Below, one piece after another: positions 1 to 40,700 of a stretch of 40,700 bases of DNA. Each line of letters begins with the position of its first letter. The stretch's first letter is position 1. The translations under genes and the position numbers were made by a program. Below the pieces are notes generated by a model. The model was given only the letters and a program-made list of their open reading frames with translations. It was not told where the DNA came from and ran no database searches. This DNA comes from a virus, in the IMG/VR virus record IMGVR_UViG_3300002835_000418, positions 1 to 40,700 of that record, one strand, 5' to 3'.

Positions 1-79
1 TTAAGATACCACTTCCTATAATTGTATTGATTTATGTTTTGATACGACATACGTTATTGATAAATACCAACATCGCAAG

Positions 80-87
80 TATTTATA
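80..87 (+). promoter_or_regulatory. candidate late promoter, TATTTATA
   Basis: TATTTATA lies 15 nt before the ATG at 103 and is preceded by GCAAG at 75-79. The same GCAAG plus TATTTATAG arrangement precedes the prohead protease gene on the other strand, with two extra bases. The rest of 1-102 shows no gene. Promoter function is inferred from recurrence only. Confidence 0.5.
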
Positions 88-102
88 GTTAAAAAAAACA
101 GG

Positions 103-903
103 ATGATTGCAATAGATACAGAACTATATTCAAGCCCGTATTATTTTTTACTTAGAGATAAAGGAAATAAATACTCCTTATATTTCTCAGTTGAAACTAC
201 TTTGACTGAAGCCAGAAGAAAAGACGAGAAAATTGACTTCGACAAAAAACACGGTGACAAGGTTAGAAAACGCTTGTCAAAAATTGCCAAAGAAAAAAAG
301 GTAAAATCAACTAAAGAAGTTAAGGGTGAGATTGAAGAGTTAATAAATGCCGACGGTTCAATGGCAAATTCTAAAGTTCCAATCTTAGATCCAAAGTTAC
401 ACCCAAAGAAAACAATGGACCAAACTGTTCCTGCATCAAGAATAACAAACGATCCTGTTACTCGTGGATATAGAGTTTATTATGGTGAGTCAGTTGAAGA
501 AGTTGATGAAGAAGATATGTCAAAAGCGTTTGGATATCAGGAAACCTCAGGTAAAACTCCTGATCAAACAATCAAGATCTTACATAAGATGGGTGTTGAA
601 AATCCTGTGGAAAGAGCGGAAGAAATGGGGAAAGATCCTAAATTGAATAAGAAAAAAATCAAAGGATCTGACATGAGAATTAGAATTACCGAAAAAGAAA
701 CTCTTGAGGAAATACAAAGAAGAAAGATGATTAAGGTTGTTGAGGACATCTTAATGACCAAAAAAGAAAAGGATTCTGACGTTAGAGAGAAAGAATCGGA
801 AGTACCTTCCGTCTTATTAAAAAACATTAAATCGTTGAAAAAACAAGCGGACAAACACGGTATATCCATGTCTACGTTAATTAAAGCATTAAAGAGTGAA
901 TAA
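103..903 (+). CDS. hypothetical protein, charged, probably late gene
   Basis: This 266-residue protein is not recognised. It is lysine- and glutamate-rich and mostly helical in appearance, with a basic segment at about residues 60-110 and a helical C-terminus (about 235-266) that looks like a small helix-turn-helix or coiled segment. No signal peptide or membrane segment is visible. The ATG is preceded by CAGG and by a candidate late promoter at 80-87, so it is probably the first gene of a late transcript that runs into the next four genes. A virion or assembly role is possible from context but not shown. Confidence 0.6.
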   Translation: MIAIDTELYSSPYYFLLRDKGNKYSLYFSVETTLTEARRKDEKIDFDKKHGDKVRKRLSKIAKEKKVKSTKEVKGEIEELINADGSMANSKVPILDPKLHPKKTMDQTVPASRITNDPVTRGYRVYYGESVEEVDEEDMSKAFGYQETSGKTPDQTIKILHKMGVENPVERAEEMGKDPKLNKKKIKGSDMRIRITEKETLEEIQRRKMIKVVEDILMTKKEKDSDVREKESEVPSVLLKNIKSLKKQADKHGISMSTLIKALKSE

Positions 904-1357
904 AGACCTATACAATAAGAAAATTAAGTTTCCTGAAGAAATGAAAGAACATTTAAAAAGTACTTTTTCATCGGTTCAGGGTGCTGATCAAAACACCGAA
1001 GGATATAATAGAAATCAAGAACTTCAAGGTCAATCAAGTATCACATACCAACAACTCAAAAGAATTAAAAATTTCTTTGATAATTTTAAAGGTATACCAA
1101 ATGAGCCATCATATATTTTAAATGGTGGTGAAAAAATGAAAGGTTGGGTAGATGGAGCGTTAAGATTTTTAAGAGACTCTATTCATGATACAAAACACAA
1201 TAAGTCCGAAACAGGAATGCAGAATCAACACATACAAAGTCACGAAAAAGATTTTACCAATGTTAGACCATCACAAACACACAAATCAACCTTACAAAAA
1301 TACGATACTGCAGTGACTGAAAGCCTTAAAAGAATAAACAATTTAATGAATAAATAA
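896..1357 (+). CDS. hypothetical phage protein
   Basis: This 153-residue protein starts at a GTG that overlaps the end of the preceding gene; an ATG at 941 is the alternative start. The GTG is preferred because the extra residues continue the same basic helical pattern and the overlap fits the tight packing. Visible segments are YQQLKRIKNFFDNF at about 52-65, then LNGGEKMKGWVDGAL, then GMQNQHIQSHEKD. From memory this order (helix, LNGG..M..W, GM.N..I..HEK) recurs in hypothetical proteins of large marine phages. Its function is unknown; the location suggests a late or structural role. Confidence 0.6.
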   Translation: MNKDLYNKKIKFPEEMKEHLKSTFSSVQGADQNTEGYNRNQELQGQSSITYQQLKRIKNFFDNFKGIPNEPSYILNGGEKMKGWVDGALRFLRDSIHDTKHNKSETGMQNQHIQSHEKDFTNVRPSQTHKSTLQKYDTAVTESLKRINNLMNK

Positions 1358-1362
1358 AAAAT

Positions 1363-1662
1363 ATGGGAAACGAACTTGCAATCGATTTGAATCAGAATGT
1401 GGAGAATCAATTAACCGCAATCGCTGATGTAGAAAGAAAAAGATTAATCACAAGGAATGACTATGCCGCTCAAGCTCAGATATATTCAGTTAACAGTCCA
1501 GACGCTATTGCTGATGGAGATGAATTAGGTAGAGGTACAGGTATATTCTTGGATGTCTATAACCCAACAGCTGGTACTAGTACTGACGTTGCGGAAAGAA
1601 AAAATGAGATAAAAATCAACAAATTTAACTCAACTAAACCTTATCCGAATTTTGCGTTATAA
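1363..1662 (+). CDS. hypothetical small protein
   Basis: This 99-residue protein is not recognised. It is polar, with an acidic and glycine-rich middle (DGDELGRGTGIFLDVYNPTAG at about 47-67) and no signal peptide or membrane segment. The start follows an A-rich spacer (TAAAAAATATG) with no Shine-Dalgarno, and the stop overlaps the next ATG by one base. It probably belongs to the same late transcript as its neighbours. The context suggests a minor virion or assembly protein, but nothing in the sequence proves it. Confidence 0.55.
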   Translation: MGNELAIDLNQNVENQLTAIADVERKRLITRNDYAAQAQIYSVNSPDAIADGDELGRGTGIFLDVYNPTAGTSTDVAERKNEIKINKFNSTKPYPNFAL

Positions 1663-2045
1663 TGAGATTACAATCATCTCTTAAAGATTTAATCTTAGAA
1701 GTTGCATCAGTTGATAGTATCACAGATGCAATCAAAAAGAGACAAAAAGTGGTTATCTACTATGATGGAGATGAACCAGGAGGTAGAGGTTTGCGTGAAA
1801 TTGAACCTGTATGTCTTGGTAGAATGAGAGGAACTAATAACTTAGCTCTTAGAGCATGGGATGAGTCTGGTGCATCTCACACAGGATATAAAGGAGAACA
1901 ACCACTACCAGGGTGGAGACTTTTCAGACTAGATAAAATACTTTCGAACAAACCAACAGGAGAAATTTTTGATCAAATGAGACTTGGTTTTAATCCAAAT
2001 GGTGACAAAAGCATGAATAGTGTTATTATTATAGCAAAATTTTAA
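1662..2045 (+). CDS. stand-alone WYL-like domain protein
   Basis: This 127-residue protein resembles an isolated WYL domain. After a short N-terminal helix it reads KVVIYYDGDE, then REIEPVCLGRMRGTNNLALRAW, then GWRLFRLDKI at about 85-94. This matches the usual WYL order: strand, IxP motif, a short strand giving a residue like L-R-A, and a terminal FRLDRI. WYL domains bind ligands or nucleic acid and usually sit beside a helix-turn-helix in regulators; here there is no DNA-binding domain. It could act as a ligand-binding or accessory protein for RNA polymerase or an effector. The family call is by eye and moderately sure; the role is unknown. Confidence 0.5.
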   Translation: MRLQSSLKDLILEVASVDSITDAIKKRQKVVIYYDGDEPGGRGLREIEPVCLGRMRGTNNLALRAWDESGASHTGYKGEQPLPGWRLFRLDKILSNKPTGEIFDQMRLGFNPNGDKSMNSVIIIAKF

Positions 2046-2048
2046 ATT

Positions 2049-2615
2049 ATGAGTAACGATTTAATGCAGAAATTAATGATTTCTAAAGCAATAATTGACA
2101 AACACAATAATATCCCAAGAGGGAATTCGCCAGAAATTAATTCACCACAATCAGTTGCGGTTCAGGATTTTTCAGCCCCACAAGCAAAATATAATTTACC
2201 ATCAGATTTAATGGAACAATCATCCAGACCAACTAACACAGCCCCTGTAGGTGTAGACGCAATCAAAAAATCTAAATTACCTGATGAAATTAAAAGGTTA
2301 ATGTTAGAAAACCCAATTCAATCACCACAACAGTCTTCACCTGTTTTATCAGATGAATTGATTGAAAAGGCATCAAAGTTAATGGGTACTACCGTTAAAA
2401 AAGAAATACCACCTGTTGCTGCGAAATCAGTAAGCCAATCTCCTAATGTCGACATGAGACAATTATCTAAATTAGTGAAAGAGGCTGTTAACTCAGCTCT
2501 TGAAGAGAATGGACTACTAATTGAGAGTGTTGAGAGAAGTAACGATCTTTTTTCATTTAGGGTTGGTCAACACGTTTTTGAAGGAAAAATCACAAAAGTT
2601 AAAAAAGTTAAATAA
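2049..2615 (+). CDS. hypothetical protein with disordered N-terminus
   Basis: This 188-residue protein has a long proline-, glutamine- and serine-rich first part (about residues 20-130) that looks disordered. A compact C-terminal domain follows, starting near MRQLSKLVKEAVNSALEENG and ending in alternating strands (LFSFRVGQHVFEGKITKVKK). It begins three bases after the preceding gene. A 53-nt gap follows before the glycosyltransferase gene, the largest break in this part, so this may be the end of the first gene group. The function is not recognised; a structural or adaptor role would fit the layout. Confidence 0.55.
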   Translation: MSNDLMQKLMISKAIIDKHNNIPRGNSPEINSPQSVAVQDFSAPQAKYNLPSDLMEQSSRPTNTAPVGVDAIKKSKLPDEIKRLMLENPIQSPQQSSPVLSDELIEKASKLMGTTVKKEIPPVAAKSVSQSPNVDMRQLSKLVKEAVNSALEENGLLIESVERSNDLFSFRVGQHVFEGKITKVKKVK

Positions 2616-2668
2616 CACCTTTCTTTAATAGACAAAAATTATTATAATTTACATAACAAAATTATAGT

Positions 2669-3877
2669 ATGTCAAAAATTAAGGTATTAGTAATCCCATC
2701 CGATAGAACAGGTGTGGGTAAATTCAGGTCAGTTGACCCTCACATTTTTTTACAAAATCAATATGGTGATGAATTCCATGTGGATATCGTTTACGATCCT
2801 CCAATGGATACCAATTACTATAAAGACTATCACATTGTACACTATCACAGAAACATTGGTCCTGATTTTGAAAAAGGAACTGAACTTGCAATCAAGTTAA
2901 AGGATATGGGTATTGTCACAATTTGTGATATAGATGATTATTGGATGCCAACTAAAGACCATCCAATTCACGATATTATTCGTGTTCACAAAATCAACGA
3001 AAAGATTATTGCAAGTTTAAAAGTTGCAAAACATATCACAACCACAACATCTATTTTTGCGGATGAAATTTCTAAATTTCATAAGAGTGTTTTTGTTTTA
3101 CCAAACGCAATCAATCCAAACGAATCTCAATTTAAAGAACCAACTCCTGAATCTGATAGAATCCGTATTGGTTGGTTAGGTGGTTCTTCTCACTTGTCTG
3201 ATATTAATCTTTTAGATCAATCATTCAGTAAATTGTCAGGAATCAAAGATAAAACTCAATTTGTAATTTGTGGATTTGATACAAGAGGATCAGTAACTGA
3301 AATTAACGGACAAACAGGAGAACAAACAAAAAGAAATATTTTACCTCACGAAACTGTTTGGGCAACATATGAGAAAGTATTCACCCAAAACTATTCAACA
3401 GTTTCTGATGAGTATCGTGAATATCTTATGAAATACACCCAAGAACCGTATAAAAATGAAAACGATGAGGCATATGTTAGAGTGTGGACAAAACCTGTAA
3501 CATCATATGCTAAGAATTATTCAAAATTTGATATATCTTTGGCGCCAATTAAAAACCATATCTTTAACAGAGTTAAGTCTCAATTAAAGGTTATTGAATC
3601 TGGATTCTATAAGAAAGCACTAATAGCATCTGATATTGGACCATATACCATAGATTTGAAACACGCGTTAAATCATGGTAACTTTACAGACGGAAATGCA
3701 TTATTAGTAGATGAAAATAGAAACCATTCTGATTGGGCTAAATTCATTGAGAAATTAGTTAAGAATCCAAATTGGGTTAAAGACTTAGGTGAGAGATTAT
3801 ATGAAACAGTTAAAGACACATACGATCTTAATAAAGTAACAAAAGATAGAGCTGAACTATACAAAAGTTTAATATGA
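2669..3877 (+). CDS. glycosyltransferase, GT-B fold
   Basis: This 402-residue protein has the plan of a GT4-like glycosyltransferase. An N-terminal Rossmann part begins IKVLVIPSDRTGVGKFRS; a linker near residue 140-150 contains VLPNAINPNE, the usual VxxNxIDxxxF-type turn; and a second Rossmann part begins IRIGWLGGSSH. Near residue 305-330 it reads SQLKVIESGFYKKALIASD, the position of the nucleotide-sugar binding ExxxxE region. It would transfer a sugar from a nucleotide donor to a glycan acceptor in the cytoplasm. It opens the glycan island and its stop overlaps the next start (ATGA). Donor and acceptor cannot be read from the sequence. Confidence 0.8.
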   Translation: MSKIKVLVIPSDRTGVGKFRSVDPHIFLQNQYGDEFHVDIVYDPPMDTNYYKDYHIVHYHRNIGPDFEKGTELAIKLKDMGIVTICDIDDYWMPTKDHPIHDIIRVHKINEKIIASLKVAKHITTTTSIFADEISKFHKSVFVLPNAINPNESQFKEPTPESDRIRIGWLGGSSHLSDINLLDQSFSKLSGIKDKTQFVICGFDTRGSVTEINGQTGEQTKRNILPHETVWATYEKVFTQNYSTVSDEYREYLMKYTQEPYKNENDEAYVRVWTKPVTSYAKNYSKFDISLAPIKNHIFNRVKSQLKVIESGFYKKALIASDIGPYTIDLKHALNHGNFTDGNALLVDENRNHSDWAKFIEKLVKNPNWVKDLGERLYETVKDTYDLNKVTKDRAELYKSLI

Positions 3878-4575
3878 TAAATGTACCTTTAGATAAAATA
3901 TTATTCATCGATATCGAAACCGTTGGTATTGAAGCGGATTACCCTACATTAGAAAAAAAGAACCCTAAATTGGCTGAACTTTTTTCTAATTATGAGTCTT
4001 GGTTTAAAAAAAGATTTCCTGAAGATGCGGACGTAACTCTCGATCAACTGTTTCAAACAAGAACAGCATTAGTTCCTGAGTTTGCTCGAATAGTGACTGT
4101 TTGTCTTGGTATTGTTGATCAATCAGGAAAATTTAAGACAACGGTATTTTCGGATGAAAATGAAAGATCTTTATTAATCGAACTCAGAAAAACTTTATTC
4201 AAATGTGGTGAACTCGGATATTTTCTTTGTGGACATAATGTTAAGAATTTTGACATCCCAATGATGGCAAAAAGAATGATTATTAACAATATACTACCAC
4301 CAAAGATTTTTCCTACCTATGATACCAAACCATGGGAAGTTAAGGCGATAGATACAAGAGATGTATGGCAATATGGACAATACGCCTCAATATCTACATT
4401 AGATTTGATGTGTGGAGTTATGGGAGTTGAGTCATCCAAATCAGATGAAATGGATGGTTCAAGGGTTCACGAGGTATTCTACAAAGAAAAAAACATTGAT
4501 AAAATTAATACCTATTGTGAAAAAGACGTTAAGGTATTATACGAAGTAGTTAAAAAATTACAAAATTTATTATAA
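3874..4575 (+). CDS. 3'-5' exonuclease, DnaQ/PolB-exo-like (DEDD)
   Basis: This 233-residue protein is a DEDD-type 3'-5' exonuclease resembling the predicted exonuclease family related to DNA polymerase B. Exo I is DIET at 13-16, Exo II is HNVKNFDIP at 121-129 and Exo III is YCEKDV at 214-219, with D218 as the final metal ligand. The catalytic set D13, E15, D127 and D218 is complete. No polymerase domain is attached. It may remove 3' ends during phage replication or repair, or act in trans as a proofreader. It lies between two glycosyltransferase genes, beside dUTPase, so the island also carries nucleic-acid metabolism genes. Confidence 0.85.
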   Translation: MINVPLDKILFIDIETVGIEADYPTLEKKNPKLAELFSNYESWFKKRFPEDADVTLDQLFQTRTALVPEFARIVTVCLGIVDQSGKFKTTVFSDENERSLLIELRKTLFKCGELGYFLCGHNVKNFDIPMMAKRMIINNILPPKIFPTYDTKPWEVKAIDTRDVWQYGQYASISTLDLMCGVMGVESSKSDEMDGSRVHEVFYKEKNIDKINTYCEKDVKVLYEVVKKLQNLL

Positions 4576-4576
4576 C

Positions 4577-5176
4577 ATGAACGAAGCATTTAGAAAACAA
4601 TTACTTGATGATTTAAAAAAAATTGAAGGATTTGAAGATCTTGGTGATATATCCCAAGACGATAATAAAGTTATGAATGAATTATTGGGTTTCGACTTAG
4701 AAGAGTTTGAAAAAGGATTTGAAGTGTCAGACAAAAGAGCGTTAGGATATAAAAAAATAGATCCTCAAGCAACAACACCAAAATATAATTACCCAACAGA
4801 TTCAGGGTTTGATTTACATTCAATTGTGGAAATAGTGATTCCTCCATTTGGTAGAGCTTTAATACCGACAGGTTTAAAGTTTGATATCGATGAAGGATAT
4901 GAACTTCAAGTTAGAACCAAAAGTGGTTTAGCTATTAATCATGGTTTAATCGTATTGAACTCACCTGGTACTGTTGATTGTGGTTATACAGGAGAAGTAC
5001 AAGTTATTGTATTCAATACCAATCAAACTGAATTCACAATAACAAAAGGTATGAAAGTAGCTCAAGGAGTTTTATCACCAGTTGTTAATGGTAGATGGGT
5101 TCAACTAATGGAAGTTGAGGATGTAATCGAAAAAGATCGAGGAGATAATGGATTTGGTTCAACAGGAATAAAATAA
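4577..5176 (+). CDS. dut: dUTPase with N-terminal extension
   Basis: dUTP diphosphatase hydrolyses dUTP to dUMP and pyrophosphate, keeping uracil out of phage DNA. The trimeric-type motifs appear in order: DSGFDL (75-80), RTKSGLA (113-119), GTVDCGYTGE (131-140), the GMKVAQGVL region (158-166) and RGDNGFGSTG (188-197). Motif 3 has T where many members have R. The enzyme core is about 140 residues, the usual length, but an acidic 55-residue N-terminal extension precedes it and is not part of the family. The gene starts one base after the exonuclease gene. The enzyme call is very sure; the extension's role is unknown. Confidence 0.95.
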   Translation: MNEAFRKQLLDDLKKIEGFEDLGDISQDDNKVMNELLGFDLEEFEKGFEVSDKRALGYKKIDPQATTPKYNYPTDSGFDLHSIVEIVIPPFGRALIPTGLKFDIDEGYELQVRTKSGLAINHGLIVLNSPGTVDCGYTGEVQVIVFNTNQTEFTITKGMKVAQGVLSPVVNGRWVQLMEVEDVIEKDRGDNGFGSTGIK

Positions 5177-5183
5177 TTAAGAT

Positions 5184-6818
5184 ATGATAACAGTAGGATA
5201 TAGTACAAGATCTCATAACCCTGAGTTCATTGAATACCTGAAAAAAAGTTCTGGTTTCAAAAAGATTAACGTTATTGAAAAAATAAATAATGGTGAAAAG
5301 AGTCTTAGTGTGGTTTATAATGAGATATTAAATGAATCAGAAACTGACATAGTTGTTTTGTGTCATGACGATTTGTACTTCGAAAGTAGTTCTTGGTATT
5401 CCAAAATTCTTAAACACTTTGAAAAAAGTGACTTTGGAATTTTAGGTGTTGCCGGAACAACCTATATGCCAGAAAGCGGACAATGGTGGGAACAGAAAGG
5501 TAGAATGATTGGTATTGTTAATCACGAACACGAAGGTAAAAAATGGGAATCTAAATATTCAGACTCTCTTGGTAACAACATCAAAGAAACTGTTATTGTC
5601 GACGGTCTATTCATTGCATTAGATAAAACAAAAATTAAACATAATTTTGATGAGACAGTTAAAGGATTTCATTTGTATGATGTAACTTTCTGTTTTAAAA
5701 ATTTCTTAGAAGGAGTTAAAGTTGGTGTTATAACTAATATTAGAATTACTCATAAATCTATTGGAATGGTTAACCAACAATGGGATGATAATAGAAAAAT
5801 ATTTGCAGAAACATTTAAAAATAATTTACCCGCCAAGGTTAAGTATAAATTTGAGGACAAAATTAAAGTCCTCATTAGTTGTTTATATTTCAAGACTTTT
5901 ACAGGATCTGAACTTTATGTTTATGAATTGGCAAAAAATTTAATTAAGTTAAATTGTGATGTTACTGTTATGTCCGAAATAGACGGACCTTTAACCAAAT
6001 TGGCAATCGAAAAAGGTATCAAGGTTAAATCTCATTCAGAACCTCCAGGTTATAAAATGGGTGACGGACAGTGGGGATTTAACTCACCAAACGGTGTTGT
6101 TGAACCATCTCAACCAGGAATGTTTTATCAAATATCAGATGTAACCTACGACATAATTCACTCTCAACACCAACCGATAACTGAAAGAGTTTGTACCCTC
6201 TATCCTAAAATTGATAAGATCACCACAATTCATTCTGAAGTTATTAGTTTGGAGGATCCGTTTATTCACGAATCAATCAAAGAATACATTGCAATCAGAC
6301 CTGAGATTAAAGATTACTTGGTTAATAAATTTGAGATTCCACAAGAAAAAATAGAAGTGATTTATAATCCTGTAGATAATGAAAAGTTTAAACCAAAAAA
6401 TCAAAAGGTTGAAAATTCAATCCTATTTGTTGGTACTATAGATTATCTAAGAGAAAACACGATTAGAGATCTTATTGTGAAAACCAAAGAATTAGATATG
6501 GAATTATGGTTAGTGGGAGAAGATAAGTCAAATTATTTAAAAGATATTTTGGAAAATTCTCACGTTAAACATTTTAAGTCTACATGGTCTGTTGAATCTT
6601 TTATTAATAGATGTAAAATGACCGCAGGTATTCAGTTAGGTAGAACTACTATCGAAGGATGGTTGTGTGGTAAACCAGGTTGGATTTACAAAGTCGATTC
6701 TTCTGGTGGAATCCTTAGTTCAGAACTATTTGAACCTCCTGTTGATGTTGAAAAATATCACGCAGAAAAAGTTGCTAAAAGAATTAAAGAAAAATATATC
6801 CAAATTTTAAACTCATGA
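5184..6818 (+). CDS. two-domain glycosyltransferase, GT2-like + GT4-like
   Basis: This 544-residue protein appears to join two transferase folds. Residues 1 to about 205 look like a GT-A domain: an N-terminal strand (ITVGYSTRSHNPEF), a conserved NEIL turn, and VVLCHDDLYFE near residue 58, where HDD serves as the metal-binding DXD. From about 227 a GT-B (GT4-like) module begins with KVLISCLYFKTFTGSELYVYELAKNL. It includes EVIYNPVDNEKFKP as the inter-domain turn and SILFVGTIDYLRE at the start of the second Rossmann part. One polypeptide could therefore add two sugars in sequence. The next gene overlaps its end by four bases. Confidence 0.8.
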   Translation: MITVGYSTRSHNPEFIEYLKKSSGFKKINVIEKINNGEKSLSVVYNEILNESETDIVVLCHDDLYFESSSWYSKILKHFEKSDFGILGVAGTTYMPESGQWWEQKGRMIGIVNHEHEGKKWESKYSDSLGNNIKETVIVDGLFIALDKTKIKHNFDETVKGFHLYDVTFCFKNFLEGVKVGVITNIRITHKSIGMVNQQWDDNRKIFAETFKNNLPAKVKYKFEDKIKVLISCLYFKTFTGSELYVYELAKNLIKLNCDVTVMSEIDGPLTKLAIEKGIKVKSHSEPPGYKMGDGQWGFNSPNGVVEPSQPGMFYQISDVTYDIIHSQHQPITERVCTLYPKIDKITTIHSEVISLEDPFIHESIKEYIAIRPEIKDYLVNKFEIPQEKIEVIYNPVDNEKFKPKNQKVENSILFVGTIDYLRENTIRDLIVKTKELDMELWLVGEDKSNYLKDILENSHVKHFKSTWSVESFINRCKMTAGIQLGRTTIEGWLCGKPGWIYKVDSSGGILSSELFEPPVDVEKYHAEKVAKRIKEKYIQILNS

Positions 6819-7966
6819 ATGTAGGAGTAATAGGTGCTGGCAGATTAGGTCTTGGGTTTGCGTTAGTTTGCGACAAACATGGAATACCCGTATTTGTTTC
6901 AGATAAAAATGAAACATATAGAAAGAACTTAAAGAATGGATTTTGTTTTACCAACGAACCTTTTATTTTGGATCTCTTAAGTAAAAAGAGATTTTTAGAA
7001 GTCATGAATACAAATGAAGAAGTAATAAAGTCTTCGGACCTTATTTGGACATTTGTTGAAACTCCTTCCCTATCTGATGGACAATACGATATTACTAAAT
7101 TGAATGAAGTTGTTAATGATTTTAAATTATGTTTTGAGAAAGGAATTGATCTAAACGGTAAAACTTTAATCATTGGATGTACCACTAACCCTGGTGACGT
7201 TCAAAACATATCTGAGTTCTTATCGAAGATATCTGTAAATGTTGTTTATAACCCTGAGTTTGTTGCTCAAGGTGAAATAGTTAAAGGTATCGAACAATGT
7301 GATATGGTACTACTTGGTACTAATAATGAAGAGAATTTAAAATACATTATTAATTTATATCGAGCAGTATCTGACACTCATGTTTCGTTTAACATCATGT
7401 CTTATTCTGCGGCAGAATTAACCAAAATCGCAATCAATAGTTTTCTGACTACAAAAATTTCATTCGCTAACATGATTGGTGAAATTGCAATAAATTCAGG
7501 TCTTGAATCTGAAGTTCAAACGATATTGAGGGCAATTGGTTCTGACTCTAGAATTGGTAAAAAATTTTTGAAATACGGGTTTGGATTCGGTGGTCCGTGT
7601 TTACCTCGAGATAATCGAGCCTTATCTAACTATGCTAAAAAATATAACGCAAACGCCAAGTTATCAGTTTTGGTCGATGAAATGAATAGTGACCATACAG
7701 AATATTTGACAGATCTTTACATCAAAAAAAATCCAGATAAAAAAATACCTTTTGTTATGAAACATATTTCATATAAAAAAGGAACAGATATAATAACAGA
7801 CTCTCAACAATACAATCTTTGTCTTTCATTGTTAGAAAAAGGTTATACTGTTTTTATTCAAGAAATTGACGCAGTAATTAATCAATTCAAAAACAAGGAT
7901 ATTGGAGAAGGATTGAAGTTTTTTAAATACGGAACAACCCCAAAAGGATACTTAATTGATTTATGA
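6815..7966 (+). CDS. UDP-glucose/GDP-mannose dehydrogenase family protein
   Basis: This 383-residue protein matches the family that oxidises a nucleotide sugar at C6 to the uronic acid with two NAD+. The dinucleotide site is GAGRLG (7-12). The conserved turn VETPS (81-85) replaces the usual VPTP. NPEFVAQG (146-153) carries the catalytic glutamate, AELTKIAIN (200-208) holds K204 and N208, and GGPCLPRD (259-266) holds the catalytic C262. The C-terminal substrate domain is short, about 90 residues. It should supply an acidic sugar donor such as UDP-glucuronate to the neighbouring transferases. Whether the substrate is UDP-Glc, UDP-HexNAc or GDP-Man cannot be decided by eye. Confidence 0.85.
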   Translation: MNVGVIGAGRLGLGFALVCDKHGIPVFVSDKNETYRKNLKNGFCFTNEPFILDLLSKKRFLEVMNTNEEVIKSSDLIWTFVETPSLSDGQYDITKLNEVVNDFKLCFEKGIDLNGKTLIIGCTTNPGDVQNISEFLSKISVNVVYNPEFVAQGEIVKGIEQCDMVLLGTNNEENLKYIINLYRAVSDTHVSFNIMSYSAAELTKIAINSFLTTKISFANMIGEIAINSGLESEVQTILRAIGSDSRIGKKFLKYGFGFGGPCLPRDNRALSNYAKKYNANAKLSVLVDEMNSDHTEYLTDLYIKKNPDKKIPFVMKHISYKKGTDIITDSQQYNLCLSLLEKGYTVFIQEIDAVINQFKNKDIGEGLKFFKYGTTPKGYLIDL

Positions 7967-8673
7967 TAATATTAACAACAACATACAATTGCGCAGAATA
8001 CGTTGAAAGATCTTTGTTAAGTATTATGTCACAAAGGTTTAAAAATTTTACCTGTTATATTACAGATGACTTATCGACCGATAATACTATAGAAGTCATT
8101 AAAAAAACAATTGCTGGTGATGATAGATTCATTCTTATTGAAAATCACAATAAGATGTATCAGCCAGGTAACTATGACCAAGTGATACGATGGAGAGCAA
8201 TACCTGGTGAAGAAATTTGTGTTGAGGTTGATGGTGATGATTGGTTATCTGACCCAAACGTATTCACAAGAATTAATGAAGTTTATAAAGATGATAATGT
8301 TTGGATGACAAGTGGTTCATTCAAGAATACTCGTGGTATGACAGGTTTCGCATCCAAACCCGCCAGTTTTGAAAACATTAGACATCAAACATTTACACTA
8401 TCCCACCTTAGAACTTGGAAGTCTTGGTTGTGGAAAAAAATTAAGGAAGAAGATTTAAGAGATGAAAATGGTGAGTATTGGAAAGTCGCTGGTGATTTAG
8501 CATTCATGTTTCCAATGTTTGAAATGTCAGGTAAAGAACATTATAGATTTTTAACAGATATAAATTATGTTTATAACGAAACAAATCCCCTTAGTGACCA
8601 TAAAGTGGATTTACAAGCGACAATTGATTTGGCGAATAAAATAAGAAATAAAACACCTTACGAAAAATTATAG
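7963..8673 (+). CDS. glycosyltransferase family 2 protein
   Basis: This 236-residue protein is a compact GT-A transferase of the GT2 type. It opens with MIILTTTYNCAEYVERSLLSI, followed by the signature ITDDLSTDNT at about 33-42 and the metal-binding VEVDGDDWL near 88-96. The C-terminal half has a W-rich acceptor region (RTWKSWLWKKI) and the acidic AGDLAFMFP that resembles the GT2 ED/catalytic-base loop. It overlaps the dehydrogenase gene by four bases and is followed one base later by a methyltransferase gene. It probably extends the same glycan. Specificity is unknown. Confidence 0.88.
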   Translation: MIILTTTYNCAEYVERSLLSIMSQRFKNFTCYITDDLSTDNTIEVIKKTIAGDDRFILIENHNKMYQPGNYDQVIRWRAIPGEEICVEVDGDDWLSDPNVFTRINEVYKDDNVWMTSGSFKNTRGMTGFASKPASFENIRHQTFTLSHLRTWKSWLWKKIKEEDLRDENGEYWKVAGDLAFMFPMFEMSGKEHYRFLTDINYVYNETNPLSDHKVDLQATIDLANKIRNKTPYEKL

Positions 8674-8674
8674 A

Positions 8675-9322
8675 ATGGCCTTTGATACGAGTATAGAAAA
8701 TTTAATTATTGAAGAGAGTTCAAAAAATAAGATAAACAACATCTTACATATTGGTGCTTGTTTAGGTGAAGAGATTATTTTTTACGAAAGGTTAAATCCA
8801 AAAAAAGTTTATTGGTTCGAACCAAATCCAAAATTATTAGAAGAACTTACTAAAAACGTAACAAATCAAACATTTGAGAGTTTGGTTTTTCCTTATGCTG
8901 TTAGTAATAAAAAAGGTACTTCAGAGTTTAATATTATTGAAAATACAACCAAAACAAATCCTGGTTGTTCTTCATTACAAAATTTAAAAATACACGCCGA
9001 TTTATACAAAGACATTACAAAGGTTGATACATGTAATGTTGAAACAATTAACATTGATGAATTCTTACTTGAGAATAATTTAGAATCAAATTTTGATTTG
9101 GTTAGTTTAGACACTCAAGGTCACGATTTTGAAATATTAAATTCAAGTGATGTTATATTCAACGCTAAAGTAATTGTTATTGAAACGGCTGAAGTGGAAC
9201 TTTACGAAGGACAAAAGGTTGATACCGAAATTGATGCTCTTTTAGAATCTAAAGGATACTATAAACGATACTATCATGAATTCCATTCAGTATGGGGAGA
9301 TAGTTTATATTTTAAAAAATAA
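8675..9322 (+). CDS. FkbM-family methyltransferase
   Basis: This 215-residue protein fits FkbM-type S-adenosylmethionine methyltransferases. NILHIGACLGEE (about 21-32) is the SAM-binding loop, VYWFEPNPKL holds the acidic residue after strand 2, YAVSNKKGTSEFNI is the typical FkbM segment, and DLVSLDTQGHDFEIL near 147-161 matches the conserved D-x-Q/E-G-x-E/D block. FkbM enzymes O-methylate hydroxyls, often on sugars. In this setting it could cap or decorate the glycan made by neighbouring enzymes. The family is fairly sure, the substrate unknown. Confidence 0.82.
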   Translation: MAFDTSIENLIIEESSKNKINNILHIGACLGEEIIFYERLNPKKVYWFEPNPKLLEELTKNVTNQTFESLVFPYAVSNKKGTSEFNIIENTTKTNPGCSSLQNLKIHADLYKDITKVDTCNVETINIDEFLLENNLESNFDLVSLDTQGHDFEILNSSDVIFNAKVIVIETAEVELYEGQKVDTEIDALLESKGYYKRYYHEFHSVWGDSLYFKK

Positions 9323-9323
9323 T

Positions 9324-10151
9324 ATGAAAAATTTAATTTCATGTAACCTTATGGGTGGACTCGGTAATCAATTATTCGAGGCGGCTCATGCATTAAGTCA
9401 AGGATGGAAACACAATAGAGAAGTTGTATTCATCCCAAGATCTTGGACCCCAGGTCAAGGAAATGGAACTGAAAATTATCTAAGCAACGTGTTTAGAAAA
9501 CTAAACTTTGTGGAAAATTTAGACGGTTTTACTCGTGTAACAGAAGGTCCTTTTGAATATAGTGAAGTAAACCCTGTTGAAGAAAATACCGTATTTGACG
9601 GATATTTCCAAAGCACAAAGAATTGGTTTGGATACGAAGATAAAGTTAGGGAAATGTTTGAGCCACCAAAAGAATTAGTCGATGAGTTTTACGCAAAATA
9701 CCCTCAGTTAAATAATTCAGAAACACTTTCCCTTCACGTAAGAAGAAGCGAGTATCTTCAATACCCTGAAATACATCCAACAATTACAAAAGAATATATT
9801 GAAGAGGCATTAAAAGTAATTGGAAACTATTCAACAGTATTTGTTTTCAGTGATGACCATCAATGGGTAAAAGATAACCTTAACTTTCCATCTGTAATTT
9901 TTGTAAATGAAGATACTGATTGGAAAGAATTGTATCTGATGGGACTTTGTAAGAATCACATAATTTCTAACTCTACTTTCTCATGGTGGGGTGTATTCTT
10001 AAATAAAAATAAAGATAAAAAAATAGTTTGTCCTTCTCGTTGGTTTGGTCCAAGAGGTCCGAAGGCTGACGACATTTACGAATCATATTGGAACACAATC
10101 CCTTGTGATTGGATTGAGGGCGGCAAATTAATGCCGATTAAGAATGATTAA
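9324..10151 (+). CDS. alpha-1,2-fucosyltransferase-like, GT11
   Basis: This 275-residue protein closely follows family GT11. MGGLGNQLFE at 10-19 is the family's N-terminal signature, LHVRRSEYL (137-145) matches the GDP-fucose-binding HxRRxDY motif with E in place of D, and ISNSTFSWWG (214-223) is the conserved C-terminal motif. GT11 enzymes move L-fucose from GDP-fucose onto galactose, usually in an alpha-1,2 link. The ATG at 9324 is chosen over an in-frame ATG at 9276 because it directly follows the previous stop and begins the family's first strand. It overlaps the next gene by eight bases. GDP-L-galactose is a possible alternative donor. Confidence 0.88.
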   Translation: MKNLISCNLMGGLGNQLFEAAHALSQGWKHNREVVFIPRSWTPGQGNGTENYLSNVFRKLNFVENLDGFTRVTEGPFEYSEVNPVEENTVFDGYFQSTKNWFGYEDKVREMFEPPKELVDEFYAKYPQLNNSETLSLHVRRSEYLQYPEIHPTITKEYIEEALKVIGNYSTVFVFSDDHQWVKDNLNFPSVIFVNEDTDWKELYLMGLCKNHIISNSTFSWWGVFLNKNKDKKIVCPSRWFGPRGPKADDIYESYWNTIPCDWIEGGKLMPIKND

Positions 10152-10770
10152 TACAAATCCTAATAACGAGATATGTGACATATCCCATATTCAAGGTACT
10201 ATAACAATTAATAAGTATAATTTAATTGGTGATGTTATTGAATTTGGAACTTTTACAGGAGGGAGCACAAAAACCTTGTCATCAGTATTTCCTGATAAAA
10301 CAATATTCACAATTGACCATTTTCAAGGATTGGAACAGACTAATAAAAACGTACCAAGTGATAGTGATTGGATTGAAAGAGCATTTGCTTTGGACAATCC
10401 ATTATATGTTGATAACCATAATGTTCCTAAATCTATTGATGAAGTTAAACAAAGATTCATAGGTCATGATAACATCAAAATGATTATATCCGATGTTCAC
10501 AAATTAACAATACCATCAGACTATGGTATATCTAAAATTGCAATTTGTAACATTGATGTTGATATCTATGAACCAACAGTTTCTGCATTAGAATTTTTAA
10601 CTAAGTGTGAATGGTCAGAAGTGTTTATAAGATTTGATGATTGGCACGGTGGTGAACCAGAATATGACCAACATGAAAGATTAGCCCTTTCAGAGTGGAT
10701 CGAAAAATATAACTATAAATTTGACATCACTCATGGCGGACATATTGGTGGTGTTTATGTAAAACGATAA
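10144..10770 (+). CDS. class I SAM methyltransferase, TylF/Methyltransf_24-like
   Basis: This 208-residue protein has the features of small O-methyltransferases related to TylF. DVIEFGTFTGGSTKTLS at about 29-45 is the SAM-binding loop, KTIFTIDHFQG has the acidic residue after strand 2, and ICNIDVDIYEPTVSALEFL near 137-155 holds the metal-binding aspartates. FDDWHGGEPEYDQ supplies the second acidic cluster seen in metal-dependent sugar O-methyltransferases. It probably methylates a sugar hydroxyl in the same glycan. The family call is good; the exact target is not known. Confidence 0.8.
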   Translation: MINTNPNNEICDISHIQGTITINKYNLIGDVIEFGTFTGGSTKTLSSVFPDKTIFTIDHFQGLEQTNKNVPSDSDWIERAFALDNPLYVDNHNVPKSIDEVKQRFIGHDNIKMIISDVHKLTIPSDYGISKIAICNIDVDIYEPTVSALEFLTKCEWSEVFIRFDDWHGGEPEYDQHERLALSEWIEKYNYKFDITHGGHIGGVYVKR

Positions 10771-10782
10771 AAAAATAAAAAA

Positions 10783-11616
10783 ATGGAAAAAGTAAAAATT
10801 AGAAAAGTATCAGATTGGTGGGGAGAATATGACTGCTCATCAAACAGAAATATGCCAAAGCATTTTCAATGGATATCAAGAGAAACTCAAGACCCACATA
10901 AAATTAGTGTGTATGTTGATAACTACATCAAGGATTGGGGATTTAGAGACGGAGGTTCAGATAAAATTGGTTGGTTATTAGAATCACCACAAATGAATGA
11001 AGGAACAATTAAAGTTCTTACAGAAGATTTGGAAAAAACTAGATCACATTACAAAATGATTTTCACTTGTATGGATGAGTTATTAGCATTAGGTGAACCA
11101 TTTAAGTATTGTTTAACTAACGCAGCTCCTTGGATTTGGGAAGAGAATAGAATGATTCACCCAAAAACAAAACTTGTGAGTATGATTGCATCAAACAAAG
11201 GATGGTTAAGAGGTCATCAAAATAGACTTGAATGGGTTGAAAAATTAAAAGGTAAAGTTGACTTATACGGAACTGGTCGTGAGTTCCAATTGAAAGATAA
11301 AGAAGATGGAATCAAAGATTATATGTTTTCAGTTGCAATTGAAAACGATAATTCTGATGTATATTTTACAGAGAAACTCACCGATAATTTTGTTATGGGT
11401 ACGGTACCTGTTTATTATGGATCAAGAAAGGCAGTCGAAAAATATTTTGATCCAGCAGGAGTTATTTTCTTAGAGGACGATCCTAATTTAGAATCTTTAT
11501 CTGAAGAAAAATATCGATCAATGCTTCCCGCAATTGAGAGAAACTTCCAAACAGCAAAGAACTTCCAAACTTCGGAAGATTATATGTGGGAAACTTATTT
11601 AAAAGATTTAATATAA
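10783..11616 (+). CDS. alpha-1,3-fucosyltransferase-like, GT10
   Basis: This 277-residue protein carries the C-terminal catalytic pattern of GT10. MFSVAIENDNSDVYFTEKL (181-199) corresponds to the family's F-x-E-N-x(n)-Y-x-T-E-K motif, followed by GTVPVYYGS (206-214). The preceding part has the expected small-domain features, including KLVSMIASNKGWLRGHQNR (130-148), the S-N-x(n)-R-x(n)-L block. GT10 enzymes add L-fucose in alpha-1,3 or alpha-1,4 linkage from GDP-fucose, as in Lewis-type structures. No membrane anchor is present. It follows a methyltransferase gene by 12 A-rich bases and directly precedes a GT23-like gene. Confidence 0.85.
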   Translation: MEKVKIRKVSDWWGEYDCSSNRNMPKHFQWISRETQDPHKISVYVDNYIKDWGFRDGGSDKIGWLLESPQMNEGTIKVLTEDLEKTRSHYKMIFTCMDELLALGEPFKYCLTNAAPWIWEENRMIHPKTKLVSMIASNKGWLRGHQNRLEWVEKLKGKVDLYGTGREFQLKDKEDGIKDYMFSVAIENDNSDVYFTEKLTDNFVMGTVPVYYGSRKAVEKYFDPAGVIFLEDDPNLESLSEEKYRSMLPAIERNFQTAKNFQTSEDYMWETYLKDLI

Positions 11617-12453
11617 ATGACTTTTGAAAGTTCATATATTCCTGAAACAAAAACTTATAGATTAGTAAGAGACTCTGGTTTATATGCTAATCTTTGTTTT
11701 GCAGTTTACGAAATCGTCAGGTATACTATTCAAGGTCATAAAATAACAAACGTAGAATTGTTTTTATACGAGTACGAAAACAACAAGGATTTTTACACTG
11801 ATTTATTTATAAACAAAGGATCAAATTTTTCATTAGATCACATCAGTCATGAAGAAAAAAATAGTTTTTTACTAGATTGTAAACCTAGTCACTTTGGGTT
11901 AGGTCAAGATTTTGGAAAAATAAATTTCAAAATTACTAACGAAGTAATAAATTCTTTTTTTAGACCAAATGAAACTGTAATCAAGTATTATGAAATGTTA
12001 AAAAGAAATAATAACGTCGATGTTGATAATACAATATTTCTTTGGGCAAGAAGGACTGATAAAATTTTTGAATCTATAATTCCAAAAACAGAAACATACT
12101 TAGACGTAATTAAAAAAAATTACAAACCAGGAATGACCCTGTTATTACAAACTGACGACCGATTTGTAATAGAGGACTTCAAAAAAAGAAAAGTAAAATT
12201 TAAAATCTTGAAGGAAATTCCTGTATCTCAATCATCTAAACCGTTTCACACAGGATTGTCATCTGTTTCCGATGAAGATTTCAAAAAAGTATTTGGTATC
12301 ACAAAGAAATTACACTTGATACAAATTCTTTGTCTTTCTTTACTTGGAAAAGACTGTTCTTGTAGTATAATTTATCCTGGAAACCCAACAACATACATAC
12401 CGTTGACAAAAGGGAGTTTCCATGAAATTTATTTATTTAAACCTAAAAAATAA
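11617..12453 (+). CDS. putative GT23-like (NodZ/FUT8-type) fucosyltransferase
   Basis: This 278-residue protein has no strong family signature, but two segments resemble the GDP-fucose-binding part of GT23 and protein O-fucosyltransferase folds. FLWARRTDKIFES at 141-153 compares with the H-V-R-R-T-D-K block, and TLLLQTDDRFVIEDFKK at 174-190 compares with the strand plus TDD block that follows it at a similar spacing. A YLDVIKKN helix sits between them, as in that family. The leading histidine is replaced by alanine. It sits directly after the GT10 gene, which raises the likelihood. It could instead be another GT-B protein or a degenerate homologue. Confidence 0.45.
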   Translation: MTFESSYIPETKTYRLVRDSGLYANLCFAVYEIVRYTIQGHKITNVELFLYEYENNKDFYTDLFINKGSNFSLDHISHEEKNSFLLDCKPSHFGLGQDFGKINFKITNEVINSFFRPNETVIKYYEMLKRNNNVDVDNTIFLWARRTDKIFESIIPKTETYLDVIKKNYKPGMTLLLQTDDRFVIEDFKKRKVKFKILKEIPVSQSSKPFHTGLSSVSDEDFKKVFGITKKLHLIQILCLSLLGKDCSCSIIYPGNPTTYIPLTKGSFHEIYLFKPKK

Positions 12454-12458
12454 AAAAT

Positions 12459-13274
12459 ATGAAATATCTAGTACTTGGCTCAGCAGGGCAAATTGGTGCG
12501 GAACTTTGTAAATTCTTAAAAAAAGAAGGTCACGAAGTTTTAACGTTTGATATAGAAGACGATTCTATACAAGATTTAAGAATTAAAGGAATAGTTGACT
12601 CTCTTGTGAGTCAGTCAGACTTTGTAATGTTTTTAGCATTTGATGTAGGAGGTTCAAGATACTTGAAGAAGTATCAACACACTTATGATTTTATAGATAA
12701 CAATGCAAGACTTATGGTTAACACATTTGATGCATTAAAATCATATAGAAAACCTTTCATCTTCGCATCTTCTCAAATGTCTAATATGTCGTATTCTCCT
12801 TATGGAATTGCAAAGGCTTTAGGCGAATCTTACACAAGATCATTAGGTGGTATCACAGTTAAGTTTTGGAACGTTTATGGGCCTGAACATGACTTAGAAA
12901 AGTCTCACGTAATCACTGACTTTATTTTAAAGGCTAAAGATTATGGAAATATCACAATGATGACAGATGGAACAGAAGAAAGACAATTCCTTCATGCTGA
13001 AGATTGTTCAAATGCATTAATGATTCTTTCTCAGAAATATAATGAGATAAGTAGAGATCAAGAATTACACATCACAAACTTTGAATGGAATACAATCTTA
13101 GAGGTGGCTGACATCATTAAAGAAAGATTTCCTTGTAAAATATCCCCATCAAAAGAAATAGATACTGTTCAACTTAATAAAAGAAATGAACCAGACCCTT
13201 ACATCTTAAATTTTTGGAAACCAAAGATTTCATTAAAAGAAGGGATAAATAAAATTATTAATGAAATAATATAA
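12459..13274 (+). CDS. NAD-dependent sugar epimerase/dehydratase, SDR family
   Basis: This 271-residue protein is an extended short-chain dehydrogenase/reductase acting on nucleotide sugars. MKYLVLGSAGQIGAEL gives the GxxGxxG NAD(P) site (7-13), FASSQMSN is the catalytic serine strand, and YGIAKALGESY supplies the YxxxK pair. FWNVYGPEH is the typical sugar-SDR turn and RQFLHAEDCSNAL matches the RDFxHVxD block. It is somewhat shorter than typical 4-epimerases (about 310-340 residues). It probably interconverts a nucleotide sugar used nearby. Epimerase, dehydratase or reductase activity cannot be separated by eye. It overlaps the next gene by one base. Confidence 0.8.
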   Translation: MKYLVLGSAGQIGAELCKFLKKEGHEVLTFDIEDDSIQDLRIKGIVDSLVSQSDFVMFLAFDVGGSRYLKKYQHTYDFIDNNARLMVNTFDALKSYRKPFIFASSQMSNMSYSPYGIAKALGESYTRSLGGITVKFWNVYGPEHDLEKSHVITDFILKAKDYGNITMMTDGTEERQFLHAEDCSNALMILSQKYNEISRDQELHITNFEWNTILEVADIIKERFPCKISPSKEIDTVQLNKRNEPDPYILNFWKPKISLKEGINKIINEII

Positions 13275-13879
13275 TGGAAAATTATTTAATGGAGTTAATG
13301 AACCGTACATTAAAAACTAAAAATGATGGGGAAACACAATACTTTGAACACGTACTAACTTTTTTTTCAATAGCGCTTCAAATGAAAAGTAAAAAAATTT
13401 TAGAGCTTGGTGTAAGAAGTGGTGGTTCTAGTTATCCGTTTTTACTTGCTTGTAAAGTATTAGGAGGTCATTTAACTTCAGTAGATATTGCTAGTAGCGT
13501 TTGGAAAGCTCCACCAGATTTAGCCGAACATCAAACATTCGTATTATCCGACGCAATAGAGTTTTTAACAAATAATACTGAAAAATATGATTTAATTTAC
13601 GTTGATGATTGGCACAGTTACCCTCACGTTAAAAGAGAATTAGAAGAGATTGACAGAGTTAGTGATGAAAACACAATAATTTTATTACACGATTTGATGG
13701 GAAATTCTGAACCGAATTATTGGAGTCCAATAGATTATGATGAAAATGGTGAGTGGGGACTTGGTGGTCCTTATAGAGCGGTTGAAGAATTAGATAAAGA
13801 AAAATGGGAGTGGATGACCATTCCTACCAACCATGGTTTAACCATATTAAGAAAAAAAGGAAAAGTAATAACTAAATAA
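13274..13879 (+). CDS. class I SAM methyltransferase
   Basis: This 201-residue protein looks like a Methyltransf_24/CmcI-type methyltransferase. ILELGVRSGGSSYPFL (38-53) is the SAM loop, GHLTSVDIASS has the acidic residue after strand 2, YDLIYVDDWHSYPHVKREL (about 105-123) is the D-D-x-H block of this group, and TIILLHDLMG follows as strand 5. It is the third methyltransferase in the island and lies between the two epimerase genes. A sugar or sugar-linked hydroxyl is the likely target, by context. Confidence in the fold is high and in the substrate low. Confidence 0.78.
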   Translation: MENYLMELMNRTLKTKNDGETQYFEHVLTFFSIALQMKSKKILELGVRSGGSSYPFLLACKVLGGHLTSVDIASSVWKAPPDLAEHQTFVLSDAIEFLTNNTEKYDLIYVDDWHSYPHVKRELEEIDRVSDENTIILLHDLMGNSEPNYWSPIDYDENGEWGLGGPYRAVEELDKEKWEWMTIPTNHGLTILRKKGKVITK

Positions 13880-13880
13880 C

Positions 13881-14975
13881 ATGAAAAAAATAGTGGTATT
13901 AGGTGGAGGTGGATTCATCGGAGGACACCTCGCGAAAAGATTAAAAGAAGAAGGTAATCACGTTAGAATTTGTGATATTAAAAAACACGAATATTTCTTT
14001 CAAGATGAAATATGTAACGAATTTATTTTGGGTGATTTAACAGATCCTAAGGTCGTTGACACAGTTATCGAAGAGGGTGTTGATGAAGTTTATCAATTGG
14101 CCGCTGACATGGGTGGAGCTCTTTATATCTTCACCGGTGAGAACGATGCAAACCTTATGCACAACTCAGCAACAATCAACCTAAACGTATCAAGAGAATG
14201 TGTTAAGAAGAAAGTTGGAAAAGTGTTCTATTCATCATCAGCTTGTATGTATCCCGAACACAATCAGTTGGATCCATCAAATCCAAACTGTGAGGAAAGT
14301 TCAGCATACCCTGCAAATCCAGATTCAGAGTACGGATGGGAAAAATTATTCTCAGAGAGAGTATTTTTAGCTTATCATAGAAACTATGGTTTAAATGTAA
14401 GAATCGCAAGATTCCATAACATCTTCGGTCCACAAGGTACTTGGAAAGGTGGTAGAGAAAAATCACCAGCTGCGATGTGTAGAAAGGCAGCAGAATCTAA
14501 AGACGGAGATATCATCGAAGTATGGGGTAATGGACTTCAAACAAGATCTTTTTTATACGTTGAAGAATGTGTGGAGGCTGTTTTACGTTTAATGAAATCA
14601 GATTTTACTGGTCCTGTTAATATTGGATCAGAGGAAATGGTTACAATTAATCAACTTGCGGGAATGACAATTGCCATCTCTGAAAAGAATTTAGAAATTA
14701 AAAACATTGACGGAGAGGAATTTATTCAAAAATATGGATTCAAATGTCCTCTTGGTGTTAAGGGTAGAAATTCAGATAATAATTTATATCGTGAAAAAAT
14801 TGGGTGGGAAGTTAGTCAACCATTATCAATTGGATTAAAAAAGACATATCAATGGATTAAAAGTCAGGTAGATCAACTTGAAAAAGAAACTCCTTGGATT
14901 TACGAAAGTCCTGATGGAGGAACTACGGTATACAAACGATCTCCTATGTCAACAGAAAAAATAAAAGTAAAATAA
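13881..14975 (+). CDS. GDP-mannose 3,5-epimerase-like protein
   Basis: This 364-residue protein aligns by eye with GDP-mannose 3,5-epimerase, known best from plants, which makes GDP-L-galactose (and GDP-L-gulose) from GDP-D-mannose. GGGGFIG (8-14) is the NAD site. AADMGG (74-79), SSSACMYPE (118-126, with C122), YGWEK (151-155, Y151 and K155) and RFHNIFGPQGTWKGGREK (177-194) are the distinctive blocks. LQTRSFLYVEECVEAVLRL and VNIGSEEMV continue the match, and VKGRNSDN lies near the end. The length agrees with the family. The product would suit the neighbouring fucosyltransferase-like enzymes, since L-galactose differs from L-fucose only by a 6-hydroxyl. Confidence 0.85.
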   Translation: MKKIVVLGGGGFIGGHLAKRLKEEGNHVRICDIKKHEYFFQDEICNEFILGDLTDPKVVDTVIEEGVDEVYQLAADMGGALYIFTGENDANLMHNSATINLNVSRECVKKKVGKVFYSSSACMYPEHNQLDPSNPNCEESSAYPANPDSEYGWEKLFSERVFLAYHRNYGLNVRIARFHNIFGPQGTWKGGREKSPAAMCRKAAESKDGDIIEVWGNGLQTRSFLYVEECVEAVLRLMKSDFTGPVNIGSEEMVTINQLAGMTIAISEKNLEIKNIDGEEFIQKYGFKCPLGVKGRNSDNNLYREKIGWEVSQPLSIGLKKTYQWIKSQVDQLEKETPWIYESPDGGTTVYKRSPMSTEKIKVK

Positions 14976-14980
14976 AGAAT

Positions 14981-15361
14981 ATGATATCAATTCCAGTTAG
15001 TGTTGGAGAAATGATTGATAAATTATCAATACTCCAAGTCAAAAAAATTAAAGTAAGTAATGAAGAAAAATTAGAATTCATCAATAAAGAATTTGAATTG
15101 TTATACAATCTTTCTTCAGAATATCTCAATAATCTAGAAATAGAATTAATCTATTCCAAATTAATTTTGGTTAATACGAATTTATGGGATATCGAAGACA
15201 AATTAAGGATATTGGAAAAAGAAAAGAAATTTGACACCGAATTTATTGCTTTAGCAAGAAAAGTATACTTCACTAATGATGAAAGATTTAGATTGAAAAA
15301 TGAAATCAATTTATTAACATCTTCAGAAATTAGAGAAATTAAAGATTACGTCAAATATTAA
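14981..15361 (+). CDS. DUF6165 family protein
   Basis: This 126-residue protein matches the pattern of DUF6165. It begins ISIPVSVGEMIDKLSILQVKK, has NTNLWDIEDKLRILEKEKKFD in the middle, then FIALARKVYFTNDERFRLKNEIN, and ends SSEIREIKDYVKY. The family is small, helical and cytoplasmic, of unknown function, and in bacteria it is often found with surface-polysaccharide genes. It closes the first block of the glycan island here, six bases after the epimerase gene, which fits that association. The family name is given from memory of its signature. Confidence 0.7.
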   Translation: MISIPVSVGEMIDKLSILQVKKIKVSNEEKLEFINKEFELLYNLSSEYLNNLEIELIYSKLILVNTNLWDIEDKLRILEKEKKFDTEFIALARKVYFTNDERFRLKNEINLLTSSEIREIKDYVKY

Positions 15362-15378
15362 CAATTAAAAACAATCGA

Positions 15379-16113
15379 ATGGGAAAAACAACAAGGAGAG
15401 TACCAGCTACTCAACCTTCAAATGTGGAGAGAATCGTTAAAACAAAAAAAGAACAAATTTGTTCAATCATAAAAAGAAAAACAAAACAAAAATTTTTATC
15501 GGAAAGTCAGAAAGAGTATTACGAAAAATTAGAACTAAATCAGATCACAATTTGTTCGGGTCCTGCAGGTGTTGGTAAAAGTTACATAGCAATGAAAGGA
15601 GCGGTTGATTTACTAAGTGATCCAGATTCTCCTTATGACAAAATTATAATTGTACGACCAGCAGTTGAGGCTGAAGAAAAACTTGGTTCACTTCCTGGTA
15701 ACGTAGAAGAAAAGTTAGACCCTTACATCTTTCCATCATATTATCTATTAAATAAAATAATCGGTAAAGAGGCTCGAGAAAAATTAAAAGATATTGAAGC
15801 AATTGAAGTTTTTGCATTAGCTTACATGAGAGGAATGAATATTGATAATTCAATCCTTATCTTTGAAGAGGCTCAAAACTCTACACCAAGTCAAATGAAG
15901 TTATTGTTAACAAGAATTGGTTTTAATTCTAAATTCTTTATTTCCGGTGACTTAGAACAATTCGATAGACATAAAGATAAAACACAAACAGGACTTTGGG
16001 ACGCAATGAAAAAATTCAGAGATTTACCAAGTGTTGGTGTACATGAATTCGGTGATGGTGATGTGGTTAGAAACCCTCTTATTACACAAATTTTAAAAAG
16101 ATACGAAGAATGA
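15379..16113 (+). CDS. phoH: PhoH-like ATPase
   Basis: This 244-residue protein is a PhoH family P-loop ATPase, common in marine and large phages. Walker A is GPAGVGKS (61-68), followed by the family-specific IIIVRPAVEAEEKLGSLPG (89-107). Walker B is ILIFEEAQNSTPSQMK (159-174), and SKFFISGDLEQFDR is the sensor-like block with the S/T-G-D motif. The basic N-terminal 40 residues precede the core. Family members are linked to RNA metabolism and, in bacteria, to phosphate stress; the phage role is unsettled. It overlaps the next gene by four bases. Confidence 0.93.
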   Translation: MGKTTRRVPATQPSNVERIVKTKKEQICSIIKRKTKQKFLSESQKEYYEKLELNQITICSGPAGVGKSYIAMKGAVDLLSDPDSPYDKIIIVRPAVEAEEKLGSLPGNVEEKLDPYIFPSYYLLNKIIGKEAREKLKDIEAIEVFALAYMRGMNIDNSILIFEEAQNSTPSQMKLLLTRIGFNSKFFISGDLEQFDRHKDKTQTGLWDAMKKFRDLPSVGVHEFGDGDVVRNPLITQILKRYEE

Positions 16114-16712
16114 GAATAGGAATTGAAATGAATGGGGTTTTAAGGGACACTATCCTTAAATTCAGACAGTTATATGAGAAATTTAATATAGACCTTACGC
16201 CCGAATTAGAGGAGGGTGAGGAACCTGTATTTAAGTATGAAGTCATAGAACCAATAGATTCATTAGATTTATTAAACCATTTTACATTTCCGTCAAAAGA
16301 TGAATTTTATTCTTTTATGTATGAAGAACATCCGATGGAAATATTTGGTCACTCTCCTTCAGTTGAGATGTCGACAATGAATGATTTAAATGAATTCTAT
16401 TATGAAATGAGAGATAATCATGATATTTCGATTGTATCTGATGAAATAGGTAAATCAAAACCGGCCTCTTTATTTTTCTTATCTAAGTTTGGATGTTTAA
16501 TTGAAAAAGTTAAATTTTATTCAGAATCAACAATAGATTCTATGTGGAATGAAATTGACGTTTTACTTACGGCAAATCCTAACTTACTTTTAAATTGTCC
16601 AAAGGATAAAAAAGTTATAAAATTTGAAACAGAATATAATAAACAAGTTGATTCTGATCTAAGTATTACTACACTTAAAGAACTTAAAAACAAATTGGAG
16701 GAGATTTTATGA
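16110..16712 (+). CDS. degenerate HAD/5'-nucleotidase-like protein
   Basis: This 200-residue protein looks like a HAD-fold protein that has lost its catalytic residues. The start RIGIEMNGVLRDTILKF matches the position of motif I (D-x-D-G-V-L), but the nucleophile aspartate is E and the second is N. Later segments fit the rest of the fold: DISIVSDEIGKSKPASLFFLSK resembles motif II/III with a lysine, and EIDVLLTANPNLL stands where the motif IV acidic strand lies. It may bind a nucleotide or protein without hydrolysis. It overlaps PhoH upstream and a small gene downstream, each by four bases. This is a fold-level guess. Confidence 0.45.
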   Translation: MRIGIEMNGVLRDTILKFRQLYEKFNIDLTPELEEGEEPVFKYEVIEPIDSLDLLNHFTFPSKDEFYSFMYEEHPMEIFGHSPSVEMSTMNDLNEFYYEMRDNHDISIVSDEIGKSKPASLFFLSKFGCLIEKVKFYSESTIDSMWNEIDVLLTANPNLLLNCPKDKKVIKFETEYNKQVDSDLSITTLKELKNKLEEIL

Positions 16713-16984
16713 TTGAAGTGATGGGAGAAAATTATTACATCGATTTAGATGAGATTGAAAAATACGTTGATATGACAGACCCGATAGAATTTAGTGGGTC
16801 TTCTGAAATGAAAATCAACATTATAAAATACGAAATGGTTAAACTATTGATTGAGGTTATATTAGCTGAAGATCTTGAACCGATAGATAACTTAGGATTG
16901 AAAAAAAGTAAAATGAATGCAACAGTACCTTTTAAATTAGCATTCAATAGTCTATTAAATAAAAAAATTATCAAACATTTCTAA
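16709..16984 (+). CDS. hypothetical small protein
   Basis: This 91-residue acidic protein is not recognised. It is mainly helical, with MKINIIKYEMVKLLIEVILAE as its most ordered segment, and has no membrane or signal features. It overlaps the HAD-like gene by four bases and ends one base before the next glycosyltransferase gene, so it is probably translationally coupled with both. It may be a small partner of one of these neighbours. Confidence 0.55.
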   Translation: MIEVMGENYYIDLDEIEKYVDMTDPIEFSGSSEMKINIIKYEMVKLLIEVILAEDLEPIDNLGLKKSKMNATVPFKLAFNSLLNKKIIKHF

Positions 16985-16985
16985 A

Positions 16986-18050
16986 ATGGAGCAACAAGCA
17001 TTAAACTTAGATAAAGTACAAATATCGATTAACAAATTAAGAGAAAAGAGATCTAAGATCTACTTCTTCGTTCAGGATACTAAAGGTAACGCAAGAGGAT
17101 CTGTTAGATACATTTATCAGATGGCAATGGCACTTAAAAATGGTGGATTTAAACCAGTAATTCTTCACGAGAAAAACGACTACATTGGTGTAGGAAAATG
17201 GTTAGGTGAAAAATACATGACAGAGATTCCTCACCAATCAATCGAGAGTCAAAATTTAGAAGTATCTCCTGATGACACCATAGTTGTACCTGAAATTTTC
17301 GGATACATTATGAGCCAAGTTAAAAACTTACCTCCAGCAAAAATTGTATTAGCTCAATCATATTCAAATATGTTAGAAACATTACAACCAGGTGAAACAT
17401 GGAGTCAATTCGGGTTTACAAAATGTATAACAACATCTATTAAACAAAAAGAATATATTGATAAAGTTATGAGAGGAGTAAGTTACGATGTCATTCCTCC
17501 AATTATTTCAGACGTTTTTGAAAAATCTAAATTACCGTCAAAGACTATTGTTGCTGTTCATACTAAAGAACAAAGAGATACGGTTAATTTAATCAAAGCT
17601 TTCTATTTGAAGTATCCTCAATTTCGTTGGATAACTTTTAGAGATATGAGAGGACTTTCTGAATTTGAATTCGCAAATACTTTGAGGGATTGTTGTCTTT
17701 CAATTTGGATGGACGATGAAAGTGGTTTTGGTACATTCCCATTAGAATCAATGAAATGTGGTGTACCTGTCCTTGGAAAAGTTCCAAACCTTATACCTGA
17801 ATGGTTAACAGAAGACAATGGTATTTGGATTTCAGAAAAAAATGCAATCGTGGATGTCGCTTCTGACTTTATTCAAAATTGGTTAGAAGACAATCTTAAT
17901 ATTGAAATGTTTTTTAATATGGAAAAAACAGCAGAAAAATATTCTAACGTATCAGAATTTGAAAAAACTGTATGTGATCTTTTCTCTGACCATCAAGTAA
18001 AGAGAGCTGAGATCTTTGAAAATCAACTTAAAAAATTACAAAATAACTAA
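16986..18050 (+). CDS. glycosyltransferase, GT-B (GT4-like)
   Basis: This 354-residue protein is a GT-B transferase. KIYFFVQDTKGNARGSVRYIYQMAMAL (about 24-50) is the N-terminal Rossmann start with the acceptor-side loop; DVIPPIISDVFEKS is the inter-domain turn; and DDESGFGTFPLESMKCGVPVLG (about 238-259) is the donor-binding block with the ExFGxxPLEA-type motif typical of GT4. PNLIPEWL and NGIWI follow as expected. It lies two bases before a GT2 gene and probably works with it. Donor and acceptor are unknown. Confidence 0.85.
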   Translation: MEQQALNLDKVQISINKLREKRSKIYFFVQDTKGNARGSVRYIYQMAMALKNGGFKPVILHEKNDYIGVGKWLGEKYMTEIPHQSIESQNLEVSPDDTIVVPEIFGYIMSQVKNLPPAKIVLAQSYSNMLETLQPGETWSQFGFTKCITTSIKQKEYIDKVMRGVSYDVIPPIISDVFEKSKLPSKTIVAVHTKEQRDTVNLIKAFYLKYPQFRWITFRDMRGLSEFEFANTLRDCCLSIWMDDESGFGTFPLESMKCGVPVLGKVPNLIPEWLTEDNGIWISEKNAIVDVASDFIQNWLEDNLNIEMFFNMEKTAEKYSNVSEFEKTVCDLFSDHQVKRAEIFENQLKKLQNN

Positions 18051-18052
18051 TT

Positions 18053-18859
18053 ATGTCAGATAAATTAAACATTTCGATAGTATTACCAATTAAATCTTCA
18101 TTATCTAGAGACTTTGCCGAATACTTTGGTAAGGCAATTCAATCAATAAAAAATCAAATCGTAGGTGTTGATGAATTAGTTATTGTCCACACACAAGAAG
18201 AAAGTTTAGTTACTTTTTTAAACTCATTTGATTTTGGTGATTTAAATGTAAGTAAATATGTATTTGAGGGAGACCCTACTTATTCAGGACAAATGAATTT
18301 TGGTATTGAAAAAGCCAAAAACCCGTGGGTATCTTTTTTCGAATTTGATGATGAATACTCATCAATTTGGTTTAAAAACGTACAAAAGTATATGGAAGCA
18401 TATCCTGAAGTACAAGCGTTTTTACCTATAGTTGTTGATACAGATGAAAAAGGAGTATTTAAAGGATTTACTAATGAGGCAACCTTTGCGGCTAACTTTA
18501 GTCAAGAAATGGGAATCTTAACAAATGAAACTTTAAACGATTATTCAAATTTCCAAACCGCTGGTATGGTTATCAAAAAAGAAGCGATAACTGATTTCGG
18601 TGGATTCAAACCTTCTATTAAGTTAACATTCGTGTATGAGTTTTTACTTAGAATGACTTATAACTCAATTAATGTTATGTCAATTCCTCGTCTAGGATAC
18701 AAACATACAAATATGAGAGAAGGGTCAATATTTTGGAATTATAAGAACGGAGAATCAGTTCTTACAGATGACGAAGTTAAATTTTGGTTACAGACAGCCA
18801 AAAAAGAATATTTCTTCGTTGACGATAGGTCAATAAAATACGAAACAACGAAAGACTAA
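18053..18859 (+). CDS. glycosyltransferase, GT-A (GT2-like)
   Basis: This 268-residue protein resembles GT2 transferases with a divergent start. NISIVLPIKSSLSRDFAEYFGKAIQSI is the first strand and helix, VDELVIVHTQE replaces the usual D-D-S strand, and WVSFFEFDDEYSSIWF near 92-107 contains the DXD-like FDDE. The segment FQTAGMVIKKEAITDFGGF matches the common GT2 G-x(n)-R-x-x-F/GGF acceptor block. It is the last enzyme of the glycan island. Its stop overlaps the ATG of the sigma factor gene by one base, tying glycan and late-regulation genes in one transcript. Confidence 0.75.
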   Translation: MSDKLNISIVLPIKSSLSRDFAEYFGKAIQSIKNQIVGVDELVIVHTQEESLVTFLNSFDFGDLNVSKYVFEGDPTYSGQMNFGIEKAKNPWVSFFEFDDEYSSIWFKNVQKYMEAYPEVQAFLPIVVDTDEKGVFKGFTNEATFAANFSQEMGILTNETLNDYSNFQTAGMVIKKEAITDFGGFKPSIKLTFVYEFLLRMTYNSINVMSIPRLGYKHTNMREGSIFWNYKNGESVLTDDEVKFWLQTAKKEYFFVDDRSIKYETTKD

Positions 18860-19641
18860 TGATTGAAATCATTTCTGGACAAACAGAGGTTTCTGAAGTA
18901 ATCGAGGTCTCTGATCAAACAGAAGATGCGTCATCGAAAAAAAGAGGTAGAAAAGCAGTTAATTTAAATTATTTTGATGTAAGAGAAGAAACCGCAGTTA
19001 GAAATTTTCTAATAGCAGAAACATCTGAGGAAAAAAATAAAATTTACAATGAGTTCTTACGAGGACCTCTTGATAAAATGATATCATCAATTATCAGACG
19101 ATATAAGTTATATCGTAAAGATATGGATTTTATTGAAATTCATGGAGATACTCATTCCTTCTTGATGACGAAAGTCGATAAGTTTAAACCTGCTAAAAAT
19201 AAGAAAGCATATTCGTACTTTGGTACAATATGTAAGAATTATTTGATGGGGCAAATAATCAAAGATCAAAAAGAAACAAATCGTAAAGTATCTTATGAAG
19301 ATATATCTCAAAGTTTGGAAGAAAGACCTGACATGAGTTATAGGATAGATGAAGATGTTATGGATGTTGAAGGTCTGATTAGGAAGTACCTTATAGATTT
19401 AACAAAATTTATTGATGAAGAAAATCTTAATGATAATGAAAAAAAATTAGGATATGCACTAATTGATTTATTTGAAAATTACGAATTAATATTTTCAGGA
19501 GCTGACAATAACAAATTTAATAAGAATGTTATACTCTTATCATTAAGAGAAATGACAAACTTAAGTACAAAAGAAATACGAAGTGCAATGAAAAGGTTTA
19601 AAAAACTTTATATTTTCACTCAATCAAAGATGAAAATTTAA
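18859..19641 (+). CDS. late-transcription sigma factor, T4 gp55-like
   Basis: This 260-residue protein resembles the phage sigma factors of the gp55 group, which direct host RNA polymerase to late promoters. After a basic segment (KKRGRKAVNL, 27-36), residues of about 65-150 form a sigma region 2-like helical block: LDKMISSIIRRYKLY, then KFKPAKNKKAYSYFGTICKNYLMGQIIKD, where the Y-F-x-x-x-x-x-N-x-L pattern resembles the -10-binding helix, then RKVSYED. No clear region 4 follows, as in gp55, so a -35 box would not be read. It is longer than T4 gp55 (185 residues). Confidence 0.7.
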   Translation: MIEIISGQTEVSEVIEVSDQTEDASSKKRGRKAVNLNYFDVREETAVRNFLIAETSEEKNKIYNEFLRGPLDKMISSIIRRYKLYRKDMDFIEIHGDTHSFLMTKVDKFKPAKNKKAYSYFGTICKNYLMGQIIKDQKETNRKVSYEDISQSLEERPDMSYRIDEDVMDVEGLIRKYLIDLTKFIDEENLNDNEKKLGYALIDLFENYELIFSGADNNKFNKNVILLSLREMTNLSTKEIRSAMKRFKKLYIFTQSKMKI

Positions 19642-19648
19642 CTGAAAC

Positions 19649-19656
19649 TATTTATC
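19649..19656 (+). promoter_or_regulatory. candidate late promoter, TATTTATC
   Basis: TATTTATC ends four bases before the ATG at 19661, in the 19-base gap after the sigma gene. With start sites a few bases downstream, the mRNA would be nearly leaderless. It would open the baseplate-type gene group. Confidence 0.4.
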
Positions 19657-19660
19657 ACAT

Positions 19661-20023
19661 ATGCCTCGTCCACAAAGAAAAGAAATAAATTTTAGTAAGG
19701 AGTCCATCCTCACACTAATGCAGGAGATCTATAATGAACTTGTAGAGCAAAGAAATACTGCAATCAGAATCCAAAATAAAATGTTATCTTTTATGAAGGA
19801 TCCTGAAGATATGCAAACTATCGGTCCTGTTATTGAGAAACAACAAAAGATTGTAAACGATTGTGTTGAGAAAAAACTTAGTTTATCAAAACTACAATCT
19901 TCAATTTGGGAAAAAGCAAATAATCAAACTGAAAGTTTCTCATTATCTGATTTGGACGATGACTTAATACAAAATCTAATGCAAAAAGAAGTGGACTCTC
20001 CAGAGGATAATTATAAACTCTAA
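19661..20023 (+). CDS. hypothetical coiled-coil protein
   Basis: This 120-residue protein is not recognised. It is strongly helical, with a likely coiled coil at about 15-85 (heptad-like leucines, isoleucines and valines in LTLMQEIYNELVEQRNTAIR and onward) and an acidic C-terminal tail (DLDDDLIQNLM). It precedes two structural-type genes and follows a candidate late promoter, so a tail or baseplate assembly role is possible. Small coiled-coil proteins of this kind often act as chaperones or adaptors. Confidence 0.55.
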   Translation: MPRPQRKEINFSKESILTLMQEIYNELVEQRNTAIRIQNKMLSFMKDPEDMQTIGPVIEKQQKIVNDCVEKKLSLSKLQSSIWEKANNQTESFSLSDLDDDLIQNLMQKEVDSPEDNYKL

Positions 20024-20029
20024 CCCACT

Positions 20030-21955
20030 ATGTCATTAGATTTAGACTTTTCATATAAACAAGCAAGTGAAAAAATACAATCCCTAAAGACATTTAAGGA
20101 GATCTCTACTGCTGCGAAGACTTTAGAAAACGCCAATCAAAAAATACCTTTTGACCAATTCAATACAAATTTTAAATCTCCATTAGAAAATTTAAAAAAT
20201 GCTAAAAAAAGGTTTCAAAGACAAGTTCCATCACAATTAAAAAACTTATTAAGTCTTTTTCAAGAAAACGCAGGTTCAGGTTCAGCAACGACAGGTTTTA
20301 TAAAAAGAAAATTTCTTGAGGCATACACTAGAAGTGAACCGAAAATTAAACAAATAGTACAAGGTGAAATGTTTACTGCTGTTGGGTGTGCTCAAGAACA
20401 AGCGTATAATTCAAGTTCATCAATTTTTGTTCCTGTCTCAGCGATAGATTTATTTGGTAAATTAAAACAAGATCCCAACACAGGATTAGGTAAATTATTT
20501 TACGAAAAACCAGATCCTGTTTATAATGAATTTCCATTCTCAATGAATAAGGAATTATATCAGAGAATGCAATCGCCAGGACAAACATTCGAGACAGAAT
20601 TTGGTGGAAATTATTTAGGAGGATCTGAACAAGAGTTATTCAATATCTCTTACGTTACACAAAATAATCGAGGAGTTACAGGTGATTTTTTCAAAGTTGA
20701 CCTTAAGAATAGACAATCAACTAATAACGTTGGTGAATTTTTAAGTGATTATTTTGCAACTATTAAAATGGTTGACACCTCTGATTTAATGTCTGAAATA
20801 GTGAATTTGGTAACTAATTCTGTTGATATGAAAGCCTCATTAGGTTTAGGTGAACTACAACAAAAGAAAGGATTTGAAGCTATCATACAAAGAGTTTTAG
20901 GTCTTTGTTTCGATAGTAGACAGTCAATTGATGTAAGTGGAGTTGCCAAAGTAGCTGAATTAGATGGAGTAGACGAATCTTTCTTTCAGTTAACTGATGT
21001 GGAATCTGCAATCATCGACTCTGAAATATCTAACATACAGATGAGAACATTAGAATTTGTTGAGTGTGAAGGAGTGAGAGTTGACGTTGATTATAACAAC
21101 ATTGTAGATCAGATGGTTGAGTCAATTGATAATTTAGACTTAGATAATCCAGATGTACTTGCCGAACAGATCACAAAAATTATTGATTCAGCATCTGACA
21201 ACCCTTCTTGGAAATTGAAAATCCCTAATGATTTTAATATCAAATTAGCCATAGATACGGATCTTCTACAAAAATTACCAATTGCACTTGTATCCGCCTT
21301 TTTATCTCCCAAAGTACTTCTTCCTATTATGGTTATGTTATATGCCATTGGAAAGGAATATGCTGACGAAATTGATTCAATACAAAAATTCATGGAAAAA
21401 TTTAAAAACTTTTTCGTAAATGTTGTGTCAAAAGCCGCTTCAATATTCATTAAAGAGTTATTTGAATTGATTAAGAGAGATATTTTACTTTTAGTTCAAT
21501 CAATCGCTCAAGATGTTCAGAAGTCAAAAATTTTAAAAAAGTACGCAATAATCGCAAAGTTAGTAGAATTGGCAACGATAATTGCACCTGCAATTGATGA
21601 CTATAGAAAATGTAAATCTTTGATAGATGACATTCTTAGACTTCTAAACTTTATTGGTAAAAGCTTAGGAATTTCCGTGCCTTACCCATTACTTTTATTA
21701 AGTGGATTATTAGGTGGTACAACGCCTGAGGATAATACGATAAATGTAATTGAACAAATGCAGAAATTTGGTTTACCTACAGGCCCTTTACCTGATGGTA
21801 GTCCTAACTTAAATTTGGTTTCAGAATTCGCAAGACAGAAAGGTCAAGAACTCGCGGAGGCAGGTTCTGGATTTGTAAATGTTGCAATTCCACCTGATAT
21901 TATATTACCATCAGGGAGACCATCGCAATTAACTTTATCAGGAAAAAAGTTTTAA
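20030..21955 (+). CDS. large putative tail/baseplate structural protein
   Basis: This 641-residue protein is not assigned to a known family. The first half is mixed alpha/beta with many polar residues. The central-to-C-terminal part has a long hydrophobic helical stretch: about 415-445 (LPIALVSAFLSPKVLLPIMV) and on through FFVNVVSKAASIFIKELFELI and LVELATIIAPAI. The C-terminus is glycine/proline-rich. The hydrophobic part could be buried in a multimer or contact a membrane during DNA delivery. It lies six bases after the coiled-coil gene and directly before a small gene and the gp5-like gene, so a hub, wedge or tape-measure-like role is plausible. Confidence 0.5.
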   Translation: MSLDLDFSYKQASEKIQSLKTFKEISTAAKTLENANQKIPFDQFNTNFKSPLENLKNAKKRFQRQVPSQLKNLLSLFQENAGSGSATTGFIKRKFLEAYTRSEPKIKQIVQGEMFTAVGCAQEQAYNSSSSIFVPVSAIDLFGKLKQDPNTGLGKLFYEKPDPVYNEFPFSMNKELYQRMQSPGQTFETEFGGNYLGGSEQELFNISYVTQNNRGVTGDFFKVDLKNRQSTNNVGEFLSDYFATIKMVDTSDLMSEIVNLVTNSVDMKASLGLGELQQKKGFEAIIQRVLGLCFDSRQSIDVSGVAKVAELDGVDESFFQLTDVESAIIDSEISNIQMRTLEFVECEGVRVDVDYNNIVDQMVESIDNLDLDNPDVLAEQITKIIDSASDNPSWKLKIPNDFNIKLAIDTDLLQKLPIALVSAFLSPKVLLPIMVMLYAIGKEYADEIDSIQKFMEKFKNFFVNVVSKAASIFIKELFELIKRDILLLVQSIAQDVQKSKILKKYAIIAKLVELATIIAPAIDDYRKCKSLIDDILRLLNFIGKSLGISVPYPLLLLSGLLGGTTPEDNTINVIEQMQKFGLPTGPLPDGSPNLNLVSEFARQKGQELAEAGSGFVNVAIPPDIILPSGRPSQLTLSGKKF

Positions 21956-21956
21956 T

Positions 21957-22154
21957 ATGAACTTGAATGAAATAATTGAAGAATCAAAAAACAAAAAAAA
22001 TCTACCTAATAAAAAATTAGTGGAGATGATGAGCGAATTAACAGATGAATTCGAAAAAACAAAAAAAGAATTAATTATTCTAACACAATATTTCGATAAA
22101 CTTGAAGAGACATATGACTCTTTATTAATTGAGTACGAAACTAGACAAAAATAA
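21957..22154 (+). CDS. small coiled-coil protein
   Basis: This 65-residue protein is almost wholly helical and highly charged, with heptad spacing through MMSELTDEFEKTKKELIILTQ, so a coiled coil is likely. It begins one base after the preceding stop and overlaps the ATG of the gp5-like gene by one base, which suggests coupled translation. The size and position suggest an assembly helper or minor baseplate part. Function is not recognised. Confidence 0.6.
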   Translation: MNLNEIIEESKNKKNLPNKKLVEMMSELTDEFEKTKKELIILTQYFDKLEETYDSLLIEYETRQK

Positions 22155-23626
22155 TGGGACCAGATCCAAGTTTAATATTATCCAAAATACTCTTCACCGG
22201 AGTAGTCTTCGACAACCAAGACCCAATGTTACTCGGTAGAGTAAGAGCGTCTGGTTTAACTGATAACGTACAATCAATTTACGAAGGTATTCCTGATTGG
22301 AACCCCATAGAAGACCCTTGGGGACCAAGGGATCCTTTTGTTTATTTATCATTACTACCATTTTTCATTAGTCAAATACCTAAGGTTGATGAACTTATAC
22401 AAATAATATACTCCAACCCAAGAATACAATTTAGTAATCAGTTTTATATTCAAGGACCGTTTTCATCACCGATGAACACTAACTTCGAAAAGAACGACGG
22501 GGCTGATCAAAATTTACCTACAGGTGTACAATACACTCCATCTCTTCCTATAAAAAACAAAAATGGTACTTACAAGGATAGTAAAAGTTTTGGTGTTTTT
22601 CCTGAACCAGGTGATAACGCTCTTTTAGGTAGAAAAAGTGCCGACGTTGTTGTAAAAGAAGATGAATTATTACTTAGAGCGGGTAAAACATTATATCTTA
22701 ATCCTAATGAATTACCTGTAGCATATACTCGAAGATCATTCATACAATTGACTCAATTTAGAAATACCAAACAAACTCAAGGGTTTAATAAGTACACTAA
22801 ATTAAATCAAATTATTCAATCTGTTAAGTATTTGATTGAGTATAATATATTCAACCCTGAAAACGCACAGAACGCTTTCACAGGTGAAATAAACGTGTAC
22901 TCATTTACTTCACAAGTTTTAACTGACGACGAATTTACCTCAACCAAGAGTTATCCAAATAAAGCATTGAAAGAAGTCATTCCATTCAATCGACTGACAA
23001 TGAATGAAACAGTTGCAAAAATAAATTCAGTACTTGAGGCATATAACGACAATACTAATACACCTTATTTTTTTAGACCGTCGTCATCATTGACTGCATT
23101 ACAAAATAATCAAGATCCGTCATTTTTAGTACAAAAACTAAATGCCACATATATTATAACAAATTCAAAACCAAATCCCGCAGCTAATATTAAAGGATCT
23201 GGTTTAGTTTTCTGGAAGAATGCATACGGTCAACAATACACCCCCGAAAAAGTTATTGAGCCAATTATAGATTACACACAAACACCTTCGTCGTATGGTG
23301 TGGTTGGAGCAGACAATGTTTATATTTTATCTCACAAATCAAAAATACCAAATAAGACTAAAATCAATTTAGACGGAACTTTATATGGTATCAGTCAAGA
23401 TAAGTTTGTGGATGAGTTATTTAATCAAACCTCAAGTAGTGTTAGAGGAGAAGAGTTATTACAATTAATCAATCTAATTGTTCAGTTTTTAGTTGGTCAC
23501 GTTCATCCGTTTCATGGGTTACCTCCGGTTCCTGTTGCAACAAACGGATCAGACATCCCTTCAATACTAAATGAAATACAACAAGCGTCACAAAAAATCC
23601 TTAACGGCAATATCCGAATCAATTGA
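22154..23626 (+). CDS. baseplate protein with gp5/VgrG-like OB-fold
   Basis: This 490-residue protein has an N-terminal OB-fold domain like the start of T4 gp5 and VgrG spike proteins. FTGVVFDNQDPMLLGRVRASG (about 14-34) matches the G-V-V-x-D-x-x-D-P-x-x-x-G-R-V-x-V signature, and ISQIPKVDELIQIIY matches the later P-x-x-G-D-x-V strand. Near the end is GHVHPFHGLPPVPVA (about 448-462), of the type found in phage baseplate or spike proteins. The lysozyme domain and triple beta-helix of T4 gp5 are not seen. It likely sits at the baseplate hub. The middle 300 residues are not recognised. Confidence 0.75.
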   Translation: MGPDPSLILSKILFTGVVFDNQDPMLLGRVRASGLTDNVQSIYEGIPDWNPIEDPWGPRDPFVYLSLLPFFISQIPKVDELIQIIYSNPRIQFSNQFYIQGPFSSPMNTNFEKNDGADQNLPTGVQYTPSLPIKNKNGTYKDSKSFGVFPEPGDNALLGRKSADVVVKEDELLLRAGKTLYLNPNELPVAYTRRSFIQLTQFRNTKQTQGFNKYTKLNQIIQSVKYLIEYNIFNPENAQNAFTGEINVYSFTSQVLTDDEFTSTKSYPNKALKEVIPFNRLTMNETVAKINSVLEAYNDNTNTPYFFRPSSSLTALQNNQDPSFLVQKLNATYIITNSKPNPAANIKGSGLVFWKNAYGQQYTPEKVIEPIIDYTQTPSSYGVVGADNVYILSHKSKIPNKTKINLDGTLYGISQDKFVDELFNQTSSSVRGEELLQLINLIVQFLVGHVHPFHGLPPVPVATNGSDIPSILNEIQQASQKILNGNIRIN

Positions 23627-23634
23627 TATTTATT
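23627..23634 (+). promoter_or_regulatory. candidate late promoter, TATTTATT
   Basis: TATTTATT overlaps nothing essential after the gp5-like stop codon (23624-23626) and ends 11 bases before the ATG at 23646. It is preceded by GA, as in several other copies. Confidence 0.4.
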
Positions 23635-23645
23635 GAAAAAGATAA

Positions 23646-25163
23646 ATGTCAATTTTAAGATCATATTTCAATAGGAACAATACAATTGTATCTGGTAATT
23701 ACGTTAACACGGGAAGAAATCCTGTTACACAATTAAATTTTGGTAACACACAAAATATTATTGCCCCTACAGGTTATTCAAGATTTATCTTTGATTTGGA
23801 TCTTTCTGAATTGGAGGCGAAAGTTGCCACAGGGGAAATATCTACAGGGTGTACAAACGGATTCTCAGGAATAACACATACTTTAACGATGACAAATACA
23901 TCAACATTTGATTTGGATTTGTTGAATACGTATATGTCCGATGAAGCAAGAAGAGCAACCTCATTTGATCTAATTTTATTTAGAATACCTAAAGTTTCAG
24001 GATCGACAGGATTACCTCAGACATGGGATGAAGGTGTTGGATACGATTATTATAATTTCCAAGCCACAAGAAATTCTGCAACAGGACAATTATCTCCTGA
24101 TGAAACAGGATTGGACAAAGCCTTTTCTGATAGAGCATCTAACTGGTACCAAAGAAGTACAATATTAGATTGGTCTACAGATGGTATCTACAACAATACA
24201 AACAGTGGTACAGGATCTACAGTAAATTATTCAGCATTAACAATTGTTGATGTTCAACATTTTGAGTTTGGTAATGAAGATATCAATTTTGATATGACAA
24301 ACGAAATCAACTCTATTCTTGCCGGATCTTTAACAGGTGTAACAGGATGGGGAGTTGCGTATTACCCTCAATTGGAGAACATCACAGGACTTACTGAAAA
24401 CTATAGTGTAGGGTTTTTCTCAAGACATACTCAAACATTTTATCAACCATATCTTTTAACGAATTACGATGACTTAATTGATGATGATCGTAATACATTT
24501 ACAAAAGGTAAAATTAACAATCTATATCTTTACGTTTACCAAAACGGCGATTTCGCAAATTTAGATCAATTACCTGTAGTAGATGTTAAAGATGCAAATG
24601 GTAACGTTATACCAGGTCTTAATAGTTTACCTACTTGTTTACGTACAAAAGGGGTTTACGAAGTATCTATACCGGATATATTACCGAACCTAACACCTTG
24701 TATCTATTATGATAATTGGACAGGATTAGTTATAAATGGTCAATCTATTCCAAACGTCCAAAATGAATTTGTTTTATTACCTATTCAGGCAAATATTATT
24801 ATCGGATCTCAATCACAAGATCCATCCAATTTTGGTTTTACTTTCTACGGAATTAATCAAGATGAAAAAATATTAAATACAGATGTCAGAAAAGTAGGTG
24901 TTGTTGTTAAACGAGCTTATACCACAAATACAGTTCTACAAAATGTTCAAGCGTTTTATAGAGTTTATGTTATGGAAGGTCAAACTGAAGTTCAAGTACA
25001 AGATTGGACTAAAATTAATAGAACACCAAATGAATTTTATTTCATATTTGATATGAAAGACAAGATTCCAAATGAATATTTTGTGGATATTAGAGTGAAT
25101 ACTAATGGGGAGAAAGATACTTATAAAAGACAATTAAAATTCCAAATCGTTAATAAGAAATAA
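23646..25163 (+). CDS. putative virion structural protein, beta-rich
   Basis: This 505-residue protein is not recognised but looks like a phage structural protein. It is rich in beta-strand patterns, glycine, asparagine, threonine and aromatic residues, and has no signal peptide. Segments such as FDLDLSELEAKVATGEIS and TSFDLILFRIPKVSG suggest an N-terminal beta domain. The C-terminal part (from about 385, NIIIGSQSQDP onward) resembles an immunoglobulin-like or tail-fibre-type domain with KVGVVVKRAYTT and YRVYVMEGQTEV strands. It follows the gp5-like gene, so a baseplate or tail-fibre component is likely. Confidence 0.55.
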   Translation: MSILRSYFNRNNTIVSGNYVNTGRNPVTQLNFGNTQNIIAPTGYSRFIFDLDLSELEAKVATGEISTGCTNGFSGITHTLTMTNTSTFDLDLLNTYMSDEARRATSFDLILFRIPKVSGSTGLPQTWDEGVGYDYYNFQATRNSATGQLSPDETGLDKAFSDRASNWYQRSTILDWSTDGIYNNTNSGTGSTVNYSALTIVDVQHFEFGNEDINFDMTNEINSILAGSLTGVTGWGVAYYPQLENITGLTENYSVGFFSRHTQTFYQPYLLTNYDDLIDDDRNTFTKGKINNLYLYVYQNGDFANLDQLPVVDVKDANGNVIPGLNSLPTCLRTKGVYEVSIPDILPNLTPCIYYDNWTGLVINGQSIPNVQNEFVLLPIQANIIIGSQSQDPSNFGFTFYGINQDEKILNTDVRKVGVVVKRAYTTNTVLQNVQAFYRVYVMEGQTEVQVQDWTKINRTPNEFYFIFDMKDKIPNEYFVDIRVNTNGEKDTYKRQLKFQIVNKK

Positions 25164-25164
25164 T

Positions 25165-25638
25165 ATGACAAAGAAAATCGTAACATTATCAGAATCACAA
25201 CTTTCTGATTTAATTAAAAGAGCTATCAATGAAGCCAATCACGAGACTGAAAACTATATGACGTTTTCCAATCTTCAACAAATGAAAAGACAGATCGACA
25301 TGTTAATGGAATTAGATGAAAACGTTATCGATGAAATTATTCAAAATGGACATGATTGGGCTGATGATCATATAAGTGTTGCTAAAGAAAATATAGATCA
25401 AGTATTTGATTTCTTAATGAATGAAACAAGAAAAAATAACCAATACATTGATTACGAAGAAATGACAGAAGGTAGAAAAAAAACTGGAACAAAACTTTGT
25501 GCAAGGGGAAAATCAGCAGCTCAATCCAAATTTAAAGTTTACCCAAGTGCTTATGCAAACGGGTATGCTGTTCAAGTTTGTAAAGGAAAAATCAAAGGTT
25601 TAGACGGAAAAAAACAATGTTCAGGCGCATATTGTTAA
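25165..25638 (+). CDS. small protein with possible prohead-protease leader and Cys-rich C-terminus
   Basis: This 157-residue protein has three parts. Residues 1-23 (TLSESQLSDLIKRAINE) form a short amphipathic leader ending INE|A, the same sequence as the likely processing site of this phage's capsid protein. The middle is acidic and helical. The C-terminal 50 residues are basic with four cysteines (KLCARGKSAAQSKFKVYPS, YANGYAVQVCKG, QCSGAYC). From memory this last type of domain recurs in large phages with unknown role. Packaging in the prohead followed by cleavage is a reasonable hypothesis. It starts one base after the structural gene. Confidence 0.6.
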   Translation: MTKKIVTLSESQLSDLIKRAINEANHETENYMTFSNLQQMKRQIDMLMELDENVIDEIIQNGHDWADDHISVAKENIDQVFDFLMNETRKNNQYIDYEEMTEGRKKTGTKLCARGKSAAQSKFKVYPSAYANGYAVQVCKGKIKGLDGKKQCSGAYC

Positions 25639-25661
25639 TTCAAAAAATTAATTTATATTTG
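25632..25661 (+). promoter_or_regulatory. Bacteroidota-type promoter, TTG-N19-TAnnTTTG
   Basis: TTG at 25632-25634 and TATATTTG at 25654-25661 are separated by 19 bases, matching the Bacteroidota primary sigma consensus. The ATG at 25666 follows four bases after the box, so the transcript would have almost no leader. The TTG overlaps the end of the previous gene. Confidence 0.5.
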
Positions 25662-25665
25662 TGAT

Positions 25666-26067
25666 ATGAACCAAAATGAAAATTCTGGGATACTATTTAG
25701 ACTATTTTTGTATCTAAAAGATAAATTCGACCCAAAGCCTCCGATAGCAGAAGAAGTTGAAACATGTACACATATCGTACTTAAAGTTCTTGACTACGAA
25801 GACACGGAATTAGTATACGCACCAGTTTCAAACAAAAGATTTATAGTAAATGAAGATAAAGGTATGGCCATCACCATAGAGAATAGAGTCGTCCATATTA
25901 TCAATCACGTATACAGTTATAGTATCTACATGGAAAATAACGAATGTTACAGTAAAATTCTAAAAAAATTTGATGATATTTCTGAAAAGAAAAAAAATGA
26001 ATTAGAGGTAAAACTTACCAATAATATTAAACATTCATTAAAGAAAATATTAGAAGGACTCTCTTAA
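25666..26067 (+). CDS. hypothetical protein
   Basis: This 133-residue protein is not recognised. It begins with a helical, partly hydrophobic segment (SGILFRLFLYLKDKF), followed by a beta-rich middle (HIVLKVLDYEDTELVYAPVS and RFIVNEDKGMAITIENRVVHII) and a basic helical C-terminus. The N-terminal segment is too polar for a clear signal peptide. It has its own host-type promoter and is the last plus-strand gene before the strand changes, so it may be expressed earlier than the late genes. Its 3' end overlaps the end of the next, convergent gene by 18 bases. Confidence 0.6.
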   Translation: MNQNENSGILFRLFLYLKDKFDPKPPIAEEVETCTHIVLKVLDYEDTELVYAPVSNKRFIVNEDKGMAITIENRVVHIINHVYSYSIYMENNECYSKILKKFDDISEKKKNELEVKLTNNIKHSLKKILEGLS

Positions 26068-26409
26068 GACCTTAAAAATAATTTCCCTGATTCCTTCGTT
26101 TTTCGGTTTGTATGAAGTTCTAATCGGTTTTTGACCCTTACCGGTTTGAGTATCTTTTTTCTCTGCGGTTCTTTTTTGTCTACAAGCAGCTCTCTTTTGG
26201 TCTTCAGACATTTTTCTAGCAACACCCATAGCACGACACTTCGGATAACCCTTATCATCTGCTTCAGGTCTACCACAAGTAGGATGTTTACCATTCTTAT
26301 CTTTACGACAAATGTTAACCCATGGTCCCTGTGGTTGTTTACTACCCTTAGGTTTCTTTTTAGTTCCAAACCAAACAGCTAAATCTTCTTTCAAGAAATC
26401 TTTACTCAT
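26050..26409 (-). CDS. small basic Cys-containing protein, recurrent phage type
   Basis: This 119-residue, very basic protein has the pattern W-V-N-I-C-R-K-D (about residues 28-35), then H-P-T-C-G-R-P-E-A, Y-P-K-C-R-A-M-G, and a K/R-rich helix (KMSEDQKRAACRQKRTAEKK). The W..I.R, CGR and YPKC blocks recur from memory in small hypothetical proteins of large phages; metal or nucleic-acid binding is possible. The ATG at 26409 is chosen over one at 26466 because a TATTTATT element lies three bases upstream and the extra residues overlap the divergent gene. It shares an 18-base convergent overlap at its 3' end. Confidence 0.6.
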   Translation of the reverse strand: MSKDFLKEDLAVWFGTKKKPKGSKQPQGPWVNICRKDKNGKHPTCGRPEADDKGYPKCRAMGVARKMSEDQKRAACRQKRTAEKKDTQTGKGQKPIRTSYKPKNEGIREIIFKVLRESF

Positions 26410-26412
26410 GTA

Positions 26413-26420
26413 AATAAATA
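26413..26420 (-). promoter_or_regulatory. candidate late promoter, TATTTATT
   Basis: On the minus strand TATTTATT ends three bases before the ATG at 26409. The element lies in the 27-base gap between divergent genes starting at 26409 and 26437. No separate promoter is evident for the plus-strand gene. Confidence 0.4.
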
Positions 26421-26436
26421 TCATAAAATTACTATT

Positions 26437-26655
26437 ATGACAGGAGCAACAGAACAACAAATTCAAGGAGCACTATTTGGTACCATCCAATACGCAGATG
26501 AAACATCATTAGGTGTTTTTTTAGATAACCTAAAAAAAGAACAAGCCATTCTGATTATTACAGAAGCTCTTAAGTTCGGATACGAAAGAGGATTGTATGA
26601 TCTTAAAGAGTCCGAATCAATATCAAAATCACTAAGAATATTATCTACAGAATAA
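26437..26655 (+). CDS. hypothetical small protein
   Basis: This 72-residue protein is not recognised. It is helical and acidic (EQQIQGALFGTIQYADETSL, then KKEQAILIITEALKFGYERG) without membrane segments or cysteines. It is a single gene read toward the 26656-26681 terminator. The pattern of two helices and a short turn could make a small dimer. It starts 27 bases from the divergent basic protein gene and may share control with it. Confidence 0.55.
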   Translation: MTGATEQQIQGALFGTIQYADETSLGVFLDNLKKEQAILIITEALKFGYERGLYDLKESESISKSLRILSTE

Positions 26656-26681
26656 AAAAAGGACCTCACGGGGTCCTTTTT
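26656..26681. terminator. bidirectional intrinsic terminator
   Basis: Stem AAAAAGGACC / GGTCCTTTTT with a six-base loop (TCACGG). The A-run on one side and the T-run on the other serve both the plus gene ending at 26655 and the minus gene ending at 26685. Confidence 0.9.
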
Positions 26682-26684
26682 CAT

Positions 26685-27503
26685 TTATAATTTTATTCCA
26701 CAAGAAGGACAAAATTTATGTTCCTTCTTTTGTTTTTTACCACATTCAGGACAATAGTTTCTGATTTCATCTACCTCAATGTTTTTTGTACTTGCAGGTT
26801 CAATTTTAAACTTAATTGTATGTGATGTGTGATAATTAAATTGTTCGTATGAATTAGTAAAAGATTGATCGGATTCATCCCCCTTTTCAACCCTACCGGT
26901 TTCAATTGACTTACTTTTCTTCTTTAGTGAATTAGGTTTACCACTCAACAACGTTTTTGATGTATCAAATTTACTTCTAAAAGTATCTGAAGTAACAGAA
27001 CTTGTATAAGTTGAGTTATAATTACTAAGATTAGTTGTCCCATATGTAACTCCTCCTGTTGTAGTAATCGTTGTTCCAAATTGTGGAACATAACCAATGG
27101 TACTTGGACTACCATACAATGTTCTTCCACCTAAATAGAAATTATTTACAACTTGTTGTTCATCATAGAACTCAATTAATACATTTCCATTTAAATCGAT
27201 TGCAGACCTATTTTCAGACGTGTCTTTTACTTTGTAGGTACTGAACTCAAACTTGTTATTGGAGTCAAGGAAACGTTCTAAAAACACTCTCTGACCTGGT
27301 TTTAATACAATACCACCTGTGGATATGTATTCACCATTCAATTTGATTTTACAGAGAACCGTTTTGTTTTTTGGATTATGGATTTCGAATTCGAAGTTGT
27401 CTTTATCGTTAAGGAAGACAACGTGTCCATTATAGACTTTTAATCTCGACTTTTTCTTTGTGATGTGCGCAGTCGGTTTGCCCACTTGTGTTGCGTAATT
27501 CAT
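26685..27503 (-). CDS. putative virion protein with beta domain and C-terminal zinc ribbon
   Basis: This 272-residue protein has two recognisable ends. Residues of about 20-95 form a beta-sandwich-like domain: FEIHNPKNKTVLCKIKLNGE, then TGGIVLKPGQRVFLERFLDS, then KFEFSTYKV. The middle is tyrosine-, serine- and threonine-rich and probably disordered. The last 30 residues are a zinc ribbon with two CxxC pairs (CPECGKK and CPSCGIKL). From memory the N-terminal type occurs in structural proteins of large phages and giant viruses. The role is not known; a decoration or internal virion protein would fit the neighbourhood. Confidence 0.6.
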   Translation of the reverse strand: MNYATQVGKPTAHITKKKSRLKVYNGHVVFLNDKDNFEFEIHNPKNKTVLCKIKLNGEYISTGGIVLKPGQRVFLERFLDSNNKFEFSTYKVKDTSENRSAIDLNGNVLIEFYDEQQVVNNFYLGGRTLYGSPSTIGYVPQFGTTITTTGGVTYGTTNLSNYNSTYTSSVTSDTFRSKFDTSKTLLSGKPNSLKKKSKSIETGRVEKGDESDQSFTNSYEQFNYHTSHTIKFKIEPASTKNIEVDEIRNYCPECGKKQKKEHKFCPSCGIKL

Positions 27504-27629
27504 TTTTTTTAATTTTATATTAGCTTATGACTACGTTACCAATACCTTCATATCCGTGAATATTCTACAGCTTGTTATGGCTGGGGACTGATAAACTAAA
27601 ATCTAAAAATAATTATACAAAAAAATATT

Positions 27630-27659
27630 TTGTTGAAAACAATTATTTTACTACTTTTG
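27630..27659 (+). promoter_or_regulatory. Bacteroidota-type promoter, TTG-N19-TAnnTTTG
   Basis: TTG at 27630-27632 and TACTTTTG at 27652-27659 are 19 bases apart, as in the copy before 25666. The box ends 14 bases before the ATG at 27674. The rest of the 170-base gap 27504-27673 shows no gene or clear RNA structure. Confidence 0.55.
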
Positions 27660-27673
27660 TAAAAAAGATAAAA

Positions 27674-28054
27674 ATGGGAAAATTTTTAATATACTTGTTT
27701 GTTTTGTTATTGTCAGTGAAATCATATGGACAAAAAGTAGAATATGTTCTTGGTCAGGATGACAAATCAAAAATCACTATGATGACATCTGAGGAACTTT
27801 GGATGTACGTTGAATGCATTACAGCAATTGGTAAAGAAAAAGAAGTTCTTAATTGGGCATCTGAAGATATTTGTAATTTAATAAGAAAAAACCCAACACA
27901 TTTTAATTGTCAAGTAGTCTCCATTGATTCTAAAAAACAAAGATTGAACATCAAACCTCAAAAGGGAGAAACAAACTTAGGTTCTGAAAAATTAGTTTTA
28001 ATCATTAAACGTGATAAGAAGAATTCTATTATAAATTTGTTAGTACTTTATTGA
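27674..28054 (+). CDS. secreted small protein with signal peptide
   Basis: This 126-residue protein begins with a clear Sec signal peptide: MGKF, a hydrophobic core LIYLFVLLLSV, and a polar end KSYG|Q. The glutamine after the probable cleavage site is typical of Bacteroidota exported proteins. The mature part (about 106 residues) is mixed alpha/beta, with cysteines in VECITAIG, SEDICNLI and HFNCQVV. An in-frame ATG at 27572 is rejected because the promoter and signal peptide both point to 27674. A periplasmic or surface role (for example host-envelope modification) is inferred; the family is unknown. It overlaps the next, convergent gene by seven bases. Confidence 0.7.
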   Translation: MGKFLIYLFVLLLSVKSYGQKVEYVLGQDDKSKITMMTSEELWMYVECITAIGKEKEVLNWASEDICNLIRKNPTHFNCQVVSIDSKKQRLNIKPQKGETNLGSEKLVLIIKRDKKNSIINLLVLY

Positions 28055-29328
28055 TTACCCTTACTCTGCTTATACTGCTCCAATTCTTTTTGTCGAGACT
28101 TTCCGATGTTGTGGAGATTTGCAAAATCTGTCCAAGGTTTATTATTGTATCCTTTGTAGAATCTAAACAACTCGAGTTGGTCGTTCGGGATTCGTAGAAT
28201 GCCATCTTCCCCAACAAATTTGTACAACTCATATATTGTATCAATTGAATAATTTGAATTAGCATCCAATTTCAATTTAAACGGTTGAACTCTTGGTTTT
28301 GGTTGTTCAGCTTCAGTACCTGGACCACCTGCTGTAGATATTACTTCACCACATTTGTTCAACTTCAACAAAACTACAGGCGGGTTAGCATTTGACATTC
28401 TTTTACCTCCAGTAGTGATGAATGTACCTGGTAATAAAACCTGACCATTATCACTAACAATTGTAATATGTGCAGGGTCACTGTGACAATCTCTTAAGGC
28501 ACAATTATACGTTATTATTATTTCTTCAGGATTTTTTGCTAATATTTCTTGTTTTTGTTGAGCACTTACAACAATTGTAAAACTTCTTGAGGGTCCACTT
28601 ACCCCTTGTCCTATTTGATTGTTCAAATTAATTTGTGGGTCACCTTTTTGATTTGTCAAAATAATTCCGTTTGCCCACATGTTGAAAACCGCCTGGTCAC
28701 ATTTATGACACTTACTTTCATCTTGATTTGGTTTACACCATTCTTGTCTATAGTCAATAAGAACACTAAAACCTAACTGACAAATTTCTTTTTCATTTTC
28801 TCCACTACCAACTATATTAAAACTAACGTATTGCCATTGGGTGTAACTAGGGTCGTTTGCTAATTGTCTAATTTGTTCGGGTGTTGCATTTTTTGGACGA
28901 TTCCATTCTGGCCCTTGTGCCCCTAAATTTTTCATTTCGACAGTAATGTTTGCAGGTAATTTTGATGTTAGATAATTTTTCATCTCTTGACCTCTCAATT
29001 CAGATAACTGTCCCGATTCTAAACCAACCCCTCTATTCGGAACTTTCGATTCTGATGATTCAATTTCTAACTTTATCTGTTGATTCTTAGGAAAATTTTC
29101 CACGTAATCCAATAGTTGTTGCACCACACCATCCACTTCAGCCTTGTTGAATTCCTTGTACTTACCACTTGGGAAAGTATTATTTGGTAGAGTGAACTTT
29201 TTTGGTTCTAATTTATCTACAACTATTTTTTGTTCGCTTATTAAATACAGATTTTTTGTTGCCCCCTCGTGCATCATCAATATTCTTTTTGCCTCGTCTG
29301 TCGAAATATTCCAATTTTGCTTAATCAT
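28048..29328 (-). CDS. OmpA-like domain protein with possible prohead leader
   Basis: This 426-residue protein starts with an N-terminal leader (NWNISTDEAKRILMMHE|GA) that may be trimmed by the prohead protease after E21. About 50-135 resembles an OmpA C-terminal domain: FPSGKYKEFN, then QIKLEIESSES at the expected strand, and a GLESGQLSELRGQEMKNYL helix in the place of the LSxxRA block. The rest is beta-rich with scattered cysteine pairs (CHKCDQ and CALRDCH). OmpA-like domains bind peptidoglycan in many proteins. The ATG at 29328 is preferred over 29349 because the latter lies inside the terminator T-run and upstream of the promoter element. Confidence 0.6.
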   Translation of the reverse strand: MIKQNWNISTDEAKRILMMHEGATKNLYLISEQKIVVDKLEPKKFTLPNNTFPSGKYKEFNKAEVDGVVQQLLDYVENFPKNQQIKLEIESSESKVPNRGVGLESGQLSELRGQEMKNYLTSKLPANITVEMKNLGAQGPEWNRPKNATPEQIRQLANDPSYTQWQYVSFNIVGSGENEKEICQLGFSVLIDYRQEWCKPNQDESKCHKCDQAVFNMWANGIILTNQKGDPQINLNNQIGQGVSGPSRSFTIVVSAQQKQEILAKNPEEIIITYNCALRDCHSDPAHITIVSDNGQVLLPGTFITTGGKRMSNANPPVVLLKLNKCGEVISTAGGPGTEAEQPKPRVQPFKLKLDANSNYSIDTIYELYKFVGEDGILRIPNDQLELFRFYKGYNNKPWTDFANLHNIGKSRQKELEQYKQSKGNQ

Positions 29329-29331
29329 AGT

Positions 29332-29339
29332 AATAAATA
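29332..29339 (-). promoter_or_regulatory. candidate late promoter, TATATTTATT
   Basis: On the minus strand the stretch reads GCTCGG-TATATTTATT and ends three bases before the ATG at 29328. It starts directly behind the T-run of the terminator at 29353-29379. Confidence 0.5.
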
Positions 29340-29352
29340 TACCGAGCATAAA

Positions 29353-29379
29353 AAAAGGGTCCCTTTTGAGGACCCTTTT
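29353..29379 (-). terminator. intrinsic terminator after the major capsid gene
   Basis: Stem AAAAGGGTCC / GGACCCTTTT with loop CTTTTGA. On the minus strand it is followed by a run of seven T. It ends the major capsid transcript just before the next promoter. Confidence 0.9.
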
Positions 29380-29397
29380 GTATTGTTAGATAATTGA

Positions 29398-31203
29398 TTA
29401 TCTCAATTCTCTTAAGTCGAAAGTTCTAACTCCATCAACTGTAATTCTACCGTAGAATCTGTTGTTCACCATCTTCTTAGCGTATCTAGTCATGATACCT
29501 TTGATTGGAGTGAAGTTAAACGGATTGTACATTGTAGGTGTAAGTTGTAAAGGTACGTATGGTGCGTAGATGTAACCTGTGTCAAGTAAAGAAGTTCCTT
29601 TGTGACCCAATAACACTTGGTTAGCAGGGAAGTAAGGATCTCTATACACTTGGTAACGTCCAGCTAAAGTACCAACTCTTTCAATACCCATGTTGTATTG
29701 ATCTTGCTCAGGAGCTGCGTTTGAAACGTGGAAATACTCCAAGTCATCAAAAATAGCACTGATTTCAGAAGATACAACGATCCAGTTTGCTCCACCTCTT
29801 AAAGTAGATTTGTGGATTTGAGCTGAAATTTGGTTGATTGCTGTAATCAACGTTTGGTTCCAATCTTTTTGAGTGTAAGGAACAGCGTTGGTACCTAATT
29901 GCTTCCATCCGTTGTAGTTCCATCTTAAGTTCCAAGATGCACCTTTTCTAAGATCTCTCAAGATTTCTCTGTCGATTTCTGCTGCAACTTGCTCAGATAA
30001 TAAAGCTGTTAATTCAGCTTCAGCATCGATGTTGTGGAATGCCGCAACGTCTTGAGCCAATTCAGGTGACCATTGTGCTCTTAACTTTCTTTCTGTAACA
30101 GAAACTGTTACTGCTTGAAGGTCAAAAGAAACCTCACCTAATCTGTCTTCAAATTCCATTTCTTTGTAAACTCTGTACTTACATTTGAACGCTTGGTTGT
30201 AAGCTGTATCAATAACTGTAGTTGTTCCTGAGTAACCATCTAAAGAGTTCGCTCCAACTTCACAAGGAACTTGAAGATCCGCCTCTAAATAGATAACTCC
30301 TGTTACATCACAAATATTATTATAAGAACCACCATTTCCTGTTGAAGGGAATGAAGTTGTTGCCTGACCACCGTATTGAACGATACCCTTACCATAAACC
30401 TGAGTTACAACTCTAAATAATACTGGTGAAGATACACCAGAAAATCCGTTACCTGTGTTTGGATTAGTGATTTTTTGTACTTGTAATGAAGCTAAGAAAG
30501 CTTCAGTATCCATTTCATTACCATCAGGACCGATCAATTGACCAGCACCTGCTGATTGGAAACCAGATAAAGCCATGATAACTTTTCTGTAAGTACCTGC
30601 ACCATATCCTGATTGGATTAATGCGTTACCTGCTGAATCCCAAACTTGAGTTGAAGCTGTGAAAGTCTGTGCAGAGAAAGTACCTTTAGAGTAATCGAAA
30701 AGACCTGGAGGATCCAAATCTGGTTCGTTACCTTCGTAGAAAAGGTCATATAAATCTTTATCGTTTTGGTTATATCCAGCTTGTTGAGATGCAGGACCGT
30801 TTGGTGAACCAAAAGGTGCGTAGTGATCTCCACCATCTTGAGGTAATAACTCGTTAGGTGATTGATATCTTTGGATATGAGGTACAAAGTAGAATAATTT
30901 ACCGATTGGTAAGTTCATTGCTTGTACTGATACGATATCGTTAGCTAATAATTTAGAGAAAACTCTTCTAACGATTGGGAAAACTACAGTTTCGAAAGAA
31001 CCTGATGAGTCTGTTGTTGCAGCCTCATTGATCAAATATGATGCTTGGTTCTCAAATAACTGAGCTACGTTTTCCTTTTGGTGACCTTTAAGACCTTCTA
31101 AAAAGCCTAATTTGTCCCATTTGTTGATTGTGTCTTCTTTGATAACTTTAAGGTGCTTAAGACCGATGTTACCAACAAGACCTGATTCTAATAATGCTCC
31201 CAT
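29398..31203 (-). CDS. major capsid protein, T4 gp23-like
   Basis: This 601-residue protein forms the capsid lattice. It follows gp23: an N-terminal propeptide with LFENQASYLINE, a probable cleavage E60|A61 close to the T4 position (65), then VVFPIVRRVFSKLLANDIVSVQAMNLPIGKLFYF. The C-terminal block VLLGHKGTSLLDTGYIYAPYVPL and FTPIKGIMTRYAKKM match the conserved GxKG..DAG.YYAPYV and G..TRY motifs. It is about 80 residues longer than T4 gp23. No own late-promoter element is seen just upstream, so it probably shares a transcript with the scaffold gene 30 bases away. Confidence 0.95.
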   Translation of the reverse strand: MGALLESGLVGNIGLKHLKVIKEDTINKWDKLGFLEGLKGHQKENVAQLFENQASYLINEAATTDSSGSFETVVFPIVRRVFSKLLANDIVSVQAMNLPIGKLFYFVPHIQRYQSPNELLPQDGGDHYAPFGSPNGPASQQAGYNQNDKDLYDLFYEGNEPDLDPPGLFDYSKGTFSAQTFTASTQVWDSAGNALIQSGYGAGTYRKVIMALSGFQSAGAGQLIGPDGNEMDTEAFLASLQVQKITNPNTGNGFSGVSSPVLFRVVTQVYGKGIVQYGGQATTSFPSTGNGGSYNNICDVTGVIYLEADLQVPCEVGANSLDGYSGTTTVIDTAYNQAFKCKYRVYKEMEFEDRLGEVSFDLQAVTVSVTERKLRAQWSPELAQDVAAFHNIDAEAELTALLSEQVAAEIDREILRDLRKGASWNLRWNYNGWKQLGTNAVPYTQKDWNQTLITAINQISAQIHKSTLRGGANWIVVSSEISAIFDDLEYFHVSNAAPEQDQYNMGIERVGTLAGRYQVYRDPYFPANQVLLGHKGTSLLDTGYIYAPYVPLQLTPTMYNPFNFTPIKGIMTRYAKKMVNNRFYGRITVDGVRTFDLRELR

Positions 31204-31233
31204 TTTAGTATGTTTTGTTTTTTTTATTTTTAT

Positions 31234-32919
31234 TTATCCTATTTTACTCATAAGATCCTTAATTCTTAAGAATTGAGGTGCCTCATAAGTTTTATTCTCC
31301 ATTAGAGTAGCTGATGATCCTGTAGTAACTACTTTGTCAATCTTACCAACAGATTCGTTGATAGATTTACTTGGTGTTTCAACATGACCTAACTCATCTT
31401 TTAGAGTTTTGTATAGATTTTTAGATTCTTTTAAACTTTCAACTCCATCGAATCTTCTTAAGATGTTAATCTTTTCTTTCTTAGTTGTTGAATGCTCTGT
31501 AAATAATCTTGTAGCGTATGCTAAATTTGAATTGAATATTGCAACTTCATTAAGTTTAGATCTAAAAATGTTAAGTGCTTTTCTGTACTCTTCATTCTTC
31601 TCTCTTAATTGTTTTACTTCTTCTTCAACAGATTCTGTATGAACACCACCTTTACCATAAACATAGTTTCTGTTATTAGTGATACCCTTTCTTAAACCTC
31701 TTGATCCGTCTTTAGAGCCGAAACCATATGTACGTGCAGCTTCTTTAGTTTCTTCCTTTTCGAATTTAGCGTCATCTCTACGTGACTTTGTAGAATCAAG
31801 TTTCTTAGAAGCAATTTTACCATGCTTCATAGATAACTTCTCATCTTCTTTGTCCTTGTATCCTTGACCTTCTTTAGTTTCCACTTTTTTAGCTTTACCT
31901 TCCATGTTTTCACCTTTTTTGTATTCAAACTTAGGTTTACCCATACCAACGCCTTTTGTTCCTTGCTTCATTTTCTTTGGTGATTTATATTCTGTTTCAC
32001 CGTCATATTTGAAGTCAGGCTTTCCCATGCCAATACCCTTAGGTTTCATTGCCATTTTAGCCTCTTTTACTCCGACTTTTTTATGGTCGTAAGATTCTTC
32101 CATTTCATCTTCCTCATACATTTCTGATTCCATCTCAATGTCTAATTCAGGATCCATAGATTGCTCGCTCATTTCTGAGTCAACGTCGATTGACATTCCA
32201 CCCATTGGGTCGATATCATCGTCTTCAGCCATTTCGTCGTCCATCTCTATCTCATAAACAATTTCGTCCATTTCTTCGTCGTCCATGTCTTCATCATCCA
32301 TGTCATCCATGTCATCCATGTCTTCTTCAAGGTGAGAATCTCCGTCGAATAGTTTGTTAACAATCATGTCTATATCTGATTCAGAACCCATGTCAGAATC
32401 CATGTCAGAATCCATGTCTAATTCCATGTCTTCTTCATCAAGCTCGTCATCCATAGACTCTTCCATTTCTTCAGATTCGCCTAATTTAACTAAGTATTCA
32501 GCATCTTGATTGTTATCAGTGATGTGAATATCTTCACCGTCTTTTTTAACAATGATACCATCTTCTTCGCCCATAGCCTTAAAAATTTTAAGGATTTCGT
32601 CGTCAGATGCTCCTGTTAAATCGATTGGTTCTTCAGAATCAAAGTCGTCAGATGCATCAAGATCCATTTCGATCTCGTCTTCATCTTCATTATCAACATC
32701 CATATCCATGTCTTCTTCATCAGAATCCATGTCCATTTCAGCATCTAAGTCTAACTCAACCTCATCTTCTTCTTGTTCAGATAGAGATTCCTTTACTAAT
32801 TGACTGATTTCTTCCTTCATAGTAGAAGCAAGTATTCCTTTTGCATTTTGGGCAATAGCTTCTTCAACATTTTTCATTTGAATAAGTGCCTCTTCAACAA
32901 TTGATTTATTTTCTTGCAT
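31234..32919 (-). CDS. prohead core scaffold, T4 gp22-like, highly acidic
   Basis: This 561-residue protein resembles the gp22 scaffold by position (between protease and capsid genes) and by its C-terminal domain. About 435-561 read as LREKNEEYRKALNIFRSKL, then FNSNLAYATRLFTEHSTTKKEK and GVESLKESKNLYKTLKDEL, the helical pattern typical of that protein. Residues of about 50-270 are extremely acidic, with repeated D/E/M units. A lysine-rich middle (about 280-420) contains repeated GMGKPxFxY segments. Scaffold proteins are normally cut up by the prohead protease; sites such as LSE and INE are present. It is about twice the length of T4 gp22. Confidence 0.8.
   Translation of the reverse strand: MQENKSIVEEALIQMKNVEEAIAQNAKGILASTMKEEISQLVKESLSEQEEDEVELDLDAEMDMDSDEEDMDMDVDNEDEDEIEMDLDASDDFDSEEPIDLTGASDDEILKIFKAMGEEDGIIVKKDGEDIHITDNNQDAEYLVKLGESEEMEESMDDELDEEDMELDMDSDMDSDMGSESDIDMIVNKLFDGDSHLEEDMDDMDDMDDEDMDDEEMDEIVYEIEMDDEMAEDDDIDPMGGMSIDVDSEMSEQSMDPELDIEMESEMYEEDEMEESYDHKKVGVKEAKMAMKPKGIGMGKPDFKYDGETEYKSPKKMKQGTKGVGMGKPKFEYKKGENMEGKAKKVETKEGQGYKDKEDEKLSMKHGKIASKKLDSTKSRRDDAKFEKEETKEAARTYGFGSKDGSRGLRKGITNNRNYVYGKGGVHTESVEEEVKQLREKNEEYRKALNIFRSKLNEVAIFNSNLAYATRLFTEHSTTKKEKINILRRFDGVESLKESKNLYKTLKDELGHVETPSKSINESVGKIDKVVTTGSSATLMENKTYEAPQFLRIKDLMSKIG
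32294..32320. repeat. tandem 9-bp repeats inside scaffold gene
   Basis: Three units of TCATCCATG encode alternating acidic and methionine residues in the scaffold's acidic part. Confidence 0.85.
32388..32418. repeat. tandem 12-bp repeats inside scaffold gene
   Basis: Two units of CCATGTCAGAAT plus a partial third encode MDSD-type repeats. The units may expand or shrink by slippage without shifting the frame. Confidence 0.85.
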
Positions 32920-32941
32920 AGAAAAATTTGTATTTTATCCT

Positions 32942-32949
32942 AATAAATA
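32942..32949 (-). promoter_or_regulatory. candidate late promoter, TATTTATT
   Basis: On the minus strand ACTATTTATT lies 22 bases before the scaffold ATG at 32919, the longest gap among the copies. It would drive the scaffold and capsid genes. Confidence 0.4.
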
Positions 32950-32968
32950 GTATCTAAATGGAAAAAAA

Positions 32969-33274
32969 TTAAATATGTAATGTATTGATAGATTTTTGAA
33001 ACGAGGATATAACCGAAGAAGGATGATTATTCAATATCCAAGTTAAAACATTACTTGATGATGAGTCAAATATCATATAATTAGTTGTTGTAGAATCATC
33101 CACTAAAGTTACCGTATAACAAATACCATTGGTATCATTAACAACTAAAGTTTGTAGTACCTCAGTGATGAAATAACGAGGTTCTGATAAAGTTTCAGCT
33201 AAATTGATTGCATCTTGAAATGTTGATGATTGTAACACTTTTCCCGCCCCTGAGTATGATAAAAGTAAATTCAT
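32969..33274 (-). CDS. hypothetical protein
   Basis: This 101-residue protein is not recognised. It is beta-rich, with YFITEVLQTLVVNDTNGICYTVTLVDDS in the middle and a serine-rich C-terminus. No signal peptide or membrane segment is evident. An upstream in-frame ATG at 33307 is rejected because it lies inside the T-run of the terminator; the ATG at 33274 is placed 14 bases after the TATTTATA element. It sits between a small DUF4494-like gene and the scaffold, a location for which T4 has no close counterpart. Confidence 0.55.
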   Translation of the reverse strand: MNLLLSYSGAGKVLQSSTFQDAINLAETLSEPRYFITEVLQTLVVNDTNGICYTVTLVDDSTTTNYMIFDSSSSNVLTWILNNHPSSVISSFQKSINTLHI

Positions 33275-33288
33275 ATTATTATTTACTC

Positions 33289-33296
33289 TATAAATA
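33289..33296 (-). promoter_or_regulatory. candidate late promoter, TATATTTATA
   Basis: On the minus strand the stretch reads GCTTGGA-TATATTTATAG, ends 14 bases before the ATG at 33274, and directly follows the T-run of the terminator at 33312-33332. Confidence 0.5.
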
Positions 33297-33311
33297 TATC
33301 CAAGCAAAAAA

Positions 33312-33332
33312 AAAGTGGTCTGAGACCACTTT
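33312..33332 (-). terminator. intrinsic terminator
   Basis: Stem AAAGTGGTC / GACCACTTT with a TGA loop, followed on the minus strand by nine T. It ends the transcript of the 33340-33549 gene. Confidence 0.9.
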
Positions 33333-33339
33333 ATTCTTT

Positions 33340-33549
33340 TTAATCAATTACTTCATCAATTTTACTTTCAGATACTGAAGTTATTCTCCATTCATGTGAG
33401 AACCCTTCATACTTCTTAGTTACTTTTGCCTCCACATCGGTAACTGAAAAACCTTTAACAAGTTTTTCTTCTCTAATCTTTTTAATTTTACCAGAATTTT
33501 CATCAGGTAAATCATAAGTAATTTTTGCTACAAAATATTTTTCGTCCAT
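33340..33549 (-). CDS. small protein resembling DUF4494
   Basis: This 69-residue protein resembles the Bacteroidota family DUF4494 by eye: KYFVAKITYDLPDENSGKIKKIREEKLVKGFSVTDVEAKV matches the W/YF-x-x-K-x-x-Y, G-x-x-K-K, E-x-x-L-V, S-x-T-x-A/V-E-A pattern, and WRITSVSESKIDEVI the final strand plus E. The family's function is unknown. The gene lies between the prohead protease (six bases away) and a terminator, so it is cotranscribed with the protease. If correct, it is a host-lineage marker inside a head operon. Confidence 0.5.
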   Translation of the reverse strand: MDEKYFVAKITYDLPDENSGKIKKIREEKLVKGFSVTDVEAKVTKKYEGFSHEWRITSVSESKIDEVID

Positions 33550-33555
33550 AATGTT

Positions 33556-34275
33556 TTATTTGCTCAAATAATCGGATAATTTTTTCATTAAATCAATAGA
33601 CTTACCTGTATCTCCTTGAACAGAACCTGACATTATTTTTTCTTCATCTAAATTTTCTTCGTATTTCAATCTGTCTTCAGGATTAGGGAACAGATATGCC
33701 CCTGGTGTTGAAGGGGACGATACTAAATCAAAACAAATTAATTCGAAATCATCCTGTACTTCGTTTCTTTCTCCCACCTTTTTCAATGATCCCACTCCTC
33801 TTGATGATACTCCCATAGTAACTCCTTGTCTCATCAAGTTAGCCGCGATATCTCCTTTAGTTGATACGATACCACTCTCATGGAATCCTGGCGATGTCAA
33901 TAATTTTAACTTACCCATTAAGATATTTCCTTCCCACCAAATATCAGTAATAATGTGAGCGACTCTATCAAGGTCAATCAAAGAAGATTCTGGGTGATTC
34001 AACTCTGAAGTTGACAAACCTTTGGATATAGTTTTTTTATATCTATCCGCTTCTCTTTTCAATATTCTTTCAGGATAAAATCTTCCGTTCCTGTTAGGTG
34101 TGTTATACTTCTGTAAAACAGCGTAGAACTCAAAAGGTTTCTTATGGTCTAACATGTTACTCTCTTTTAACACAGATTCATTAAGAACATCGGTAGGAGA
34201 AACATATCCCGCGTCCATTTCGATCAAAATTCCTTTTCCTGATTCATTAGGACCAAGTATACGTAATTCTTTCAT
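33556..34275 (-). CDS. prohead core protease, T4 gp21-like
   Basis: This 239-residue serine protease cuts scaffold, capsid and internal proteins after glutamate during head maturation. The probable catalytic elements are H94 in ELNHPE, S157 or S158 in GVSSRG, and D183 in CFDLVSSPSTPGA. These fit the H...S...D order of the gp21 family. The start has a gene-specific promoter element 12 bases upstream. The gene order (portal, core genes, protease, scaffold, capsid) is that of T4. Length is close to T4 gp21 (212). The N-terminus contains LNE, a possible self-cleavage site. Confidence 0.9.
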   Translation of the reverse strand: MKELRILGPNESGKGILIEMDAGYVSPTDVLNESVLKESNMLDHKKPFEFYAVLQKYNTPNRNGRFYPERILKREADRYKKTISKGLSTSELNHPESSLIDLDRVAHIITDIWWEGNILMGKLKLLTSPGFHESGIVSTKGDIAANLMRQGVTMGVSSRGVGSLKKVGERNEVQDDFELICFDLVSSPSTPGAYLFPNPEDRLKYEENLDEEKIMSGSVQGDTGKSIDLMKKLSDYLSK

Positions 34276-34286
34276 TTAAACTTTTT

Positions 34287-34751
34287 CTATAAATATACTT
34301 GCGGCTCTGATTTGTTAATATTTCCGTTTTTTGTTAATGTAAAATCAAAATAAGAATTATTACTAAAGTTTTCATTGTTGATTTTTTGTACAATTTTTTT
34401 GATAGAGTCTTTAACTTGTGTAGACTTGAAATCTAATTCGGATATTGTGAAAAGATTAATTTCTAAATTAAGAAATGATTTTTTACCATAAACGATTCCA
34501 CTTGTTCTAAGATCAAGATCTACTATTGTTTTTTCTTCATATAGGTTTCTATCAAGATTATTGTATACTGAATGTTTTATTTCTCTACTAAGATTACAAA
34601 CAATTCGATTCCAATTGTCTGATGATATTTTGGGATTGACCCATGATTGTATGTTTATGTAAATTGATTTTAGGGTTTTGGAATCCACAGTTCCAAAATT
34701 AACTTTTAAGGATTCGAAATTATTTATTCTCGACGTTTTTCCTTTCTTCAT
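34287..34751 (-). CDS. hypothetical protein
   Basis: This 154-residue basic protein is not recognised. It has a mixed alpha/beta pattern, with TLKSIYINIQSWVN and KTIVDLDLRTSGIVYGKKSFLNLEINLF as the best-ordered parts, and a polar C-terminus. It lies between the bS21 gene (divergent) and the protease gene; the stop codon TAG is part of the protease promoter element. The strand pattern could suggest a small DNA-interacting or head-assembly protein, but no family was recognised. Confidence 0.55.
   Translation of the reverse strand: MKKGKTSRINNFESLKVNFGTVDSKTLKSIYINIQSWVNPKISSDNWNRIVCNLSREIKHSVYNNLDRNLYEEKTIVDLDLRTSGIVYGKKSFLNLEINLFTISELDFKSTQVKDSIKKIVQKINNENFSNNSYFDFTLTKNGNINKSEPQVYL
34288..34295 (-). 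promoter_or_regulatory. candidate late promoter, TATATTTATA
   Basis: On the minus strand GCCGCAAG-TATATTTATAG ends 12 bases before the protease ATG at 34275. GCAAG and TATTTATAG are shared with the element at 75-88. It overlaps the end of the preceding gene. Confidence 0.5.
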
Positions 34752-34770
34752 TATGTTTCATGTTATAAAA

Positions 34771-34790
34771 GTTTATTTGTTTGTATAAAC
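34771..34790. repeat. short inverted repeat in divergent region
   Basis: GTTTAT and ATAAAC flank an eight-base T/G loop in the 96-base divergent gap 34752-34847, between the minus gene 34287-34751 and bS21. A second small pair, GTCA and TGAC, flanks five A at 34812-34824. Function, possibly in regulation, is unknown. Confidence 0.45.
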
Positions 34791-34834
34791 ATAAAAAATT
34801 TTATACCATTAGTCAAAAAATGACGAATCTAAAA

Positions 34835-34842
34835 TATATTTA
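34835..34842 (+). promoter_or_regulatory. candidate promoter variant TATATTTAAT before bS21
   Basis: TATATTTAAT lies immediately upstream of the ATG at 34848 and is a one-base-shifted variant of the recurrent element. A TATTTAAT copy also precedes the portal gene on the minus strand (37614-37621). Confidence 0.35.
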
Positions 34843-34847
34843 ATATT

Positions 34848-35033
34848 ATGATTATTGTAGAAATTGGAAAAAATGAAAATATAGAAAGAGCATTAAAAAC
34901 TCTTAAGTCTAAAGTTATTAAAACGAAACAACAAAAAATACTTTTTGAAAGAAAAGAATTTGTAAAGCCGTCAGTTAAAAAGAGAACACAAAAATTAAAG
35001 GCAATCTATTCTGAAAGAATGAGACAAGGTTAG
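34848..35033 (+). CDS. rpsU: ribosomal protein bS21 (phage-encoded)
   Basis: This 61-residue basic protein matches bacterial bS21 along its length: IIVEIGKNENIERALKTLKSKV, then LFERKEFVKPSVKKRTQKLKA, the KPSxKR signature. bS21 is a small-subunit protein near the anti-Shine-Dalgarno. In Bacteroidota, where most mRNAs lack the Shine-Dalgarno, bS21 helps hide that region, and phage bS21 is known from viral genomes. Here the gene is on the plus strand inside a minus-strand head operon, with its 3' end overlapping that of the neighbouring gene by four bases. It probably replaces or competes with host bS21 and favours phage mRNAs. Confidence 0.9.
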   Translation: MIIVEIGKNENIERALKTLKSKVIKTKQQKILFERKEFVKPSVKKRTQKLKAIYSERMRQG

Positions 35034-35728
35034 ATTGATTTTTCTAACGAACTAATTCTAACATAGTTCATTTGATTGAATTCTTCTCCTTTAATTTTAT
35101 CGATAGTTTCAGAAATTTTAGTTTTCAACTCGAATTCACTTTCACCCTCTAAAATGGTTTGTAACTTTGTAATTGCACTTTCCTTTATAGTTGTGAATTC
35201 TGTTTCTAAATCTTTCGGGTTACCTTTAACAACTTTTAGAAAATCTTTTTTAGTATTCTCGTCCATTGTATCAATATAACTTTTCAAAGTTTGATTAGCA
35301 ACACTAACCATAGACTTCAAAGGGATATTAATTGATTCGTTAACCTTATTAGGTGATTTCTTTAATGTATCTATAAGATTTTTCTTAGATTGAATTCTCT
35401 CAGAAATATTCAACGTTTTAGTATAAACAATATTATCTAAATCAGAATATTTGTTATTGATAGTCTTTGAACTAAATTTAGGTAATTTTGAAGAACCTAA
35501 TATTGTTTGAATTAATTTAATCCCTTCCTCCAAATATTCTTTGGCGTCAGATTCGGACATACCCTTTTCTGATGTTAAATCATCATATAAAGAATATAGT
35601 TTTGAGATTGATTTATTGGTCAGCACGTTTTGATGAAATTCATTCATCACTTTCTTGAAATTTTTTTGGTCTTTGTACGACTCAATCAAACTCTCTTCTA
35701 TTATGGATTTTACTTCTCCGAATGTCAT
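35030..35728 (-). CDS. putative prohead core protein (gp67/68 position)
   Basis: This 232-residue protein lies between portal and protease, where T4 has the core genes 67 and 68. It is charged and helical throughout, with SIIEESLIESYKDQKNFKK at the N-terminus, which may be a cleavable leader with I-x-E or L-x-E sites, and LKSYIDTMDENTKKDFLKVVKG in the middle. No membrane segments occur. The sequence gives no family by eye. A core or internal head protein is inferred from position, composition and the leader. It has a TATTTATT element 16 bases before its ATG. Confidence 0.55.
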   Translation of the reverse strand: MTFGEVKSIIEESLIESYKDQKNFKKVMNEFHQNVLTNKSISKLYSLYDDLTSEKGMSESDAKEYLEEGIKLIQTILGSSKLPKFSSKTINNKYSDLDNIVYTKTLNISERIQSKKNLIDTLKKSPNKVNESINIPLKSMVSVANQTLKSYIDTMDENTKKDFLKVVKGNPKDLETEFTTIKESAITKLQTILEGESEFELKTKISETIDKIKGEEFNQMNYVRISSLEKSI

Positions 35729-35744
35729 TGGGACTTATTTTTTT

Positions 35745-35752
35745 AATAAATA
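35745..35752 (-). promoter_or_regulatory. candidate late promoter, TATTTATT
   Basis: On the minus strand TAATATTTATT ends 16 bases before the ATG at 35728 and directly follows the portal stop codon. Confidence 0.4.
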
Positions 35753-37585
35753 TTAGGAATTTAATAAGTTATCCAATTCTTTTTCCATTTCTCCTAAAAA
35801 TTGTTGTCCTTGACTCAAATCCAAAATATCTCGACCTTTAATCATGTCACTATCTAACAAAATATTCATGTTAGCGAAACGGGACTCTGGTACTGTTTCT
35901 GCCGGTGTTTCTCCTGCAGGTGCCTCTTCAGGACTAGGAGTTGGTTCTTCACCTCCTGCTGGTGGTGTTGGGAATCCTCCACCTAACGGTTCTGTTACTT
36001 CACCCTCAGGAGTTGCTCCCGTTGCCGTGGATCCTGTAACCGTTCCATATAACTTATCTATATTATCGAATATTCCTGTCTTTTGAATAACAGCAGGTGT
36101 GTTTTTAAGTTCTTCACCAACAGCCTTTTCAATTCTCTGTTGTTGTAAATCAATTTTAATTTCTTCGTCGGAGAATCCAAGAATATGTTTTTTAGCCCAA
36201 GTAGAAGATACAGGTTGTATACCATTTCCAGGGTCTGAAACTGCATCTTTGTATAGTAATACTTTTTCTTTCCAAACGTCAATTTTTAATAGATCAGCTT
36301 GAGTAGACGGATTTGTTAATCCAAGTGTAAAGTTTTCAATTTCTTCTTCAAACCCTAATAAAAATAAGTGGATGATAGCAACTTTATTAAGTTCTGCTAG
36401 CATACTCTTTTGAATTCTATTAATAGTTCTGGCAAATCGAATATCTTGTAATGCTAAATTTTTTCCATCACCAACAACCTCCTCAAAACCTAAGAAAGCT
36501 TTAGGTACACGAAGTGCTGTTAAAAGTTTCTTTTGAATATATTCGATGTCCGCAATTTCCGCTAAGTTTTGTGCGCCAGCTAATGTTTCGATAGGACTCG
36601 GTGCTGCCGGATCTCTAACAGGTACGAAAAAATCTTGGTCAACTGCCATCTGATTAAATCTCATATCAACGTTACCTGTTTTTTGATCAACAACTTGATC
36701 TCTTTTGAATTTGTTTGCAACACGTTGTACATATGCCTCAACATCTGCATCTTCCATATTACCAACAAACACTTTGAAAATTCTTCTTTCAGGTGCTCTT
36801 GATGTTCTATAGATTAACATTGCATCTTCAGATAACAATAATTGTTTCCATATTCTTCTTGCTTTTTCTAGCATAGATGTTCCATATGGAAGTTTTCTGT
36901 CATCACCTAATAATCTAAAGTGAGCAATTTCCCATGATTGGAATTCCATATTTTTATTCTTCCAAGTAAAATGAAGTGCTTTGTGTTCTGTAGGATTTTC
37001 GATAGATTGTGCCCTTCTTTCGTGCATACCTGCTTCGACTCTTTCAATTTCAATATTCGGTAATTGTTGTACACCAACAACACCTTTTTCAGGGTCTAAT
37101 TTAAGATACACAAAATTATCACCATACTTACATGCGTTTCTTGTCCACATTGCTAAGTTAGTGTTGACATCCATTGTATTGTTAAATAAATCGGCTAATA
37201 CACCTTTGATTCTTTTTGATTCAGAATAAATTTGTAATATAAATCCATCTTCGTTTGTTGTTGTAGATTCCTCAGCATAGATATCTAATGCTGCAGAAAT
37301 TTCAGGAGTATACTCCATCGACTCATAATCATAAACTGAGGCAAGTCTTGTTGGTTCATAATAAACCGCTTGAGAATACATGTTATTCTCAACTTTCGCC
37401 CATTGGTTGGACAGATAAAAGGTTTGCTGTGCCTGAAGTTTTTCACGCTCATATTGTTCTTTATCTTGGGTTCTTAGTAACTCTTTTTTATCGAACTTGA
37501 GCGTAGGATAATCTTGATTCAAAAGAGAGTTAGGACCAAAAGCTTGGGATAATCTTTGCCAGACCGTTAGGTTCTTTTCATTCAT
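35753..37585 (-). CDS. portal vertex protein, T4 gp20-like
   Basis: This 610-residue protein forms the ring through which DNA enters and leaves the head. It follows gp20: EYTPEISAALDIYAEES (about 91-107), then NIEIERVE, and the diagnostic IYRTSRAPERRIFKVFVGNM (258-277) followed by a VANKFKRDQVVDQKTGNVD segment. Later come ALRVPKAFLGF and the crown-type helical part. It exceeds T4 gp20 (524) largely through a proline/glutamate/threonine-rich tail at about 525-580 before the last helix. The upstream spacer contains a TATTTAAT variant. Confidence 0.93.
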   Translation of the reverse strand: MNEKNLTVWQRLSQAFGPNSLLNQDYPTLKFDKKELLRTQDKEQYEREKLQAQQTFYLSNQWAKVENNMYSQAVYYEPTRLASVYDYESMEYTPEISAALDIYAEESTTTNEDGFILQIYSESKRIKGVLADLFNNTMDVNTNLAMWTRNACKYGDNFVYLKLDPEKGVVGVQQLPNIEIERVEAGMHERRAQSIENPTEHKALHFTWKNKNMEFQSWEIAHFRLLGDDRKLPYGTSMLEKARRIWKQLLLSEDAMLIYRTSRAPERRIFKVFVGNMEDADVEAYVQRVANKFKRDQVVDQKTGNVDMRFNQMAVDQDFFVPVRDPAAPSPIETLAGAQNLAEIADIEYIQKKLLTALRVPKAFLGFEEVVGDGKNLALQDIRFARTINRIQKSMLAELNKVAIIHLFLLGFEEEIENFTLGLTNPSTQADLLKIDVWKEKVLLYKDAVSDPGNGIQPVSSTWAKKHILGFSDEEIKIDLQQQRIEKAVGEELKNTPAVIQKTGIFDNIDKLYGTVTGSTATGATPEGEVTEPLGGGFPTPPAGGEEPTPSPEEAPAGETPAETVPESRFANMNILLDSDMIKGRDILDLSQGQQFLGEMEKELDNLLNS

Positions 37586-37623
37586 GTTATAATTCTATTT
37601 GTTTCGTGGAAATATTAAATAGA

Positions 37624-39378
37624 TTATTTCCCGAATAACCATAAATACTTTTGATAATCGCTTTTTGTTGCTTCTGATGGATACCTTCCACTGTTTGTTC
37701 CACCTGCAGGTATCATAGGATTGAAAAAGTCGGACCTATTTCTATTTTCGTTAACACTTGTATGCCAAGCATCAATCATAACCTTAGTCTGACTCACAAC
37801 TTTCGATAAACTTTGGAATGAAGTATCTCCGACGTAAATCGCCATTGATATTGCCATAATCAAATCATCATGATGACCTTTTTGGTGATCAGGTCTTCCA
37901 TGAACATATATGAATTTTCCCATTTCATTCAATAACCTTGATGATCTGATTTTGAAATCATGTCTCAGTGCCTCTTCGAATGCTGCAATAATTTGTACAC
38001 GTTTGTTATTGAAATTAATTCCAGGAATTTTTTCGTCTCTTTTGGGATCCCACTTATATTTGTTTTTATCTGTAACACCCTCAACGTATAAATTCTTATA
38101 CCCCAACTCTTGTAGTTTTCTTGCTGTTGCAACACCCATACCTCCTGTTAAATCCGTCACTGCAAAGGCATTATACATATTACCCCATTTAAATGCAATT
38201 TCCGCCAATGTATCTGGTGGTAATTTTCCGACGTATTCGAATACTTGTTCTCTATCATCGAAGTCTATTATCACAATACATGAGAAGTCCTCTGAATCAC
38301 CTCTGGATACGTCAATACCCATAATATACTTGTGTGTTAATACAGGTTCTTTCCATATCCACAAATTACCCGCCATCATCTTTCCATCTGGTTCTTTGAT
38401 GTCGTTTTCTTTGATTCTCATTAATTGGTTGGCATCAAACACATTATCACCCGATCCCAAGAAGTTACACTCTAATTCCTGTGCAACTTTTCTCTTGTCA
38501 TACTTAAGTTTTTTAACCATTCCCTCGAACCATGTCGAGTATGGTTTATACCCTTTAGACAAATATTCATTTACAATCGTGTAATCTCTTTCATATGAAT
38601 TTTCGACTGTGAGGTCAACTATCTCTGTATTAGGATAATTTTCTCGATTCAAAAGATACTCAACAAGATCTTCAGTTTTAACCATCTGTAAATCTTTATT
38701 GTATCTTGGATCTTTGAACCAAAACATCTCAGTGATGTTAAATGTATTCATCTTTCTGAGAGCCTGATCGTAGATTTCATAATAAATTGGATCATATCCA
38801 TTTGGGGTAGAAATTACAATAACCTTACCACCCGTAGATAGTGAGGCCATACAAGCAGCCCAAAAGTCATCATCGGCTTCAATGTAAGCAGCTTCATCGA
38901 AAATTAGTATTGTAGGTGTATATCCACGTAAGGCATCCTTCGAAGTTGCAACGGCTTTAACTTCACATCCATTTATAAGTTTGAAATGTCGAGCGGCGTT
39001 TTTGTCAGGAGAAAATCCAGCACCAACCCATTGAGGCCATTGTTCGGTAAATGACCTAACTTTATTGGCAAACTCAACCGCAGTGTCAAGTTTGTTGGCA
39101 ATGATAAGAACCTTTTCGGGGTTATTCTTTTTTGCGAATACAAGTCTTTTCGATGCCCAAGCAGCAGTCACAGTCGATACCCCTGCCTGTCTATATTTCA
39201 GGGCAATATTTTCGTTGTGGTTGTCGTAATCTTCAACCAATGTAACTTGGTCAGGAAACAAATCCAAAGGAACATACTTCTTCACCGTATTGTCAAACGT
39301 TTGAAGATATGTTCTCATGGCGTACGGAGTGTTTTTCATACACTTCGTAGCTTCAATAATTAATTGTTCTTTTGTCAC
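37624..39378 (-). CDS. terminase large subunit, T4 gp17-like
   Basis: This 584-residue protein packages DNA. The ATPase part has an adenine-binding PDQ segment (42-44), KYRQAGVST (61-69) as Walker A, and ILIFDEA (157-163) as Walker B with the catalytic glutamate. The nuclease part has GIDVSRGDSEDF (354-365, D356), TDL (408-410, D409) and HHDD (502-505). The usual Walker A lysine before S/T is absent; K61 stands at the start of the loop, as in the deviant form of lambda gpA. It starts with GTG, six bases after the preceding stop. Length is near T4 gp17 (610). Confidence 0.95.
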   Translation of the reverse strand: MTKEQLIIEATKCMKNTPYAMRTYLQTFDNTVKKYVPLDLFPDQVTLVEDYDNHNENIALKYRQAGVSTVTAAWASKRLVFAKKNNPEKVLIIANKLDTAVEFANKVRSFTEQWPQWVGAGFSPDKNAARHFKLINGCEVKAVATSKDALRGYTPTILIFDEAAYIEADDDFWAACMASLSTGGKVIVISTPNGYDPIYYEIYDQALRKMNTFNITEMFWFKDPRYNKDLQMVKTEDLVEYLLNRENYPNTEIVDLTVENSYERDYTIVNEYLSKGYKPYSTWFEGMVKKLKYDKRKVAQELECNFLGSGDNVFDANQLMRIKENDIKEPDGKMMAGNLWIWKEPVLTHKYIMGIDVSRGDSEDFSCIVIIDFDDREQVFEYVGKLPPDTLAEIAFKWGNMYNAFAVTDLTGGMGVATARKLQELGYKNLYVEGVTDKNKYKWDPKRDEKIPGINFNNKRVQIIAAFEEALRHDFKIRSSRLLNEMGKFIYVHGRPDHQKGHHDDLIMAISMAIYVGDTSFQSLSKVVSQTKVMIDAWHTSVNENRNRSDFFNPMIPAGGTNSGRYPSEATKSDYQKYLWLFGK

Positions 39379-39384
39379 AGAAAC

Positions 39385-40695
39385 TTATTTAGGTCTCGAT
39401 ATACCCAAACTTCCTAAGAAGTCATCAAGCCCTTCATCGTCGTCTTCATCAGTTGGTTCAATGTCGTTTTCCTCTTGATAATCTTCGAACTCGCTTTTCA
39501 TCTGCATAGCTTCCTTCATGATTTCTTCGAATCTTTCAGTTGCTTTTTTGTTTTTAGATTTTTCATCAGAAATTGCATTACCGATAATTTCTAAGAATTC
39601 AGTTGCATCAATTTGGTATAACAAGATATGGAACCAGTTTATTAGACCCCTGTTATCATCATCAAACATTTGGTCGGGTAAAGAAAATCTAATTTTTTCA
39701 ACAATCTCAGGTCCAATTCTAAGTTGCATTGGCTCGTTAGCTAACGTATCAACTTGACCTTGTACTTTTTGACGCATTCCAGGTTCCTTTGGTAATCCGT
39801 GTCTTGCCTTTGATTCTTCAATACCTTTTATAATTTCATGACATAAGATTGGGAAAATCATCCCATCGGCTTTAATCACAGTATCAATTTCTCCACCACC
39901 CTCTTCTCCTTCTTCTCCTTCTTCTCCTTCATCACCACCAGGATCTAATTCTACTTTACCTGCAACTCCTTGACCAGTCTGACTCATCATTTCAATCATT
40001 TGTTCTTGAGTAAAATACATGTAGTCATTAACCGCCATTATTGCTAAATAAAGAGGGAATAATTGTGGATCGATTCTATCTAACACTCTTTTTACACTTG
40101 GCTTTTGAAAGATATAATGTCCTTTTTTCGCAGCTCCTTGAATAATCGCGTTGATAATATTTCTTTTGTGTTTCTCTAATTCTAATTGTTCTTCGTCAGT
40201 TAAATCTTCGATATCAAAAGAAGGCATTTCTAATTTTTCTTCTTCATCATCGTCCTCTTCTTCCTCATCTTCGGGCTCTTCAGGTTGATATCTAAAATTA
40301 GAAGTATCGATTGGAGTTCCTAAATTAGCATCAATCTCAACCCAACCCTCAGGAACTTCGGTTTCATCCAAAGATGCTTGGATTGCCAATTGTTCAAGTT
40401 CTTCTTTATGTCTTGATTCCACTTGCATAATATAAGGGAGTCTTGACATCATTTGCATGTAAAGATTTTGTACTGTACGAGGACTTAAATCCTGAATATT
40501 TGCCGATTGTTTTAATTTATCCGCAACTTTTTTAAATCTTGCACTAACCAATCTTTCCACATCGGCAGATCCTTTCTTCATGGCGGGATTTTTACCGTAC
40601 AAACTTTCAGGATCACTTAATTTTCTTTCCAAATTAGGATCCATTCTTTCAGGTCTATTTCCGTAGTCTATCTGCTCTCTAACTTTTTTTGCCAT
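39385..40695 (-). CDS. hypothetical acidic protein upstream of terminase
   Basis: This 436-residue protein is not recognised. It has a basic N-terminus, two acidic low-complexity blocks (about 135-155 EPEDEEEEDDDEEE, and the GEEGEEGEEGGGE run near 265), helical parts between, and an acidic C-terminal tail ending in a DDFLGSLG-like motif. Position directly upstream of the terminase gene suggests a packaging, neck or head-completion role, but it does not resemble T4 gp16 by eye. The ATG at 40695 is only six bases from the window end, so its promoter is not visible here. Confidence 0.55.
   Translation of the reverse strand: MAKKVREQIDYGNRPERMDPNLERKLSDPESLYGKNPAMKKGSADVERLVSARFKKVADKLKQSANIQDLSPRTVQNLYMQMMSRLPYIMQVESRHKEELEQLAIQASLDETEVPEGWVEIDANLGTPIDTSNFRYQPEEPEDEEEEDDDEEEKLEMPSFDIEDLTDEEQLELEKHKRNIINAIIQGAAKKGHYIFQKPSVKRVLDRIDPQLFPLYLAIMAVNDYMYFTQEQMIEMMSQTGQGVAGKVELDPGGDEGEEGEEGEEGGGEIDTVIKADGMIFPILCHEIIKGIEESKARHGLPKEPGMRQKVQGQVDTLANEPMQLRIGPEIVEKIRFSLPDQMFDDDNRGLINWFHILLYQIDATEFLEIIGNAISDEKSKNKKATERFEEIMKEAMQMKSEFEDYQEENDIEPTDEDDDEGLDDFLGSLGISRPK
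39903..39929. repeat. tandem 9-bp repeats in coding region
   Basis: Three units of CTTCTCCTT encode the EEG repeats of the protein above. Confidence 0.85.
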
Positions 40696-40700
40696 GATTA

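Follow-up and report, generated by a model that had tools for sequence, protein, structure and literature searches.

Ribosomal protein bS21 is known to be encoded by phages of Bacteroidetes. Chen et al. 2022 (PMC9723584) described five clades (a-e) of such phages in which bS21 is located on the reverse strand in the TerL/portal/protease/capsid region, is expressed together with late structural genes in metatranscriptomes, and has an aromatic residue at position 54 and divergence around residues 21-28. The host gene rpsU of Flavobacterium johnsoniae has an extended Shine-Dalgarno (SD) sequence, and ribosomes without bS21 translate it most efficiently, which constitutes autoregulation (McNutt et al. 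2023, PMC9976891). In the same study, ribosomes with truncated bS21 initiated more weakly on mRNAs without an SD, and the authors speculated that the rpsU feedback would counter an exchange of bS21 by phages. Finally, bS21 of the Pelagibacter phage HTVC008M enters E. coli ribosomes (Mizuno et al. 2019, PMC6375957).

We analyzed a bS21 gene in a 40,700-nt stretch of viral DNA, hereafter the window (IMG/VR record IMGVR_UViG_3300002835_000418). This bS21 is a further member of the published Bacteroidetes phage system, and the features of its locus are listed in Table 1.

The bS21 gene, its genomic setting and its losses

The initial annotation had identified the 61-residue product as bS21 of Bacteroidota affinity, and both statements were supported. 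A Pfam profile search matched PF01165 (E 2.3e-12, 42.5 bits versus a curated cut-off of 27), the alignment covering profile positions 2-53 of 55, and the closest solved structures are Bacteroidota chains (9i5v, 1.3e-8; 7jil from F. johnsoniae, 2e-8), which agrees with the presence of Tyr54. The ORF is not a chance one, since 184 relatives were confirmed by tblastn in IMG/VR and dN is much lower than dS in all comparisons that allowed an estimate of the two (for example, 0.04 versus 0.69 and 0.07 versus 3.2); judged by these rates, the gene is kept under purifying selection.

Residue 54 is Tyr in 42 of 45 phage proteins, His in the other three, and Tyr in all 61 host proteins. In Bacteroidota bS21 the aromatic ring of Tyr54 stacks on A1534 and occludes the anti-SD. 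Ten positions (E5, L19, S21, V23, I24, K27, Q28, K36, E37 and L50) are fixed or nearly fixed in phage bS21 and rare in the 61 hosts; most of them fall within helix 1 and the turn after it, with a cluster at residues 19-28. In the bS21 tree the phage copies form one clade (support 90/94), separate from the Flavobacterium clade and placed in the half with Bacteroidia hosts, the latter split being weakly supported (13/41) in this tree of a 60-aa protein. One sequence (L162) was excluded from the final phage statistics, since it appears to be of host type or separate: it is 77% identical to F. johnsoniae bS21 and its upstream region differs.

Table 1. Genes and promoter-like elements at the bS21 locus (positions in the window).
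Feature	Position	Strand	Remarks
Major capsid protein (MCP)	29398-31203	-	phrog_138, E 2e-67
Head maturation protease	33556-34275	-	phrog_207, E 1e-43
Divergent conserved gene, 154 aa	34287-34751	-	function not assigned; predicted alpha/beta model
Divergent intergenic region	34752-34847		96 nt (79-108 nt in relatives); no SD before bS21 (+1.8 kcal/mol)
AAATAAAC	34771-34778	-	26-30 nt before ATG of 154-aa gene; conserved in 26/26 representatives
TATGTTTA	34786-34793	-	-7-like element of divergent 154-aa gene, 20 nt past TTG
TTTTGAC	34812-34818	-	-33 element of divergent 154-aa gene; reads GTCAAAA on + strand
TATATTTA	34835-34842	+	-7-box-like, 5 nt before bS21 ATG; host consensus TAHHTTTG
bS21 (ribosomal protein S21)	34848-35033	+	61 aa, Tyr54 present; ORF exactly at this position
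Convergent conserved helical protein, 232 aa	35030-35728	-	function not assigned; stop codon overlaps bS21 stop
Portal protein	35753-37585	-	phrog_213, E 8e-67
Large terminase (TerL)	37624-39378	-	phrog_2, E 7e-39

The gene is antisense to the head genes, between those for portal and protease, and its position and gap are fixed in about 100 loci. It had been placed initially inside the head operon on the opposite strand: the reversed orientation within the head block holds, but a single operon is improbable, since Chen et al. (PMC9723584) found that the block is not transcribed as one unit. A search for a terminator 3' of bS21 in the window yielded only a weak hairpin (z -1.2). In one relative without bS21 (L283, positions 2369-2440), the former place of the gene between the 232-aa and 154-aa genes is occupied by a strong terminator-like hairpin (z -8.0).

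The 154-aa protein is strongly conserved among large phages, with at least 593 stretches found in IMG/VR, and its alpha/beta model is confident (pLDDT 87). Fold searches did not reveal a convincing known relative: the best PDB match had a Z of 7.5, which is within background, and one viral match was to an uncharacterised protein. By sequence, no match was found in the annotated phage collection. The gene may correspond to the one called 'bS21_CN' by Chen et al. The fold search with the 232-aa protein matched uncharacterised viral proteins only. Three further features of the minus strand were observed: a small DUF4494 gene (PF14902, E 2e-9; 33340-33549) adjoins the protease gene; GATAAATA at 31231-31238, about 27 nt 5' of the MCP start, has the look of a T4-type late promoter; and a 272-aa protein with a C-terminal zinc ribbon (PF13240; 26685-27503) is encoded at the head-block boundary.

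In the bS21-bearing relatives examined, bS21 adjoins the 154-aa gene. Obligate linkage of the two genes was rejected, since 15 of the 77 relatives found via the 154-aa gene with enough upstream sequence have no bS21. As far as their sequences extend, these 15 retain the order portal, 232-aa gene, 154-aa gene, protease; the 232-aa and 154-aa genes are 66-136 nt apart, and no bS21 was found elsewhere in twelve such records (one of 309 kb), which may be fragments. In the tree of the 154-aa protein, the loci without bS21 fall into two groups that stand apart. One of these sits, with strong support, among phages that carry bS21, and the well-supported branches of the tree force two changes. The simplest reading of this tree is that bS21 is an old gene which was cleanly lost at least twice; because gene order is otherwise unchanged in the relatives that lost it, bS21 appears to be useful but dispensable.

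Promoter-like elements and Shine-Dalgarno sequences at the bS21 start

A promoter-like element directly upstream of bS21 had also been noted initially. A box is indeed present there, but the conspicuous promoter-like sequence in the gap, TTTTGAC-N20-TATGTTTA, lies on the minus strand. The pattern TTG-N20-TAnnTTT is exact in 41 of 49 distinct loci with bS21 and in seven of nine without it, and since TTTTGAC is retained at this place in relatives that have no bS21, this promoter was assigned to the 154-aa gene. For the same reason GTCAAAA-N-ATATTTG was rejected as a single bS21 promoter, although each phage record has one such pair, at bS21. Hence the only candidate for bS21's own promoter is TATATTTA, and the divergent gene has the stronger of the promoters in the gap.

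Of 38 divergent phage representatives, 20 have a -7-type box (at least 5/6 match) 4-8 nt upstream of the bS21 ATG; the same holds for 30 of 399 other ORFs of the phages (Fisher p 2.5e-11) and for none of 67 hosts. In the flavobacterial rpsU loci the -7 box TAHHTTTG is located 28-32 nt before the ATG (75/80), which agrees with the 25-nt leader of F. johnsoniae rpsU (PMC9976891). Host transcription starts 4-5 nt past the -7 box (PMC6847099); given that the phage box abuts the ATG, its position predicts that the phage bS21 mRNA may be nearly leaderless, a type that accounts for only about 5% of mRNAs in Flavobacterium (PMC9723704). The phage box is degenerate: it reads TATATTTA in the window and, with G in first position, GATATTTG in many relatives. 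The first T of the box is reportedly near-invariant in hosts. Elsewhere in the window (25632-26067, plus strand), a 133-aa orphan gene (25666-26067) has a perfect host-type promoter, TTG-N19-TATATTTG, whose end is 4 nt upstream of the ATG; it is another predicted near-leaderless phage gene.

SD strength was calculated as the energy of pairing with the 16S tail UCACCUCCUUUCU at up to 22 nt from the start. For the host sample 80 flavobacterial rpsU loci were fetched, yielding 67 distinct upstream sequences with a median of -19.8 kcal/mol (range -22.1 to -17.6). None of the 79 distinct phage bS21 leaders of the window's lineage has an extended SD (median -0.5, best -3.8 kcal/mol), and the leader in the window does not reach the -13 kcal/mol threshold for autoregulated Flavobacteriales rpsU. 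As these energies are far weaker than those of host rpsU, the phage copies lack the feedback signal. Starts are SD-poor in the 399 other phage ORFs as well (median -1.7 kcal/mol, 1.8% below -8), and therefore the missing SD of bS21 may reflect the general start style of the phage rather than selection.

Two generalizations were rejected. A strong rpsU SD is not Bacteroidota-wide, because only 36 of 68 rpsU genes in a broad FCB sample are below -13 kcal/mol, which limits the strong-SD claim to flavobacterial-type hosts. Nor is the SD lost in all phage bS21 genes: the one in the 735-kb phage LR756501 (L223; positions 3001-3177), from another lineage than the window's, has AAAGGAGG (-12.1 kcal/mol). 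In some phages, bS21 may have retained SD control or acquired it again.

A proposed feedback-blind supply of bS21 and its alternatives

Since the host rpsU feedback works via bS21-less ribosomes and the phage mRNA has no SD, the phage gene is predicted to be blind to this feedback; as far as the sequences indicate, the phage probably escapes host control of bS21. Our main reading, to which we assign a probability of about one half, is that a ribosome-incorporated bS21 made blind to host feedback is supplied for late phage protein synthesis. The Bacteroidota-type phage bS21 would enter the host 30S subunit, replacing the host bS21 or adding to it; its mRNA, which has no extended SD and would have almost no leader, would be read by replete ribosomes, as other phage mRNAs; the product would keep ribosomes replete and good at SD-less mRNAs, with host rpsU shut off; and the residues of helix 1 and the turn that are fixed in phages may give ribosomes a further, phage-specific property. 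It is possible, though doubtful, that this autoregulation-blind, near-leaderless bS21 goes further and fills bS21-less ribosomes, switches off the rpsU feedback and commits the ribosomes to phage bS21.

Several observations weigh against the supply reading. An SD is missing from nearly all phage genes, and its absence from bS21 may mean only that the gene came without the host leader; the -7 box is degenerate, and some Bacteroidota rpsU genes, perhaps that of the actual host among them, have no strong SD; and a gene lost at least twice is not essential.

In the published model, the phage protein takes the place of host bS21, and its altered N-terminal half (R21S, F23V, D24I, G27K and T28Q) makes the ribosomes prefer phage transcripts. 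The clustering at 19-28 among the ten phage-fixed positions is in line with this, as are the divergence of the same region and the late co-expression with structural genes reported by Chen et al. (PMC9723584). We consider such preference unlikely, however, because phage starts, compared by their SD, showed no distinctive feature: they are SD-poor, and Bacteroidota mRNAs are themselves reported to be so. In addition, neither the head genes nor their order differ in the relatives that have no bS21. The absence of a distinguishing SD signal at phage starts is the reason for favouring supply over mRNA selection. It also speaks against the suggestion of the initial annotation that bS21 retunes initiation toward phage mRNAs: with SD-poor starts in the 399 phage ORFs, a freed anti-SD would favour nothing in phage mRNAs, and the occluding Tyr54 is kept or is His. 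Separate timing of bS21 expression, proposed there too, was not upheld: the bS21 box differs from the neighbour's promoter, yet published metatranscriptomes show bS21 expressed with late genes (Chen et al., PMC9723584).

Control specific to leaderless mRNAs would imply that the bS21 mRNA starts at the AUG or within 1-3 nt of it and is read mainly by infection-altered ribosomes, with feedback unlike the host's. The significant enrichment of the box next to the ATG, the distance from box to start in hosts (PMC6847099) and the small share of leaderless mRNAs in Flavobacterium (PMC9723704) argue for it, but the box is degenerate in many relatives and the start site is a prediction; we regard this explanation as improbable. 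Least probable of all is an ordinary acquired host gene of minor benefit (e.g. ribosome repair) and no regulatory meaning, which would fit the two or more clean losses, the absence from the 309-kb relative and the SD-less starts that are the phage norm, but not the long retention under purifying selection, the residues fixed phage-wide and the constant position and gap.

Host bS21 in Flavobacterium represents a published specialised-ribosome feedback, and the phage copies examined are without its signal. The SD contrast together with the natural losses makes the speculation of McNutt et al. (PMC9976891) directly testable, as escape from, or even repression of, host rpsU. Ready comparisons are offered by the two lineages in which the gene was lost naturally and whose gene order is otherwise identical.

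Comparison with described systems

As in the phages of Chen et al. (PMC9723584), bS21 in the window is antisense between two hypothetical genes in the TerL/portal/protease/MCP region, has Tyr54 (sometimes His among the relatives) and diverges near residues 21-28. The GC content is similar (32.5% versus 31-33.7%), and PhoH, dUTPase and sugar-modification genes (glycosyltransferases in the window) are nearby in both. Unlike those phages, the window is a 40.7-kb fragment, and it was likened to them by gene layout; a TerL search of phage records gave matches below 60% identity only. The SD contrast, the box position and the losses were not found reported in the open-access literature searched, including the available part of Chen et al.

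The bS21 of HTVC008M (PMC6375957) is likewise phage-encoded; its incorporation was demonstrated, while that of the window's protein is predicted. HTVC008M differs in host phylum and phage, and is without the Bacteroidota context of anti-SD occlusion. Compared with Flavobacterium rpsU (PMC9976891), the phage gene encodes a member of the same protein family with Tyr54 retained, but has neither the extended SD (+1.8 versus about -19.8 kcal/mol) nor the leader of about 25 nt.
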